From assembly GCA_028871525.1 (NCBI GenBank), contig JAGWMX010000001.1, positions 1 to 64,000 on the forward strand: 64,000 nucleotides of DNA, in the 5' to 3' direction. Both the position numbers and the translations under genes were made by a program. This document shows positions 1 to 64,000 of this stretch, one piece after another. The notes below the pieces were generated by a model. That model saw only the letters and a program-made list of their open reading frames with translations, was not told the origin of the DNA and made no database searches. The stretch is from Gammaproteobacteria bacterium. GTDB lineage: Bacteria > Pseudomonadota > Gammaproteobacteria > Nevskiales > Nevskiaceae. Numbering within the stretch: the stretch's first letter is position 1; each line of letters starts with the position of its first letter.

Positions 1-16
1 CCGCAACCCTTCGGGA

Positions 17-108
17 CGGGGCCTTTTTCGCGCCCCGCGGCGTCACGCCTCGCTTACATGGAACCACCATGTGCGCTCGTCGTTCCTTGCGGCTGCGCGA
101 AAAGGGCC
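17..108. repeat. Imperfect palindromic element at the window edge
   Basis: The left arm GGCCTTTTTCGCGC (about 20-33) is answered by GCGCGAAAAGGGCC (95-108), and the centre holds a smaller ACATGG/CCATGT hairpin (about 56-72). The stretch from 1 to 223 carries no convincing gene. The fold resembles a REP or MITE-type element, but I see no second copy in this window, so its family is unknown. Confidence 0.45.
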
Positions 109-223
109 GCCGTCGCAGCGACCGAACAATTGTCAACAGACCCTAATGAGTCAGCCGCGTGCTGCAAACGCACCGGGTGCGCCGCAGGTGGCCACAAGAA
201 CCGTCCGCGCGTGGCGTTGGCCG

Positions 224-1012
224 CTAGTTTTTCATCACCTGCGCCGCAGTGGCGGCGGCCCAGGTGCGCGGCATCAGACGTGTGGAAAACGCAGACACCG
301 CGTTGAACCAGCCGGTCACACGCTGGGCGCGCCCGGCCAGCATCGCGTCCACGCCGATCCGTGCGACGGCGGCGGATTCCATCATCGTCGCTCGGTGGAA
401 CCAGTTCTGCGCCTGCCCGGACACCTGCAGGAACTCGGTGCGGGTAACACCCGGACAAACCGTTGTACAGCTCACGCCGGTGCCGCGCAGCTCGTGGTTC
501 AGCGCCACGCCGAAGGACAGCACGTAAGCCTTGGCGGCGGCATAGGCGGCGTAGCCCGGCGACGGCTGGAACGAGCCGGTGGAACCGATCAGCAACACAC
601 GGCCGAAACGGCGCTGAATCATCGCCGGCAACAAGGCGCGAGTCAGATGGCTCAGCGCGACGATGTCCACCTGCAACATCTGTTCACTGCGCGCCCATTC
701 CATCCCGGCAAACGATCCGTAGAGCCCGAAACCGGCGTTGTTGACCAACAGATCGACGTTCAGTCCGCGCGCCTCGATCTGCTGCAGTAAACTCTGACGT
801 TCAGCCGCCTGCCCCAGATCCGCCGCGATGACCGCAATCTGCCGGCCGCAGTCGGCCTCGATCCGCTGCGCAACCTCGCGCAGCGCCGCCTCGCGGCGCG
901 CCACCAGAATCAGATCCGCTCCGCGCGACGCCAGCTCCCGCGCAAACTCCACACCCAGACCACTGGAAGCGCCGGTGACCAGCGCCGTATGCCCTCGTAA
1001 CTTACCGTTCAT
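224..1012 (-). CDS. Short-chain dehydrogenase/reductase (SDR) family protein
   Basis: This 262-residue protein is a classical SDR. It has the Rossmann cofactor motif TGASSGLG near residues 13-20, the structural NNAG motif near residue 87, and a catalytic Ser-Tyr-x3-Lys arrangement (GSTGS, then YAAAK). Members reduce or oxidise alcohols and ketones with NAD(P)H, and the substrate cannot be read from sequence. The ATG at 1012 is preferred over a GTG at 1030 because it places the first beta strand immediately before the glycine motif. It lies downstream of argG on the same strand, about 170 bp away, with no obvious functional link. Family is secure, role unknown. Confidence 0.85.
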   Translation of the reverse strand: MNGKLRGHTALVTGASSGLGVEFARELASRGADLILVARREAALREVAQRIEADCGRQIAVIAADLGQAAERQSLLQQIEARGLNVDLLVNNAGFGLYGSFAGMEWARSEQMLQVDIVALSHLTRALLPAMIQRRFGRVLLIGSTGSFQPSPGYAAYAAAKAYVLSFGVALNHELRGTGVSCTTVCPGVTRTEFLQVSGQAQNWFHRATMMESAAVARIGVDAMLAGRAQRVTGWFNAVSAFSTRLMPRTWAAATAAQVMKN

Positions 1013-1183
1013 CGCCCGATCCCGATCCACCTACACTCTGCAGGCGCCGGCCTGCCCGTCCCCGTCACACGATCCTGCCCGGTCGAGGCCTTTCCAGCTT
1101 GAGTACTGTCCGGCGGCGGGTTTGCGATTGTCAACGCCATAGATTGTCCTCACGGGCCGCCGGGACCGGGCTCGAACCGAGTC

Positions 1184-2395
1184 TCAACCGAGATCGCGTC
1201 TGGCCACGGTGCGCAACCGTAAGCCGTTGAGCCGGATGAAACCCTCGGCGTCCTTTTGATTGTAGGCACCATGATCGTCCTCGAAAGTCGACAGTGCCGC
1301 GTCGAATAGCGAGTCCGCAGAACGTCGCCCAAGGATGCAAACCTGCCCCTTGTACAGCTTCAGCCGCACCTCGCCGTTGACCCGCTCCTGGGTGGCGTCG
1401 ATCAGCGCCTGCAACGCCCGTCTCTCCGGGCTCCACCAGTAGCCGTTATAGATCAGGCTGGCGTAGCGCGGCATCATCTCATCCTTGAGGTGCGCCTGTT
1501 CGCGATCGAGCGTGATCGACTCGATCGCGCGGTGAGCTTTCAGCAGGATGGTGCCACCCGGCGTTTCATAGCACCCGCGCGACTTGATGCCGACGTAGCG
1601 GTTTTCGACCAGATCCAGCCGGCCGACACCGTGTCTGGCGCCATGGCGGTTGAGCGCATCGAGCGTCTCGAACGGCGTGCAGCGCTTGCCGTTGACGGCC
1701 ACTGCATCGCCGCCGGCGAATTCGATCACGATCGATTCCGGCTCGTTCGGTGCATCCTCGGCATTGGCGGTCCAGCGCCAGACGTCGTCGGGCGGCGTCC
1801 ACCATGGATCTTCCAGACCACCGCCCTCGTAACTGATGTGCAGCGCGTTGGCATCCATCGAATACGGACTGCCGCCGTTTTTCTGCTTGGCGATCGGAAT
1901 ACCGTGTGTCTGTGCATAGGCCAGCAGCGTTTCGCGCGAATTCAGGGCCCAGGTGCGCCATGGCGCGATGATCTTGACTTCCGGCCACAGCGCGTAGGCG
2001 CCGAGTTCAAAGCGGACCTGGTCGTTGCCCTTGCCGGTAGCCCCGTGCGCGATCGCGTCACAGCCGGTGGCGCGTGCGATTTCGACCAATCGTTTGGCGA
2101 TCAACGGGCGCGCGATGGAGGTGCCTAGCAGGTATTCGCCCTCGTAGAGCGCGTTGGCGCGGAACATCGGAAACACGAAATCACGGACGAACTCTTCACG
2201 CAGATCGTCGATGAAGATCTCCCTGACGCCCAGCGCCCGCGCCTTGGGCCGCACCGCATCAAGCTCCTCACCCTGACCGATGTCAGCGGTGAAGGTCACC
2301 ACCTCGCAGGCGTAAGTATCCTGCAGCCACTTCAAGATCACGGAGGTATCCAGCCCACCTGAATAGGCGAGCGCGACTTTGCGGATAGTGTTCAT
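1184..2395 (-). CDS. argG: Argininosuccinate synthase
   Basis: This 403-residue enzyme ligates citrulline and aspartate with ATP to form argininosuccinate in arginine biosynthesis. The N-terminus carries the PP-loop [15 protein letters not shown] (residues 8-22), followed by family-typical stretches such as [13 protein letters not shown] and [11 protein letters not shown]. The open frame runs a further 175 codons upstream, but the ATG at 2395 fits the family start exactly. An alternative ATG at 2413 would add six residues. No other arginine genes lie nearby. A perfect TATAAT lies 45 bp upstream of the start, so the gene is probably transcribed alone. Confidence 0.96.
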
Positions 2396-2440
2396 GGATG
2401 AGTTCGGTGACATCGGACGGCGGCGGCAATACGGCTGCAG

Positions 2441-2446
2441 ATTATA
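2441..2446 (-). promoter_or_regulatory. Candidate -10 box for argG
   Basis: On the minus strand this reads TATAAT, a perfect sigma-70 -10 hexamer, giving a predicted leader of about 40 nt before the argG ATG. No good -35 hexamer is visible at 16-18 bp, so strength is uncertain. Confidence 0.45.
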
Positions 2447-2634
2447 GGGGGCGCCGGCGACACGGTGCCGTGAGCCGGAGCGCAGCGAGGGCGAGCGCGG
2501 GTGCGGGAGCCGGCGCAGGCCCGGCGTCGATCGACACCGGCAGCCGCATTCACCCTCACCGCAGCTACGGCGCAAAACCGCCGGCCTCACGACTCCGGCA
2601 GCCGGGCGCCGGTCGAGACAGCAGGCGCGAGTGA

Positions 2635-2640
2635 TATAGT
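2635..2640 (+). promoter_or_regulatory. Candidate -10 box for rnt
   Basis: TATAGT lies 28 bp upstream of the rnt start in the argG/rnt divergent region (2396-2668). The -35 region is weak. The rest of this intergenic stretch is GC-rich and shows no other feature I can support. Confidence 0.3.
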
Positions 2641-2668
2641 GAGGCTGCTCTTCGCGTAGCTCTCGCCC

Positions 2669-3313
2669 ATGAATGCCCCGATACAGCCGATGCGGATCGC
2701 TCAGCGCTTCCGCGGCTTTCTGCCGGTCGTCGTCGATGTCGAGACCGGCGGCTTCAACGCCGCCACTGATGCGCTGCTGGAGATCGCGGCGGTGCTGATA
2801 GAGATGGATGCAGCGGGCAACCTCCACCGCGGTATCACCCATGCAGTGCAGGTCGAGCCTTTCCCCGGCGCCAACATCGAGCGCGCCGCATTGGAGGTCA
2901 ACAAAATCGTACCGGATCATCCGCTACGGCTGGCGGTGCCGGAAAAAGAGGCACTGTCACGGATTTTCAAACCGGTGCGCCAGGCGGTGTCGGAGAGCGG
3001 CTGCAGCCGTGCGATCCTGGTCGGCCACAACGCGCATTTCGATTTGGGCTTTGTCAACGCTGCGGTTACACGCTGCGGCATCAAGCGCAATCCGTTTCAC
3101 CCGTTTTCCGCCTTCGACACCGCGACGCTGGCCGGCGCGGCGCTGGGCCAGACGGTGCTGGCACGCGCACTGGAAACCTCCGGGCTGGAGCATGACGCCG
3201 CGGCGGCACACTCGGCGATTTACGACGCCGAACGCACCGCCGATCTGTTCTGCCTGCTGGTCAACCGGATGTACCCGCTGTTTGCCGCTGCGGGGACGCC
3301 GGTCGCCGCGTAA
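2669..3313 (+). CDS. rnt: Ribonuclease T
   Basis: This 214-residue DEDDh-family 3'-5' exoribonuclease trims tRNA and other stable RNA 3' ends. Exo I is VDVETGG (residues 22-28), Exo II is [10 protein letters not shown] (about 120-129), and Exo III is [12 protein letters not shown] (about 178-189), giving the Asp-Glu-Asp-His-Asp metal-binding set. The length matches the E. coli enzyme (215 residues). It starts at an ATG 273 bp from divergent argG and is followed 70 bp later by opgG. Confidence 0.93.
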
Positions 3314-3343
3314 CATTCTCAAGCCGTGCCCGCATCGATGCCC

Positions 3344-3349
3344 TACAAT
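3344..3349 (+). promoter_or_regulatory. Candidate -10 box for opgGH
   Basis: TACAAT sits between rnt and opgG. A transcript starting about seven bases downstream would have a leader of roughly 28 nt to the ATG at 3384, but almost none to the in-frame ATG at 3360, which favours 3384 as the opgG start. No clear -35 hexamer is visible. Confidence 0.35.
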
Positions 3350-3383
3350 TCTCCGCGGGATGCTTTGGCCGCCTAGAGATGCG

Positions 3384-4904
3384 ATGATCCTCCGTCTTGA
3401 TTGCGCCATCGGCTGCGCGGTGCTGCTGGCGCTGGCCGCCGCCGGCCCGGCGCGGGCCTTCGGCTTCGACGACGTTGCCGCCAAAGCCAGGGCGCTGGCC
3501 GCCAAACCCTACCAGCCGCCCCAACAAACGCTGCCTGACACGCTGGGCGGACTCAGCTACGACCGCTATCGGGACATCCGCTTCAAGCAGGAACGCTCGA
3601 TCTGGCGCGGCACCAAACTCGATTTCGAGATTCAACTGCTGCCACCAGGCGGTCTGTTCAGAACACCGGTCAGGATCAACGTCGTCAATGTCGCGGGCGT
3701 CCATCTGGTGCATTTCGATCCCACCGATTTCACCTATGGCGCCGCGAAAATCGATCCCGCCTCGCTGAAGGGCTTGTGGTATTCGGGGTTCCGCATCCAC
3801 TCCCCGATCAATAAGCCCAACTACAAGGACGAGGTGCTGGTGTTCCAGGGCGCCAGCTATTTCCGCGCGCTCGGCCGGCATCAGATCTATGGGCTGTCGG
3901 CGCGTGGCCTGACGGTGGATACCGGTCTGGTTGCCGGCGAAGAGTTCCCGCGTTTCGTCGAGTTCTGGATCGAGCGGCCGGCCGTCGGCCAGCATGCGAT
4001 CGCCATCGACGCGCTGCTGGACTCCAAGCGGGTGACCGGCGCCTACCGCTTCGTGCTGTACCCGGGTCCGACCACCCATGTCGACGTTAGGGCGCGAGTT
4101 TTTCTGCGCGACTACGTCACCAAGCTGGGGATCGCGCCACTGAACTCGATGTTTTTCTATGGCGAGAACCAGCCCAACCATGAACGCAACGACTATCGAC
4201 CGGAAGTGCACGATTCCGATGGACTGCAAATCGCCTCCGGCACCGGAGAATGGATCTGGCGACCGTTGGTGGATCCGGCACGACTGTTGATCACCTCGTT
4301 CGGCATGACCAATCCGCAAGGCTTCGGGTTGATGCAACGCGACCGCGAATTCGCCGACTATCAGGATCTGGGGGCGCGCTACGAACTGCGGCCTTCGGCT
4401 TGGGTGCAGCCCAAGGGCAACTGGGGTTCGGGCCGGGTCGAGCTGGTCGAGATCCCGACGCCGGACGAAACCAACGACGACGTTATCGCCTATTGGGTGC
4501 CCGACATTTCACTCAAACCGGGTCAGCCATACGATTTTGCCTACCGTATCGATTGGGAGATGGACGATCCGACGCGGCCGCCGTCATCCTGGGTCACGCA
4601 GACCCGGCTGGGTTTCGGCTACTCACCGCGGCCGCCGCAGGGCGTCGGCCTCGTCGTCGATTTCGACGGTCCGGCGCTGGACAAGCTGCCGGCCGATACT
4701 CCGGTGGAAGGCGTGGTCAGCGCAGACAGCAACGGCGAAATCGTCGCCCAACGGGTGCAACCCAATCGCGCCGAGGGCGGCTGGAGACTGTTCATCCACA
4801 TCAGGCGCCTGGACAACAGCAAGCCGGTTGAACTGCGCGCCTACCTGCGCGCCGGCCAGAATACCGTCTCCGAGACATGGAGCTATATCCTGCCGCCGGG
4901 CTGA
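3384..4904 (+). CDS. opgG: Glucan biosynthesis protein G (periplasmic)
   Basis: This 506-residue protein acts in the periplasm in synthesis of osmoregulated periplasmic glucans, modifying and releasing the beta-glucan made by OpgH. A signal peptide is visible: a basic start, the hydrophobic [15 protein letters not shown] region, and likely cleavage after ARA near residue 26. The mature part has family-typical sequence such as FKQERSIWRG, FYGENQPN and GEWIWRPL. Length is normal for the family. An ATG at 3360 would add eight residues. It overlaps opgH by 28 bp, so the two are translationally coupled. Confidence 0.93.
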   Translation: MILRLDCAIGCAVLLALAAAGPARAFGFDDVAAKARALAAKPYQPPQQTLPDTLGGLSYDRYRDIRFKQERSIWRGTKLDFEIQLLPPGGLFRTPVRINVVNVAGVHLVHFDPTDFTYGAAKIDPASLKGLWYSGFRIHSPINKPNYKDEVLVFQGASYFRALGRHQIYGLSARGLTVDTGLVAGEEFPRFVEFWIERPAVGQHAIAIDALLDSKRVTGAYRFVLYPGPTTHVDVRARVFLRDYVTKLGIAPLNSMFFYGENQPNHERNDYRPEVHDSDGLQIASGTGEWIWRPLVDPARLLITSFGMTNPQGFGLMQRDREFADYQDLGARYELRPSAWVQPKGNWGSGRVELVEIPTPDETNDDVIAYWVPDISLKPGQPYDFAYRIDWEMDDPTRPPSSWVTQTRLGFGYSPRPPQGVGLVVDFDGPALDKLPADTPVEGVVSADSNGEIVAQRVQPNRAEGGWRLFIHIRRLDNSKPVELRAYLRAGQNTVSETWSYILPPG

Positions 4905-7402
4905 CGGCGCTGCTCAAGGCCGAAGTCGAGGCGCCGGCTGCGCTCTCGACCTACCTCGAGTGCCTGCCGCTGCCGCTCGACGAACGCGGGCGTCTGCGCC
5001 AATGCCTCGCCAACCGCGCCGGCGGCGATGCCCGCGAAGCACTGGCCGAACTGCATCGGCTGCTTGCCGAACGGCCGCAAACGCTCGATCCGGACGATCC
5101 GGCCGCGGCTTCGGTCAGCCGCCGGCTGACGCTGGCGTACGGCACGATGCGGGATGCCAGCGGCCGGCCGCTGTTGCAGATCGACCGTCGCGGCCAGCCG
5201 CGACTGGTCACGGTCCCGCCGCTCAACCGCGCGACCATGATTCCGCGCAGCTGGCCGCGCAACCCGCTGACGCGCATGGGCCACTGGCTGCACGGTGCGC
5301 TGAGTGCGCGCCGCGGCCGGCTCGCCAGCCGTGCCGAAACCGCGCCCGACTCACCCGATCCGCACGGCCGCTGGCGCTGGAGCGGACTGACGCGCCGGCT
5401 GCTGCTGCTGCTGCTGGCGCTGGCGCAGACGGCGCTGGCAACCTATTACATGACCGCGGTACTGCCCTACCACGGCACCCATGGCCTGGAGCTTTCGATC
5501 CTGATCGTCTACGCGGTGCTGTTCGCCTGGGTTTCGGCTGGTTTTTGGACCGCGATGATGGGTTTCTGGGTGCTGCTGCTCGGTGGCGATCGCCATGCAA
5601 TCTCGCGCACAGCAGCGCCGGACACGCCGATCGACGCCAGCGCGCGGACGGCCATACTGGTGCCGATCTGTAATGAAAATGTCGCCCGCGTGCTGGCCGG
5701 CCTGCGTGCGACCTACGAATCGGTGGCGCGCACCGGCTGGCTGGAGCGATTTGATTTCTTCATCCTGTCGGACTCGAGCGAACCCGATCTGCGGGTCGCC
5801 GAGATCGCGGCGTGGCGGCGGCTGAGCGCGGACGTCGGCGGCTTCGGCCGCATTTTCTACCGGCGCCGGCGCCATCGGATCAAGCGCAAAAGCGGCAACA
5901 TCGCCGATTTCTGCCGGCGCTGGGGCAGCAATTACCGTTACATGATCGTGCTCGACGCGGATTCGGTGATGAGCGGCGAGTGCATCACCCAGCTAGTGCG
6001 GCTGATGGAAGCCAACGCCAACGCCGGCATCATCCAGACCGCCCCGCGCGCCGCCGGCCGGGAGACCCTCTACGCCCGCATGCAGCAATTCGCCACCCGC
6101 GTCTACGGTCCGCTGTTCACCGCCGGGTTGCACTTCTGGCAACTCGGAGAGAGCCACTACTGGGGCCATAACGCGATCATCCGCATAGCGCCGTTCATCC
6201 GCCACTGCGCGCTGCGGCGGCTGCCCGGGCGCGGGGCGCTGTCCGGAGAGATCCTCTCCCACGACTTCGTCGAGGCGGCGCTGATGCGCCGTGCCGGCTG
6301 GGCGGTGTGGATCGCCTACGATCTGCCCGGCAGCTATGAAGAGATGCCGCCTAATCTGCTCGACGAGCTCAAGCGCGACCGCCGCTGGTGCCAGGGAAAT
6401 CTGCAGAATTTCAGACTGTTTTTCGCTCAGGGCCTGCACCCGGCGCACCGGGCGGTGTTCATGACCGGGGTGATGGCCTATCTGTCGGCGCCGTTGTGGT
6501 TTCTGCTGCTGCTGTTGTCCACCGCGCAGCTCGCCGTTCAGACTTTGATGCCGCCGCAATATTTCCCTCAGCCTTATCAGCTATTCCCTATCTGGCCGGA
6601 ATGGCATCCAGGCTGGGCGATCGCGCTGTTTTCAGCCACCGCGACGCTGCTGTTTCTGCCCAAGTTGCTGGCTGCGGTGCTGGTAATGGTCAAGGGCGCG
6701 AGAGCGTTCGGCGGTGCCCGGCGGCTGATACCCGGCATGCTTCTGGAGTTGGTCTTTTCTGCGCTACTGGCGCCGATCCGTATGCTGTTCCACACCCGGT
6801 TCGTAATCAGCGCGCTGATCGGCTGGACCGTAAGCTGGAAGTCACCGCCACGAGAGGATGCGGAAACTTCCTGGGTTGAGGCGCTGCGTCGCCATGGCCC
6901 AGGAACCCTGCTCGGCGCCTTTTGGGCCGGCGGACTCTACCGCCTCAATCCGGATTACCTCTGGTGGCTGGCGCCGATTGTCGGCGCCATGCTGCTGGCG
7001 ATACCGCTTTCGGTCTGGTCAAGCCGGGTGCGGCTCGGTCGCTGCTTCCGCCGACTCGGCCTGTTCCTGATCCCGGAGGAAAGCGCGCCGCCACCCGAAC
7101 TGCAGGCGATGCTCGAGTATCTGCAGCGCGCGCCCGCCGATCCGGGTTTCATCGCCGCCGTCATCGCACCGGACGTCAATGCCCTGATCTGCGCCACCGG
7201 CGCCGGCCGCATCCATTCGCCGGCGACAGTCCGGCGCCAACGTCTGCGGCTGCTGCACCGCGCGACGCGCGATGGCCCCGAACAGCTCGACACGAACGCG
7301 CGCAACGTACTGCTGGGCGACCCCAAATCCCTGTCCAGTCTGCATTTCCGGGTCTGGAGCGCGGCCGAGGCGGCGGCCGGCTGGGGCATCCGGCTGTCAT
7401 GA
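4877..7402 (+). CDS. opgH: Glucan biosynthesis glucosyltransferase H (inner membrane)
   Basis: This 841-residue polytopic family-2 glycosyltransferase polymerises glucose from UDP-glucose into the backbone of periplasmic glucans and exports it. Two membrane segments lie near residues 172-225, then a cytoplasmic catalytic domain with VLDADSVMSG (near 356) and the processive signature DRRWCQGN (near 500), then a cluster of C-terminal membrane helices (about 530-730). It starts inside opgG. Length agrees with E. coli OpgH (847). In other bacteria OpgH also links nutrient status to cell size, which cannot be judged here. Confidence 0.94.
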   Translation: MELYPAAGLTALLKAEVEAPAALSTYLECLPLPLDERGRLRQCLANRAGGDAREALAELHRLLAERPQTLDPDDPAAASVSRRLTLAYGTMRDASGRPLLQIDRRGQPRLVTVPPLNRATMIPRSWPRNPLTRMGHWLHGALSARRGRLASRAETAPDSPDPHGRWRWSGLTRRLLLLLLALAQTALATYYMTAVLPYHGTHGLELSILIVYAVLFAWVSAGFWTAMMGFWVLLLGGDRHAISRTAAPDTPIDASARTAILVPICNENVARVLAGLRATYESVARTGWLERFDFFILSDSSEPDLRVAEIAAWRRLSADVGGFGRIFYRRRRHRIKRKSGNIADFCRRWGSNYRYMIVLDADSVMSGECITQLVRLMEANANAGIIQTAPRAAGRETLYARMQQFATRVYGPLFTAGLHFWQLGESHYWGHNAIIRIAPFIRHCALRRLPGRGALSGEILSHDFVEAALMRRAGWAVWIAYDLPGSYEEMPPNLLDELKRDRRWCQGNLQNFRLFFAQGLHPAHRAVFMTGVMAYLSAPLWFLLLLLSTAQLAVQTLMPPQYFPQPYQLFPIWPEWHPGWAIALFSATATLLFLPKLLAAVLVMVKGARAFGGARRLIPGMLLELVFSALLAPIRMLFHTRFVISALIGWTVSWKSPPREDAETSWVEALRRHGPGTLLGAFWAGGLYRLNPDYLWWLAPIVGAMLLAIPLSVWSSRVRLGRCFRRLGLFLIPEESAPPPELQAMLEYLQRAPADPGFIAAVIAPDVNALICATGAGRIHSPATVRRQRLRLLHRATRDGPEQLDTNARNVLLGDPKSLSSLHFRVWSAAEAAAGWGIRLS

Positions 7403-7474
7403 CCACGCCATCGTCGCGTCATGCCAGCTCAACGCAGCCATCATAGAATGCTATCATCGAAGCCGGAGTTCGCC

Positions 7475-8284
7475 ATGGCTATGACCTTGGACACCCTCCA
7501 GTCCCAGCGGGCGCAGCGTTTTACCGTCGCCTTGGCCGAAACGGCCGGAGCGGTGCGTGAGGCGCAGAAGCTTCGCTACAAAATCTTTGCCGGCGAGCTC
7601 GGCGCGGCCATCGATGGCGGGCCGGACAACGTCGATCGCGACCACTACGACGACTACTGCCGGCACTTGGTGGTGCGCGAGCCGCTGGACGGCCGGATCG
7701 TCGCCTGTACCCGGATTCTGACCGACGACCAGGCGCCGCGCGCGGGTGGATTTTACTCGTCCAACGAGTTCGACCTGCGCATGCTGGACTCGCTGCCCGG
7801 CCGGGTCATGGAAGTCGGCCGCACCTGCGTCGATGCCGATTACCGCACCGGCGCCGTGATCTCCGCGCTGTGGACCGGTCTGGCCGATTTCTTCACCTAT
7901 TACGGGTTCGATTATCTGTTTGGCTGTGCCAGCATCAGCCTGGAAGACGGCGGCGCCACTGCACACGCGCTGCTGACACAGATCAAGGCCAAATACATGG
8001 CCCCGTCCTGGCAACGAGTGCGGCCGCTGATCCCGCTGCCGACGGCCGACGCCAGGACCGAGCTGAAACCGAAAATGCCGCCTCTGCTCAAAGCGTATTT
8101 CAGCCTCGGCGCCAAAGCCTGCGGCGAGGCGTATTGGGATCGGGATTTCAACTGCGCCGACGTCTTCGTGCTGGTCAGCGTCGACGACCTGCAAGCGCGC
8201 TACGCGCGTCACTTCGTGCAGCGCGGCCGCAGCACCGACGGCGGCGAAGTCTTCGTCCCCGGACTGTTGACGCGGCCGCGCTGA
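7475..8284 (+). CDS. olsB: GNAT-type N-acyltransferase, probable ornithine-acyl-ACP N-acyltransferase
   Basis: This 269-residue protein belongs to the GNAT-fold group that includes OlsB and hemolysin-like acyltransferases (sequence such as RYKIFAGELGA, EVGRTCVDADYRTG and LFGCASISLED). OlsB transfers a 3-hydroxyacyl chain from ACP to ornithine, giving lyso-ornithine lipid. The specific call rests mainly on the PlsC-like gene 32 bp downstream, the usual OlsB-OlsA arrangement. The ATG at 7475 has a GGAG six bases upstream, which rules out the longer frame beginning at 7421. Acting on another amine is the main alternative. Confidence 0.72.
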   Translation: MAMTLDTLQSQRAQRFTVALAETAGAVREAQKLRYKIFAGELGAAIDGGPDNVDRDHYDDYCRHLVVREPLDGRIVACTRILTDDQAPRAGGFYSSNEFDLRMLDSLPGRVMEVGRTCVDADYRTGAVISALWTGLADFFTYYGFDYLFGCASISLEDGGATAHALLTQIKAKYMAPSWQRVRPLIPLPTADARTELKPKMPPLLKAYFSLGAKACGEAYWDRDFNCADVFVLVSVDDLQARYARHFVQRGRSTDGGEVFVPGLLTRPR

Positions 8285-8316
8285 CGCGCATCGGCTAAAA
8301 GCCTTGGGGGCCAGGC

Positions 8317-9084
8317 GTGAGACGAGCGTACCGCTGCGCGATATTGCTGAGCCACATCACGGTAGGGTTACTGATTGTGTTGCTTGTGTTGCTGCTCAGG
8401 CTGCAAGGCGGTCACCGGCCGTCCAGCGCGGCGCGCCTGAGCCGCTGGTGGCTGCGACGGCTGCTGCGGATTCTGCACCTGCGGCTGCGCATCCTCGGCA
8501 CGCCTTTGCCGGGGCCGCGGCTGCTGGTCTGCAACCATGTCTCCTGGCTCGACATCCCGGTGATCGGCGCAGTCGAGCTGACCCGCTTCGTTTCCAAGGC
8601 CGAGGTACGCGACTGGCCGCTGGTGGGCTGGCTGGCATACGCGCCAGGCACCTTCTATCTGAAACGCGGCGCCGGCGGTACACGCGAGCTGGTGGCGGCG
8701 CTCGCAGCGCATCTGCCGCACGGTAACGTGGCGCTGTTCCCGGAAGGCACTACCAGCACCGGCGAGCACGTGCTTCGCTTCACCCCCAGGCTGTTCGCCG
8801 CAGCGATCGAAGCCGGCTGCCCGGTGCAGCCGGTGGCGCTGCGCTACGGTCCGGCAGCAGATGGCAGCCGCATCGCTCCGTTCGTCGGCGACGATACGCT
8901 GGTGTCCCACCTGTGGCGTCTGCTGCGCGAGCCGGAACTCGAGGTCGAGCTGATTTTCTGCGCCCCGTTGGCCACCGCCGGCGCCGAGCGCGCGGCGCTG
9001 GCCGAGACTGCGCGCGCCGCAGTGGCGGCAGCCGTCGAGGGGCGCCTCAGTGTGGCCTGCTATCCGTCACAACTGGCGGCGTAA
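8317..9084 (+). CDS. olsA: PlsC-type O-acyltransferase, probable lyso-ornithine lipid acyltransferase
   Basis: This 255-residue membrane acyltransferase has an N-terminal hydrophobic anchor (residues 8-28), the catalytic block NHVSWLD (near 73) and the acyl-acceptor block FPEGTTS (near 142). The family moves acyl chains from ACP or CoA to a lysolipid. Next to the GNAT gene it probably completes ornithine lipid synthesis; being an ordinary lysophosphatidate acyltransferase is the alternative. Translation starts at GTG 8317 after a GGGGG stretch. A lipA-frame extension overlaps its 3' end, but lipA itself starts 152 bp downstream. Confidence 0.75.
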
Positions 9085-9236
9085 ACCGACCCGCCGTCGG
9101 CGGGTACAACACCGGTCCGACGCTGCGCCAAAACCCGAAACGCCGCCGCTCCAATCGACGCCTTCCCGCGGCGAAGCCGTCACCGGATCCACGCGGCGAC
9201 GCTTCGCGCCGGCTGCGCGGCGCCGGCGCCGAAAAG

Positions 9237-10138
9237 ATGGCGCGCATCCCGGTCAAGGTCGAAACCGATGCGCCGGCGTTGCGCAAGCCTGACTGGATCC
9301 GCGTCCGTCTTGACAACCCGCCGGCGGTCGAAAGACTGAAGCAAACGCTGCGCGCCCACCGTCTGCATACGGTCTGCGAGGAAGCCTCCTGTCCCAATCT
9401 GCCCGAATGTTTCGGCCACGGCACCGCGACGTTCATGATCATGGGCGACATCTGCACCCGGCGCTGCCCGTTCTGCGACGTCGCCCATGGCCGCCCGGAG
9501 CCGCTGGATATCGCGGAACCGCGCCAGCTGGCCGAGACCATCGCCGACATGCGCCTGCGCTACGTCGTCATCACCTCAGTGGACCGCGACGATCTGCGTG
9601 ATGGCGGCGCCGGCCATTTCGCCGCCTGCATTCGCGCCGTGCGCGCAGCGGTGTCCGGAATCGCTATCGAGGTGCTGGTGCCGGATTTCCGCGGCCGCAT
9701 GGACCCGGCGCTGACGATCTTGGGGGACACCACACCGGACGTTTTCAATCACAACCTCGAAACCGTGCCGCGCCTGTATCGGCAGGCCCGCCCGGGTTCG
9801 GACTCTGAATGGAGTCTGGATCTGCTCGAACGCTTCAAAGCGCTGCATCCTCAGGTACCGACCAAATCCGGGCTGATGGTGGGCTTGGGCGAGGAACTGG
9901 AGGAAATCGAGCAGGTCATGCGCGATCTGCGGGTCCACGCGGTCGACATGCTGACCATCGGCCAGTACCTTCGCCCCAGCCCCAGTCATCTGCGGTGGCG
10001 CGCTATGTACACCCCCAGGAGTTCGAACGCTTGCGCGCGCTGGGGCTGCGGCTGGGCTTCTCGCAGGTGGCCAGCGGACCGCTGGTGCGCTCCTCGTATC
10101 ATGCCGACCAGCAGGCTCGGGAACTACTGGCCCGTTGA
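9237..10138 (+). pseudogene. lipA: Lipoyl synthase interrupted by a single-base frameshift
   Basis: LipA is the radical-SAM enzyme that inserts two sulfurs into octanoyl groups. Present in frame are MARIPVK at the start, the auxiliary-cluster motif [12 protein letters not shown], the radical-SAM motif CTRRCPFC, and [13 protein letters not shown]. Immediately after (about 9993) the frame breaks. The expected continuation [13 protein letters not shown] and the conserved RSSYHAD are encoded one frame over and end at TGA 10138. One missing C (CTGCGG for expected CTGCCGG) explains it. As written, translation runs to 10229 with unrelated sequence and lacks the serine that ligates the auxiliary cluster. 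This is either a real mutation or a sequencing error. Codons upstream of 9237 also look LipA-like (RLRGAGAEK) but offer no start codon. Confidence 0.85.
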
Positions 10139-10202
10139 TCTCCAAAGCCTGGTCACAACCGGAGATGGGGTGTCCGCACGCTGGGGATCGACGGCTTCCG
10201 GC

Positions 10203-11869
<1,667 letters not shown>

Positions 11870-12018
11870 CGCGGGGGAATCGATCAGGTCGTTGGCGGCG
11901 GCCCGCCTTGAGGTCCGTTAGCTTAGCCGACCTGCCGCCGCGATCACGGCGCAAGCATTGCGCGAAAGCGGTACAGCCCGGATACTGGCGCGATATTTCC
12001 GCACAACGATCCATCCAC

Positions 12019-15000
12019 TTGCCGCGCATCACTGCCCTCGTCGGCCGCGCCCTGGCCCTCGCGCTGAGCCTCGGCGGCTGCCTGCTGCCGTCCGCGCCGA
12101 GGGCGGCTGAACCGCCGCCGGAAGCCGCGTCGTGCGTACAGCAGCAATTTACCGGCGTGTTCGGTCCAGTGTCCGCCAGCGACAAGGTCGATATTCATGC
12201 CGATAGCGTGCAGCTGCAGAATAACGGCCTGTCGAATCTGAACGGCAGTGTACGCATCAGCCAAAGCGGTCGCGAGTTCGTCGCGCAGTCGCTGCATTTC
12301 GACGCCACCGCGCGCACCATACAGGCCGATCAACCTTCGCTGTTCCGCGACCACCAGCTGGTGGTTCAGAGCGACCGCGCAAAGTTCGACCTCGATCGTG
12401 GCATCGGCGATTTCTCCGGCACCCACTTCACGCTGCTGGATCGCCACTCGCGGGGCGGTGCCGAGGCGCTTCATTTCAGCCAGAGCGGGCAAGCCGAGCT
12501 GCGAGGCGCCGAATACACCAGTTGCGCCCCCGGGGACGACGCCTGGCTACTGCAGGCGGGTTCGATCAAGCTGGATCGCGTCAGTGGACTCGGCGTCGCG
12601 CGCAACGCGGTGCTGCGGGTCAGAGGCGTGCCGATTCTGTGGCTGCCGTACTTCCGCTTTCCGATCGATAATCGTCGTCGCAGCGGGTTGCTGTTCCCCA
12701 CTATCGGCGAATCCAGCAAGACCGGTTTCGACGCGCGCTGGCCGTTGTATCTGAACCTGGCGCCGAATTTCGACGACACCTTCACGCCGCGCGTCACGTC
12801 CCGCCGCGGAACCTTGCTCGACAACGTGTTCCGTTATCTGCTGCCGGGCAACCGCGGTTCGTTCGAATACAACTTTCTCAACAAGGATCACGAGGACAAC
12901 GAACTGCGCAGCTTCATTCACTTTCAACACCAGGGCATTCTGGTGCCGCATCTGGCGCTGAACGTCGATTTCGCCCAGGTCAGCGATCGCAATTTCTTCA
13001 GCACCTTCGGCGGCAACGATGTCGGCAACGCTTTCATCGGCTCGTCGACGCCGTTCCTACCGCGCCAAGCGACCTTGACCTATCAACCCAGCTCGAACTT
13101 CTCGCTGCAGGCGCTGGGGCAAAGCTTCCAGCCGCTGACGGTGCTCGGCAACCGCGACGATGTGCCCTACAAGCGTGAGCCGGAGATTCGGCTGGACACC
13201 ATCACCGCCAATTCCCTGTGGCAGACCCGAGCCGGCCTCAACGGCGATTTCACCAACTTCAAGCGCAGCAGCTCCACCGAGGGCGAGCGGTTGTACCTGG
13301 ATCCGTATCTGCGCTGGCAGGTCGATCACCTGTCCTGGTTCGCCAACGCACAGGCCGACTACACTTACACCCGTTACCAGTTGACGTTCCCGGAGCCGCA
13401 GCAGTCGCGGGCGCCGCAGCGCCAGCTGCCGATGCTGTCGGCCGATTTCGGCTCGCGCTTCAACCACGTCACCGACAGCGGCTGGCTGCAGACCCTGGAA
13501 CCGGAGGTGCAATACCTGTACGTGCCGTTCCGCAATCAGGACCAGTTGCCGAACTTCGATGCCGGCCAGCCGGATTTCGACCTGTCGCAGCTGTTCGCGC
13601 GCAACCGCTTTTCCGGCGAAGACCGCATCGCCGACGCCAAACAGATAACCACCGCACTGACCACCCGGCTGCTGGATCCGGCAACCGGGCTGGTGCGGCT
13701 GACCGCCAGTGTCGGCGAGACTTACCGTTTCACCGCGCCGACTGTCTCGCTGCCCGACGCACCGCAACCCAGCGCCGGCTTTTCCAATCTGCTGACGTTC
13801 TTCGATTTCCAGTTCAACGCGCACTGGGACGCCCGCAGCTCCACCGAAACCAACCCGCGGTTCGACAGCATTCGCCGCGCCGACATCGATTTTCGTTTCC
13901 ACGACGACAGGCACGTGCTGGATCTGGCCTACCGCTACCGCCAGGGCCTGCTGCAGCAGACCGATGTGAGCGTCCTGACGCCGTTGATCGGCAACTGGAA
14001 AATCGCCGGCCGGCTGCAGTACTCGCTGCGCTTCCGCAATACGGTGTCCTCGTTCGCCGGCCTGCAGTACGATTCCTGCTGCTGGTCGGCGCAGGTCGCC
14101 TATCGCCGCTTCCTCTCCAACGACGCCCCCAACGGAACCTTCCTCGCCAACACCACTTCCAGCAGGCCCGGGAGATTCAGCAATGGAATATTTCTCCAGT
14201 TCGAATTCAAGGGTCTGGGCCGGATCGGCCGCGGCTTCGAAAGCGAACTAGGGTTGAACGACCAGAAACACGAGACCGCGACGCTGATCGCAGTCAACCA
14301 GCCTGCGTTTCCGGCGCCCAAAAACCCGTCCGAGGCGGCGGCTGCGGCCGCCGCACCGACCGCCGCTCCAGCCTCCGTCTCCGCTAAGACGGCGCCCAAA
14401 AACCCGCCCGAGGCAGCGGCTGCGGCCGCCGCACCGACCGCCGCTCCAGCCTCCGTCTCCGCTAAGACATCGCGCCTAGCGCGTCTGAACGACTGGGAAG
14501 CAGTTGCCACCAATGCGCCGCCGCCAGCGACCCCCGCGCCAGCCGCCGCTGCCACGGCGCCGGCCGCGCAGATACCCGACCGCACCGTCGCCGTCGTCAA
14601 CCCGGGTGACGGCATCGAACACGGCCTGCATCACACCCCGCAGATGCTCGACCGCATCGTCGCCGTCGTCAACGACGGTGTGATTCTGCGCAGCGAACTC
14701 GACCAGGCCATCGTGCGGGCGCAGAACGACATGCGCAGCCGCGGCATCAGCCCGCCTTCAGCCGACGCTCTGCAGGGTCAGGTGCTCGAGCAGCTGATCC
14801 TGATCAAGGTGCAAACGCAGCGCGCCGAACAGGATGGCCTCAAGGTTGATGACAACGCCCTCAACTCCGCCGCGGAAAACATCGCCCAGCGAAACGGCAT
14901 GTCGCTGGAGCAGTTCACCGCACGGCTGGCGACTGAGGGCATCGACCTGGCATCGTTTCGCGATCAGGTCCGCGATCAGATCCTGATCGCGCGGGTGCGC

Positions 15001-15918
15001 GAGAAAGAGGTGATCCCGCGGATACAGGTCACCGAACAGGACGTCGACCTCTACCTCGCCAACCAGGGTGCAAACTCGGACCGCGAGTATCGCCTGGCGC
15101 ACATTTTGATTGCCGTGCCCGATGGCGCCGACGCCAAAACCCGTCAGGCCAGACGCGACAAGGCCGAAAAACTGGATGCCGCGCTCAAGGCCGGCGCCGA
15201 CTTCACCCAGGCGGCGATCGCCAATTCCGACGATCCGCAGGCGCTGCAGGGCGGCGATCTGGGCTGGCGTAAATTTTCGCAACTGCCGACGCTGTTCGAA
15301 TCGGTGCTGCCGCAGATGAAGCCTGGCCAGGTCAGCGATGTGCTGGAGGACGCCAACGGTTTCCATATCGTCAAGCTGGAGGACACGCGCGACGCCGGCC
15401 AGCGGCAGACGGTGGAGGAAACCCACGTCGAACATATCCTGCTGGCGCCCAACGCCATCCGCGACGACGATGCCAGCAAGGCATTGGCCGAACAGCTCTA
15501 CCAGAAGATCGTCGCCGGCGCCGACTTCGCCACGCTGGCAAAACAATATACCGACGACACCGGCTCCAAGGCCCAGGGCGGCGATCTCGGCTGGCAGCCG
15601 CCGGGAGTGTTCGTTCCGGAGTTCCAGCAGCATATCGATGCGCTGCAGCCGGGCCAGGTGTCCAGACCGTTCCGCAGCAAATTCGGCTGGCATATTGTCA
15701 AGGTATTGGGTCGCCGCACTCAGGACGTCACCGAGCAGGCCATCCGCGCGCGCGCGCGCCAGACGATCGCCCAGCGTCGCGAACAGGAGGAATATCAGTC
15801 GTGGCTGCGCCGCCTGCGCGACTCGGCCTTTGTCGATATCCGCCTGCAACCGGATCAGAGCGGAACCGCAGCTACAGACGGCGGCGAAACCGGTGGTCAG
15901 CCCAACGCCGAACGCTGA
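12019..15918 (+). CDS. lptD-surA: LptD-SurA fusion: LPS-assembly barrel joined to periplasmic chaperone
   Basis: One uninterrupted frame of 1299 codons encodes two proteins that are normally separate. Residues 1-35 look like a signal peptide. Residues 40 to about 740 are LptD: periplasmic N-domain (DKVDIHADS), then the barrel, ending in the beta-signal-like strand IFLQFEFKGLGRIG. Cysteines at 39, 169, 687 and 688 match the four disulfide cysteines of E. coli LptD. Residues about 742-876 are an Ala/Pro-rich linker homologous to the BamD tail. From 877 (LDRIVAVVNDG) the protein is SurA: N-domain, parvulin domains near 1023 (AHILIAVP) and 1135 (EHILLAPN), and the C-terminal helix. SurA keeps no signal peptide of its own. 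TTG 12019 is chosen for the signal peptide; TTG 11908 is possible. pdxA overlaps the end by 26 bp. Both halves are secure; whether the product stays joined is unknown. Confidence 0.9.
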   Translation: MPRITALVGRALALALSLGGCLLPSAPRAAEPPPEAASCVQQQFTGVFGPVSASDKVDIHADSVQLQNNGLSNLNGSVRISQSGREFVAQSLHFDATARTIQADQPSLFRDHQLVVQSDRAKFDLDRGIGDFSGTHFTLLDRHSRGGAEALHFSQSGQAELRGAEYTSCAPGDDAWLLQAGSIKLDRVSGLGVARNAVLRVRGVPILWLPYFRFPIDNRRRSGLLFPTIGESSKTGFDARWPLYLNLAPNFDDTFTPRVTSRRGTLLDNVFRYLLPGNRGSFEYNFLNKDHEDNELRSFIHFQHQGILVPHLALNVDFAQVSDRNFFSTFGGNDVGNAFIGSSTPFLPRQATLTYQPSSNFSLQALGQSFQPLTVLGNRDDVPYKREPEIRLDTITANSLWQTRAGLNGDFTNFKRSSSTEGERLYLDPYLRWQVDHLSWFANAQADYTYTRYQLTFPEPQQSRAPQRQLPMLSADFGSRFNHVTDSGWLQTLEPEVQYLYVPFRNQDQLPNFDAGQPDFDLSQLFARNRFSGEDRIADAKQITTALTTRLLDPATGLVRLTASVGETYRFTAPTVSLPDAPQPSAGFSNLLTFFDFQFNAHWDARSSTETNPRFDSIRRADIDFRFHDDRHVLDLAYRYRQGLLQQTDVSVLTPLIGNWKIAGRLQYSLRFRNTVSSFAGLQYDSCCWSAQVAYRRFLSNDAPNGTFLANTTSSRPGRFSNGIFLQFEFKGLGRIGRGFESELGLNDQKHETATLIAVNQPAFPAPKNPSEAAAAAAAPTAAPASVSAKTAPKNPPEAAAAAAAPTAAPASVSAKTSRLARLNDWEAVATNAPPPATPAPAAAATAPAAQIPDRTVAVVNPGDGIEHGLHHTPQMLDRIVAVVNDGVILRSELDQAIVRAQNDMRSRGISPPSADALQGQVLEQLILIKVQTQRAEQDGLKVDDNALNSAAENIAQRNGMSLEQFTARLATEGIDLASFRDQVRDQILIARVREKEVIPRIQVTEQDVDLYLANQGANSDREYRLAHILIAVPDGADAKTRQARRDKAEKLDAALKAGADFTQAAIANSDDPQALQGGDLGWRKFSQLPTLFESVLPQMKPGQVSDVLEDANGFHIVKLEDTRDAGQRQTVEETHVEHILLAPNAIRDDDASKALAEQLYQKIVAGADFATLAKQYTDDTGSKAQGGDLGWQPPGVFVPEFQQHIDALQPGQVSRPFRSKFGWHIVKVLGRRTQDVTEQAIRARARQTIAQRREQEEYQSWLRRLRDSAFVDIRLQPDQSGTAATDGGETGGQPNAER
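14242..14566 (+). repeat. Copy of the bamD 3' segment inside lptD-surA
   Basis: From AGCGAACTAGGGTTGAACG onward this DNA matches 25209-25450 in bamD, with roughly 8 mismatches in the first 95 bases by eye and similar identity afterwards. It is about 80 bp longer because of an internal tandem duplication. Encoded landmarks shared by both copies are LGLNDQKHETATLIAVN, RLARLNDWEAVAT and APPPATPA. The helix LGLNDQKHETATLIAVN belongs to the BamD TPR fold, so bamD is the likely donor. Confidence 0.88.
14314..14469 (+). repeat. 78-bp tandem duplication in the linker
   Basis: Units 14314-14391 and 14392-14469 differ at only a few positions. Each encodes an Ala/Pro-rich 26-residue module starting APKNP and ending SVSAKT. 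The bamD copy has a single unit, so the duplication arose after transfer. The frame is kept because 78 is a multiple of three. Confidence 0.88.
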
Positions 15919-16933
15919 AAACCGTCGGCCGCGAATCTGGCTCTCTTGCGGCGAGCCGGCCGGCGTCGGCCCGGAGTTGAGCTTGCGGTTGCCGCAAATC
16001 GCGCTCGATGTAACCCTGACCGCAGTCGCCGATCCGACCATGCTGCGCCAGTGCGCAAACCGGCTGGGATTGAAGATCGACATCCGCGAATGCGGTCCGC
16101 GCGGCGCACCTGAACCGCTGCGCCCTGAACGACTATGGGTGTATCCGCAACCGCTGGCGGCGCCCGTCCAGCCCGGACGCCTGGATCCGCGCAACGCCCC
16201 CGGCGTGCTGGCGGCGCTGCGAATCGCGGCGGAAGCCTGCCTGCAGCAACGCGCCGATGCACTGGTAACGGCTCCGGTTCACAAGGCCGTGATCGCCCGC
16301 ACCGGTTTCGAATTCACCGGGCACACCGAATACCTGGCGCAGCTTTGCGCTGCGCCGACGCCGGTGATGTTGCTGGCCGCAGACAGCGGGCCGGGCCTGA
16401 CGGCGCCACTGCGCGTGGCGCTGGCCACCACCCACCTGCCGTTGCGTGCGGTGCCGCAAGCGATCACGGCCGAGCGGCTGCGAGCGGTGCTGCAGGTGCT
16501 CGACCGGGATCTGCGCGTGCGTTTCGGGCTGTCGCAGCCACGCATCGCCGTCTGCGGCCTCAACCCGCACGCCGGTGAGGAAGGCGAACTCGGCCGCGAG
16601 GAAATCGAGATCATCGCCCCGCTGCTGGCCGAGTTGCGCGACCAAGGCCTGAATCTGCGCGGACCGCTGCCGGCGGATACCGCGTTCACTCCGGCCAGCC
16701 TGCGCCGAACCGACGTGGTGCTGGCGATGTATCACGACCAGGGATTGCCGGCGCTCAAGCAGGCCGGCTTTGGCCATGCGGTCAATGTCACGCTGGGATT
16801 GCCGATTTTGCGCACCTCGGCAGACCACGGCACTGCTCTGGATCTGGCCGGCAGCGGCCGCGCCGACCCCGGCAGCCTGATCGCAGCGCTGCGCATGGCG
16901 GCGATGCTGGCGGCCCGCGTACGCGCACCGTGA
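15893..16933 (+). CDS. pdxA: 4-hydroxythreonine-4-phosphate dehydrogenase
   Basis: PdxA oxidises 4-phosphohydroxythreonine in the DXP-dependent pyridoxal phosphate pathway. The 346-residue product has family motifs GEPAGVGPE, TAPVHKAVI, GHTEYLAQL, GLNPHAGEEGELGREE, YHDQGLPALK and TSADHGTALDLAG, including the metal-binding histidines. Translation probably starts at GTG 15893, which overlaps the end of lptD-surA, and the gene overlaps rsmA by 4 bp. The surA-pdxA-rsmA order is conserved across gammaproteobacteria. Confidence 0.94.
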   Translation: MVSPTPNAENRRPRIWLSCGEPAGVGPELSLRLPQIALDVTLTAVADPTMLRQCANRLGLKIDIRECGPRGAPEPLRPERLWVYPQPLAAPVQPGRLDPRNAPGVLAALRIAAEACLQQRADALVTAPVHKAVIARTGFEFTGHTEYLAQLCAAPTPVMLLAADSGPGLTAPLRVALATTHLPLRAVPQAITAERLRAVLQVLDRDLRVRFGLSQPRIAVCGLNPHAGEEGELGREEIEIIAPLLAELRDQGLNLRGPLPADTAFTPASLRRTDVVLAMYHDQGLPALKQAGFGHAVNVTLGLPILRTSADHGTALDLAGSGRADPGSLIAALRMAAMLAARVRAP

Positions 16934-17772
16934 CGCAACCGCCGACGATCTGCGCCCCGGCGCGCAAGCGATTCGGTCAGCACTTCCTTCACGACCGTGG
17001 CGTCATCGTCCGCATCGTTGCGGCGTTGAACCCGGAACCGGGCCAGCGGGTGGTCGAGATCGGCCCGGGTCGCGGCGCTTTGACCGCGGCGCTGCTGACC
17101 GCTCTGGGCGAGCTTGACGCCGTCGAGATCGACCGCGATCTGGTCGCTTTTCTGCAGCAGCGCTTCGGCTCGGGACTGCGCCTTCACTCCGGCGACGCGC
17201 TGCACTTCGATTTCGCCGCCCTCGCCAGCAACGGCCCGCTGCGGCTGATCGGCAATCTGCCCTACAACATCGCGACGCCGCTGCTGTTCCGGCTGCTCGG
17301 CCTGACCGGCCGGGTGCAGGACATGCTGTTCATGCTGCAGAAGGAAGTGGTTGCGCGGCTGGTCGCCGAGCCGGGCGGGGCCGACTACGGTCGACTCAGC
17401 GTGGCGGTGGCGCTGCGAGCACGCTGCGACGCGCTGTTCGACGTCGGCCCGGGCGCGTTCCAACCGCCGCCGCAGGTGCGCTCGGCGGTGGTGCGAATCA
17501 CGCCGCACCCAACACTACCCGCGGCCGCGCGGCTGCAACGCATCGACCAAATCGTCGCCAAGGCCTTCGGCCAACGGCGCAAGCACCTGGCCAACGCGCT
17601 CAAGGGCTTGTTGACCGCGGCGCAGATTGAAGCCGCCGGCATCGACTCCAGCGCCCGCGCCGAAACCGTTCCGGTTGCCGGCTTCGTGCGGCTGGCGGCG
17701 CAACTCGATCGAACCGCGGTACGAGTCGATCCGCCGCCGTCGCCGGCCGGCCAGCTTCCGCGCCCGCCATAA
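16930..17772 (+). CDS. rsmA: 16S rRNA (A1518/A1519) dimethyltransferase
   Basis: RsmA (KsgA) dimethylates two adjacent adenines in helix 45 of 16S rRNA late in 30S assembly. The 280-residue protein shows KRFGQHFLHD at the start, the SAM-binding motif VEIGPGRGALT (near residue 43), the acidic EIDRDL, and the catalytic NLPYNIATPL (near 110). It starts at GTG 16930 inside the end of pdxA. No apaG follows, unlike in many relatives; the next gene is apaH. Confidence 0.95.
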   Translation: MTQPPTICAPARKRFGQHFLHDRGVIVRIVAALNPEPGQRVVEIGPGRGALTAALLTALGELDAVEIDRDLVAFLQQRFGSGLRLHSGDALHFDFAALASNGPLRLIGNLPYNIATPLLFRLLGLTGRVQDMLFMLQKEVVARLVAEPGGADYGRLSVAVALRARCDALFDVGPGAFQPPPQVRSAVVRITPHPTLPAAARLQRIDQIVAKAFGQRRKHLANALKGLLTAAQIEAAGIDSSARAETVPVAGFVRLAAQLDRTAVRVDPPPSPAGQLPRPP

Positions 17773-17921
17773 CGCCATTGATTCCGGCGCCGAAGCGGCG
17801 GCGGTTAAATCGCCAGCGCGCGGCCACAGCCAGCTTTTTGCCGCCGGCAAACACAAAACCGGGCGCAGATCGCCGTCCATCGGTTATGTTAGAGGGCTTC
17901 TACGTCAGTAGGGATCAGGTG

Positions 17922-18734
17922 GTGCCGGTCTACGCTCTAGGCGACGTGCAAGGCTGCGCTTCGGCGCTGGCGCGGCTGCTCGATCGCCTGCGTTTCGACC
18001 CCGGCCGCGACCGCCTGTGGCTGACCGGCGATCTGGTCAACCGCGGCCCGGATTCGCTCGCCGTGCTGAGGCAAATCATGGCGCTTGGCGACGCAGCGAC
18101 GGTGGTGCTCGGCAACCACGACCTGCATTTGCTGGCGGTAGCCAGCGGCGGCGCGCCCGGGCGGCGCGACACTTTCACCGACGTGCTGGCGGCACCGGAC
18201 CGTGAACAACTGCTGGACTGGCTGCGTCGGCGCCCGTTGCTGCACCATGACGCCGGACTCGGCTGGACCCTGGTGCACGCCGGGCTGCCGCCGAACTGGG
18301 ATCTGAACACCGCCCGCGACTGCGCCGCCGCAGCCGAAGCCGTGCTGGGCGGGGCCGGCTTCACCAGGCTGCTCGGCAGCATGTATGGCGATCAACCGGA
18401 TCGCTGGCAGCCGACGCTGCGCGGACCCGATCGGGTACGCTACACCCTAAACGCACTGACCCGCATGCGCTGGTGCGACAGCAGCGGACGATTGCTGCTG
18501 CGGCTCAAAGGCGCACCCGAAGAATCCCCTCCTCCCGGCGCCTGGCCGTGGTTCCGCCATCCCGCGCGCGCCAGCCGTGGACACCGCATCGTCTTCGGCC
18601 ACTGGTCGTCGCTCGCACAAAAAGCCTGGCCGGAGGAACTGGTCTGGTGCCTGGATACCGGCTGCGTCTGGGGCCAGCGGCTGACGGCGCTGGATCTGGA
18701 AACGCTGGAGATCACCGCCTGCGACTGCGGCTGA
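17922..18734 (+). CDS. apaH: Symmetrical bis(5'-nucleosyl)-tetraphosphatase
   Basis: ApaH hydrolyses Ap4A to two ADP. The metallophosphatase motifs GDVQGC, GDLVNRGPDS and GNHDLHLL lie in the first 75 residues, and HAGLPP and FGHWSS follow. GTG 17922 is chosen because AGGGA lies seven bases upstream and the protein then begins MPVYALGDVQGC as in the family (270 residues). GTG 17919 and ATG 17886 are in frame. Its stop abuts the stop of the convergent RND gene (TGATCA). Confidence 0.93.
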   Translation: MPVYALGDVQGCASALARLLDRLRFDPGRDRLWLTGDLVNRGPDSLAVLRQIMALGDAATVVLGNHDLHLLAVASGGAPGRRDTFTDVLAAPDREQLLDWLRRRPLLHHDAGLGWTLVHAGLPPNWDLNTARDCAAAAEAVLGGAGFTRLLGSMYGDQPDRWQPTLRGPDRVRYTLNALTRMRWCDSSGRLLLRLKGAPEESPPPGAWPWFRHPARASRGHRIVFGHWSSLAQKAWPEELVWCLDTGCVWGQRLTALDLETLEITACDCG

Positions 18735-21356
18735 TCAATGCCGGGTTCTGAATACCGGTTTTTGACCCGCCGGCAGCGTCCGCTCCTTGAGCAGGAAAGT
18801 GCCGATGGCCGGCAGCACCAGGATCGCGCCGAACATGTTGGCGGTGAACATGAACACCAGCAGCTTGCCCATGTCACGCTGGAACTGCAGCCCGGAGAAC
18901 AGCCAGGTCAATACCCCCAGGCCCAGCGTGAGCCCGGTGAACACGACCGCTTTCCCGGTCATCTTCAGCGTCATGAAGTAGGCCTCGCGCATCTTGTAGC
19001 CGGAGGCCAGCGCGTCGGTGAGCGTCGCATAGACGTAGATGCCGTAGTCGACGCCGATGCCCGCAGCCAGCGCCACCACCGGCAGGGTCGCCGCCTTCAT
19101 GCCGATGCCGAGAATCGCCATCACCGCATAAGCCATCCATGACACCAGCGCCAACGGCAGCATGATGCAGACGATGCTCTGCCACTCGACGAACGACAGC
19201 AACACACATACCACGATGGCGATGTAGACATACAGCAGCACGCGCTTTTCCAGATGGGAGACGACCTCGTCGGTCGCCGCCATCACGCCGACGTTGCCGC
19301 CGGCCAGCGCGAAATTCACCGGACAGCTCCTGTTCAGACCCACGTACTCTGCCTTGGCCTGATCCAGCTGTTTCTGCATCGCAACGAGCCGCGGGTCTTG
19401 CGTCACTGCGGCCGCGCTGGCGCCGTGTTTCTTGAGTCTGATCTGCCGCTGCTCAAGATGGAACTGCAGCACGCCGATCTGCCGCCGCGCAGCCGTCTTG
19501 TCGGCGCAGTACTGTGGATCGACATCGCGATGCGCTTGGTAAAATCCTGTGGCGTTGGCGGTGTTGATCGCCTTGGCCCTGTCGATCACCTGGTTGATCG
19601 TCGCGGCGCGATGATCGCGCATGAAGATCAGCACCGGCATCGCGCTGCAGCTGGGATTAAGCAGCCCGGTAGACGGGGGAATTTGCGTCAGTGTCTGCGC
19701 GATCGCGTACTTGTTCCGCGGCAGCACATGCCATTTCGGCTCGCCTTCGGTGAAGGCCTGGTAGTAGATGCTGACCACCTGCGGCAGCGAGATAGTCGAG
19801 TTCACGGCATTCGTCAGATTCTCGATCTGCCAGGCGAAGCCGTCGATCTGTTGCAGCACCGAGTAGCTGGTGCAGCCGTTGGCATCGGCCTCCCCGATCA
19901 CCTGGAGGATGTCGGTACCGATGGTGAAGTTTTCGTTGATCGCGCGATCATCGCGGTTGTACTGCGAATCCGGCAGCAGCTCCGGCACTCCACTCTGGCT
20001 ATCGCCGATCTGCAGGTCGTGACCCTGCCACAGGCTCCAGCCGAGCAGCGCGCCGCAGAGCAGCAGGCTGACGACCGCCGGAACCGGCCGGGTCATGTTC
20101 GAGATAAAGCGCCAGAGCGGATCCAGCATGCTGTCGCGCCGTTCCTGGCGCTGCACAAAAGCTTTGACGTCGCCGATCTTCACCCAGGTCAGCCAGATCG
20201 GCATCATCACCTTGTTGGTGATAATGATCGCCAGCATGCCTAGCGTGGCATTGATCGCCATCTCCTGGATGATCTGGATCGGGATCAGATAGATCGTCGC
20301 AAAACCGGCGACGTCGGTCATGATCGCCATGGTTCCGTAGATGGCCAGACGCCGCCAGGTATACAGCGAGGCGTCGAAGCTGTTGCGCTGGTACAGCTCG
20401 AGTTCGCCGACCCAGGCGTTGACGTACTGCACGCCGTGGGACACCGACACCGCCAGGATCAGGAACGGCACCAGGATCGCGAACGGATCCAGCCCGAAAC
20501 CGAACAGTCGCAGCAGCCCGAACTCCCAGATCACCGCGGTGATCGAACACACCAGTGGCAGGATCGCCAGTCTGAAGCTGCCGACGTAGACCCACAGCAG
20601 GATCATCGTCATCAGCAGCGTGAGGATGAAAAATCCGACCACCATCTGCGTGGCGTCGATGACGTCACCGACCACCTTGGCGAAGCCGATGATGTGGATC
20701 TGAATGTCCTGGTCCTGATATTTCCGGCGCAGCTGCTGCAGCTGATCGGCGACCTGCTTGTAGTCGATTTTCTTGCCAGTGACCGGATCGTTTTCCAGCA
20801 GGCTGGCGAAAATCATCGCGCCGCGCTGGTCCTTGCTGACGTAGCGGCCGATGATCTGCGCGTCGGCAACATGGTGCTTGATCTCGGCGAAAGCCTGCGG
20901 CGTCGGCACGAAATCCGGCGGCACCACGTTGCCGCCACGGAATCCGTCTTCCACCACCTCGACATAACGCACGTCCGGCGTGAACAGCGAGGACACGTGA
21001 GAACGGTCGACGCCGGGCAGGAAAAACACCGCGTCGGTGACTTTCTTCAGCCGGCTGAAGAACTCTTCGTTGTAGATGTCCGGATGCGGATCCTGCTTGG
21101 TCTGGATCAGCGCCACCAGCACCGTGTTGGCGCTGCCGAAATCGCGCTCGTATTGCTTGAGCACATGCATGTAGGGCTGGTCCAGCGGGATCAGCTTGTC
21201 GAAGCCGGCGTCCGGCTTGATCTGGCTGGCTTCCCAGGCAAAAAACGCCGTCAGCGCCAACAGGACGCCCATGCTCAACCAGCGCCTGGCATAGATCAGC
21301 GGCTCGATCTTCCGCAGGATGCGGCGGCCCACCCCGAGGTGTTGCTGTTCGCTCAT
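18735..21356 (-). CDS. RND-superfamily (MMPL-type) exporter
   Basis: This 873-residue inner-membrane protein has the two-fold RND layout. One helix near residues 25-45 precedes a large periplasmic loop, then a five-helix block (about 228-400); a second helix near 430 precedes a second loop, then a second five-helix block (about 690-850) with GIGVDYGIYVYATL and FTGLTLGLGVLTWL. It belongs with the COG1033-like lipid/hydrophobe exporters rather than tripartite AcrB pumps. The gene 24 bp upstream encodes a YCF48-like beta-propeller, a frequent partner of this subfamily. Substrate unknown; sterol, hopanoid or fatty-acid-like cargo is a guess. Confidence 0.85.
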   Translation of the reverse strand: MSEQQHLGVGRRILRKIEPLIYARRWLSMGVLLALTAFFAWEASQIKPDAGFDKLIPLDQPYMHVLKQYERDFGSANTVLVALIQTKQDPHPDIYNEEFFSRLKKVTDAVFFLPGVDRSHVSSLFTPDVRYVEVVEDGFRGGNVVPPDFVPTPQAFAEIKHHVADAQIIGRYVSKDQRGAMIFASLLENDPVTGKKIDYKQVADQLQQLRRKYQDQDIQIHIIGFAKVVGDVIDATQMVVGFFILTLLMTMILLWVYVGSFRLAILPLVCSITAVIWEFGLLRLFGFGLDPFAILVPFLILAVSVSHGVQYVNAWVGELELYQRNSFDASLYTWRRLAIYGTMAIMTDVAGFATIYLIPIQIIQEMAINATLGMLAIIITNKVMMPIWLTWVKIGDVKAFVQRQERRDSMLDPLWRFISNMTRPVPAVVSLLLCGALLGWSLWQGHDLQIGDSQSGVPELLPDSQYNRDDRAINENFTIGTDILQVIGEADANGCTSYSVLQQIDGFAWQIENLTNAVNSTISLPQVVSIYYQAFTEGEPKWHVLPRNKYAIAQTLTQIPPSTGLLNPSCSAMPVLIFMRDHRAATINQVIDRAKAINTANATGFYQAHRDVDPQYCADKTAARRQIGVLQFHLEQRQIRLKKHGASAAAVTQDPRLVAMQKQLDQAKAEYVGLNRSCPVNFALAGGNVGVMAATDEVVSHLEKRVLLYVYIAIVVCVLLSFVEWQSIVCIMLPLALVSWMAYAVMAILGIGMKAATLPVVALAAGIGVDYGIYVYATLTDALASGYKMREAYFMTLKMTGKAVVFTGLTLGLGVLTWLFSGLQFQRDMGKLLVFMFTANMFGAILVLPAIGTFLLKERTLPAGQKPVFRTRH

Positions 21357-21380
21357 CGCTGCGCGGCTCCCTTGCTGGCG

Positions 21381-22508
21381 TTACTTCAGCGACTGCATGC
21401 GGAAAGCGCCCTTGGCGCCGACGAGGATCAGCCCATGGTCGAACGGCAGTGCCGCCGCGAGATCCTGATCTGTTGGCGGCTCCAACGCCCTGACGCTGCC
21501 GCCGTCGGCCGCCACCAGGACAACCTCGCCGGAGGCGCCGACCAGCGCGAACTGACCGCCGGCTAACCGTGCGCCACCGAAAAGCGACGCCGTGGTCTTG
21601 GTATCGATCGCCCTCCAGTTGCCGCCGGTCGGTTTTTCGGCCTCGCCGTCGCCGGCATCGCCTGCACCTGCCCGGTCGTCGCCGGCTTCGCCCTTGCCGG
21701 TGGTCGCGGCCTTGCCGGCCGCTGGCGGCGGCGCAGGCAGCACGACGTCGGCCGATACGTCGTCGGAAAGATAGGCGTGGCCGCGCAAGCCGAAAATCAG
21801 CGCGCCTTTGTCGCCGACCGGCAGCGCGCCGAAAAATGAACCGCCGTACGGTGATCTGACGCGACTCCAGTGGCCGCCGCCGTCGCTGGACGCGTACAGC
21901 GTCCCCTGCTCGGCTGCGATCAGCAAAGTGCCGTCGCCGAGCCTGATCATCCGGTAGAGATGTAGCTGGTCGGCGGTGATTGGAGCGGCTTTGACGTCGA
22001 CCCAGGTGGCGCCGCCGTCGTCGGTTTTTTTCAGCAGCCCGAACGCACCGAGCGCAAAGCCGTGCCGGGCGTCGAGCATCAGCAGATTGAGGATCGGCGC
22101 CTGCAATCCGGGCTGGAAATTCTGCAGCGTCCAGTGCACACCGCCGTCGCCGGTATGCAGGATGACCGCATCGTGACCCACTGCCCACCCCTGGCCGGTA
22201 TCGACGAACTGCACCGCGGTCAACAGCTCACGTACCGGCGACGGCGACTGCACCCAGGTGCTGCCGTCCTTGGAACGGACGATATCGCCGTAAGCCCCCA
22301 CCGCGATCAGGTCATCGCCGGCTCTGGCCAGGTCGAGCAGCAGCGTCTTGGCCGCCAGCGGCGCCGGAAACGCCGGCTGCGGTTTGACCGGCGCTGTTTC
22401 GGGTGCGGCCGGCGCAGCGTCGGCCGGCGTGACCGCCCACGCCGCAGCGCTCCAGCTCAGCGCCGACAGCGCACAGGCCATCCCCAGGATCTTCGCCTCC
22501 GCCTTCAT
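21381..22508 (-). CDS. Exported YCF48-like (BNR-repeat) beta-propeller protein
   Basis: This 375-residue protein has a signal peptide (MACALSALSWSAAAWA) and repeated propeller motifs of the type GDIVRSKDGSTWVQ, AVILHTGDGGVHW, LLKKTDDGGATWV and TLYASSDGGGHWSRV. YCF48 (HCF136) assists photosystem II assembly in phototrophs; proteobacterial homologues next to RND exporters have no such role and are probably periplasmic partners or assembly factors of the pump. A Gly/Ala/Asp-rich insertion interrupts the propeller at about residues 245-270. It is co-directional with and 24 bp from the RND gene. Confidence 0.8.
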   Translation of the reverse strand: MKAEAKILGMACALSALSWSAAAWAVTPADAAPAAPETAPVKPQPAFPAPLAAKTLLLDLARAGDDLIAVGAYGDIVRSKDGSTWVQSPSPVRELLTAVQFVDTGQGWAVGHDAVILHTGDGGVHWTLQNFQPGLQAPILNLLMLDARHGFALGAFGLLKKTDDGGATWVDVKAAPITADQLHLYRMIRLGDGTLLIAAEQGTLYASSDGGGHWSRVRSPYGGSFFGALPVGDKGALIFGLRGHAYLSDDVSADVVLPAPPPAAGKAATTGKGEAGDDRAGAGDAGDGEAEKPTGGNWRAIDTKTTASLFGGARLAGGQFALVGASGEVVLVAADGGSVRALEPPTDQDLAAALPFDHGLILVGAKGAFRMQSLK

Positions 22509-22719
22509 CTCTCACCCCTTCAGATCGCAAGCTGGCGCGGCCGGCGCGCAGCGCCGCAGCGGGAAGCGCGAAGCACCGGCGGCAGCCCCGTGCGGTCACC
22601 GCGCCACCACACGATGCTCTCCGCTCTGCGGCCGGCAGCTTTGCCATGCCGCCCGGTATTGTTTTGTATTGGTGCGCAGCGAGTTCTAACAGAAGCCAGG
22701 CGGGCGCGCAACAGAATCC

Positions 22720-23484
22720 TCATCCCGACGGCACCGACTGCAGCCAGATCAAAGCCGCTTGGCGGCCGCCCCCGGGTTGGCGGCGGTGCGAGAAGAAACG
22801 TCCGCCATCGCTGTACGTACACAGCCCGCCGCCGAAACTCCGCGACACGCCGGCGCGGCGCAGGCGCTGGCGCGCGAGCAGCCACAGATCGGCGTAGAAC
22901 TTGCCCGGCGCCGCAGCCGGCCGGAATGCCAGCCGCGCCTGGGCATCGACCGCCACAAACGTCGTGCGCACTTCCTCGCCGACCTCGAAGTGCGCCGGCC
23001 CGATCGCCGGTCCCAACCACGCCAGCAGCCGTCGCGGCGGCACCGGCAGCGCTGCCACCGCAGCCTCGACAACGCCCGCGGCCAGTCCGCGCCAGCCGGC
23101 GTGAACCGCGGCCACGCAGCGCCCGGCGTCGTCGCAAAGCAGCACCGGCAGGCAGTCGGCGGCCAGCACGGCGCAGACCGGTCCGACCCGATCGGTCCAG
23201 CTGGCGTCGGCGACCGGCCCGACCGAGACAGCGTGCGCGGGCACCACGGCGTTGCCGTGACGCTGATCCAGCCACAGCGGCTCGGCCGGCAGCCGCAGCA
23301 TTCTGCAGAGCCTGGCGCGGTTGGCCGCGACCGCCGCCTGCGCATCGCCGCAACGCGTGCCCAGGTTAAGGCAGGCGTGGTGACCCTCGCTGACGCCGCC
23401 GGCGCGCGTGGTAACCGCCGCCCGCACGCCGGCCGGCGCCGGCCAGTCGGGCGCGATCACCGGCAAGCGTCCGGACTCATCCAT
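22720..23484 (-). CDS. pgeF: Multicopper-oxidase-like laccase-domain protein PgeF (YfiH)
   Basis: This 254-residue protein is of the YfiH/DUF152 family, described as peptidoglycan editing factor and as purine nucleoside phosphorylase/adenosine deaminase. The metal and catalytic residues are visible in TTRAGGVSEG, LDQRHGNAV, LAADCLPVLL and HAGWRG, with the C-terminal YSDGGRFFSHRR. It overlaps rluD by 8 bp, the normal rluD-yfiH arrangement next to bamD. The 211 bp between it and the YCF48-like gene shows no feature I can support. Confidence 0.9.
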   Translation of the reverse strand: MDESGRLPVIAPDWPAPAGVRAAVTTRAGGVSEGHHACLNLGTRCGDAQAAVAANRARLCRMLRLPAEPLWLDQRHGNAVVPAHAVSVGPVADASWTDRVGPVCAVLAADCLPVLLCDDAGRCVAAVHAGWRGLAAGVVEAAVAALPVPPRRLLAWLGPAIGPAHFEVGEEVRTTFVAVDAQARLAFRPAAAPGKFYADLWLLARQRLRRAGVSRSFGGGLCTYSDGGRFFSHRRQPGGGRQAALIWLQSVPSG

Positions 23485-24469
23485 GCATGGCGCTTCGCAG
23501 TTTGCCGATCAGTGCGTCCAGATCGGCCGGCAGCGGCGATTCGAATGCCAGCTTACGCGCTGTAATCGGATGCTCGAAGGCGAGCAGACGTGCGTGCAGC
23601 GCCTGACGTTTGAAGCCGGCATCGGCTCCGGCGCACCGGCGTCCGCCATAGATCGGATCGCCCAGCAGCGGGTGGCGGATATGGGCCATATGTACACGGA
23701 TCTGGTGGGTGCGGCCGGTCTCCAGCCGTACCCGTAGCCAACTTGCGCCGCCGAAGCGCTCGACCACGCGATAGTGAGTGACCGCCGGCCGGCCGCGCGC
23801 GACCACGGCCATGCGCACGCGGCTGTGCGAATCGCGACCGATCGGCGCCTCGATACGACCGCCGGCGATGACCTCGCCATGCACCAGCGCATCATATTCG
23901 CGGTGAATCGCCCGCGCCGCCATCATCCGCGTCAATCGTGTGTACGCTGGCAGGTTCAGCGCCACCACCAGCAGCCCGGATGTATCCTTGTCCAGCCGAT
24001 GGATCAGCCCAGCACGAGGGAGTGCCGCGGTTTGCGGATATCGGTGCAGCAGTGCGTTGACCAGCGTACCCGCCGGCCGGCCGGCGCCCGGATGCACGGT
24101 CAGCCCGGCCGGCTTGTCGATCACCGCCAGGTGCTCGTCGCCGCCCACCGCCTGAATGTCGATCTGCTGCGCCTGCGAGACCGGCTCGAGGTCCGGTGGC
24201 GGCGCGCGCAATTCCAGCCGATCGCCAGCGGCGACCGGCTGCCGCGGCCGCATCGCCACCACACCGTTGACCCGCAGCCGCCCCTGCTCGATCCAGGCTT
24301 TCAACCGCTGCCGCGAATAACCGGTGAACAGCCTGGCGGCAACCGCATCCAGCCGCAGGCCGTGGTGGTGTGCAGCCACAGCCACGCGCGTCACTGCAGC
24401 CGATTCGCTTACCGTCGAGCTTGGGCTATACTGCGTGCCGAATTCTCCGTCTGATCGCGCCGCGTTCAT
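23477..24469 (-). CDS. rluD: 23S rRNA pseudouridine(1911/1915/1917) synthase
   Basis: RluD makes three pseudouridines in helix 69 of 23S rRNA. The 330-residue product has an N-terminal S4 RNA-binding domain (GLRLDAVAARLF to VNGVV) and the catalytic motif HRLDKDTSGL near residue 157, then ETGRTHQIRVHMAH. The only ATG is at 24469, but family similarity begins around residue 26, where a GTG at 24394 could be the true start. That shorter start would leave room for the bamD promoter, which otherwise lies inside rluD. As written, the rluD and bamD start codons overlap on opposite strands. Confidence 0.93.
   Translation of the reverse strand: MNAARSDGEFGTQYSPSSTVSESAAVTRVAVAAHHHGLRLDAVAARLFTGYSRQRLKAWIEQGRLRVNGVVAMRPRQPVAAGDRLELRAPPPDLEPVSQAQQIDIQAVGGDEHLAVIDKPAGLTVHPGAGRPAGTLVNALLHRYPQTAALPRAGLIHRLDKDTSGLLVVALNLPAYTRLTRMMAARAIHREYDALVHGEVIAGGRIEAPIGRDSHSRVRMAVVARGRPAVTHYRVVERFGGASWLRVRLETGRTHQIRVHMAHIRHPLLGDPIYGGRRCAGADAGFKRQALHARLLAFEHPITARKLAFESPLPADLDALIGKLRSAMHG
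24404..24432 (+). promoter_or_regulatory. Candidate sigma-70 promoter for bamD
   Basis: TTCGCT (24404-24409), a 17 bp spacer, then TATACT (24427-24432). The -10 is a five-of-six match. Transcription would begin about 29 bases before the bamD ATG. It lies within the annotated 5' part of rluD. Confidence 0.5.
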
Positions 24470-25973
24470 GAGAATACGTATTTATCTGCTCGCCGCCGTC
24501 GTGGCAGCGCTTGCCGGCTGCAGCAGTTCACCGTCGAAAACGGCTTCGCTGCCTGCGGACAACCCGTTCAAGCTGCAGGACAACGCAGCCGGCGACCTGA
24601 AGCAAAAACGCATCAGCGAGCTTGAAGCCAAGCTGAAAGCCCAGCAACTTTACCACCTTGCGCACAATCAACTGGAGAGTTCTGAGTTCGGGGCGGCGCT
24701 GAAAACCTACGACAAGGTGATCGAGCAGTTTCCGTTCACCAACTTTGCGACCCAATCCGAGGTCGAGAAAATCTACGCGCAGTACCGCAGCTTTCAGTTC
24801 GACGAAGCCACTTCCGAGGCGGATCGCTTCCTGCGCGAACATCCGCGGCATGCCGATGCGGCCTATGTCCAGTATCTCAAGGGCCTGATCGATTCGGCAC
24901 AAAACGATTCGCTGCTCGATTATCTGCCGTTGTCGCCGGCCCAGCGGGACGTCGGCTCCAAGGAAAAGGCTTTTTCGGAATTCGGGTTGCTGGTCCAGCG
25001 CTATCCGAACAGCATTTATGCCGCCGACGCCCGCAAGCGCATGATCGCGCTGCGCAACGAAATCGCTGCCCACGAGGTGGCAATCGCGCATTTCTACCTG
25101 AGCCGCGGCGCCTATCTGGCCGCTGCGCGTCGCGCCGAGGAAGTGGTGGCGCGCTATCCCGGCGCACCGGCCACCGCCGAGGCGCTGAGCCTGGCTGCGC
25201 GCTGTTACAGCGAACTGGGGTTGAACGACCAGAAACACGAGACCGCGACGCTGATCGCGGTCAACCGGCCTGCGTTTCTGGCGCTCAAAAACCCACCCAA
25301 GGCAGCGGTTGCGGCCGCCGCGCCGACCGCCGCGCCGACCTCCGTCCCCGCCAAGACATTGCGCTTGGCGCGTCTGAACGACTGGGAGGCGGTTGCCACC
25401 GATGCGCCGCCGCCAGCAACTCCCGCGTCAGCCGCCACGGCACCGGCGCCGGCACGCCATCGCGGCTGGCTGTCGCGCTTCGCCGGCCTGTTCTCGTGGA
25501 TGGATACCACCAAAGCCGAGAACCGCCACGTCATCACGCTCGGCGGCACGCCGGCAGCCGCGGCTTCGGCGCCGGCCGCTCAAACCGCGGTCGCCGAGGG
25601 GGCGACCGCCGCACCTGTTGCGACTGCGGCGGCACGCACGGCAGCCGCCGGGCAACGGCCGATCCCGGGTACCGGTTTGACCGTTTCGGTCGGTCCGGAT
25701 CCTGCCGACGAATGGCATCCGCTGGACCAGCCGGCCACCCCAGGCAGCGCCGCTGCCGATCCGACGCCGGCCGGCGTCAGATCACAACATCTCTCGGCAT
25801 CGGCACAGGCGCGAAACACCGCCGGCGAGCGGCAAGCGGATTGCGGACTCTTCAGCCGTGTCTGGTATTTTGTCACCTTCCGCTCTTGCCCCAGCCAGTC
25901 CGGTGATAGCTCGTCAACCGCCTTAAAAGGCTCGGCCGCGCTCCGCGCTGACAGCTTACGATCCTCCTATTGA
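24468..25973 (+). CDS. bamD: Outer-membrane assembly lipoprotein BamD with a 250-residue C-terminal extension
   Basis: BamD is the essential lipoprotein of the BAM complex that inserts outer-membrane barrels. The start ATG 24468 gives a lipoprotein signal with lipobox LAGC (Cys18), then TPR repeats (YDKVIEQFPFTNFATQ, HADAAYVQYLKG, RYPNSIYAADA) ending with CYSELGLNDQKHETATLIAVN near residue 265. Canonical BamD stops around here (about 245-270 residues). This protein continues to residue 501 with low-complexity Ala/Pro/Thr sequence, an RLARLNDWEAV motif and a short hydrophobic stretch (RGWLSRFAGLFSWM). Its first 80 tail residues are shared with the LptD-SurA linker. The last 50 or so residues look non-conserved. 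Confidence 0.92.
   Translation: MRIRIYLLAAVVAALAGCSSSPSKTASLPADNPFKLQDNAAGDLKQKRISELEAKLKAQQLYHLAHNQLESSEFGAALKTYDKVIEQFPFTNFATQSEVEKIYAQYRSFQFDEATSEADRFLREHPRHADAAYVQYLKGLIDSAQNDSLLDYLPLSPAQRDVGSKEKAFSEFGLLVQRYPNSIYAADARKRMIALRNEIAAHEVAIAHFYLSRGAYLAAARRAEEVVARYPGAPATAEALSLAARCYSELGLNDQKHETATLIAVNRPAFLALKNPPKAAVAAAAPTAAPTSVPAKTLRLARLNDWEAVATDAPPPATPASAATAPAPARHRGWLSRFAGLFSWMDTTKAENRHVITLGGTPAAAASAPAAQTAVAEGATAAPVATAAARTAAAGQRPIPGTGLTVSVGPDPADEWHPLDQPATPGSAAADPTPAGVRSQHLSASAQARNTAGERQADCGLFSRVWYFVTFRSCPSQSGDSSSTALKGSAALRADSLRSSY
25209..25450 (+). repeat. bamD copy of the segment shared with lptD-surA
   Basis: This is the single-unit, probable donor version of the segment at 14242-14566. Both copies are read in the same frame, and several of the early differences are synonymous (CTA/CTG, GCA/GCG), which suggests both have been under protein-level constraint since the copying. 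Confidence 0.85.
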
Positions 25974-26096
25974 AGAAATCGCCGTTGTCGGTATGCCTTA
26001 CCCGAATGGAACGGATCGGTTGCGACGGTGACGGCAAGCACCGGCACCGCTGAAACCGCGCCGGCGACCGCAGCGCCCGCCCCGGGGCATCGATCT

Positions 26097-27722
26097 CTAC
26101 AAATCACCATAGCGCGCCGTCAGCGGGTAGCGTCGCTCGCGACCGAACGCGCAGGGCGTAACTTTAGGCCCCGGCGGCGCCTGCCGGCGCTTGTACTCGG
26201 AGCGCCGCACCAGCGCGGCGACCCGGCGCACGGTCGTCTCCTCGTAGCCGTCGGCGACGATTTCGGCGATCGAGCGCGAGCGCTCGACGTAGGCGGCGAG
26301 AATCGGATCCAGCACCTCGTAGGGCGGCAGTGAATCCTGGTCAGTCTGATCGGGCCGCAGTTCGGCCGAAGGCGCGCGTGTAAGTACGCGCTCGGGAATC
26401 ACCGGCGCCGACGCCTGCGCATTGCGCCAGCGCGCCAACCGGTACACCCAGGTCTTATAGACATCCTTGATCGGTGCGAACCCGCCGCACATGTCGCCGT
26501 AAAGCGTGGCGTAACCAGTGGCCATCTCGCTCTTGTTGCCGGTGGCCAGCAACAGGTGACCGAATTTGTTGGACAGCGCCATCAGCAGCAGGCCGCGCGC
26601 GCGCGACTGCAGGTTTTCCTCGGTCAGATCGGCCGGCCGCGAGGCAAACTCGACCGCCAGCAGGTGCTCGGCCGCATCCACCACCTCCCCGATCGGCAGC
26701 ATGCTGTAGCGCGCACCGAGGGCCTGCGCCTGCAACCGCGCATCCTCGTTGGACATCGCCGCGGTATAGCGCGAGGGCAGTGAAACGCACCACAGGCGAT
26801 CGCCGCCCACCGCGTCGGCCGCCAGCGCCGCCACCAGCGCCGAATCGATGCCGCCGGACAGGCCCACCAGCACGCCGGCAAATCCGTTGCTGCGGACATA
26901 GTCGCCGATCGCGCAGACCAACGCGCGCCACACCCGCGCCTCCTCGATCGGCGGCGAGGCGAGTTCACCGTGCAGTCGCATGCCATCCCAGCGCACCGGC
27001 AAGACGGCGGATTCGAACAACGGCGCCTGGAAACCGACGTGACCGTCCGCATCAACCGCCTGCGAATCGCCGTCGAACACCAGATCGTCCTGGCCACCGA
27101 CGGCATTGACATAGACAATCGGCAGGCCGGATTCGCGCGCGCGCGCAGCCAGCACCTGGCGCCGCTGCGCACTCTTGTCGAGATCGAAAGGGCTGGCGTT
27201 GATCGCCAGCAGCAGCTGCGCGCCGGCGCGCGCCGCGGCGGCGATCGGCTGCGGACTCCAGACATCCTCGCAGATCGCCAGACCCAGCCGGCGACCTTTC
27301 AGTTCGAACACCGTCGGCGTCTGGCCCGGCGTGAAATGGCGCCTCTCATCGAACACGCCGTAGTTCGGCAGGCGCTGCTTGCGATGACGGGCGAGGATGC
27401 GGCCGTCGGCGATCACGCAGGCCGCGTTGTAGATGCGTCGATCGCCGCTGACCGCGTACTCCGGATAACCGACCACCACCGCTACGCCGCGCAAGCGACA
27501 GCGCAGCCGATCGAGACCGGCGGCAATCGCCTGCGGCATCGCGCTGCGCAGCAGCAGATCGTCGGGCGGATAACCGATCAACCCCAGTTCCGGCGTCAGC
27601 ACCAGCTCGGCGCCGAAGCTATCGCGGGCGCGCTCGGCGCTTTCGATCAGCGTTTCGACGTTGCCGTCGACGTCACCGACCCGCAGCTTCAGCTGCGCGG
27701 CAGCCAGCACCAGCGGCGCCAT
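26097..27722 (-). CDS. nadE: Glutamine-dependent NAD+ synthetase
   Basis: This two-domain enzyme makes NAD+ from deamido-NAD+ and ATP, using ammonia released from glutamine. The N-terminal nitrilase domain shows Glu (PELGLIGYPPDD), Lys (KQRLPNYGVFDE) and Cys (AICEDVW). The C-terminal synthetase has the PP-loop GLSGGIDSALVAAL and ATGNKSEMATGY. Length is about 541 residues. ATG 27722 is preferred; a GTG two codons earlier is in frame. It follows sucD by 15 bp on the same strand. The convergent gap to bamD (25974-26096) shows no clear terminator. Confidence 0.95.
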   Translation of the reverse strand: MAPLVLAAAQLKLRVGDVDGNVETLIESAERARDSFGAELVLTPELGLIGYPPDDLLLRSAMPQAIAAGLDRLRCRLRGVAVVVGYPEYAVSGDRRIYNAACVIADGRILARHRKQRLPNYGVFDERRHFTPGQTPTVFELKGRRLGLAICEDVWSPQPIAAAARAGAQLLLAINASPFDLDKSAQRRQVLAARARESGLPIVYVNAVGGQDDLVFDGDSQAVDADGHVGFQAPLFESAVLPVRWDGMRLHGELASPPIEEARVWRALVCAIGDYVRSNGFAGVLVGLSGGIDSALVAALAADAVGGDRLWCVSLPSRYTAAMSNEDARLQAQALGARYSMLPIGEVVDAAEHLLAVEFASRPADLTEENLQSRARGLLLMALSNKFGHLLLATGNKSEMATGYATLYGDMCGGFAPIKDVYKTWVYRLARWRNAQASAPVIPERVLTRAPSAELRPDQTDQDSLPPYEVLDPILAAYVERSRSIAEIVADGYEETTVRRVAALVRRSEYKRRQAPPGPKVTPCAFGRERRYPLTARYGDL

Positions 27723-27737
27723 CGGCACGCGATGCTT

Positions 27738-28610
27738 TCAGCCGAGCGCCGCCTTCATCGCGGCGCCGAGATCGGCCGGCGAACGAACCGTCCTGACGCC
27801 GGCGGCCTCCAGCGCAGCAAACTTCTCGTCGGCAGTGCCCTTGCCGCCGGAGACGATCGCCCCGGCGTGGCCCATGCGCTTGCCCGGCGGTGCCGTGACG
27901 CCGGCGATGTAGGCGACGACCGGTTTGGCGACATGTTGTTTGATGTATTCAGCGGCCTCTTCTTCGGAACTGCCGCCGATCTCGCCGACCATGATGATGC
28001 CGCGCGTGGCCGGATCGGTCTCGAAACGCCGGATAACGTCGATGAAACCGAGCCCACGCACCGGATCGCCGCCGATACCGACGCAAGTGGACTGACCGAG
28101 GCCGATCTGCGTGGTCTGATGCACAGCCTCATAGGTCAGCGTGCCGGAGCGACTGACGATGCCGACGACGCCGGGCTGGTGGATCTGCCCCGGCATGATG
28201 CCGATTTTGCACGCTCCGGGCGTGATGACCCCGGGACAGTTGGGACCGATCAACACCGATTTCGGGTAGTCCTTCAGCGCTGCCTTGACCCGCACCATGT
28301 CCCACACCGGGATATGCTCGGTGATACAGACGATGACCTCGATCCCGGCATCGGCGGCTTCCAGGATCGCATCGGCGGCGAACGGCGCCGGCACGTAGAT
28401 CATCGACGCGGTCGCAGCGGTGGCGGCCACCGCCTCGGCGCAGGTGTTGAACACCGGCCGCTCGAGGTGCTTGCCGCCGCCCTTGCCCGGCGACACGCCG
28501 CCGACCATCCGGGTGCCGTAGGCGATCGCCTGCTCGGAGTGAAAAGTGCCTTGTTTGCCGGTGAACCCCTGGCAGATGACCTTGGTGTTATTGTCGACGA
28601 GGATGCTCAT
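27738..28610 (-). CDS. sucD: Succinyl-CoA synthetase, alpha subunit
   Basis: This is the CoA-binding, phosphohistidine-bearing subunit of the TCA-cycle enzyme that makes ATP or GTP from succinyl-CoA. The 290-residue product has the CoA-binding [14 protein letters not shown] near the N-terminus, [10 protein letters not shown], and the active-site GHAGAI whose histidine is phosphorylated. It lies 33 bp after sucC and is followed closely by nadE. Confidence 0.96.
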
Positions 28611-28643
28611 TGGAATCTCGTGAGGCGAAAGACGTGAGCCGCT

Positions 28644-29810
28644 TCAAGCCGCACGCGCGGCGGCGACCACGGTTTTGGCGGCTTCGGTCAGATCGGCGGC
28701 AGGCGTGATCTTGAGGCCCGACTGGCGCAGCATCTGCTGGCCTTTCTCCATGTTCGTGCCCTGCAGCCGCGCCACCACCGGGATCTTCAGTCCCACCTGC
28801 TTGCAGGCACTGATGATGCCCTCGGCGATCAGATCGCAGCGTACGATGCCGCCGAATATATTGACCAGAATCGCCTTGACCTCGGAACTGGCGGTAATCA
28901 GCTTGAACGCCTCGGTGACCCGTTCGGCCGTGGTGCCGCCGCCGACGTCGAGGAAGTTGGCCGGCCGACCGCCGTGCAGCTTGATGATGTCCATCGTCGC
29001 CATCGCCAGCCCGGCGCCGTTAACCATGCAACCGATGTCGCCGTCGAGCTGGACATAGTTCAGATCGAACTTGGCCGCCTCGCGTTCGCGCTCGTCGCTC
29101 TGGCTCGGATCGTCGAGTTCGGCGATGTCCTTGTGACGATACAGCGCGTTGTCGTCGAAATTCAGCTTGGCATCCAGGGCCACGACCTCGCCGGCGGTGG
29201 TGACGATCAGCGGGTTGATCTCCACCAGGCTGGCGTCAAGCTCGACGAACAGGCGATACAATCCCAGCAGGATCCGCGTGAAGGCCTCCACCTGCGCCCG
29301 CTCCAGACCGACGAAAAAGCCGAGTTGACGCGCCTGGAAAGCCTGCAGACCGGCTGCGGGGTTGACGCCGACGGTGCTGATCCGCTCCGGCGTGGCCGCC
29401 GCCACTTCCTCGATCTCCATGCCGCCGGCGGCCGAGGCCATGAACACAACCCGCTCGCTGGAGCGATCGATCAGCGCGGAGACGTACAGTTCGCGCGCGA
29501 TCGCAGACGGCTTCTCCACCCACACGCTGTTGATCGGCAGCCCGCCCGGTCCGGTCTGCCTGGTCACCAGCCGCCGCCCCAGCATCGCCTTGGCGGCTTC
29601 CTCGACCGCGTCGAAACCGTCGACCAGCTTGACGCCTCCGGCTTTGCCGCGACCGCCGGCGTGCACCTGCGCCTTGACCACGAAACGCTCGCCGCCGAGC
29701 GCTTTGGCCGCCGCCCGCGCACCTTCCGGGCTCGACGCGAGTTGACCCTGCGGCACCGGGATGCCGTATCGCGTGAACAGTTCCTTGGCCTGATATTCAT
29801 GAAGATTCAT
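28644..29810 (-). CDS. sucC: Succinyl-CoA synthetase, beta subunit
   Basis: This 388-residue ATP-grasp subunit binds nucleotide and succinate. It begins [12 protein letters not shown], as the family does, and carries [18 protein letters not shown] and [13 protein letters not shown]. The open frame extends 75 codons upstream but only ATG 29810 fits. A promoter with near-consensus hexamers lies 38-67 bp upstream. Confidence 0.97.
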
Positions 29811-29847
29811 CAGCGATGATCCCGTCTGCGGCGGTCGATGGCGCGCG

Positions 29848-29877
29848 ATTGTCCCCCAATCCCTGCCCGACTGGCAA
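29848..29877 (-). promoter_or_regulatory. Candidate sigma-70 promoter for sucCD
   Basis: On the minus strand TTGCCA (29877-29872), an 18 bp spacer, and GACAAT (29853-29848) form a plausible promoter with a predicted leader of about 30 nt to the sucC ATG. Confidence 0.5.
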
Positions 29878-30190
29878 AAAATCACCGCCGGCGGCGACGT
29901 AAAATTTGCGTCCGGACCGCTGCTCAGCCGTGTGTTCGGGCGGAAGCGGCAGCGAAAATGCCGTCGCCGCGACGGAGAAGACGACAATGCGCGACAATGG
30001 CCCATAGAAACAGGATTGCGATCCTCGGGTTGCAATGGGGAGAGAGTGCGGTGGAAAGGACGCTTTCACAGCGCTGCGGATTATGGCCGTGGACAGTCGC
30101 TCGCTTGCGGCCGACGCCTTGGGAAAGGCACCATCGCCGGATTGGAAGCGCACTGGCCGAAGCAAACAATGAATCGGCTCGGGGTTCATC
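29878..30190. other. Gene-free stretch between sucC and pilS
   Basis: About 310 bp upstream of both divergent genes. Short open frames exist but show no family resemblance or ribosome binding sites. I see no strong pilS promoter; a GGGG run just before the pilS ATG (GGCTCGGGGTTCATC) may help ribosome binding. Confidence 0.4.
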
Positions 30191-31849
30191 ATGACCGCCG
30201 CCGCCAACTCTGAGATCAGGCGCGCCGACACCGCCGAGGACTGGCGCCTGCTGCGCGCGGTGGCGCTTTACCGGCTGGTGCTGGTGCTGGCGCTGCTGGG
30301 TTTACAGGAAATCGGTACCATCGGCCGGCTGTTCCCGATCACGCTCGGTGCGCTGTTCCACGACGTCTGCATTGCCTACGCACTGGTGGCGCTGTTGCTG
30401 GTGGCCGCGGTGGTTGCGCACAGACCGGCGTCGGCGCGGCAAATTCCGATCAGCCTGGGAGGCGACACGGTGGCGATTGCCGCACTGACCGGCGCCGCCG
30501 GCGGGGTCGGCAGCGGGATCGGCATGCTGCTGATCCTGCCGGTGGTCGGCTATGCGCTGCTGTCCGGTCCACGGCTGGCGCTGGCTTATGCCGCTCTGGC
30601 AACCAGCGCGATGTTCGCCGAGGAACTGTGGCGCGGCAGCGGCCAGCTCGCCGGCGGCGACGCCACCGAAACCGGCATTCTTGGACTGATCCTGTTCAGC
30701 ACCACCGGCGTCGCCAGCCTGATCGCCACGCGCACCCGTCGGTCCGAGGCTCTGGCGCGCCGCGTCGGCAGCGATCTGCTCGACCTGACTCAACTCAACG
30801 AGCGGATTCTCGAGCGCATGGAAACCGGCGTGCTGGTGGTCGACGGCGACCGGGTGCGCACCGCCAATCTCGCCGCGCGCACGTTGCTGCACCACGACGG
30901 CGACCTGCGCGGCGCCCGGCTGAGTGAGCTGGCGCCGGCGCTGGCCGCGACGCTGGCCGCCTGGCGCGCCGATCCCTCGATGGTCGCGCCGCTGCTACGC
31001 GAGCGACCCGGTGCGCCGGAGCTTTCGGCACGCTTCATGCCGCTCGGCCAAACCTCCGGATCCTCGGCGCTGCTGCTGCTGGATCCCGCCGAACGGCTGC
31101 GCGAACAGGCGCAGCAGATCAAGCTGGCGGCGCTTGGCCGGCTTTCGGCCAGCATCGCGCACGAAATCCGCAACCCGCTGTCGGCGATCCGGCAAGCGGG
31201 GCAGCTGCTGGCCGAATCACCTACCCTGGACGAAGCCGAGCGACAGCTGCTGACGGTCATCGAGCGCCAGAGCCGCCGGCTGGACCGCATTATCGCCGAC
31301 GTTCTCAGCCTGTCGCGGCGTGAGCCGCCGCACATTGACAGGCTGACCCTCGCGACGTGGCTGGAACGCGAGATCGATCGATACCTGGAGGGCCAGCCGA
31401 AACGCGCCGGGCGGCTGCACATGGACGTCCTCGAGCCGACGTTGGTCGTGCACTTCGACCAGCGCCACCTGCAGCAGGTGCTGCACAATCTGTGGAACAA
31501 CAGTTTCGAGCACGGCACGCGTGCGCAGATGGTGGTCACGGTGCGGATGTCGGCGGGTCGGCTGGCCGGCAGCAGTGCAATCTACCTGGATATCGCGGAC
31601 GACGGTCCCGGCATCGCCGCCGAGATGCGGGAAAAGATTTTCGAGCCGTTCTTCACCACCGCGCACGACGGCACCGGGCTCGGCCTCTATCTGTCGCGCG
31701 AATTGTGCGACTACAATCACGCCCGTCTGCTGTTGCGCCGGACGCAGGGCGCCGGCGCCTGCTTCCGCCTGCTATTCGCGCCGGTCGTCGTGACGGATGC
31801 GAATTTGGACGGCGACGCGACGATCCACGCCAACGTGAACCGCCCCTGA
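30191..31849 (+). CDS. pilS: Sensor histidine kinase PilS
   Basis: This 552-residue membrane kinase controls type IV pilin transcription through PilR. Several hydrophobic helices occupy about residues 25-185, then a PAS-like segment ([18 protein letters not shown]), the dimerisation/H-box [13 protein letters not shown] (His near 323), N-box NLWNNSFEH, and G boxes DDGPGI and GTGLGLYLS. It is followed 4 bp later by pilR. The pilin gene itself is not in the window. In Pseudomonas PilS senses pilin in the membrane. Confidence 0.9.
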
Positions 31850-31853
31850 ATCC

Positions 31854-33179
<1,326 letters not shown>

Positions 33180-33278
33180 GGCGACGCGTAACCGACGCGC
33201 AGCGTCCCCGCCAAGACGCGCAGCGCCCGTGGCGGTCGCGTGACGCTGTCATGGCAATGATATGCGGGTGCCAGCTCA

Positions 33279-33316
33279 TCGAGGTTGCTTCGTCGCTACG
33301 CGCCTCGCAATGACGT
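33279..33316 (-). repeat. Partial copy of the GTCATTGCGAGG dispersed repeat
   Basis: The right half reads CGAGGTTGCTTCGTCGCTAC then GCGCCTCGCAATGACG, matching arms at 51681-51724 and 53255-53295. The left arm is degenerate (GTCATGGCAATGA near 33249). The ATG of the next gene lies within the CGCAATGACG end. Confidence 0.7.
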
Positions 33317-34299
33317 TTCTCCGATCGGTCTGCGTCTCGAGACCGGACCCACTGGTTCTGGGCATGCTCGCCGCGGTGGTGCTGGCCGTTCTGACGCCGC
33401 GCTGGGGTGCCAGCGGCGGGTCGCTGCATCTGGCGCGGGTCACGCAGCTCGGCGTCGGCGCGGTATTCTTCCTCCACGGCGCCGGGCTGTCGATCGAGCG
33501 GTTGCGCAGCGGCGCCGGCAACTGGCGGCTGCACCTGTTCGTACAAAGTGCCACCTTCCTGGTGTTTCCGCTGGTCGGCCTGTCGATCGAGTATCTCGGT
33601 GCCGGCTTGCTGCCCAAGCCGCTGCGCGACGGCCTGTTCTACCTGTGCGCGCTGAACTCGACAGTGGCCTCATCCATCGCCTTGACCGCAGTGGCCGGCG
33701 GCGACGTCGCCGCAGCGGTGTTCAACGCCACGCTGTCCAGCCTGATCGGCATGCTGGCAACCCCGTTATGGGTCGATTTCGGACTGCACGCCGCCGGTCG
33801 GGGCTTCGGTTTCGACCGGCAACTGCTCGGCATCGGCCGGCAACTGCTGCTGCCGTTCGTCGGCGGCCTGCTGACGCATCGATGGCTCGGCGCGACGGCC
33901 GCCCGCCATCGCCGCGCGGTCGGAGGCTTCGACCGCGCAGTGATCATACTGATCGTTTACGGTGCGTTCTGCGACGCGACGCAGGGCGGTCTGTGGCGCA
34001 CCCACGCACTGGCGCTGCTGGCCCAGGCGACGGCGGCGATCAGCCTGCTGCTGGCGCTGGCGCTGGGCCTCACGACCTGGGCGGCGCGCCGCGTCGGCTT
34101 CCCGCTGCGCGTCGAAGTGGTGGCGGTATTCTGCGGTTCCAAGAAAAGCCTGGCCGTGGGCGTGCCGATGGCGCGGCTGCTGTTTGCGCCCGCCCAGCTC
34201 GGGATGATGCTGCTGCCGCTGATGCTGTACCACCAGCTGCAACTGCTGGTCTGCGCGCTGCTGGCGCAACGCTACGCCCGCCGTCTGCGCGACACCTGA
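33310..34299 (+). CDS. SBF-like (bile acid:sodium symporter fold) membrane transporter
   Basis: This 329-residue polytopic protein resembles the YfeH/SBF-like family: about ten hydrophobic helices, with conserved sequence such as [37 protein letters not shown] and [19 protein letters not shown]. Members are predicted sodium-coupled organic anion or arsenic-compound transporters; the substrate is not known. The start ATG 33310 and the first few codons come from a dispersed repeat. The 3' end overlaps the convergent uvrA by 28 bp. Confidence 0.82.
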
Positions 34300-37139
34300 A
34301 CCGCGGCGGTCTGTCCGACCAGCAGCCGACGCAGGAAGCTTCCGGTGTATGAGCTGTCGACCGCGGCCACCTGCTCCGGCGTGCCGCCGGCCAGCACCCG
34401 GCCGCCGCCGGACCCGCCCTCGGGGCCCAGATCGACGATCCAGTCGGCGCGCTTGATCACCTCGAGATTGTGCTCGATCACCACCACCGTGTTGCCGGCA
34501 TCGCGCAGCCGTTCCAGCACTCGCAGCAACTGGGCCACGTCGTGGAAATGCAGTCCGGTGGTCGGTTCGTCGAGGATGTACAGGGTGCGGCCGGTGTCGC
34601 GGCGGCTCAATTCCCTGGCCAGTTTGACGCGCTGCGCCTCGCCGCCGGACAGCGTGGTCGCGTTCTGGCCGAGCTTGACGTAGGACAGGCCGACGTCGAG
34701 CAGTGTCTCCAGCTTGCGGCGGATCGCCGGCACCGGCCGGAAGAACTCGGCGGCCTCTTCGATCGTCATCTCCAGCGCTTCGTCAATGGTCTTGCCCTTG
34801 TATCGGATCTCCAGCGTTTCGCGGTTGTAGCGGTGGCCGCGACAGGTGTCGCAGGTGACGTAGACGTCGGGCAAGAAATGCATCTCGACCTTGATCACGC
34901 CGTCGCCTTCGCAGGTCTCGCAGCGCCCGCCACGGACGTTGAACGAGAACCGCCCGGGGCCGTAACCACGTTCGCGCGCGGCCGGCACCTGAGCGAACAG
35001 CTCGCGGATCGGCGTGAATACGCCGGTATAGGTCGCAGGATTGGAGCGCGGCGTGCGACCGATCGGCGACTGGTCGATGTCGATCACCTTGTCCAGGTGT
35101 TGCAGACCTTCGATCGCACCGACCGGCGCCCAGCGCGTGCCGGCGCCATTCAATTCGCGCGCGGCGTAGCCGAGCAACGTGTCGTTGACCAGCGTCGACT
35201 TGCCGGAGCCGGAGACACCGGTCACGCAGGTGAACAACCCGATCGGGATCGACACGTCGATGCTTTGCAGGTTGTTGCCGCGCGCACCGCGGATGACGAT
35301 CTGCTTCTCCGCATCAGGCGAGTGGCGCTGTTCCGGCACCGCGATGCGCTCGCGACCCGCCAGGTACGCGCCGGTCAGCGACCGTTCGGCACGCTCGATA
35401 TCCGCCGGCGCGCCCTGTGCGACGACTTCGCCGCCATGCACTCCGGCGCCGGGGCCGATGTCGACGACGTGATCGGCGGCGCGGATCGCCTCCTCGTCAT
35501 GCTCGACGACGATGACGGTGTTCCCCAGGTCGCGCAGATGCTTCAGCGTGTCCAACAACCGGGCGTTGTCGCGCTGGTGCAGGCCGATCGATGGCTCGTC
35601 CAGCACGTACATCACGCCGACCAGACCGGCGCCGATCTGGCTGGCCAGGCGGATGCGCTGCGCCTCGCCGCCGGACAGCGTCTCGGCGCTGCGCGCCAGC
35701 GTCAGGTAGTCGAGACCGACGCTGTCGAGAAACGACAGCCGGGCGACGATCTCCTTGACGATCTTGTCGGCAATTTCGCCACGGTGACCGGGCAAGTGCA
35801 GTGCGCGGAACAGCGCGTGCGCCTCGCGCACCGAAAGCCGGGTGATCTGCGGCAGGCTGCGATCGGCGACGAACACGTGCCGCGCGGCGCGGTTGAGCCG
35901 TTCGCCGCCGCAGTCCGGACACGGCTTGTCCGACAGATACCTCGCCAGTTCCTCGCGCACGGCGGCGGATTCGGTCTCCCTGTAGCGCCGCTCGAGGTTC
36001 GGCACCACGCCCTCGAAGCGATGCGTGCGCGTGACGATGCGGCCACGGTCGTCGGGGTAATCGAAGCGGATTCTGTCCTCGCCGCTGCCGTAAAGCACCA
36101 CCCGGCGCGCCGCCTCCGGCAGTTTCACAAAAGGCGTGTGAGGATCGAAGCCGTAGTACCGCGCCAGCGACGACAACAGTGCCCAGTAGTAGGGGTTGCG
36201 ACGATCCCACCCGCGAATCGCGCCGTCGGCCAGACTGACTTCGGGATGGATCACCACCCGCTCGGCGTCGAAGGCCTGCAGCTGGCCAAGTCCGTCGCAG
36301 GTCGGACAGGCGCCATGCGGCGCATTGAACGAAAACAGCCGCGGCTCCAGTTCCTCCAACGCATAACCACAACGCGGGCAGGCCATGCGCGCGGAGAAAG
36401 TCAGCGCCGGCACACCGCCGTCCTCCGGATAGGGCACCACCAGCGCCAGCCCGTCGGCGAGCTTCAGCGCAGTCTCGAAGGATTCGGCCAGCCGCTGCTT
36501 GAGATCGGCGCGAACGCGGAAGCGGTCGACGACGATCTCGACATCGTGCTTGAGTTTACGGTTCAAGGCCGGAACTTCGTCGAGCTCGAACACGCGGCCG
36601 TCGACGCGCGCGCGCAGAAAGCCCCGGGTGCGCATCTGCTCGAACACCTCCGCGTGTTCGCCCTTGCGGCCGCGCACCACCGGCGCCAGCAGCAGCCAGG
36701 CCGATTCGGGCGCCAGCGCCAGCACCTGATCGACCATCTGCGACACGCTCTGCGCGACCAGTTCGACACCGTGGTCCGGGCAGCGTGCAGTGCCGACGCG
36801 GGCATACAGCAAACGCAGATAATCGTGAATCTCGGTGACGGTGCCGACCGTCGAGCGGGGGTTGTGGCTGGTGGATTTCTGCTCGATCGAAATCGCCGGC
36901 GACAATCCTTCGATCGAGTCGACGTCCGGTTTCTGCATCATGCTCAGGAACTGCCGCGCGTAGGCCGACAACGACTCGACGTAGCGCCGCTGCCCTTCGG
37001 CGTACAGCGTGTCGAAAGCCAGGCTCGATTTGCCAGAGCCGGAAAGGCCGGTGATCACGATCAATCGCTGGCGCGGCAGATTCAGCCCGATGTTTTTCAG
37101 GTTGTGCGTGCGCGCGCCACGGACACGAATCTGCTCCAT
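34272..37139 (-). CDS. uvrA: UvrABC excinuclease subunit A
   Basis: UvrA recognises DNA damage in nucleotide excision repair. The 955-residue protein has two ABC ATPase halves with Walker [10 protein letters not shown] (near residue 30) and GVSGSGKST (near 640), signature LSGGEAQR in each half, and zinc-finger cysteines CPRCGY...CPTCDG and CETCEGDG...CDTCRG. ATG 37139 is taken over the adjacent GTG. It diverges from an MFS transporter; a good LexA box is not visible in the shared 133 bp. Confidence 0.97.
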
Positions 37140-37223
37140 CACCGGAACCTGAAGGGATTAACCTATTACTATAGGGCACTGCCGTACACCTGAGTCCTGC
37201 TGGCGGAACCCGGCCGGCTGTGC

Positions 37224-37243
37224 GTGGTCGCAGGTGCGACCAC
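37224..37243. promoter_or_regulatory. Perfect 20-bp palindrome, candidate operator
   Basis: GTGGTCGCAGGTGCGACCAC has 9-bp arms around a 2-bp centre. It lies 29 bp before the MFS start and 84 bp before uvrA. The short spacing suits a dimeric repressor better than an RNA hairpin. Confidence 0.5.
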
Positions 37244-37272
37244 CCGGCGCCACACAGAACCGATCTCGACAC

Positions 37273-38484
37273 ATGAAGATGAACCGCTCCGAATGGCGCA
37301 CCACCGGTGCCCTGTCTTCGATCTATGCCTTGCGCATGTTCGGCATGTTCATGGTGCTGCCGGTGCTGTCGCTGTACGCCAGGCACCTGACGCCGGGCGT
37401 CAGCGGCCTGGAAATCGGTCTTGCGGTCGGCATCTACGGGCTGCTGCAGGCGCTGCTGCAGGTGCCGCTCGGCGTGGTTTCGGACCGGATCGGCCGCAAG
37501 CCGGTCATCACCATCGGCTTGATCGTGTTTGCCGCCGGCAGCGTTTTGGCCGGCTGGGCATCGAGCATCGCCTGGCTGATCGCCGGACGCGCGCTGCAAG
37601 GCGCCGGCGCGATCAGTTCCGCGGCTTCGGCGCTGTTGGCCGACGCCACGCGGCCGCAGGTGCGCACGCAGGCGATGACCATTCTCGGTGCCGGCATGGG
37701 CGCCTCGTTCCTGCTGGCGCTGATCGCCGGCCCGCCGCTATCCGGCGTCATCGGCGTCGATGGGATCTTCGTTCTGACCGGCGCGCTGGCAGCTCTGGCT
37801 CTGCCGGTGCTGTGGCGTGGGGTGCCGAATCCGCCGCGGCTACCGGCAACGCCCGGTGCCTTCCGGCGCGCTGTTTCCGACCCGCAACTGCTGCGGCTCG
37901 ACGCCGGCATCTTTCTGCTGCACACGATGATGACCGCGCTGTTCGTCGCCGCGCCGTTCGTGCTGCAGCAGACGCTGGGACTGCCGGGCCATCGGCAATG
38001 GGAAGTCTACCTGCCGGTGCTGGTCGCCTCGATCGTGCCGGTTTTCGCGCTGATCCGCCGCATCGAAGCCGCCGGCCGGATCAGGGCTGCGTTCATCGCC
38101 GCAGTCCTGTTGCTGGGACTGGCGCTGGCCGGTGCCGGCCTCCTGCACGGCTCCGGCGACGGGTTCACCATTGCACTGTTCATGTTCTTCGTCGCTTTCA
38201 ATTACCTTGAAGGCACGCTGCCGTCGCTGATCTCGCGCCGCGCGCCGGCTTCCGGCAAAGGTGCGGCGCTGGGCGTCTATTCGACCTGCCAGTTCCTCGG
38301 CGGCTTTGCCGGCGGCGTGCTCGGCGGCACGCTGCTAACGGATTTTGGCGCCGCCGGCGTGTTCTACGCCGCCGGCGCGCTGGCGTTGCCCTGGCTTTTG
38401 ATCGCCGCCGGTCTGAAGCCGCCACCGCTGATGCCGCATCCGGCCAACGACGAAACCTCTGCCGAGGCGGCGCGCGGGGTATGA
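37273..38484 (+). CDS. MFS transporter (12-helix, drug:H+ antiporter-like)
   Basis: This 403-residue major facilitator protein carries the loop 2-3 signature GVVSDRIGRKPVI and about 12 hydrophobic helices, with no C-terminal domain of YajR type. An MFS gene between uvrA and ssb is common in Pseudomonas and relatives; here moaB follows instead and ssb lies 12 kb away. The substrate is unknown. A palindrome just upstream may be its operator. Confidence 0.85.
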   Translation: MKMNRSEWRTTGALSSIYALRMFGMFMVLPVLSLYARHLTPGVSGLEIGLAVGIYGLLQALLQVPLGVVSDRIGRKPVITIGLIVFAAGSVLAGWASSIAWLIAGRALQGAGAISSAASALLADATRPQVRTQAMTILGAGMGASFLLALIAGPPLSGVIGVDGIFVLTGALAALALPVLWRGVPNPPRLPATPGAFRRAVSDPQLLRLDAGIFLLHTMMTALFVAAPFVLQQTLGLPGHRQWEVYLPVLVASIVPVFALIRRIEAAGRIRAAFIAAVLLLGLALAGAGLLHGSGDGFTIALFMFFVAFNYLEGTLPSLISRRAPASGKGAALGVYSTCQFLGGFAGGVLGGTLLTDFGAAGVFYAAGALALPWLLIAAGLKPPPLMPHPANDETSAEAARGV

Positions 38485-38503
38485 TGCGGCGGCTTACCCC
38501 GGT

Positions 38504-39052
38504 ATGCAGACGATGACGCTCGGTATTGCGGTGCTGACGGTTTCGGATACCCGGACCGAGGCCGACGACAAGTCCGGCAACCTGCTGGTCGAAAAACTGA
38601 CGGCCGCCGGTCGTCGGCTGGCGGCGCGCGCATGCGTCTCCGACGACAAGTATGCGATCCGCGCCCGCCTCTCCGGCTGGCTGGTGGATCCGTCGGTGGA
38701 TGCGATCATCACCACCGGCGGTACCGGCCTGACCGGCCGCGATCTGCTGCCGGAAGCGGTGATCCCGCTGCTGGACCGCGTCACCGAGGGCTTCGGCGAA
38801 CTGTTCCGTTTCCTGTCCTGGCAGGACATCGGCACCTCAGCGCTACAATCCCGCGCTTTTGCCGGCACCGCCAACGGCCGTCTGGTGTTCTGCCTGCCCG
38901 GCTCGCGCGGCGCCTGTGAACTGGCCTGGGACAGGATCATCGGTCCGCAGCTCGATCCGGGCACCCGGCCGTGCAACCTGGTCGAACTGCTGCCGCGACT
39001 GCGCGAGCCGTCCGACCGGCCGGCGCCGAAGCGCCCCTCGCGGCGCGATTAA
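38504..39052 (+). CDS. moaB: Molybdenum cofactor biosynthesis protein MoaB
   Basis: This 182-residue protein of the MoaB/MogA fold, acting in adenylylation of molybdopterin, shows VLTVSDTRTEADDKSG, the molybdopterin-binding ITTGGTGLTGRD, and FCLPGSRGACELAWD. It lies about 3 kb from the molybdenum-dependent formate dehydrogenase operon and on the same side as mobA supply genes. The 133 bp to the convergent TonB receptor holds nothing I can identify. Confidence 0.92.
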   Translation: MQTMTLGIAVLTVSDTRTEADDKSGNLLVEKLTAAGRRLAARACVSDDKYAIRARLSGWLVDPSVDAIITTGGTGLTGRDLLPEAVIPLLDRVTEGFGELFRFLSWQDIGTSALQSRAFAGTANGRLVFCLPGSRGACELAWDRIIGPQLDPGTRPCNLVELLPRLREPSDRPAPKRPSRRD

Positions 39053-39185
39053 CCGCTGAACGTCTCTGCGCTTGCCGCTCCGGACGCGACGCGGCGGCTC
39101 CGATCAGGTTCCTGCCCGGCCATCCCTGACCGGTGGCTCGTACGCCGCGTGAAGACCCATCGGACCCGCGCCAGCAGCGGCCCGC

Positions 39186-41573
39186 TCACTCGCCCCAGCG
39201 CAGCCGCGCGCCGGCCCATACCGCGCGTGGGGCCGCCGGCGACACCGCATTCTCGGTGGTCCAAGTGCTGGGATCGCTGCGAAAGCCGCCATCGGCGCTG
39301 AACACGTTCTGGCTCAACAGCCCGGAGTCGGCGTAATCGCGGTTGAACAGATTGGCGATGTGCATGAACACCGTCAGACGGCGCGTGATGCGGTAATCGC
39401 TGCGCAGATCGACCACGGCGTAGCCGCCGATGCGGCCCGAACCGATGACGGTGGTGCCCTGGGCGTTGGTCTGCCCGCTGCGATTGGCGTTGTTCTCATT
39501 GCCGCGCAAAAAGGCGCCGGAGGAGACCTGCAGGTCGACGCCGATAGCCCAGGCGCCGGTCAGCGCGTAATCCAGTCGCAATCGGCCGTTGTGGCGCGGA
39601 ATCAGCGGGATGCGATCGCCGGGCCGCACGCGGATGATGCCGCCGGCGTCGGCGCTGCTGTTGGCGGCGCCGTTGACCGCGAAGGCGGAGCGGTAGGTGG
39701 CATCGACCAAGCTGTAGCTCAAGCGCCAGTTGAGGACACCGAGGCGGCCGCCAAAGCCGAGATCGAAACCCTGGCGGCGGGTATCGCCGACGTTCTTGAA
39801 AAAACCCTGGCCGTTGAGCGTCGAAGTGGTGACGAACTGGATGTCGTCGCTGTTGCGGGTGCGGTACAGACCGAGATTCCAGCGCAGCCGGCGGTCAAAC
39901 CACTGCCCGCGTCCGCCGACCTCGACGGTGCGCGCCACCACTTGCGCCAGCGGCGGATCGCCGGCGAACGCATTGGGCAGGCCGCAAGGCACGCGCGGAT
40001 CGGCGCAACCCAGCTCGATCACCGTCGGCGCGCGGCTGCCTTCGTTGTAGTCGGCGTACAACGTCAGTGCCGTGGCCGGCGTCAGTGTGAACCCGAACGC
40101 CGGGTTCAGGCGACGAAACCGGTGGTCGCCGGACAGCGGATTGCGGGCGCCGCTGTCCGGGTCGATACTGACGCCGTCCAGCGTCTGCGCGGTGCGGTTG
40201 TAGCGCGCGGCGGCGGTCAGGTGCAGCCAGTGGCGCGGGGACAGGGTGTCGGTGAAATACACACCCAGGCTCTGGCTGGCGCCGTACAGGCTGGTGGTGA
40301 TCTCCGGCGGCCCGGTCGGCACGGTGGAGTGATCCAACGTCAGCGCCGCCGGCCGCCGGAACTGCAGAAACGTGCTGCGCCCGCGGTCGAAACCCAGCCC
40401 GACCACGGCCTGGTTGGCGAATCCGAACCAATCAGCGCTCGCCGTCAACTGCAGGCCGGCGCCGAAACGACGCTGGATCAGGTGGGTGCCGTTGTCGATG
40501 GCGTTTTGATCGGCCAGCGCGGCGGCGGCCTGTGCCGGGCCGGCGCCGTTGGCGATCAACGCGGCATAGTCGTCGGCGTAGGTGTCGCTGATGTCGCCGT
40601 TGAAGGTCCGGGTGTCGAGTTGGCGGTAGTAGGCGTTGCCGGACAGCAGCCAGTCTCCGGCCAGCAGGTGCGAGGCGGTGGCGTTGACGAAGTTCAGGTG
40701 ATTCTTGGTGTTGTCCGGCGCGGTGAAAATCGACGCCCGCCGCCGTGCCAGCAGGCTCACCGGGGTGGCGCCGTTGCCGGTCAGGTTGGCGTCGGCGAAG
40801 GTGTAGCTCAGATCGACGTCGGTGCTGTCGTTCTGCCAGCCGATCTTGCCGAAGGCCTGGCGCACGTGCGAAGCGGAGAGGTCACGCCAGCCGTCCTCGT
40901 CGAAATAGTTGCCGGTGAGGAAATAATCGAATCGGCCGCTGCGGCCGCCGCTGGCGGCCTGGAAATCACGCCGGCCGAACGAGCCGCCGCTGGCCTCGAG
41001 TTCCGTGCCCGGATCGTCGGACCCGCTCTTGGTCTGGATCGACAGCGCGCCGCCCAGCGTGTTCAGGCCGAACACCGGATTCGAGCCCGGAATCAAGGTG
41101 ACCGAGGCGATCGCCGATTCCGGGATCAGATCCCAGTTGACGACGTCGCCAAAGGATTCGTTGACCCGCACGCCGTCCAGATACACCGACAGCCCCTCCG
41201 GCGTGCCGAGCAGCGGCGAGGCGGTGAAGCCGTGGAAATTGACGTCGGGCTGGAACGGGTTGCCCTGGCTGGCATTGACGTTGACGCCGGCAAAGCCGGT
41301 GTCGAGATAGTCGGCCAGCGTCAACGATTGCTGCCGCTGCAAATCGCCACCGCTGGCGGTCTGCACGTTGGCGGGCATCTGATCGAGCGGAACGCCGAGT
41401 CCCGGCAGCGGCGCCACGCCGACCACCTCGACCCCGCCGAGCTGTTGTACCGGCGCTTCGTTGCGCGGCGGCGCGGCGCTGCTCGCCGGCGGTGCCGGCT
41501 CGGCCGTCGCCGCACCGGCCGCCAGAGCGGCCACCAGCACCAACAGCGCCCGGCACGCGGCGACCCGCGACAT
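39186..41573 (-). CDS. TonB-dependent outer-membrane receptor
   Basis: This 795-residue protein has a signal peptide (RALLVLVAALAAGAATA), a plug domain (QSLTLADYLDTGF, GFTASPLLGTPEGLSVYLDG, NPVFGLNTLGGALSIQTK) and a large beta barrel with a TonB-receptor C-terminus (VFMHIANLFNRDYADSG...ARLRWGE). ATG 41573 has GGAGGAG seven bases upstream. Nothing adjacent points to a ligand; the family imports siderophores, cobalamin, nickel or sugars. Confidence 0.88.
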   Translation of the reverse strand: MSRVAACRALLVLVAALAAGAATAEPAPPASSAAPPRNEAPVQQLGGVEVVGVAPLPGLGVPLDQMPANVQTASGGDLQRQQSLTLADYLDTGFAGVNVNASQGNPFQPDVNFHGFTASPLLGTPEGLSVYLDGVRVNESFGDVVNWDLIPESAIASVTLIPGSNPVFGLNTLGGALSIQTKSGSDDPGTELEASGGSFGRRDFQAASGGRSGRFDYFLTGNYFDEDGWRDLSASHVRQAFGKIGWQNDSTDVDLSYTFADANLTGNGATPVSLLARRRASIFTAPDNTKNHLNFVNATASHLLAGDWLLSGNAYYRQLDTRTFNGDISDTYADDYAALIANGAGPAQAAAALADQNAIDNGTHLIQRRFGAGLQLTASADWFGFANQAVVGLGFDRGRSTFLQFRRPAALTLDHSTVPTGPPEITTSLYGASQSLGVYFTDTLSPRHWLHLTAAARYNRTAQTLDGVSIDPDSGARNPLSGDHRFRRLNPAFGFTLTPATALTLYADYNEGSRAPTVIELGCADPRVPCGLPNAFAGDPPLAQVVARTVEVGGRGQWFDRRLRWNLGLYRTRNSDDIQFVTTSTLNGQGFFKNVGDTRRQGFDLGFGGRLGVLNWRLSYSLVDATYRSAFAVNGAANSSADAGGIIRVRPGDRIPLIPRHNGRLRLDYALTGAWAIGVDLQVSSGAFLRGNENNANRSGQTNAQGTTVIGSGRIGGYAVVDLRSDYRITRRLTVFMHIANLFNRDYADSGLLSQNVFSADGGFRSDPSTWTTENAVSPAAPRAVWAGARLRWGE

Positions 41574-41674
41574 CGCAACTCCTCCCATGCAGCATCGATC
41601 TGCCGTGCGTGCGCGGCGAGGGTGCGCACCGCCTGCAGGCGGCAAACCGGTCAAATCGGTCGAGGCCACCGACT

Positions 41675-41877
41675 CTATTGATCCGGCACCATGATGGTTG
41701 AACAACATTCTGCCCCAGCCGATAGCGCCTGCAGTCGATGACGTCCCGATGTTGCCGGATCAGCAGCAAAAACCATGCTCCGGGTTATTGAAGCGGCCAT
41801 CGGACTGTGCGACTCACATACCACGCTGGCGGCAAACACTGCGCGGTGTGCAATCATTTGCTGGCCGCTTCAATAAG
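41675..41877 (+). repeat. Two-hairpin dispersed repeat, copy 1
   Basis: Hairpin A has arms TGATCCGGCACCAT (41680-) and ATGTTGCCGGATCA (41749-41762). Hairpin B has perfect 15-bp arms TTATTGAAGCGGCCA (41785-41799) and TGGCCGCTTCAATAA (41862-41876). The outer ends TATTGATCCGGC/TATTGAAGCGGC are also near-inverted repeats. Related copies lie at 42380-42605 and, reversed, 63048-63247. It lies upstream of the TonB receptor. Confidence 0.85.
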
Positions 41878-42138
41878 ACGTATCAAATCAATCGCCGGCG
41901 GCCCCGTCAATGCCGCAGCGGCATGGATGTCAAAACCGCGTTATTGAACTGCGATGCACGGCCCCAGTTGAGAGCTTGCAGGGTGTAAACCCGCGGTATT
42001 GCGTTCAAACATTCGATCATCGCCGCAGTAGCCGGGCCTGGGTCTCGACTGACGCGGCTCGACCGGATTGCCGCATGCGCTGCCGTCGGCCGCATCGGGC
42101 GCGGTGAGCGGCACTACCCCGCCGGGTTACGCCTGGCT
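41878..42138. other. Gene-free stretch with a possible degenerate repeat
   Basis: No gene is supported. GTTATTGAA near 41938 and TTCAAACATTCGATC near 42005 resemble parts of the two-hairpin repeat and may be an older, decayed copy. The rest is unremarkable. Confidence 0.35.
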
Positions 42139-42369
42139 TCAAGCCACCTTGCGCTCGTCGTCGGCCAGCCGCTGCACCGCCAGCCGCGCCAGTTCGCTCA
42201 AACCCGCCCCACCCGAGCGCAGGTGGGCGATGATCTGCGTCCGCATGCGCGGATCCCAGAATTTACGCAGATGTCCGGCGACGCCAGCCACTGCCGCGTC
42301 GCGGTCGGATTCGGCCGCAAAGTAGTCGCAGATGTCGTTTGCCATCCCCACCAGATGTTCGATGTTCAT
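42139..42369 (-). CDS. fdsD: Formate dehydrogenase, delta subunit
   Basis: This small protein of 76 residues (MNIEHLVGMANDICDYF, then RKFWDPRMRTQI and ELARLAVQRL) matches the FdsD family, a small subunit or maturation partner of soluble NAD-dependent molybdenum formate dehydrogenases. GGAGGG lies just upstream of ATG 42369. It is the last gene of the fds operon but is separated from fdhD by 250 bp containing a dispersed repeat. Confidence 0.88.
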   Translation of the reverse strand: MNIEHLVGMANDICDYFAAESDRDAAVAGVAGHLRKFWDPRMRTQIIAHLRSGGAGLSELARLAVQRLADDERKVA

Positions 42370-42379
42370 CGTCCCTCCA

Positions 42380-42605
42380 CTATTGATCCTACAATATGAT
42401 GTTTGAACAACGCTCTGCTGCAGCCGATGCCGCCTTTGGTCGATGGCGTTCCAACGCTGGCGTTCCAACGCTGCCGGATCAAGAACAAAAAATAGCAAAA
42501 ACCATACTCTGTGTGATCGAGGCGGCCGTTGCGCTGTGCCATTCACACACCGCGCCGGCGACAAGCACTGCGCCGTGTTCAAACATTTTATGGCCGCTTC
42601 AATAG
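42380..42605 (+). repeat. Two-hairpin dispersed repeat, copy 2, inside the fds operon
   Basis: Ends read CTATTGATCC and GGCCGCTTCAATAG. Internal sequence follows copy 1 but is more diverged and carries a small internal duplication (GCGTTCCAACGCTG twice, 42446-42473). It fills nearly all of the fdhD-fdsD gap and would be transcribed with the operon. Confidence 0.78.
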
Positions 42606-42619
42606 AAGCGTCGCTTGCC

Positions 42620-43468
42620 TCAGGCCACCGCCGGCGCCGCGTCGCGCAGCCGCGCCGGCGCACTGTAGATCACGCAGCCGTCGCCGCGTGCGAAACCGAC
42701 CAGCGTCATGCCGGCCTCGCCGGCCAACCGCACCGCCAGTTCGGTCGGCGCCGAGATCGCCACCACCAATCCGGCGCCGAGACGCGCGGCTTTCTGCACG
42801 ATCTCGTAGCTGGCGCGACTGGTCATCACCAGGAACCCGGCCGGCGGCTGCCCGCGAACCAGCAATGCCCCGATCAGCTTGTCGAGCGCGTTGTGGCGGC
42901 CGACATCTTCGCGCAAAGCCAGGATCTCCCCGTCCGGCGCCGCCCACGCCGCTGCGTGCACCGCTCCGGTGCGGGCACCGATCAGCTGATGGCGACGCAG
43001 ATCGCGCAGCGCGCGAGACAGTTCGGCGACGCCGTAAGTTTTTCCGGCCGGCACCCGACGCAGCGGCCGGATCGCCTGCTCGATCACGCGGGCGCCACAC
43101 AGGCCACAACCCGTGCGTCCCGCCAGCGAGCGCCCGCGCATGGCCAGCGCGGCGGCGCGCGGCGCCGGGATACGCAGCGAAAGCTGGAGACCCTGATCGA
43201 GCTGTGCCTGCTCACAGCCGGACAGCTCGTCCGGCGTGTCGATGATGTCCTCGGTCAGCGAGAAGCCCAGTGCGAAATCCTGCAGATCACACGGCGTAGC
43301 CATCATCACCGCGTGCGGCTCGCCGTTGTAGACCAGCGCCACCGGCGTCTCCAGCGCCACCCAGTCGCGCTCGCGCCGCACCGTGCCGGCGCCGATGCGC
43401 AGCACTGCGGATTCGGCGGCGCCGACGCAGCCGCCGCCGGCCGATCCGGGTTCAGCCGGCGCCGGCAT
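42620..43468 (-). CDS. fdhD: Formate dehydrogenase sulfurtransferase FdhD
   Basis: FdhD passes sulfur to the bis-MGD cofactor so that formate dehydrogenase becomes active. The 282-residue protein has the catalytic cysteine loop RTGCGLCGA, DFALGFSLTEDI, and EDVGRHNALDKLIG. It overlaps fdsA by 17 bp. In Cupriavidus-type operons this position is called fdsC. Confidence 0.94.
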   Translation of the reverse strand: MPAPAEPGSAGGGCVGAAESAVLRIGAGTVRRERDWVALETPVALVYNGEPHAVMMATPCDLQDFALGFSLTEDIIDTPDELSGCEQAQLDQGLQLSLRIPAPRAAALAMRGRSLAGRTGCGLCGARVIEQAIRPLRRVPAGKTYGVAELSRALRDLRRHQLIGARTGAVHAAAWAAPDGEILALREDVGRHNALDKLIGALLVRGQPPAGFLVMTSRASYEIVQKAARLGAGLVVAISAPTELAVRLAGEAGMTLVGFARGDGCVIYSAPARLRDAAPAVA

Positions 43469-46340
43469 CAGCGCCGGCCTCAGGCAGCAGTTGCTGCTGC
43501 CTGCGATCGAACGCCCGGTAGCGCTGCTGCCACGCGGACGGCTGATCTACCCGCGCCACCTGCACCGCGGTGACCTTGTATTCCGGGCAGTTGGTGGCCC
43601 AGTCCGAGTTTTCGGTGGTGACGACGTTGGCGCCGGTGTCCGGGAAGTGGAACGTGGTGTAGACCACACCCGGCTGCATCCGCGAGCTGACGCGCGCGCG
43701 CAGCACGGTCTCGCCGGCGCGGCTGGACAGCCCCACCCAGTCGCCGTCCTTGATGCCGCGCTCCTCGGCGTCGTGCGGGTGCACCTCCAGCATGTCCTCG
43801 TTGTGCCAGGCGACGTTGGCGGTGCGCCGCGTTTGAGCGCCGACGTTGTACTGCGACAGGATGCGGCCAGTGGTCAGCAGCAACGGGAATCTGGCGTTGA
43901 CCTTCTCCCGGGTCGGCACGTACGGCGTCAGCATGAAGTGACCCTTGCCGCGCACGAACTCGCCGACGTGCATCACCGGGGTGCCTTCCGGATGCTGGTC
44001 GTTGCACGGCCACTGGATGCTGCCGAGGCGGTCGATCTTGTCGAAGCTGACGCCCTTGAACGTCGGCGTCAATCGCGCGATCTCGTCGAGGATCTCGCCG
44101 GCATGCCGGTAGTGCATCGGATAACCGAGCGCATTGGACAGCAGCTGGGTGATCTCCCAGTCGGCGTAGCCCGCCTTCGGTTTCATCACCTGGCGCACGC
44201 GCGACACCCGCCGCTCGGCGTTGGTGAAGGTGCCGTCCTTTTCCAGGAACGACGAGCCGGGCAGGAACACGTGAGCGAATTTCGCGGTTTCGTTGAGGAA
44301 CAGATCCTGCACCACCACGCATTCCATCGCCCGCAACGCCGCGGTGACGTGCTGGGTGTTCGGATCCGACTGCGCGATGTCCTCGCCTTCCAGGTACAAC
44401 CCCTTGAAGCTGCCGTCGAGAGCCGCCTCGAACATGTTCGGAATGCGCAGCCCCGGCTCGTCCCACAGCGTCACGCCCCACTCCTTTTCGAAGCTGGCCC
44501 GCACCGCGCCGTCGGAAACGTGACGGTAGCCGGGAAACTCGTGGGGGAATGAGCCCATGTCGCAGGAACCCTGCACGTTGTTCTGACCGCGCAGCGGGTT
44601 GACGCCGACGCCCTCGCGACCGATGTTGCCGGTGGCCATCGCCAGGTTGGCCAGGGCCATCACCGCGGTCGAGCCCTGGCTGTGCTCGGTCACCCCAAGG
44701 CCGTAATAGATCGCGCCATTGGCAGCCTTGGCGTACAGCCGGGCAGCCTCGCGCACCGTGCGCGCCGGCACGCCCAGTTCGCCCTCCAGTGCTTCCGGCG
44801 AATGCTGCGGATCGGCGATGAACGCCCGCCACTTCTCGAACGCCGGCTTTTCGCAGCGCGCGGCGACGAAAGCTTCGTCGATCAGCCCCTCGGTGACGAC
44901 GACGTGGGCCAGCGCGTCGAGCACTGCGACGTTGGTGCCGGGGCGGATCTGCAGATGATGGCTGGCCTCGACGTGCGGTGTGCGCACCAGCTCTATCCGG
45001 CGCGGGTCGATGACGATCAGCTCAGCGCCGGCGCGCAGCCGGCGCTTCATCTGCGAAGCGAACACCGGGTGGGCATCGGTCGGGTTGGCGCCGATCAGCA
45101 GCACCACGTCGGTGCGCTCGATCGAATCGAAATCCTGAGTGCCGGCGGACTCGCCGAGCGTGGTCTTCAGACCGTAGCCGGTCGGCGAATGACAGACCCG
45201 CGCGCAGGTATCGACGTTGTTGTTGCCGAAGGCCGCGCGCACCAGCTTCTGCACCAGGTAGGTCTCCTCGTTGGTGCAGCGGCTGGAAGTGATGCCGCCG
45301 ACCGAGAACTTGCCGTACTTGGCCTGCAGGCGCTTGAACTCGGACGCGGCGTAAGCGATCGCCTGGTCCCAGCTGACGATCTTCCAGGGTTCGTCGATGC
45401 TGTTGCGGATCATCGGCGTGGTGATGCGATCCGGGTGGGTGGCGTAGCCGATGGCGAAACGCCCCTTGACGCAGGAATGCCCGTGATTCGCATGACCGTT
45501 CTTGTTCGGCACCATGCGCACCAGCTTGTCGCCCTGCAGTTCGGCACGGAAGCTGCAGCCGACGCCGCAATAGGCGCAGGTGGTGATCAGGCTGTGATCG
45601 GCCTGACCGTATTCGATCAGCGAGTTCTCCGATAGCGTCGCGGTCGGGCAGGCCTGCACGCAGGCACCGCAGGATACGCACTCGGAGGCGATGAACGAAT
45701 CGTCCTGGCTGGCCGCCACTTTGGAATCGAAGCCGCGGCCCTGGATGGTCAGCGCGAAAGTCCCCTGCACGTCCTCGCAGGCGCGCACGCAGCGCGAACA
45801 GACGATGCACTTGCTCGGCTCGAAGGTGAAGTAGGGGTTGGACTCGTCCTTGGCGACGAAGCGCGGGTTGGCCTCGCCGTCGCGCCGCGGATAAACATGA
45901 TTGACGCCGTCGTAACCGTAGCGCACTTCGCGCAACCCTACCGCGCCGGCCATGTCTTGCAGCTCACAGTGACCGTTGGCGGTGCAGGTCAGGCAGTCCA
46001 GCGGGTGGTCGGAGATGTAAAGCTCCATCACGCCGCGGCGCAGGCCTGCGAGCCGGTCGGACTGCGTGCGCACCACCATGCCCTCGGCCACTGCTGTGGT
46101 GCACGAGGCTGGATAGCCCTTGCGGCCTTCGATCTCGACCAGACACAGGCGGCAGGAGCCGAACGGCTCGAGCATCTCGGTGGCGCACAGCTTCGGAATC
46201 CGGGTGCCGGCAAGCGCCGCGGCACGCATCACCGAGACGCCTTCCGGCACGCTGAGCTCGAAGCCGTCGATGGTCAGAGTCACCCGCTTGCCGCCTTCGG
46301 CGGCCGGCGTACCCAGATCTTTTTCGGCGATCGACATCAT
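43452..46340 (-). CDS. fdsA: NAD-dependent formate dehydrogenase, alpha (molybdenum) subunit
   Basis: This 962-residue catalytic subunit oxidises formate to CO2. The N-terminus holds a [2Fe-2S] ferredoxin domain (CATEMLEPFGSCRLC), a His-Cys cluster region (CLTCTANGHCELQ), and two [4Fe-4S] motifs (CIVCSRCVRAC, CVSCGACVQAC); a further cluster motif CAYCGVGCSF opens the molybdopterin domain. The Mo ligand is a cysteine in CARVCHSPTG (near 380), so no selenocysteine is needed. It overlaps both neighbours by a few bases. It is the FdsA type of soluble enzyme, some of which also reduce CO2. Confidence 0.96.
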   Translation of the reverse strand: MMSIAEKDLGTPAAEGGKRVTLTIDGFELSVPEGVSVMRAAALAGTRIPKLCATEMLEPFGSCRLCLVEIEGRKGYPASCTTAVAEGMVVRTQSDRLAGLRRGVMELYISDHPLDCLTCTANGHCELQDMAGAVGLREVRYGYDGVNHVYPRRDGEANPRFVAKDESNPYFTFEPSKCIVCSRCVRACEDVQGTFALTIQGRGFDSKVAASQDDSFIASECVSCGACVQACPTATLSENSLIEYGQADHSLITTCAYCGVGCSFRAELQGDKLVRMVPNKNGHANHGHSCVKGRFAIGYATHPDRITTPMIRNSIDEPWKIVSWDQAIAYAASEFKRLQAKYGKFSVGGITSSRCTNEETYLVQKLVRAAFGNNNVDTCARVCHSPTGYGLKTTLGESAGTQDFDSIERTDVVLLIGANPTDAHPVFASQMKRRLRAGAELIVIDPRRIELVRTPHVEASHHLQIRPGTNVAVLDALAHVVVTEGLIDEAFVAARCEKPAFEKWRAFIADPQHSPEALEGELGVPARTVREAARLYAKAANGAIYYGLGVTEHSQGSTAVMALANLAMATGNIGREGVGVNPLRGQNNVQGSCDMGSFPHEFPGYRHVSDGAVRASFEKEWGVTLWDEPGLRIPNMFEAALDGSFKGLYLEGEDIAQSDPNTQHVTAALRAMECVVVQDLFLNETAKFAHVFLPGSSFLEKDGTFTNAERRVSRVRQVMKPKAGYADWEITQLLSNALGYPMHYRHAGEILDEIARLTPTFKGVSFDKIDRLGSIQWPCNDQHPEGTPVMHVGEFVRGKGHFMLTPYVPTREKVNARFPLLLTTGRILSQYNVGAQTRRTANVAWHNEDMLEVHPHDAEERGIKDGDWVGLSSRAGETVLRARVSSRMQPGVVYTTFHFPDTGANVVTTENSDWATNCPEYKVTAVQVARVDQPSAWQQRYRAFDRRQQQLLPEAGADAGAG

Positions 46341-47914
46341 GACACTGCCCTGGCCGCGCGGCCTGCTGCCCGGCGCGGCGGCTTATCGAAATCCTCGGAA
46401 AAATGATCCAGCGCCGACAGCACGGGAAACGGCGCCATGCCGCCGAGCGCGCACAGAGAACCGTCGAGCATGGTCCGGCACAGATCGCGCAGGAGCACGA
46501 CGTTTTTCTCCCGCTCGATACCGGCGCGGATGCGGTCGATCACCTCGACACCGCGTACCGAACCGATGCGGCACGGCGTGCATTTGCCGCACGACTCGAT
46601 GGCGCAGAATTCCATCGCGTAGCGCGCCTGCGCCGCCATGTCCACGCGGTCGTCGAACACCACCAGCCCGCCGTGGCCGATCATGCCGCCGATTTTGGCG
46701 AAAGCCTCGTAATCCAGCGCGGTGTCGAATTGCGAAGGCGCGATATAGGCGCCCAGGGGTCCGCCGACCTGCACCGCGCGCACCGGCCGGCCGTTGGCGG
46801 TTCCACCGCCGTAGTCGTCGATCAATTCGCGCAACGTGATCCCGAAGGCTTTCTCCACCAGCCCTCCGTGCTTGACGTTGCCGGCGAGCTGGAATGTGCA
46901 GGTGCCGCGCGAACGCCCGGCGCCGTGGCCGGCGTAAAACGCCGCGCCGCGATCGAGAATGATCGGCACCGAGGCGAAGGTGATGACGTTGTTGATCACC
47001 GTCGGCTGGCCGAACAGGCCCTTGATCGCCGGCAGCGGCGGCTTGTAGCGAATCTGCCCGCGCTTGCCCTCGAGCGATTCGAGCATCGAGGTTTCCTCGC
47101 CGCAGATGTAGGCGCCGGCCGCCATGCGCAGATGCAGATGAAAGCTCTGACCGCTGCCGTGGATGTTCCCGCCCAGCCAGCCCTGACGGCTGGCTTGCGT
47201 AATTGCCGCCTCCAGGACACGCTGGGCGTGGGGGTACTCGATGCGCAGGTAGACGTAACCCTGCGTGGCGCCGACCGCCAGTCCGGCGATGGTCATGCCC
47301 TCGATCAAACAGTACGGGTCACCCTCGATCAGCATGCGGTCGGCGAAGGTGCCGGAATCCCCCTCGTCGGCATTGCAGACCACGTATTTCTGCCCGGCCG
47401 GCGCATCAGCCGCGGTCTTCCATTTGATGCCGGTCGGGAACGCCGCGCCGCCGCGGCCGCGCAGACCGGAATCCGCGACCGCCTGCACGACGTCGCCGGG
47501 GGCCATGCCCAACGCTTTTTCCAGGCCGCGGAAACCGCCGTGTGCGCGATAGTCGTCGATCGACAGCGGATCGGTGACGCCAACGCGGGCGAAAGTCAGC
47601 CGCTCCTGCTTCTTCAGATAAGGTATCTCCTCGACCGGCCCGAGTCGCAGACGGTGCCGGCCACCTGCGAGGAAGCCGGCGTCGAACAGCCTGGCGACAT
47701 CCTTTCCCGCGACCGGGCCGTAGGCGACGCGAGTGCCCTTGACGTCCACCTCGACCAGTGGCTCGATCCAGAACATCCCGCGCGAGCCGTTGCGGACCAG
47801 CCGGATCGACTCACCGCGGCGCCCGGCCTCGGCCGCGATCGCCGCGGCGACGTCTTCGGCCCCGAGCGACAGCGCGGTCGCGTCGCGCGGCACGTAGACG
47901 GTGGTCTCGCTCAT
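46337..47914 (-). CDS. fdsB: Formate dehydrogenase, beta (flavin/NADH) subunit
   Basis: This 525-residue NuoF-like subunit transfers electrons to NAD+. An N-terminal thioredoxin-like segment precedes the FMN/NADH domain (GLRGRGGAAFPTGIKWK) and the [4Fe-4S] motif ESCGKCTPCRIG near residue 440. It is fused in the FdsB manner (NuoE-like tail plus NuoF). It overlaps fdsA and fdsG by 4 bp each, so the three subunits are co-translated. Confidence 0.95.
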   Translation of the reverse strand: MSETTVYVPRDATALSLGAEDVAAAIAAEAGRRGESIRLVRNGSRGMFWIEPLVEVDVKGTRVAYGPVAGKDVARLFDAGFLAGGRHRLRLGPVEEIPYLKKQERLTFARVGVTDPLSIDDYRAHGGFRGLEKALGMAPGDVVQAVADSGLRGRGGAAFPTGIKWKTAADAPAGQKYVVCNADEGDSGTFADRMLIEGDPYCLIEGMTIAGLAVGATQGYVYLRIEYPHAQRVLEAAITQASRQGWLGGNIHGSGQSFHLHLRMAAGAYICGEETSMLESLEGKRGQIRYKPPLPAIKGLFGQPTVINNVITFASVPIILDRGAAFYAGHGAGRSRGTCTFQLAGNVKHGGLVEKAFGITLRELIDDYGGGTANGRPVRAVQVGGPLGAYIAPSQFDTALDYEAFAKIGGMIGHGGLVVFDDRVDMAAQARYAMEFCAIESCGKCTPCRIGSVRGVEVIDRIRAGIEREKNVVLLRDLCRTMLDGSLCALGGMAPFPVLSALDHFSEDFDKPPRRAAGRAARAVS

Positions 47915-48459
47915 GACGTGGACTCCTTCGCAGCCGCGCCGATCCCAAGCAATCGGTCGAAGCGTTTTGCCGTGACCCGGCTATGGAGTTCGCCGTCGAT
48001 CATCAGCGACGGCCCGCAGGCGCAGTTACCCAGACAATAAACCGGCTCCAGCGTATAGCGACCGTCGGCGGTAGTCTGGTGATAGTCGACGCCCAGACGT
48101 TTTTTGGCGTGGGTCTCGAGCGCCGCGCAGCCGTTGGCCTGGCAGGCCTCCGCACGGCACAGGTAGATCACGCGCTCGCCCGGCTTCTCGGTGCGGAAGA
48201 AGTGGTAGAAGCTGATCACACCGTGGACCTCGGCGCGCGACAGATTGAGCCGGTTGGCGATCAGCCCCACCGATTCGGACGGGATGTAGCCCAGCGTCTG
48301 CTGCACACCGTGCAGCACCGGCAACAATGCGCCCGGCAGGCGGCCGAGCCGTCCGCTGACGTCCAGCACCGCGTCACGGATCTCCGGCTTCAGGTCCGCA
48401 CCAGGGTCATGCGGGGGTAAGGCCACCGGTGCCGCCAGGGTTCTGGGTTTGACTTTCAT
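47911..48459 (-). CDS. fdsG: Formate dehydrogenase, gamma ([2Fe-2S]) subunit
   Basis: This 182-residue NuoE-like subunit has the thioredoxin-fold cluster ligands CRAEACQANGC and CLGNCACGP and family sequence YIPSESVGLIANRLNLSRAEVHGVISFYHFFR. It is the first intact gene of the fds operon and shares 4 bp with the upstream transporter remnant, so its translation may depend on that frame. Confidence 0.95.
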   Translation of the reverse strand: MKVKPRTLAAPVALPPHDPGADLKPEIRDAVLDVSGRLGRLPGALLPVLHGVQQTLGYIPSESVGLIANRLNLSRAEVHGVISFYHFFRTEKPGERVIYLCRAEACQANGCAALETHAKKRLGVDYHQTTADGRYTLEPVYCLGNCACGPSLMIDGELHSRVTAKRFDRLLGIGAAAKESTS

Positions 48460-48968
48460 GCTGTCCTCCCGCGCGCTCGCAGCGCTAGAACGGCGCCGAT
48501 ACCGAAAACTCCGCGCGCAGCAGCGGCGGCCGCACTCGCCGGAATCCTGGATGGTTGACGCTGAAACCGCGGCTCGGCCTCAACCTCTTCTTCGTCCACG
48601 CCATGCGCCTCCTGAACCGCCCTGATCAGCAAGCCGCGGATCAGACTCACGAACAATAGACCGGCGAGGATGTACAGGGTTCGACCGCAAACCAGGTTGC
48701 GGGCGACGCCGTGCTCGAGCCGGAGCTGGCGCGGGTTGACGACCAGCCGGAGCATCGGCATCCGGAACACCGAAAATCCGTACGCCATGCCGATCGACCG
48801 GTGAATCGCCAGTACCGGCGGCAGTACCGGCCGGCGGTTGAACCGCGATCCGGCCGCCGTGCGCTCGCGCGACGGCCCGCCGCCTGCACCACTCTTTCCG
48901 ACCACGTCCGCCATCGCGCTTGTCATCCGATCCCCTCCAGGATCAGCCGAATATGTCTTTTCCAACAT
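48456..48968 (-). pseudogene. Internally deleted oxalate/formate antiporter-family (OFA) transporter
   Basis: The 170-codon frame joins what look like the two ends of an OFA-family MFS transporter. The first half (SRERTAAGSRFNRRPVLPPV, then LAIHRSIGMAYGFSVFRMP) matches the family N-terminus including helix 1. The second half (TLYILAGLLFVSLIRGLLIR, then AVQEAHGVDEEEVEAE) matches the last helix and C-terminal tail. About 400 central residues, ten helices, are missing. The frame is still open and overlaps fdsG by 4 bp. It was probably the formate transporter of this operon; the residue may survive as a translated leader. Confidence 0.7.
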
Positions 48969-48973
48969 ACACG

Positions 48974-49013
48974 GCGGTTATAGCGTAAGCGTCAATGCGG
49001 AGACTATAACCGC
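48974..49013. promoter_or_regulatory. Candidate operator between fds operon and fdsR
   Basis: GCGGTTATAG (48974-48983) and CTATAACCGC (49004-49013) are perfect 10-bp inverted arms 20 bp apart, lying in the 100 bp between the divergent units. The AT-rich TTATAG cores recall ModE-type sites, and the adjacent regulator has a ModE-like DNA-binding domain. Confidence 0.55.
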
Positions 49014-49044
49014 GCCGGCGCCACCCAAATATGTGCTAGAAAGC

Positions 49045-49062
49045 CGTTACAACCCGATAACG
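49045..49062. promoter_or_regulatory. Second candidate operator just before fdsR
   Basis: CGTTA-N8-TAACG (49045-49062) is a shorter inverted repeat nine bases before the fdsR GTG, suited to autoregulation. Arms of five bases can arise by chance. Confidence 0.3.
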
Positions 49063-49070
49063 ACCAGTCC

Positions 49071-50162
49071 GTGTTCAGAATTACCGTCAAACCGCAGTGG
49101 CATCTGGAAAGCCGAGACGGCGGGCAACGGTTGTCGCGGCTGGTCGAATTGCTGGCGGCGACCGACGAACACGGCGCGCTGGCGCCAGCCTGCCGTGAGG
49201 TGGGTCTGTCGTATCGCTACGCCTGGGGCCTGCTGCAGGAAAGTGCGACCCTGTTCGGTGCGCCGCTGGTCAATATGGCGCGCGGCCGCGGCGCCGAGTT
49301 GACGCCCCTTGCTGAAAAACTGGTATGGGCCGACAAACGCATCGCCGCACGCCTGTCGCCATTGCTCGACAGCCTGGCTTCCGAATTGGAAGTCGAACTC
49401 GAACGCGCGGTGTCCGCAGCGCAGCCGATTCTGCGGCTGCAGGCCAGCCACGGCTTCGCGGTCGAGACGCTGCGACAATGGTTCACCCGGCAACAGATTC
49501 CGCTGGACCTCAAATACCGCACCAGCTTCGAGGCGGTGGCCGCGTTGCATCAGCACAGTTGCGACATGGCCGGTTTTCCGGTGCCGGTCGGCGAATTCCA
49601 GGCGCCGGTGCTGCGCGCCTACCTGGCGTGGCTGGACGCCGGCAGCCAGCGTCTGATCCACCTGGCCAGTCGGCGTCAGGGTCTGATCGTGGCGCCGAAA
49701 AACCCCCTGGCGGTGCGCGCGCTGACCGACCTGACCCGGCCCGGCGTGCGCTTCGTCAACCGTCAGCCCGGCTCCAGCACCCGGGCGCTGCTGGACCTGA
49801 TGCTGCGGCATCAACGCATCGACGTCGCGCGCATCCAGGGTTACGACAGCGCCGAATTCACACACGCCGCAGTGGCCGCATACGTTGCCAGCGGCATGGC
49901 TGAGGTCGGACTCGGCGTGGAGACCGCCGCACAGCGTTTCAAACTGGGCTTCGTGCCGCTGTGCGTGGAACACTATTTTTTCGTCTGCCACACCGTCCTC
50001 CTGCGCCAGCCGGTGATGCGGCGGGTACTGGCGGCGCTGCGCAGCGCCGAGTTTCACCGGGCGGTCAGCCATCTCGCCGGCTACGACCCCAGGCACTGCG
50101 GCGAAATCCGGTCGCTGCGCGCGGCTTTCCCCGAACACGCGGCGATGTTCCGCAAACGATGA
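49071..50162 (+). CDS. fdsR: ModE-like winged-helix regulator with periplasmic-binding-protein-like domain
   Basis: This 363-residue protein has an N-terminal ModE/LysR-type winged helix (LLAATDEHGALAPACREVGL, then SYRYAWGLLQE) and a PBP-like effector domain (IVAPKNPLAVRALTDLTRPG, FVNRQPGSSTRALLDLML, VASGMAEVGLGVETAA), as in COG1910-type regulators. Divergence from the fds operon makes it the likely formate- or molybdate-responsive controller; the symbol follows the Cupriavidus convention. It starts at GTG 49071, and its stop overlaps the mobA start (ATGA). Confidence 0.82.
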   Translation: MFRITVKPQWHLESRDGGQRLSRLVELLAATDEHGALAPACREVGLSYRYAWGLLQESATLFGAPLVNMARGRGAELTPLAEKLVWADKRIAARLSPLLDSLASELEVELERAVSAAQPILRLQASHGFAVETLRQWFTRQQIPLDLKYRTSFEAVAALHQHSCDMAGFPVPVGEFQAPVLRAYLAWLDAGSQRLIHLASRRQGLIVAPKNPLAVRALTDLTRPGVRFVNRQPGSSTRALLDLMLRHQRIDVARIQGYDSAEFTHAAVAAYVASGMAEVGLGVETAAQRFKLGFVPLCVEHYFFVCHTVLLRQPVMRRVLAALRSAEFHRAVSHLAGYDPRHCGEIRSLRAAFPEHAAMFRKR

Positions 50163-50755
50163 ATCCGATCGACGGCCTGATTCTGGCCGGTGGCCGCAGC
50201 CGGCGGTTCGGCGGCGCCGATAAGGGGCTGGCCCGGTGGTGCGGCCGGCCGCTGGTGGCGCATGTCGCGGCGGCGCTGGCGCCGCAGGTGGCGGAATTCC
50301 GGATTTGCGCCAACCGCAACGCCGAACGCTACACCGCCTTCGGCCCGGTCATCGACGACGGCCGCTGGCGTGATTGCGGGCCGCTGGCCGGATTGCGTGC
50401 CGGGCTCGCCGGCTGCCGTCGGCCGTGGCTGGCCTACGTGCCGGTGGATGCCGTGCGCCTGCCGCCGGATCTGGTGGCGCGGCTACTGGCGGCGGCATTG
50501 GACACCGGCCGCGACGCCGCGATGACTTTCGACGGCGGCTCACCGGTGCCGACCTGCGGCTTGCTGCGCACCTCGCTGCTGCCGCAGGTCGAGACGGCGT
50601 TGACCGGGTCGCGGCGGGCACTGCGCGATTTCCTGAATCCGCTGCAACCGGCTGCCGTCTGCTGGCCGCCCGGCGCCTGGGTGTGGAGCGTCAACACCCC
50701 TGCCGAACTGGCGGCGCTGGCCCCGGATGCGGCCGCGGGCGACTGCGACCCCTAA
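50159..50755 (+). CDS. mobA: Molybdenum cofactor guanylyltransferase
   Basis: MobA attaches GMP to molybdopterin to form the MGD cofactor that FdsA needs. The 198-residue protein has LILAGGRSRRFGGADKGLA at the N-terminus and LRAGLAGCRRPWLAYVPVDA; the usual metal-binding Asp is at the end of that run. The expected PxxxP is partly altered. It is translationally coupled to fdsR. Confidence 0.9.
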   Translation: MNPIDGLILAGGRSRRFGGADKGLARWCGRPLVAHVAAALAPQVAEFRICANRNAERYTAFGPVIDDGRWRDCGPLAGLRAGLAGCRRPWLAYVPVDAVRLPPDLVARLLAAALDTGRDAAMTFDGGSPVPTCGLLRTSLLPQVETALTGSRRALRDFLNPLQPAAVCWPPGAWVWSVNTPAELAALAPDAAAGDCDP

Positions 50756-50819
50756 ACCGCGCTACCATTCCTCACTGTGCGCTTAACGCCGCGCGCGCTT
50801 CTCAAGGAGACAGCTCGTC

Positions 50820-51299
50820 ATGGCTCGCGGAGTCAACAAGGTCATTCTGATCGGCAATCTCGGCAAGGATCCGGAGCTGCGTTCCATGCCCTCCGGCGGT
50901 GCGGTGGTGAACCTGACGCTGGCCACCTCCGACACCTGGAAAGACAAGACCACCGGCGAGGCCAAGGAGCGCACCGAGTGGCATACCATCGTGTTCTTCA
51001 ACAAACTGGCGGAAATCGCCGGACAGTATTTGAAGAAAGGATCGAAAATCTACGTCGAGGGCAGCCTGCGCACGCGCAAGTGGCAGGACAAGGACGGCCA
51101 CGATCGCTACACCACCGAGATCGTCGTCAACGACATGCAGATGCTGGACAGCCGCGGCGGCCTGCCTGCCGGACAGGCAAGCGGAGCGGGCGACGATGCG
51201 GCACCGCGCGCCGCGCCGCGCGCCGCGGTGGCGGCACGCGCGCAGGCCGCCGACGCACCGCCGGACACCGGCTTCGAAGACGACGACATCCCATTCTAG
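50820..51299 (+). CDS. ssb: Single-stranded DNA-binding protein
   Basis: This 159-residue SSB has the OB-fold ([51 protein letters not shown]), a Pro/Ala-rich linker and the conserved C-terminal tip DDDIPF that binds partner proteins. AAGGAGA lies about ten bases before the ATG. It has moved away from uvrA compared with many relatives. Confidence 0.97.
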
Positions 51300-51318
51300 A
51301 GCTGGGACTCGCACCTTA

Positions 51319-51584
51319 AGAGCTTATCCTTGAATAAATCGCGTCAGCGCCGGAGGTCATTTTCGCGCACTGCAACGAGCGAAGAGCGGGCGATGGTTGT
51401 TCCATCGGCGCGATGAGCAAGGCCGCAGTGCGCGAAAATGGCCCCGGCTCTGGCGGGTTGCGCCCCAAATTGCGCCATGCTGCGTTACTCGTCCTTGCTT
51501 AGAATCACTAAGCGACGATCCTCGCGCCTTGCCTGGCGCAATTTGGGGCAGCAACGCTGGCGTGATTTATCAAGGATAAGCTCT
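51319..51584. mobile_element. MITE-like element with 30-bp terminal inverted repeats
   Basis: Left end AGAGCTTATCCTTGAATAAA (51319-) is matched by the inverted right end TTTATCAAGGATAAGCTCT (to 51584), and pairing continues into TCGCGTCAGCG/CGCTGGCGTGA. Inside lie two further palindromes: CATTTTCGCGCACTGC/GCAGTGCGCGAAAATG (51358-51443) and GCCCCAAATTGCGCC/GGCGCAATTTGGGGC (about 51463-51550). No transposase is encoded. It is probably non-autonomous. Together with the following repeat it fills the 390 bp between ssb and dacB. Confidence 0.75.
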
Positions 51585-51602
51585 AAGTGATCCGCACAAC
51601 AA

Positions 51603-51724
51603 CGTCATTGCGAGGAGCGGAGCGACGAAGCAACAACGTCATTGCGAGGAGGCGTAGCCGACGAAGCAACCTCGAGCCAACTTTGACGAGGTTGCCACGG
51701 GCGCTACGCACCCTCGCAATGACG
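51603..51724. repeat. GTCATTGCGAGG repeat, three arms
   Basis: Two direct arms (CGTCATTGCGAGGAGC..GACGAAGCAAC at 51603-51634 and again 51637-51670) are followed by an inverted arm (GACGAGGTTGCC..CCTCGCAATGACG, 51685-51724). The inverted arm runs into dacB and encodes its N-terminus. Confidence 0.85.
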
Positions 51725-53182
51725 TTGCTGGCGGCGACGGGCGCTCACGCCGCCGGCTTCGAGCAACTCGCCGGACTTCGCGCCCAGGGCGCCGAAGTTT
51801 CGGCGCTGGCGGTGGATCTGGACAACGGCCGCACGCTGGCCAGCCTTTCGCCGCAGACCCGGCTGACGCCGGCTTCCCTGACCAAGCTGGTCACCGCCGC
51901 TGCGGCGCTGGATCACTGGGCCGCCGATCAGACCTTTCCCACCCGGCTGCTGACCAGCGGCCGCATCGTCGGCGACCGGCTCGACGGCGATCTGGTTTTG
52001 CAAGGCGACGGCAACGCTACCCTCGACGACCAGGGTTTATGGACGCTGGCCGCTCAGCTCGCCGGTACCGGCGTGCGTCAGATTCACGGCCGTCTGCTGG
52101 TCGTGCCGGCGCCGTTCGGACCGGTGCCATGCGAAACCGAGGATCGCTGCAAGGCCACCACGCGCAGCGACAGCGCCTACGATGCGCCGCTGTCGTCGAT
52201 CGGCGTCGACTTCGGCGCCTGGTGCCTGGACGTACGGCCAACCGCGCCAGGCCAGCCGGCAGCGGTGCGTGGCTGCGCGGTGACGAAGCTGCCGCTGCCG
52301 GTGGTGGGCGAGATCCGTACCGTTGCCCCGCGTGCGCGGCAAACCTTCTGGCTGGAGCGGGTAACCGCTGCCGACGGCGATACGATCCGCGTCGGCGGCG
52401 ATATCCCTGGCGGCAGGCCGGTGCGGATGTTTCGCGCGATGTCCGATCCCGCCCGTGGCGCCGCCCTGCTGCTGCAGGAAATCCTGCGCGAAACCGGGAT
52501 CACGCTCAGCGGCGGCGTGGCGGTTGCCCCGCCGTTGGTCGCGAACGCCACGCGGACGCTGGCGTCGTTCGACGGCATGCCGCTGCGCGAACAGCTCGGG
52601 CGCATGCTGCGTTATTCGAATAATTACATCGCCGACGTGCTGACGCTGGACCTGGCGGCGGCCACGCTGCATCCGGCACCGGCGCAACTGGCGCAGGCCG
52701 GCCAGGCGCTGTCGTCGTTCGTCGCCTACACTCGGCGCGGCGGGCGCGATCCGCCGCTGCCGTCACTGTATTCCGGCAGCGGGCTGACGCCGGAGAGTCA
52801 GATGTCGGCCGACGATCTGGTCGATCTGCTGCGCCACGAATATCTGGATACCCGCGATTTTCCGGTGTTCTACGGCAGTCTGGTGGTGCCGCGGCAGGCG
52901 CCGTTCGCGTTCCTGCGTCGCGGCAGCCGCGCCTGGCTGGATCGGGTGGCGCTGAAGACCGGCACCATGGACGACCCGCGTTCGGTGTTCGGCATCGCCG
53001 GTTATCTGCGCAAGCAAGACAGCGGCTGGGCGGCGTTCGCCATCCTCGTCAACGGCAGTGACCGCCGCAAGCACATCCCCCTGTACCGGGCGCTGGCCGC
53101 CGCCCGCGCCGACGTCGAATCGCTGCTGGCCGGCCGCGAGCCGGCCACCGCCGGCTTGTCGCGCTGCACAACCGCGTGCTAG
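51692..53182 (+). CDS. dacB: D-alanyl-D-alanine carboxypeptidase/endopeptidase (PBP4 type)
   Basis: This class-C penicillin-binding protein trims or cleaves peptidoglycan crosslinks in the periplasm. Catalytic motifs are SLTK (in PASLTKLVTAA), SNN (in RYSNNYIADV) and KTG (in ALKTGTMDD). TTG 51692 gives 496 residues with a plausible signal peptide ending GAHA; ATG 51719 would leave it too short, and upstream codons are translated repeat. The signal peptide is therefore encoded by a dispersed repeat. Another repeat copy follows the stop. Confidence 0.88.
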   Translation: MPRALRTLAMTLLAATGAHAAGFEQLAGLRAQGAEVSALAVDLDNGRTLASLSPQTRLTPASLTKLVTAAAALDHWAADQTFPTRLLTSGRIVGDRLDGDLVLQGDGNATLDDQGLWTLAAQLAGTGVRQIHGRLLVVPAPFGPVPCETEDRCKATTRSDSAYDAPLSSIGVDFGAWCLDVRPTAPGQPAAVRGCAVTKLPLPVVGEIRTVAPRARQTFWLERVTAADGDTIRVGGDIPGGRPVRMFRAMSDPARGAALLLQEILRETGITLSGGVAVAPPLVANATRTLASFDGMPLREQLGRMLRYSNNYIADVLTLDLAAATLHPAPAQLAQAGQALSSFVAYTRRGGRDPPLPSLYSGSGLTPESQMSADDLVDLLRHEYLDTRDFPVFYGSLVVPRQAPFAFLRRGSRAWLDRVALKTGTMDDPRSVFGIAGYLRKQDSGWAAFAILVNGSDRRKHIPLYRALAAARADVESLLAGREPATAGLSRCTTAC

Positions 53183-53199
53183 AAAAGGCGATGCGCCGG

Positions 53200-53295
53200 T
53201 CGTCATTGCAAGGAGGGCGAAGCCCGACGAAGCAAGCCCGACCCGGCGGCATCTTCACGAGGTTGCTTCGGCTCCCCTGGAGCCTCGCAACGACG
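53200..53295. repeat. GTCATTGCGAGG repeat, inverted pair
   Basis: Left arm CGTCATTGCAAGGAGGGCGA..GACGAAGCAA (53200-53235) and right arm ACGAGGTTGCTTCGGCTCC..GCCTCGCAACGACG (53257-53295) form a long stem. It begins 17 bp after dacB and overlaps the start of the next gene. Confidence 0.82.
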
Positions 53296-53556
53296 CTACG
53301 TGTCGCCTTTGCCGCCGGGCTGCTGCTGACGCAGTGGCTGGCGGTGGTGCACGCCACCCAGCATGAGCTGTCCGCGCAGCCGGATCGGCCGATCTGCCAG
53401 CTCTGCGCCTTCGCCCATGCCGGCGGCCCGGCGGCCAGCGCGCCGGCGCTGCCGCTGCCGGTTTCGTTCCATCGCGCGTCGGCCACGCCCGTGGTCGCCG
53501 CGCCGCACCTGGATCGCCGTTACACCCTGCCCCCGAGCCGCGCGCCGCCGCGCTGA
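53263..53556 (+). CDS. DUF2946-like small membrane/exported protein
   Basis: This small protein of 97 residues from TTG 53263 (longer if ATG 53191 is used) has one hydrophobic segment (TLRVAFAAGLLLTQWLAVVHA) and a CQLC motif followed by His, as in DUF2946 proteins often found beside metal-related TonB receptors. A TonB receptor indeed follows 86 bp downstream. The function is unknown; a role in copper or other metal handling is inferred only from such neighbourhoods. The first residues are translated repeat. Confidence 0.6.
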   Translation: MLRLPWSLATTLRVAFAAGLLLTQWLAVVHATQHELSAQPDRPICQLCAFAHAGGPAASAPALPLPVSFHRASATPVVAAPHLDRRYTLPPSRAPPR

Positions 53557-53582
53557 ATCGCCAAAACCGCCCGCAAGAGCTT

Positions 53583-53605
53583 CCGCCGTAACCTCCTTCC
53601 GGCGG
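53583..53605 (+). promoter_or_regulatory. Hairpin with anti-SD-like loop before the TonB receptor
   Basis: CCGCCG and CGGCGG pair around the loop TAACCTCCTTC. The loop carries CCTCC, complementary to GGAG at 53624-53627 just upstream of the receptor start. It could be an RNA leader element or a weak terminator; no T-run follows directly. Confidence 0.3.
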
Positions 53606-53642
53606 GTCGTTTCAATGGTTTTTGGAGATTCTGGGTCTACCC

Positions 53643-56015
53643 ATGTCGATACGCTCATCGCGCGGCCGCGCCGCCGCCGCGCTGTGGTTGGCGGTATTTG
53701 CCGCATTGTCTGCAGCATCCGCCGCCGCGGCCGCGACGCACAGCGCAGTGCGGCTCAACGGACGGCTGACGGACGCACAGCACCGCCCGCTGCCCGGAGT
53801 CGAGGTCGGGCTCTACGACGCCGGCGGCGCGTCGATCGCCACGGCGGTGACCGACGCCACCGGCATCTATCGGTTCGCCGCGGTCGCGCCCGGGCGCTAT
53901 CTGTTGCAAGCGCACCCCGCCGGTTATGCCCCGGTCAGCCGCGAGATCAGCGTCGGCCGCAAACCCAGGCGCCTGCTGGATTTGGCGGCGCACCTGCAGC
54001 TCCAGGCCATCACCGTAACCGCCCGCTTCGAGCGCGCCCGCAATGCGCTGTCGCCGTCCACCGGCTCCAGTCAGTATCGCCTCGACGCCAAAGCGATCCA
54101 GACCCTGCCGCAAGGGGCCAATACGCCGATCGATGGGGTACTGCTGCAGTACCCGGGCGTGGTCGGTGACTCGCAGGGACAACTGCATGTGCGCGGCGAT
54201 CACGGCGATCTGCAGTTCCGCATCAATGGCGTGATTCTGCCGGAAGGCGCCACCGGTTTCGGCAACGCGCTGGGCGCGCGTTTTGCCGACTCGATCACGC
54301 TGCTGACCGGCGCGCTGCCGGCGCAATACGGCGACCGCACCGCCGGGATCGTCGATGTCACCACCAAACAGCATTTCGACGGTGGCCAGGTGGATCTCTA
54401 CGGCGGCGCGCACGCAACCTTCGAGCCGAGCCTTGAGTACGGCAGGACCTTCGCCGACGGCGCCAGCGTCTACCTCACCGGCTCGTATCTGCGCAGCGAC
54501 CTCGGCACCGAGGCGCCCACTGCCGCCTACACGCCGATCCATGGCGGCACCGAGCAGGGTCGCGGTTTCGGCTATCTGTCGCTGTATCCGACGCAGAACC
54601 TGCGGCTGTCGCTGATGGCCGGCACCGACTACAACAGCTTCCAGATCCCGAACACGCCCGGCGTGCAGCCGAACCCGGATTTTCTGCGCTACGCCGGCGC
54701 CGGCGGCTTCGACTCGGCCGATCTTAAAGAAAACCAGTTCGAGCGCACGCAGTACGGCATCGTCGCGCTGCAGGGCCTGCTGCCGCAAGACGGCAGCTGG
54801 CAGACGGCGCTGTTCGAGCGCGAAAGTTCGGTGGTGTTCGAACCCGACCCGGTCGGCGATCTGGTGTTCAACGGCGTCGCCGCCCGGGTCAAGCGCAAGA
54901 GCCGGAGTTTCGGCATGCAAGGCGATCTGAGCCTGCCGCTGGGTCGCGCGCACACGCTGCGGACCGGTCTCGAGGTCTCGACCGAGGACGATCGCAGCGA
55001 CGACACCGCAACGGTCTTTCCGACCGACGCCCTGGGCAACCCCAACGGCGCGCCGTTGGCCATCGTCGACAACAATCCGAAGAACGGCAACACGCTGTTG
55101 GCGTTCTATCTGCAGGACCAGTGGAATCTGAGCCAGGCGCTGACCGTCAACTACGGCCTGCGCTACGACCGCATCAACGCTTTCATCGACAGCGCGCAGC
55201 TCAGTCCGCGGCTGGGGCTGGTCTGGCACGCCGGCGCCGACACCACCGTCCACGCCGGCTATGCGCGCTATTTCACGCCGCCGCCGAACGAGCTGGTGGC
55301 CAACGCCACGCTGACCAAGTTCGCGGGCACCAGCAACGCGCCGGAAGTCATGCGCAACGATCCGGTCAAGGCCGAGCGCGCCGATTATTTCGACCTCGGC
55401 GTCGCACAACAGGTGACGCCGCGGCTGAATCTGGGGCTCGATAGCTACTACAAGTTCGCCCGCAATCTGATCGACGAAGGTCAGTTGGGGCAGTCGCTGA
55501 TCCTGACGCCGTTCAACTACCGCTTCGGGCGCATCTACGGTCTCGAGCTTACGGCCGCGTATCATCGCGGAGCCTTCAGCGCTTACCTCAACCTGGCGCG
55601 GTCGGTGGCCAAGGCGACGCAGATCGTCTCCGGTCAGTTCAACTTCGCCGCCGATGAACTGGCCTACATCGCCACGCACAACGTCTTTCTCGATCACCAG
55701 CAGCTGATCAGCGGCTCGGCCGGTGCAGCCTACGTCTGGCGCGGCACCACCGTGTCCCTGGATGCGACCTACAGCGACGGCCTGCGCCGCGGCTTCGCCA
55801 ACACCGGCAAACAGACTCCGTACACGGTGGTGAATCTCGGCATCACGCACGGCTTTCACTGGTTCGCGGCCGGCCCCACCGAGCTGCGGCTGACGGTCGT
55901 CAACCTGACCGACCGCAGCTACCAGATCCACGACGGCAGTGGCATCGGCATCGATCGCGCGCAGTTCGGCGAACGACGCGGCCTCTACCTGGGGCTGACA
56001 CAATCCTTCCGATGA
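53643..56015 (+). CDS. TonB-dependent receptor with N-terminal carboxypeptidase-regulatory-like domain
   Basis: This 790-residue outer-membrane protein begins with a signal peptide (ALWLAVFAALSAASAAAAA), then a CarboxypepD_reg-like beta-sandwich (VRLNGRLTDAQHRPLPGVEV to YLLQAHPAGYAPV), a plug (GQLHVRGDHGDLQFRINGV, LPAQYGDRTAGIVDVTTK) and a barrel ending GLYLGLTQSFR with terminal Phe-Arg. The ligand is unknown. ATG 53643 is preferred to TTG 53622. The DUF2946-like gene upstream hints at metal. Confidence 0.88.
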   Translation: MSIRSSRGRAAAALWLAVFAALSAASAAAAATHSAVRLNGRLTDAQHRPLPGVEVGLYDAGGASIATAVTDATGIYRFAAVAPGRYLLQAHPAGYAPVSREISVGRKPRRLLDLAAHLQLQAITVTARFERARNALSPSTGSSQYRLDAKAIQTLPQGANTPIDGVLLQYPGVVGDSQGQLHVRGDHGDLQFRINGVILPEGATGFGNALGARFADSITLLTGALPAQYGDRTAGIVDVTTKQHFDGGQVDLYGGAHATFEPSLEYGRTFADGASVYLTGSYLRSDLGTEAPTAAYTPIHGGTEQGRGFGYLSLYPTQNLRLSLMAGTDYNSFQIPNTPGVQPNPDFLRYAGAGGFDSADLKENQFERTQYGIVALQGLLPQDGSWQTALFERESSVVFEPDPVGDLVFNGVAARVKRKSRSFGMQGDLSLPLGRAHTLRTGLEVSTEDDRSDDTATVFPTDALGNPNGAPLAIVDNNPKNGNTLLAFYLQDQWNLSQALTVNYGLRYDRINAFIDSAQLSPRLGLVWHAGADTTVHAGYARYFTPPPNELVANATLTKFAGTSNAPEVMRNDPVKAERADYFDLGVAQQVTPRLNLGLDSYYKFARNLIDEGQLGQSLILTPFNYRFGRIYGLELTAAYHRGAFSAYLNLARSVAKATQIVSGQFNFAADELAYIATHNVFLDHQQLISGSAGAAYVWRGTTVSLDATYSDGLRRGFANTGKQTPYTVVNLGITHGFHWFAAGPTELRLTVVNLTDRSYQIHDGSGIGIDRAQFGERRGLYLGLTQSFR

Positions 56016-56142
56016 ACCGCGAGATAAACCGTCAACGACAATCCCGTATCGGGGGATGACCGGCGTTGGCCGACAGGCGACAATGGAGAACCATCGACCT
56101 GCGCCGCCGATAGCGGTGCGGTACAGCACGGGACGCCAAAAA

Positions 56143-57117
56143 ATGAAAGCGATTGTGTGCCGCGAACTGGGCCCGCCGGAAAAGCTGGTTCTCGATGAAG
56201 TCGCCGACCCCGGCTGCGGCACCGGCGAGGCCGTTATCCGCGTGCGCGCCGCCGGCGTCAATTTCCCGGATACGCTGCTGATCGAAGGCCGTTATCAGAT
56301 GCGGCTGCAGCCGCCATTCACGCCGGGCGCGGAGGTCGCCGGCGAAGTGCTGAAAACCGGCCCCGGCGTCAAAAGCCTGGCCGTCGGCCAACGCGTCGCC
56401 GCGGTGTTACCGTCCGGCGGCTATGCCGAGCAGGTGTGTGCGCCGGCACAAACGATGCTGCCGCTGCCCGATTCGCTGGATTTCGTTCACGCCGCGGCCT
56501 TTCCGCTGGTCTACGGCACCGCCCTGCACGCGCTGGACCAGCGCGGCCAGCTGCAACCCGGCGAGACGCTGCTGGTGCTCGGCGCCGCCGGCGGCACCGG
56601 CCTGGCCGCGGTGCAGCTTGGCAAACTGCTGGGCGCGCGTGTCATCGCCGCCGCCTCAAACGAGGCAAAACTCGGGTTCTGCCGCAATCACGGCGCCGAC
56701 GAAACGATCAATTACGAGCGCGACAGCCTGAAACAGCGGGTCAAGGCGCTGACCGGCGGCCGCGGCGCCGACGTCATCTTTGATCCGGTCGGCGACCGCT
56801 GGGCCGCCGACTGCCTGTCGAGCCTGGCCTGGAACGGACGCTGGCTGATCACCGGCTTCGCCGGCGGCACCATCCCGCAGATCCCGGCCAACAAGCTGCT
56901 GCTCAAGGGTGCGGCCGCGGCCGGCGTGTTCTGGGGCAGCTTCGTCGCCCGCGAGCCGCAGAAAAATCTCGACAACTTCAAGCGCCTGTTCGCCTGGCAG
57001 GCGGCAGGCCGCCTGCAACCGCCGGTGACGCGCACCTATCCGCTGGCGCAGGCCGGCCAGGCGCTGCGCGACCTGCTCGAACGCCGCGCCACCGGCAAAC
57101 TGGTGTTGTTGCCCTAA
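56143..57117 (+). CDS. NADPH:quinone oxidoreductase-family (zinc-free MDR) protein
   Basis: This 324-residue medium-chain reductase lacks structural zinc cysteines. It shows AAGVNFPDTLLIEGRYQ, PFTPGAEVAGEV, the nucleotide motif VLGAAGGTGLAAVQLGKLLG and a C-terminal RRATGKLVL. It probably reduces quinones or enoyl substrates with NADPH. ATG 56143 follows an A-rich stretch. No neighbour suggests a substrate. Confidence 0.88.
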   Translation: MKAIVCRELGPPEKLVLDEVADPGCGTGEAVIRVRAAGVNFPDTLLIEGRYQMRLQPPFTPGAEVAGEVLKTGPGVKSLAVGQRVAAVLPSGGYAEQVCAPAQTMLPLPDSLDFVHAAAFPLVYGTALHALDQRGQLQPGETLLVLGAAGGTGLAAVQLGKLLGARVIAAASNEAKLGFCRNHGADETINYERDSLKQRVKALTGGRGADVIFDPVGDRWAADCLSSLAWNGRWLITGFAGGTIPQIPANKLLLKGAAAAGVFWGSFVAREPQKNLDNFKRLFAWQAAGRLQPPVTRTYPLAQAGQALRDLLERRATGKLVLLP

Positions 57118-57131
57118 AGCCGCGCCGCGGA

Positions 57132-57368
57132 TCACGCCGGGCGTCCGCAATCCCGGACTGCAGTGCACGGCGTCGCGGCTGGGCCGCGCGCCGCCTCGAT
57201 CCGCACGGCACCGGCGGTGGTCGCCACCGTCCCGACGCCGGCCTGCGGTACCTGTGCCAGCACCACCACGCTACTGAACATCAGCAGAGTGGCCGTCAGT
57301 GCCAGCAGCAGCGCCAGTGCGCGCTGGCGCGGGCTCGAGTTGAAATCGTGAGTGTGGAATGCGTACAT
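57132..57368 (-). CDS. Hypothetical small single-helix protein
   Basis: This 78-codon frame has one hydrophobic helix or signal peptide (ALALLLALTATLLMFSSVVVLA) and a short Ala/Thr-rich tail with two cysteines. A weak GAGA lies before the ATG. It is divergent from miaB and convergent with the oxidoreductase gene. I do not recognise a family; it may be a small secreted protein or spurious. Confidence 0.45.
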   Translation of the reverse strand: MYAFHTHDFNSSPRQRALALLLALTATLLMFSSVVVLAQVPQAGVGTVATTAGAVRIEAARGPAATPCTAVRDCGRPA

Positions 57369-57467
57369 GGAGGTTCTCGAATCGAAGGTGGCGGCGGCTT
57401 GCCGTCACAGCCTTGGATGCGCGGATCGGGCGCTGCGGTTGCAATCCGCCGGCCACGGAGGCTTGGG

Positions 57468-57473
57468 TATACT
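57468..57473 (+). promoter_or_regulatory. Candidate -10 box for miaB
   Basis: TATACT lies 27 bp before the miaB ATG, preceded by TTGGG as at the bamD promoter (TTGGGCTATACT there, TTGGGTATACT here). No good -35 is seen at normal spacing. Confidence 0.35.
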
Positions 57474-57500
57474 CAGCAGCCCGAATCTGATTGATCGCGG

Positions 57501-58847
57501 ATGCCGAAGCTGTACCTGAAAACCTACGGCTGTCAGATGAACGAGTACGACTCGTCGAAGATGGCCGCCGTGCTGGCCGCCTCGCACGGCTATACCGTCA
57601 CCGATGATCCGGACAACGCCGACCTGCTGCTGCTGAATACCTGCTCGGTGCGCGAAAAGGCGCAGGAGAAGGTGTTCTCGGAACTGGGCCGCTGGAAGGC
57701 CTGGAAAGCCGCCCGGCCGGGGCGCATGGTCGGTGTCGGCGGCTGTGTGGCGAGCCAGGAAGGCACGGCGATCATCGGTCGCGCGCCGATCGTCGATCTG
57801 ATCTTCGGCCCGCAGACGCTGCACCGCCTGCCGGAACTGCTGCAGCAGGCGCGTGCTACCGGCCGCCCGGCGGTGGACATCCGCTTCCCGGAGATCGAGA
57901 AATTCGACTGCCTGCCGGAGCCGCGCGCCAAGGGTCCGACCGCCTTCGTCTCGGTGATGGAAGGCTGCAGCAAGTACTGCAGCTTCTGCATCGTGCCGTA
58001 CACCCGCGGCGAGGAAGTCAGCCGGCCGCTGGTTGACGTGCTGGCCGAAGTGCACAAGCTCGCCGCGCAAGGCGTGCGCGAGGTCACTTTGCTGGGTCAG
58101 AACGTCAACGCCTACCGCGGCGCCACGCCCGACGGCGAAGCCGCCGATCTGGCGCTGCTGATCGCCTGCGCGGCGCGCATCGACGGCATCGGCCGCGTGC
58201 GCTTCACCACCAGCCATCCAGCCGAGTTCACCGACGCCCTGATCGACGCGTTCCGCGACGAGCCCAAGCTGGCCGGTTATCTGCACCTGCCGGTGCAGTC
58301 CGGCTCGGATCGCATCCTCGGCATGATGAAACGCGGCTACACCTGCGCCGGCTATCTGGACAGAATCCGACGGCTGCGCGAGGCGCGTCCGGGCATCGGC
58401 CTGTCTTCCGATTTCATCGTCGGCTTCCCGGGCGAGAGCGACGAGGATTTCGAGCAGACGATGGCATTGATCGAACGCGCGCGTTTCGATCAGGCGTACT
58501 CCTTCATCTACAGCCCGCGGCCAGGCACGCCGGCGGCGCGCCTGCGCGACAGCGTCCCGACGGAAACCAAGCAGGCACGGCTGGCGCGGCTGCAGGCGCG
58601 CATCCGTGACTTCGGCGCCGAATACGCTGGCGCGCTGGTCGGCACCGCACAGCGGGTGCTGCTGGAAAAGCCGTCGCTCAAAAACCGCGGCTGGCTGGCC
58701 GGCAAGACCGAGTGCAACCGCTGGGTCAACCTGCCGGCGCCGGCGGCCGGCGCGCAGCGGTTGATCGGACGCTTCGCCGCGGTCGAGATCACCGAGGCGC
58801 TGACCAACTCGTTGCGCGGCCGGCTGCTGCGGGTCGAAAATCTTTGA
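57501..58847 (+). CDS. miaB: tRNA-2-methylthio-N6-dimethylallyladenosine synthase
   Basis: MiaB methylthiolates i6A37 in tRNAs reading U-starting codons. The 448-residue protein has the N-terminal UPF0004 cluster cysteines ([26 protein letters not shown]), radical-SAM CSKYCSFC (near 155-162) and a C-terminal TRAM domain. It heads the conserved miaB-phoH-ybeY-corC operon. Confidence 0.97.
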
Positions 58848-59845
58848 ACACCCCCGCTGACCCGCCCGCGGTACGCACCGAGCTGGCGCTGGAACCCGAC
58901 GACGGCACCCGACTGGCCAACCTCACCGGGCCATTCGACGCCCACCTGCGCGCCATCGAACTGGGTCTGGGCATCGAGATCCGCAACCGCGGCAACCGTT
59001 TCTCGCTGCATGGTCCGGCGGCGCCGGTGGCGCGCGCGGAACAGGTGCTGCGCGAGCTGTACGCCGCCGCCGAGGACGCACTCGACGCCGAACAGGTGCA
59101 TTTGGCGCTGGCCGAAAGCGGCGCCGCAGACCTCGACGCGCCGGCGGAGAAATCCGGCGACGTCGTCATCCGCACCCGGCGCGGCGTGATCCGCGGCCGC
59201 AGCGCGCAGCAGCGCGTCTATCTGCGCTCGATCGCCGCACACGATCTGAGTTTCGGCGTCGGCCCGGCCGGCACCGGCAAGACCTATCTGAGCGTCGCCA
59301 GTGCGGTATCGGCACTGGAACGCGACCGGGTGCGGCGACTGGTGCTGGTGCGCCCGGCGGTCGAAGCCGGCGAGAAACTCGGCTTTCTGCCCGGCGACAT
59401 GGCGCAGAAAATCGACCCCTACCTGCGCCCTTTGTACGACGCGCTCTACGAAATGCTCGGTTTCGATCGTGTCGCGCGGCTGGTCGAGCGCAGCGTCATC
59501 GAAGTGGCGCCGCTGGCATTCATGCGCGGCCGCTCGCTCAATGAGAGTTTCGTGATTCTCGACGAAGCGCAGAACACCACGGTCGAGCAGATGAAAATGT
59601 TTCTGACCCGCATCGGCTTTGGCTCGGTGGCGGTGGTGAACGGCGATATCACCCAGATCGACCTGCCCAAGGGCGTTGCCAGCGGGCTCAAGCACGCGCT
59701 GGCGGTGCTCGACGGCGTGGCCGGCATCGGCGTGACCCGATTCGGCCACGGCGACGTGGTGCGCCATCCGCTGGTGCAGGCGATCGTGCGCGCCTACCAG
59801 GCCCACGAAGCGCGCCCACGTGGCGGATCCCGGAGCGGCAGTTAG
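58844..59845 (+). CDS. ybeZ: PhoH-like ATPase (YbeZ)
   Basis: This 333-residue PhoH-family protein has a KH-like N-terminal part and a P-loop domain with Walker [12 protein letters not shown] (near 141) and Walker [12 protein letters not shown]. It works with YbeY in RNA metabolism. The likely start TTG 58844 overlaps the miaB stop; no ATG is available near the family start. Confidence 0.92.
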
Positions 59846-59851
59846 CCAGCC

Positions 59852-60304
59852 ATGGGTGCGCAGATCAACCTGCAACGTCGAGTGCCGCCTGCGGGCATTC
59901 CATCGGCGGCGGCGCTGCGCGCCTGGGCCCAGGCGGCGATGGACGGCACCGCCGGCGAGCTGACGCTGCGCATCGTCGATGAAACCGAAAGTGCACGGCT
60001 CAACGGCCGCTTTCGCAACCGGCCCGACCCGACCAACGTGCTCTCGTTCGCCTACGACGCCGAACCGCTACAAGGCGCCGGCAGCGGCGATCTGCTCGGC
60101 GATGTGGTGATCTGCGCACCGCTGGTGGCGCGCGAGGCGCGCGCGCAACGCAAACCGCCGCGCGCGCATTGGGCGCATCTGGTGGTACATGGCGTGCTGC
60201 ACCTGCTCGGCCACGATCACCTCGATCCGGCCGATGCCCAGCGCATGGAAGCCCGCGAGCGTGAAATCCTCGCCACGCTCGGCTTCGCCGATCCCTATCG
60301 CTGA
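59852..60304 (+). CDS. ybeY: Endoribonuclease YbeY (16S rRNA 3' maturation)
   Basis: This 150-residue metal-dependent RNase is needed for 16S rRNA maturation and 70S quality control. The zinc motif H-G-V-L-H-L-L-G-H-D-H is complete (HGVLHLLGHDHL), and RPDPTNVLSFAYD is typical. It lies 6 bp after ybeZ and 15 bp before corC. Confidence 0.95.
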   Translation: MGAQINLQRRVPPAGIPSAAALRAWAQAAMDGTAGELTLRIVDETESARLNGRFRNRPDPTNVLSFAYDAEPLQGAGSGDLLGDVVICAPLVAREARAQRKPPRAHWAHLVVHGVLHLLGHDHLDPADAQRMEAREREILATLGFADPYR

Positions 60305-60319
60305 AGCCGGCCCCGGTCC

Positions 60320-61165
60320 ATGTCCGACACCCCGCAACCGAGGCGGCCGCGCGCAGGCTGGTGGCGCCGGCTGATGCGCCGTCTCGGCAGCGCGCCGCTG
60401 TCACGCGAAGACCTGCGCCAAGCGCTCCACGAAGCTTCACGGCAGGGCCTGATCGATCCCGACGCCGCCGAGATGATCGGCGGCGTATTCGAGAGCGGCG
60501 AACTGCAGGTGCGCGACATCATGATCCCGCGTGCGCAGATGGTGGTGATCGAGCGTGACTGGCCGCTGCAGCGACTGCTGCAGACGGCGGTAGAGTCCGG
60601 GCATTCGCGCTTTCCGGTCATCGGCGATTCGCGCGACGAGGTGGTCGGCATCCTGCTGGCCAAGGATCTGCTGCGCTGCACGCTGGACACCGATCCGGGC
60701 CAACCGCTGGCGGTCGAGCGCTGGCTGCGGCCAGCGCTGTTCGTGCCCGAGTCCAAGCGCGTCAACGTGCTGCTGCGTGAATTCAAGCGCGGCCGCAACC
60801 ACATGGCGATCGTCGCCGACGAATACGGCGGCGTCGCCGGTCTGGTGACCATCGAGGACGTGCTGGAGACCATCGTCGGCGAGATCGAGGACGAATACGA
60901 CGAGTCCGAATCGGCACCGATCCTGAAACTCGACCAGCGCCGCTATTCGATCAAGGGTCTGACCCCGATCGAGGAGTTCAATCGCTACTTCGGCGCCGAA
61001 TTTTCCGACGCGGACTTCGACACCGTCGCCGGGCTGGTGGTGCATGCTTTCGGCCGCATGCCGCGACGCGGCGAATCGGTGCGCATCGGCCGCTTCCAGT
61101 TCAACGTCCAACGCGCCGGCAGCCGCCGTGTGGATCTGCTGCAGGTGACACTTGCGCAAAATTAG
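60320..61165 (+). CDS. corC: CBS-domain protein CorC (YbeX)
   Basis: This 281-residue protein has paired CBS domains (VRDIMIPRAQMVVIE to FPVIGDSRDEVVGILLAKDL; FKRGRNHMAIVADEYGGVAG to LVTIEDVLE) and a C-terminal CorC_HlyC domain. CorC is linked to Mg/Co efflux and to ribosome metabolism. It has no membrane helices. It overlaps the next gene by 14 bp. Confidence 0.94.
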   Translation: MSDTPQPRRPRAGWWRRLMRRLGSAPLSREDLRQALHEASRQGLIDPDAAEMIGGVFESGELQVRDIMIPRAQMVVIERDWPLQRLLQTAVESGHSRFPVIGDSRDEVVGILLAKDLLRCTLDTDPGQPLAVERWLRPALFVPESKRVNVLLREFKRGRNHMAIVADEYGGVAGLVTIEDVLETIVGEIEDEYDESESAPILKLDQRRYSIKGLTPIEEFNRYFGAEFSDADFDTVAGLVVHAFGRMPRRGESVRIGRFQFNVQRAGSRRVDLLQVTLAQN

Positions 61166-62354
61166 CCTGACCGCACTGCTGGCACTCTGCAGCGCGTTCA
61201 GCTCTCCGGCCGCGCACGCCTGGAGCGCTGCACCGGCGGCGGTGCGCATCAGCCTGCTGACCTTCGGTCCCGGACAGATTTACTGGGAGCGTTTCGGCCA
61301 CAACGCGATCCTGGTACGCGACCCTCGTAACGGCGAGGCGCTCGTCTACAACTACGGCATCTTCGATTTTTCACAGAAGAACTTTTTTCTGAATTTCGCC
61401 CGCGGCGTGATGCGCTACCGCATCGCCGCCGACCCGCTGGGCGCCGATCTGGCGATGTACGCCGCCGAAGGCCGCTCGGTCACCGAGCAGGCGCTCGACC
61501 TGTCGCCGGCGCAGAGCGGGAAACTGGCGCGCTTCCTGGCCTGGAACGCGCGTCCCGAAAACGCGCAGTATGCCTACGACTACTTCGTCGACAATTGCTC
61601 GACGCGGGTGCGCGATGCACTGGATCTGGCGCTGGGCGGCATTTTGCACCGACAACTCACGGCGTTGCCGGCGGCTCACAACTATCGCTTCGAAGCCACC
61701 CGGCTGATCTGGCCGGACCACTGGCTGATGCTGGGCATGGATGTCGCGCTCGGCCCGGCCGCCGACCGGCCGCTGAACCTGTGGCAGGAGAGCTTCATTC
61801 CGATGGTGCTGGCCCGTGCGCTGCGCCAGGTGGCCGTGACCGACGCCGCCGGTCATGTGCGGCCGCTGGTGGTCGCCGAACGGGTGCTGCTGCCGGGCGC
61901 GCTGCCACCGGCGCCGGCCGCGCCACCCGATCTGCGGCTGCCGTTCCTGCTCGCCGGGCTGACGCTGGCGGCCATGCTGCTATGGCTGGCGCGCGCGGGA
62001 CGCGGCGCGCACCGGTGGCCGTTCACCGCGCTCGCCGGCACGTTGTGGCTGATCTGCGGCCTTGGCGGCCTGGTGCTGGCGGCGATGTGGAGCCTGACCG
62101 AACACTGGGCGGCCTGGGGCAACGAGAACCTGCTGCTGCTCGATCCGCTGTGCCTGTCGCTGCCGTGGCTGTGGCGGCGCGTTGACGGAGCCGGCCGTTG
62201 GCTGGCGACGCTGGTCGCACTGCTGGCGCTGGCCAGCCTGCCGCTGCGGCTGCTGCCAGGCGCCTATCAGCACAACCTCGCCTTTATCGCACTGCTGGCG
62301 CCGCCGCATCTAGCGCTGGCGTCCGCCGCCTGGCGCCGAGGCCGGACCGCGTGA
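61152..62354 (+). CDS. Lnb/DUF4105-family protein, candidate lipoprotein N-acyltransferase
   Basis: This 400-residue protein has a signal peptide (LTALLALCSAFSSPAAHA), a periplasmic DUF4105 domain with conserved His (ERFGHNAILV, near residue 50) and Cys (DYFVDNCSTRVRDAL, near 150), and five C-terminal helices (about 258-395). This is the layout of Lnb, the lipoprotein N-acyltransferase described in Bacteroides, and the His-then-Cys order fits a permuted NlpC/P60-like acyltransferase. It sits directly after corC, where lnt is found in most gammaproteobacteria; no lnt is present here. TTG 61152 is the likely start. Domain assignment is good, activity inferred. Confidence 0.75.
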   Translation: MRKISLTALLALCSAFSSPAAHAWSAAPAAVRISLLTFGPGQIYWERFGHNAILVRDPRNGEALVYNYGIFDFSQKNFFLNFARGVMRYRIAADPLGADLAMYAAEGRSVTEQALDLSPAQSGKLARFLAWNARPENAQYAYDYFVDNCSTRVRDALDLALGGILHRQLTALPAAHNYRFEATRLIWPDHWLMLGMDVALGPAADRPLNLWQESFIPMVLARALRQVAVTDAAGHVRPLVVAERVLLPGALPPAPAAPPDLRLPFLLAGLTLAAMLLWLARAGRGAHRWPFTALAGTLWLICGLGGLVLAAMWSLTEHWAAWGNENLLLLDPLCLSLPWLWRRVDGAGRWLATLVALLALASLPLRLLPGAYQHNLAFIALLAPPHLALASAAWRRGRTA

Positions 62355-63040
62355 GCGGTTATTTCACGCCCGCGTCGTTCAAATTTCTGCGCGCGCTGGC
62401 GCGTCACAACGAGCGCGCCTGGTTCGTGGCGCACAAAGCCGACTACCAGCGACACGTCCGCGACCCGTTCCTGCGCTTGATCGCCGATCTGACCGAACCG
62501 CTGACGCGCATCAGCCGGCACTACGTCGCCGATCCCAGACCGGTGGGCGGCTCGCTGTTCCGCATCCACCGCGACACCCGCTTCGCCCGCGACAAACGGC
62601 CGTACAAGGAGTGGGCCGGCGCCCGCTTCTTCCACCGGCGCGTGCGCGAAGTCGACGGCGACGCACCGAGCTTCTATCTGCACTTGCAGCCCGGCGACTG
62701 CTTCGTCGGCGGCGGCCTGTGGCATCCACAGCCGGCTGCGCTCAAACGTGTGCGCGCCTATCTCGTCAATAATCCGGCGAGCTGGAAGCAGGCCACCCGC
62801 AGCCCGGCATTTCGCCGCGCTTACACCTTGGGCGGTACTGCCCTGGTGCGGCCACCGCAGGGTTTCGCTCCTCAGCACGAGTTGATCGCGGACCTGAAAC
62901 GCAAGGACTTCGTCTGCACCGCGCCGCTCGACGACGCGGCCTTGTGCCGCGCCGATCTGCTGCGGACGATCGCCCGCCGCTTTCAGCGCGTCGCACCGCT
63001 GATCGACTGGCTGTGCGGCGCGCTGGATCTGGAGTTTTGA
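62351..63040 (+). CDS. DUF2461 (TIGR02453) family protein
   Basis: This 229-residue cytosolic protein is of the DUF2461 family: start SGYFTPASFKFLRALARHNE, central FRIHRDTRFARDKRPYKEWA and YLHLQPGDCFVGGGLWHP. No biochemical function is established to my knowledge. It starts at GTG 62351, overlapping the stop of the Lnb-like gene (GTGA), so it is translationally coupled and probably the operon end. Confidence 0.88.
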   Translation: MSGYFTPASFKFLRALARHNERAWFVAHKADYQRHVRDPFLRLIADLTEPLTRISRHYVADPRPVGGSLFRIHRDTRFARDKRPYKEWAGARFFHRRVREVDGDAPSFYLHLQPGDCFVGGGLWHPQPAALKRVRAYLVNNPASWKQATRSPAFRRAYTLGGTALVRPPQGFAPQHELIADLKRKDFVCTAPLDDAALCRADLLRTIARRFQRVAPLIDWLCGALDLEF

Positions 63041-63047
63041 GCGCCGG

Positions 63048-63247
63048 TTATTGAAGCGACCAGCAAATGTTTGAACACCGTGCAGGGTTTGCCGCCAGCG
63101 CGGTATGCGCATCGCACAGTCCGATGGCCGCTTCAATAACAAGGCGTGGTTTTTGCCATTGATCCGGCAGCATCGGCACGTCATCGACCGCAGGCGCTAT
63201 CGGCTGGAGCGTAAGCGTCGCTCAACCATCATGTTGCCGGATCAATG
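63048..63247 (-). repeat. Two-hairpin dispersed repeat, copy 3 (reversed)
   Basis: Hairpin B (TTATTGAAGCGACCA at 63048 with TGGCCGCTTCAATAA at about 63125-63139) comes first, then hairpin A (TTGATCCGGCAGCAT at about 63159 with ATGTTGCCGGATCAA to 63245). It fills the convergent gap between the DUF2461 gene and rmuC, may act as a two-way terminator, and includes the rmuC stop codon. Confidence 0.85.
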
Positions 63248-64000
63248 GTCTTCCGGCGGTGCCAATTCCGACGCCTGCGGCTTGCGGCTGACGTGATCCA
63301 GCGGCTCGACCTCGGTGATCTCCTTGTCCGCCGGCGCCGCCTGCAGGTCGCGGAAGCGCCGGGCCGATACCAGCACGCGGGTCTCCAGCGACGAGGTGGC
63401 GCTGTTGTAACTCTCCACCGCCTTGTCCAGGCCCTTGCCGAGTGCGGCCCAGTGCCCGGCCAGCGTCGCCAGCCGTTCGTACAGCTCCTTGCCCAGCGCG
63501 CTGATCTGCGCGGCGTTCTCGGCCAGCGCTTCCTGCCGCCAGCCGTAGGCCACCGCTTTGAGCAACGCGATCAGCGTGGTCGGGCTGGCCGGAATCACCC
63601 GGTTCTCGGCGCCGTATTCGATCAGGCCGAGGTCGTGCGTCAGCGCCGCTGAAAAAAACGCCTCGCCGGGCACGAACATCACCACGAACTCGGGCGTCGG
63701 GTCGAACTGCTCGAAGTAAGCCTTGCGGCCCAGCGCCTGCAGGTGATCGCGCACCTGCCGGGCGTGGCGCAGCAGCGCCGCCTGCCGGGCCTCGTCGGTT
63801 GGCGCCTCGACCGCTTCCAGGTAGGCTTCGACCGGCGCCTTGGCGTCGACCACCACGCGGCGGCCGCCCGGCAACCGCACGAGCAGGTCCGGCCGCTGCC
63901 GGCCCTGCTCGGTGGCCTGGCTGACCTGCTCCTCGAAGTCGCAGTGTTCGAGCATGCCGGCCATCTCCACCACCCGCCGCAGCTGCATCTCGCCCCAGCG
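63242..64000 (-). CDS. rmuC: DNA recombination protein RmuC (5' end outside window)
   Basis: The visible C-terminal 252 residues match RmuC, a coiled-coil, nuclease-fold protein that limits DNA inversions. Visible motifs are [16 protein letters not shown] at the window edge, [21 protein letters not shown] (the PD-(D/E)xK-like DAK), [16 protein letters not shown] and [20 protein letters not shown]. The gene continues past 64000. Its TGA (63242-63244) lies within the adjacent repeat. Confidence 0.92.

Follow-up and report, generated by a model that had tools for sequence, protein, structure and literature searches.

The apolipoprotein N-acyltransferase Lnt, a drug target, carries out a step of outer-membrane biogenesis that E. 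coli cannot do without. In Bacteroides the N-acyltransferase is reported to be Lnb (Armbruster 2024, PNAS, as cited in PMC12994826 and PMC13251419), an enzyme described as adding the third acyl chain (PMC13103446; PMC13251419). A 2026 study describes the DUF4105 proteins as a clade mainly of Bacteroides with a Firmicutes branch, and as having given way to Lnt repeatedly, in three genomic contexts; its text does not name the Lysobacterales as carriers (PMC12994826). The idea of an exchange between DUF4105 proteins and Lnt is, by that study, partly known already, and we found no published report of it in the Gammaproteobacteria in the literature. For Xanthomonas campestris no Lnt was found and diacyl anchors were inferred (PMC10368991, 2023), and loss of lnt is tolerated by LolF-type species (PMC11784454, 2024 review).

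Here we analysed a stretch of 64,000 nucleotides (the window) from a Nevskiaceae-like gammaproteobacterium, in which an lnb-like gene follows miaB-phoH-ybeY-corC, the place where relatives have lnt (Table 1). The preliminary description of this DNA had placed an Lnb-type protein there, and Pfam bore this out with both Lnb_N (PF13387, 80.7 bits against a cut-off of 22.2) and 5TMH_Lnb (PF25221, 30.7 bits against 25.2). The putative signal peptide, predicted to be cleavable, the FGHNA and DNCSTR motifs and the five C-terminal helices that it had also listed were all recovered in the protein, the helices lying at residues 262-281, 288-315, 332-342, 346-365 and 376-399 of the model. Neither LNT_N and CN_hydrolase nor DUF7840 and DUF7843 were detected in this protein by Pfam. 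An in-frame stop codon at 61146-61148 makes the TTG at 61152 the most upstream start possible, and the open reading frame is real and intact. Asn324 is kept in all 91 homologs and His318 in 90/91. A pseudogene was ruled out by the intact frame and the invariant catalytic residues.

Table 1 Features of the window around the lnb-like gene, with the predicted residues and domains of its product.
Feature	Position	Strand	Remarks
BamD (YfiO) lipoprotein gene	24468..25970	+	YfiO PF13525, 181.7 bits; lipobox LAGC
miaB	57501..58847	+	Pfam/NCBIfam
phoH	58820..59845	+	Pfam; 58820 is a provisional start
ybeY	59852..60304	+	Pfam/NCBIfam
corC (CBS / CorC_HlyC)	60320..61165	+	Pfam/NCBIfam
lnb-like gene, 400 aa	61152..62354	+	TTG start; 14-base overlap with the end of corC
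Putative signal peptide, residues 1-23 MRKISLTALLALCSAFSSPAAHA	61152..61220	+	read from the sequence; without a canonical lipobox
Lnb_N (former DUF4105), periplasmic permuted NlpC/P60 domain	61224..61652	+	
His50, predicted catalytic	61299..61301	+	91/91 homologs
Cys149, predicted catalytic nucleophile	61596..61598	+	91/91 homologs
5TMH_Lnb five-helix membrane domain	61935..62348	+	conserved His318, Asn324, Pro332
DUF2461 gene, downstream of lnb	62352..63040	+	Pfam/NCBIfam

The Lnb architecture proposed earlier stands at the level of the two Pfam domains, both over their cut-offs, and not at that of the NCBIfam Lnb equivalog (NF051878), which aligns with residues 9-345 at 180 bits (E 6.5e-53) and so misses its cut-off of 550 bits by a wide margin. 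The corC-linked Lnb proteins tested scored between 127 and 180 bits on this profile. By the NCBIfam standard the window protein would be classed as a divergent Lnb-type homolog and not as the Bacteroides equivalog. Its AlphaFold model (mean pLDDT 86.8) has a permuted NlpC/P60 fold, with matches to the structures of TseH (Z 11.4), the B. cereus peptidase-like protein 3kw0 (Z 10.8) and YiiX (Z 10.6). Foldseek alone returned no match under E 0.001, with TseH ranked first at 0.012, and a profile search of solved structures returned nothing (best E 0.05). A role as a peptidoglycan peptidase was rejected, as permuted, lipid-type NlpC/P60 relatives rank first and a membrane domain is present.

A search of the genome for lnt had been set beforehand as a check. 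In the draft assembly that holds the window (2.71 Mb, 146 contigs, 91.9% complete) no match to LNT_N (PF20154) was found, and the best TIGR00546 score was 41 bits against a cut-off of 132.9, the matches being ordinary carbon-nitrogen hydrolases, of which this genome encodes four. The preliminary description had left it open whether Lnb acts instead of Lnt or in addition to it; with no Lnt in the window genome, the former fits better. At this completeness and in this many contigs, a missed lnt is conceivable from the window genome alone. Lgt is present there and in 19/19 genomes tested.

The distribution of the two genes was then followed in 25 Nevskiaceae-like genomes, the window genome included. 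A short Lnb without LNT_N was found in 18 of them and LNT_N without a short Lnb in six. The remaining draft (G020) has neither, and its whole corC locus is absent, so that it probably reflects an assembly gap and was set aside. This exclusion gives a Fisher p of 4e-5 over the 25 genomes, which are related to each other. In the six Lnt-positive genomes of the family, as in the other families of the order that were examined, lnt lies directly after corC; the other 17 lnb-positive genomes show the order miaB-phoH-ybeY-corC-lnb (one lacks miaB in the stretch fetched). Lnt and Lnb are mutually exclusive in one slot across the family, and therefore presumably serve the same step. Long DUF4105 proteins (L001-L025, for example L002 and L008), by contrast, are widespread in the order, alongside either Lnt or the short Lnb.

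Among 80 independently fetched loci, lnb lies directly 3' of corC in 73. The named loci come from Nevskiaceae (Nevskia, Solimonas, Hydrocarboniphaga) and Lysobacterales (Dyella, Luteibacter, Rhodanobacter, Dokdonella, Rudaea, Oleiagrimonas, Luteimonas). With the gene order kept at 73/80 of these loci and in 17/17 family carriers, a chance neighbourhood was rejected. The DUF2461 gene follows lnb in only some relatives; in the window, rmuC also lies downstream, on the opposite strand. Five lnb genes away from corC (L107, L118, L139, L146, L151) belong to a Steroidobacteraceae MAG and unclassified proteobacterial MAGs. Their Lnb sequences form one clade nested inside Rhodanobacteraceae-like Lnb, which suggests that they were acquired by horizontal transfer.

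The finding reaches further than first stated and takes in the majority of one family and almost an entire order. Lnb was present in 87/91 genomes of a Lysobacterales-like order, one family of which (f18) groups with named Luteimonas (Lysobacteraceae) and another (f185) with named Rhodanobacteraceae. Three of the four Lnb-less genomes carry a canonical Lnt directly after the corC homolog (>90 bits, a split between canonical and divergent Lnt that was set after the scores were seen); the last of the four is a draft of 80% completeness. Of 20 loci from ten families of this order, 18 have lnb after corC, and the two that differ are a second lnb copy and a genome with lnt in the slot. In the f193 outlier G421 (L255), lnt follows a very divergent corC; the other sampled f193 genomes carry Lnb.

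The main exception to strict exclusion is a set of divergent Lnt-like paralogs (26-64 bits), present outside the corC slot in 19 of the 87 Lnb-positive genomes of this order. Most retain the E-K-C nitrilase triad. In the Lnt tree the ones examined group as a separate clade; the long branch of L084 in this tree was disregarded because its row is in the wrong frame. Such paralogs combine LNT_N with CN_hydrolase in frames of 391-1079 aa (L221-L240, L261, L262 and L265, from G404, G407 and others). In a class-wide sample of 369 gammaproteobacterial genomes, Lnt was found in 335 and strong Lnb matches in five; of these five, G404 encodes an Lnt-like protein as well. Some 30 genomes of this sample contain neither LNT_N nor a profile-detectable Lnb; many of these are small or incomplete and some are more than 95% complete.

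To trace the history of the slot we used a tree of MiaB, PhoH, YbeY and CorC as the proxy for the species tree, bearing in mind that these flanking genes may have travelled along in some swaps. The family forms one clade on this tree (100/100), its lnb carriers do not (AU p 2.5e-5), and well-supported branches imply that the slot switched between lnb and lnt no fewer than four times. The Lnb sequences of the family group together (94/73), next to Rhodanobacteraceae-like Lnb (93/85), while in the CorC tree the family CorC follows the Nevskiales, which suggests that lnb came in from a Lysobacterales lineage and took the place of the resident lnt. It is moderately supported that the family acquired lnb from this lineage, probably from a Rhodanobacteraceae-like donor, and then exchanged it in place with lnt several times; the direction of transfer has no more than moderate support because outgroup rows fell inside the Lysobacterales-like Lnb set in the AU test. 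A single clade of all Lysobacterales-like Lnb that leaves out the family was rejected by the AU test (p 0.008). Either repeated replacement or a two-gene ancestor followed by losses explains the pattern of the slot, and both histories are best understood if lnb and lnt do the same job.

The domains, the fold, the invariant His and Cys, the absence of Lnt, the occupation of the lnt slot and the repeated mutual replacement are the basis of our main reading, to which we give a probability of about 0.87: the window gene would encode an Lnb-type lipoprotein N-acyltransferase that fills the role of Lnt in this organism. The earlier description was right on the gene and very probably right on its predicted function. 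In the mechanism that we propose, the lipobox cysteine would first be modified with diacylglycerol by Lgt, and the signal peptide would then be removed by LspA; the permuted NlpC/P60 domain, periplasmic and anchored by five membrane helices, would use Cys149, activated by His50, to accept an acyl chain donated by a phospholipid, and from Cys149 this chain would pass to the lipoprotein cysteine at its free alpha-amine. Of this scheme we infer the reaction, its acyl donor, a thioester intermediate and the triacylation of BamD and other lipoproteins. BamD, noted earlier as a lipoprotein of the window and found here with its YfiO domain and lipobox, is a likely substrate of N-acylation that would be triacylated in this way. 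Its frame spans 501 aa with the YfiO domain within residues 57-261, and no Pfam match was found in the long C-terminal part.

Exactly one LolC/E-type protein over the cut-off was found per genome in 18/18 genomes tested, lnb-positive and lnt-positive alike, which suggests a LolF-type transporter throughout. Such a transporter may have eased the exchange of lnb and lnt. Because of this single protein, and because LolF-type species tolerate the loss of lnt (PMC11784454), N-acylation may not be strictly required.

We also considered whether the lipoproteins of these hosts could be diacylated, with the Lnb-like protein acting as some other acyl enzyme of the NlpC/P60 kind, for instance a phospholipase or one for lysophospholipid remodelling. 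Diacyl cargo would be compatible with a single LolF-like transporter, diacyl anchors were modelled for X. campestris, in which no Lnt was found (PMC10368991), and lipases such as Tox-Act1 are counted among the permuted NlpC/P60 relatives (PMC12994826). We regard this as unlikely, as it leaves unexplained both the exclusion of lnb and lnt in one slot, with at least four exchanges, and the near-full-length match to the Lnb profile. It is similarly improbable that the protein N-acylates by another chemistry, either a Lit-like transfer from the lipoprotein's own glycerol or the use of an unusual acyl group. E. coli without lnt is sustained by Lit-made lipoproteins (PMC11784454), a substitute need not yield triacyl products, and the protein is far removed from Bacteroides Lnb in sequence; against this, the domain pair and the catalytic residues are those of Lnb, which is reported to add a third chain (PMC13103446, PMC13251419).

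The incompleteness of the window genome, together with the divergent Lnt-like paralogs found beside Lnb in some Lysobacterales-like genomes, would also allow for an lnt within the unassembled 8%, in which case Lnb would be an addition. We consider this very improbable: the lnt slot of this genome is assembled and occupied, and all 18 Lnb-positive genomes of the family are without LNT_N, most of them 94-100% complete and some in one or two contigs. Our preferred reading therefore remains that of an Lnb-type N-acyltransferase in place of Lnt.

More broadly, it is likely that in nearly all Lysobacterales (an order to which Xanthomonas, Stenotrophomonas and Xylella belong) and most Nevskiaceae an Lnb-type enzyme replaced Lnt in its slot through repeated reciprocal exchange, that their lipoproteins are N-acylated by this unrelated enzyme and that the published diacyl inference for Xanthomonas is wrong. 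Xanthomonas would be included by way of its family, Lysobacteraceae, and the named Luteimonas. The Lnb-type protein would offer the missing enzyme for the Lnt-less X. campestris, and bacteria thought to have two-chain lipoproteins probably make three-chain ones. If true, a different enzyme serves a large group, major crop pathogens among them; inhibitors of Lnt would miss it, and the structure of lipoproteins, and hence their recognition by host receptors, needs rethinking for bacteria declared Lnt-less. The slot offers a remarkably clear example of non-orthologous gene displacement at a single, fixed locus; both states occur within one family, and the function is therefore directly testable by gene swaps in laboratory strains. 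The corC slot may be one of the three exchange contexts described in PMC12994826.

Compared with known systems, the window protein shares with Bacteroides Lnb (NF051878; Lnb_N and 5TMH_Lnb) the putative signal peptide, the Lnb_N domain with its His and Cys, the five-helix membrane domain, a length of about 400 aa and a host without Lnt; unlike that enzyme, it is gammaproteobacterial, scores 180 bits against 550 and lies in the lnt slot after corC. With Lnt (TIGR00546) it shares this slot after miaB-phoH-ybeY-corC, whereas Lnt has an unrelated fold, with a membrane domain and a nitrilase domain bearing a Glu-Lys-Cys triad, and no homology to it. The long DUF4105 proteins (Lnb_N, DUF7840 and DUF7843; 600-880 aa) have the Lnb_N domain in common with it, but lack a 5TMH_Lnb match and score at most 28 bits, if at all, on the Lnb profile; they are a subfamily separate from the corC-linked Lnb. 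Permuted NlpC/P60 enzymes (TseH, YiiX, LRAT/H-REV107 and Tox-Act1) resemble it in their papain-like permuted fold, with the His before the Cys, and differ in having other substrates and no five-helix membrane domain of the Lnb kind.
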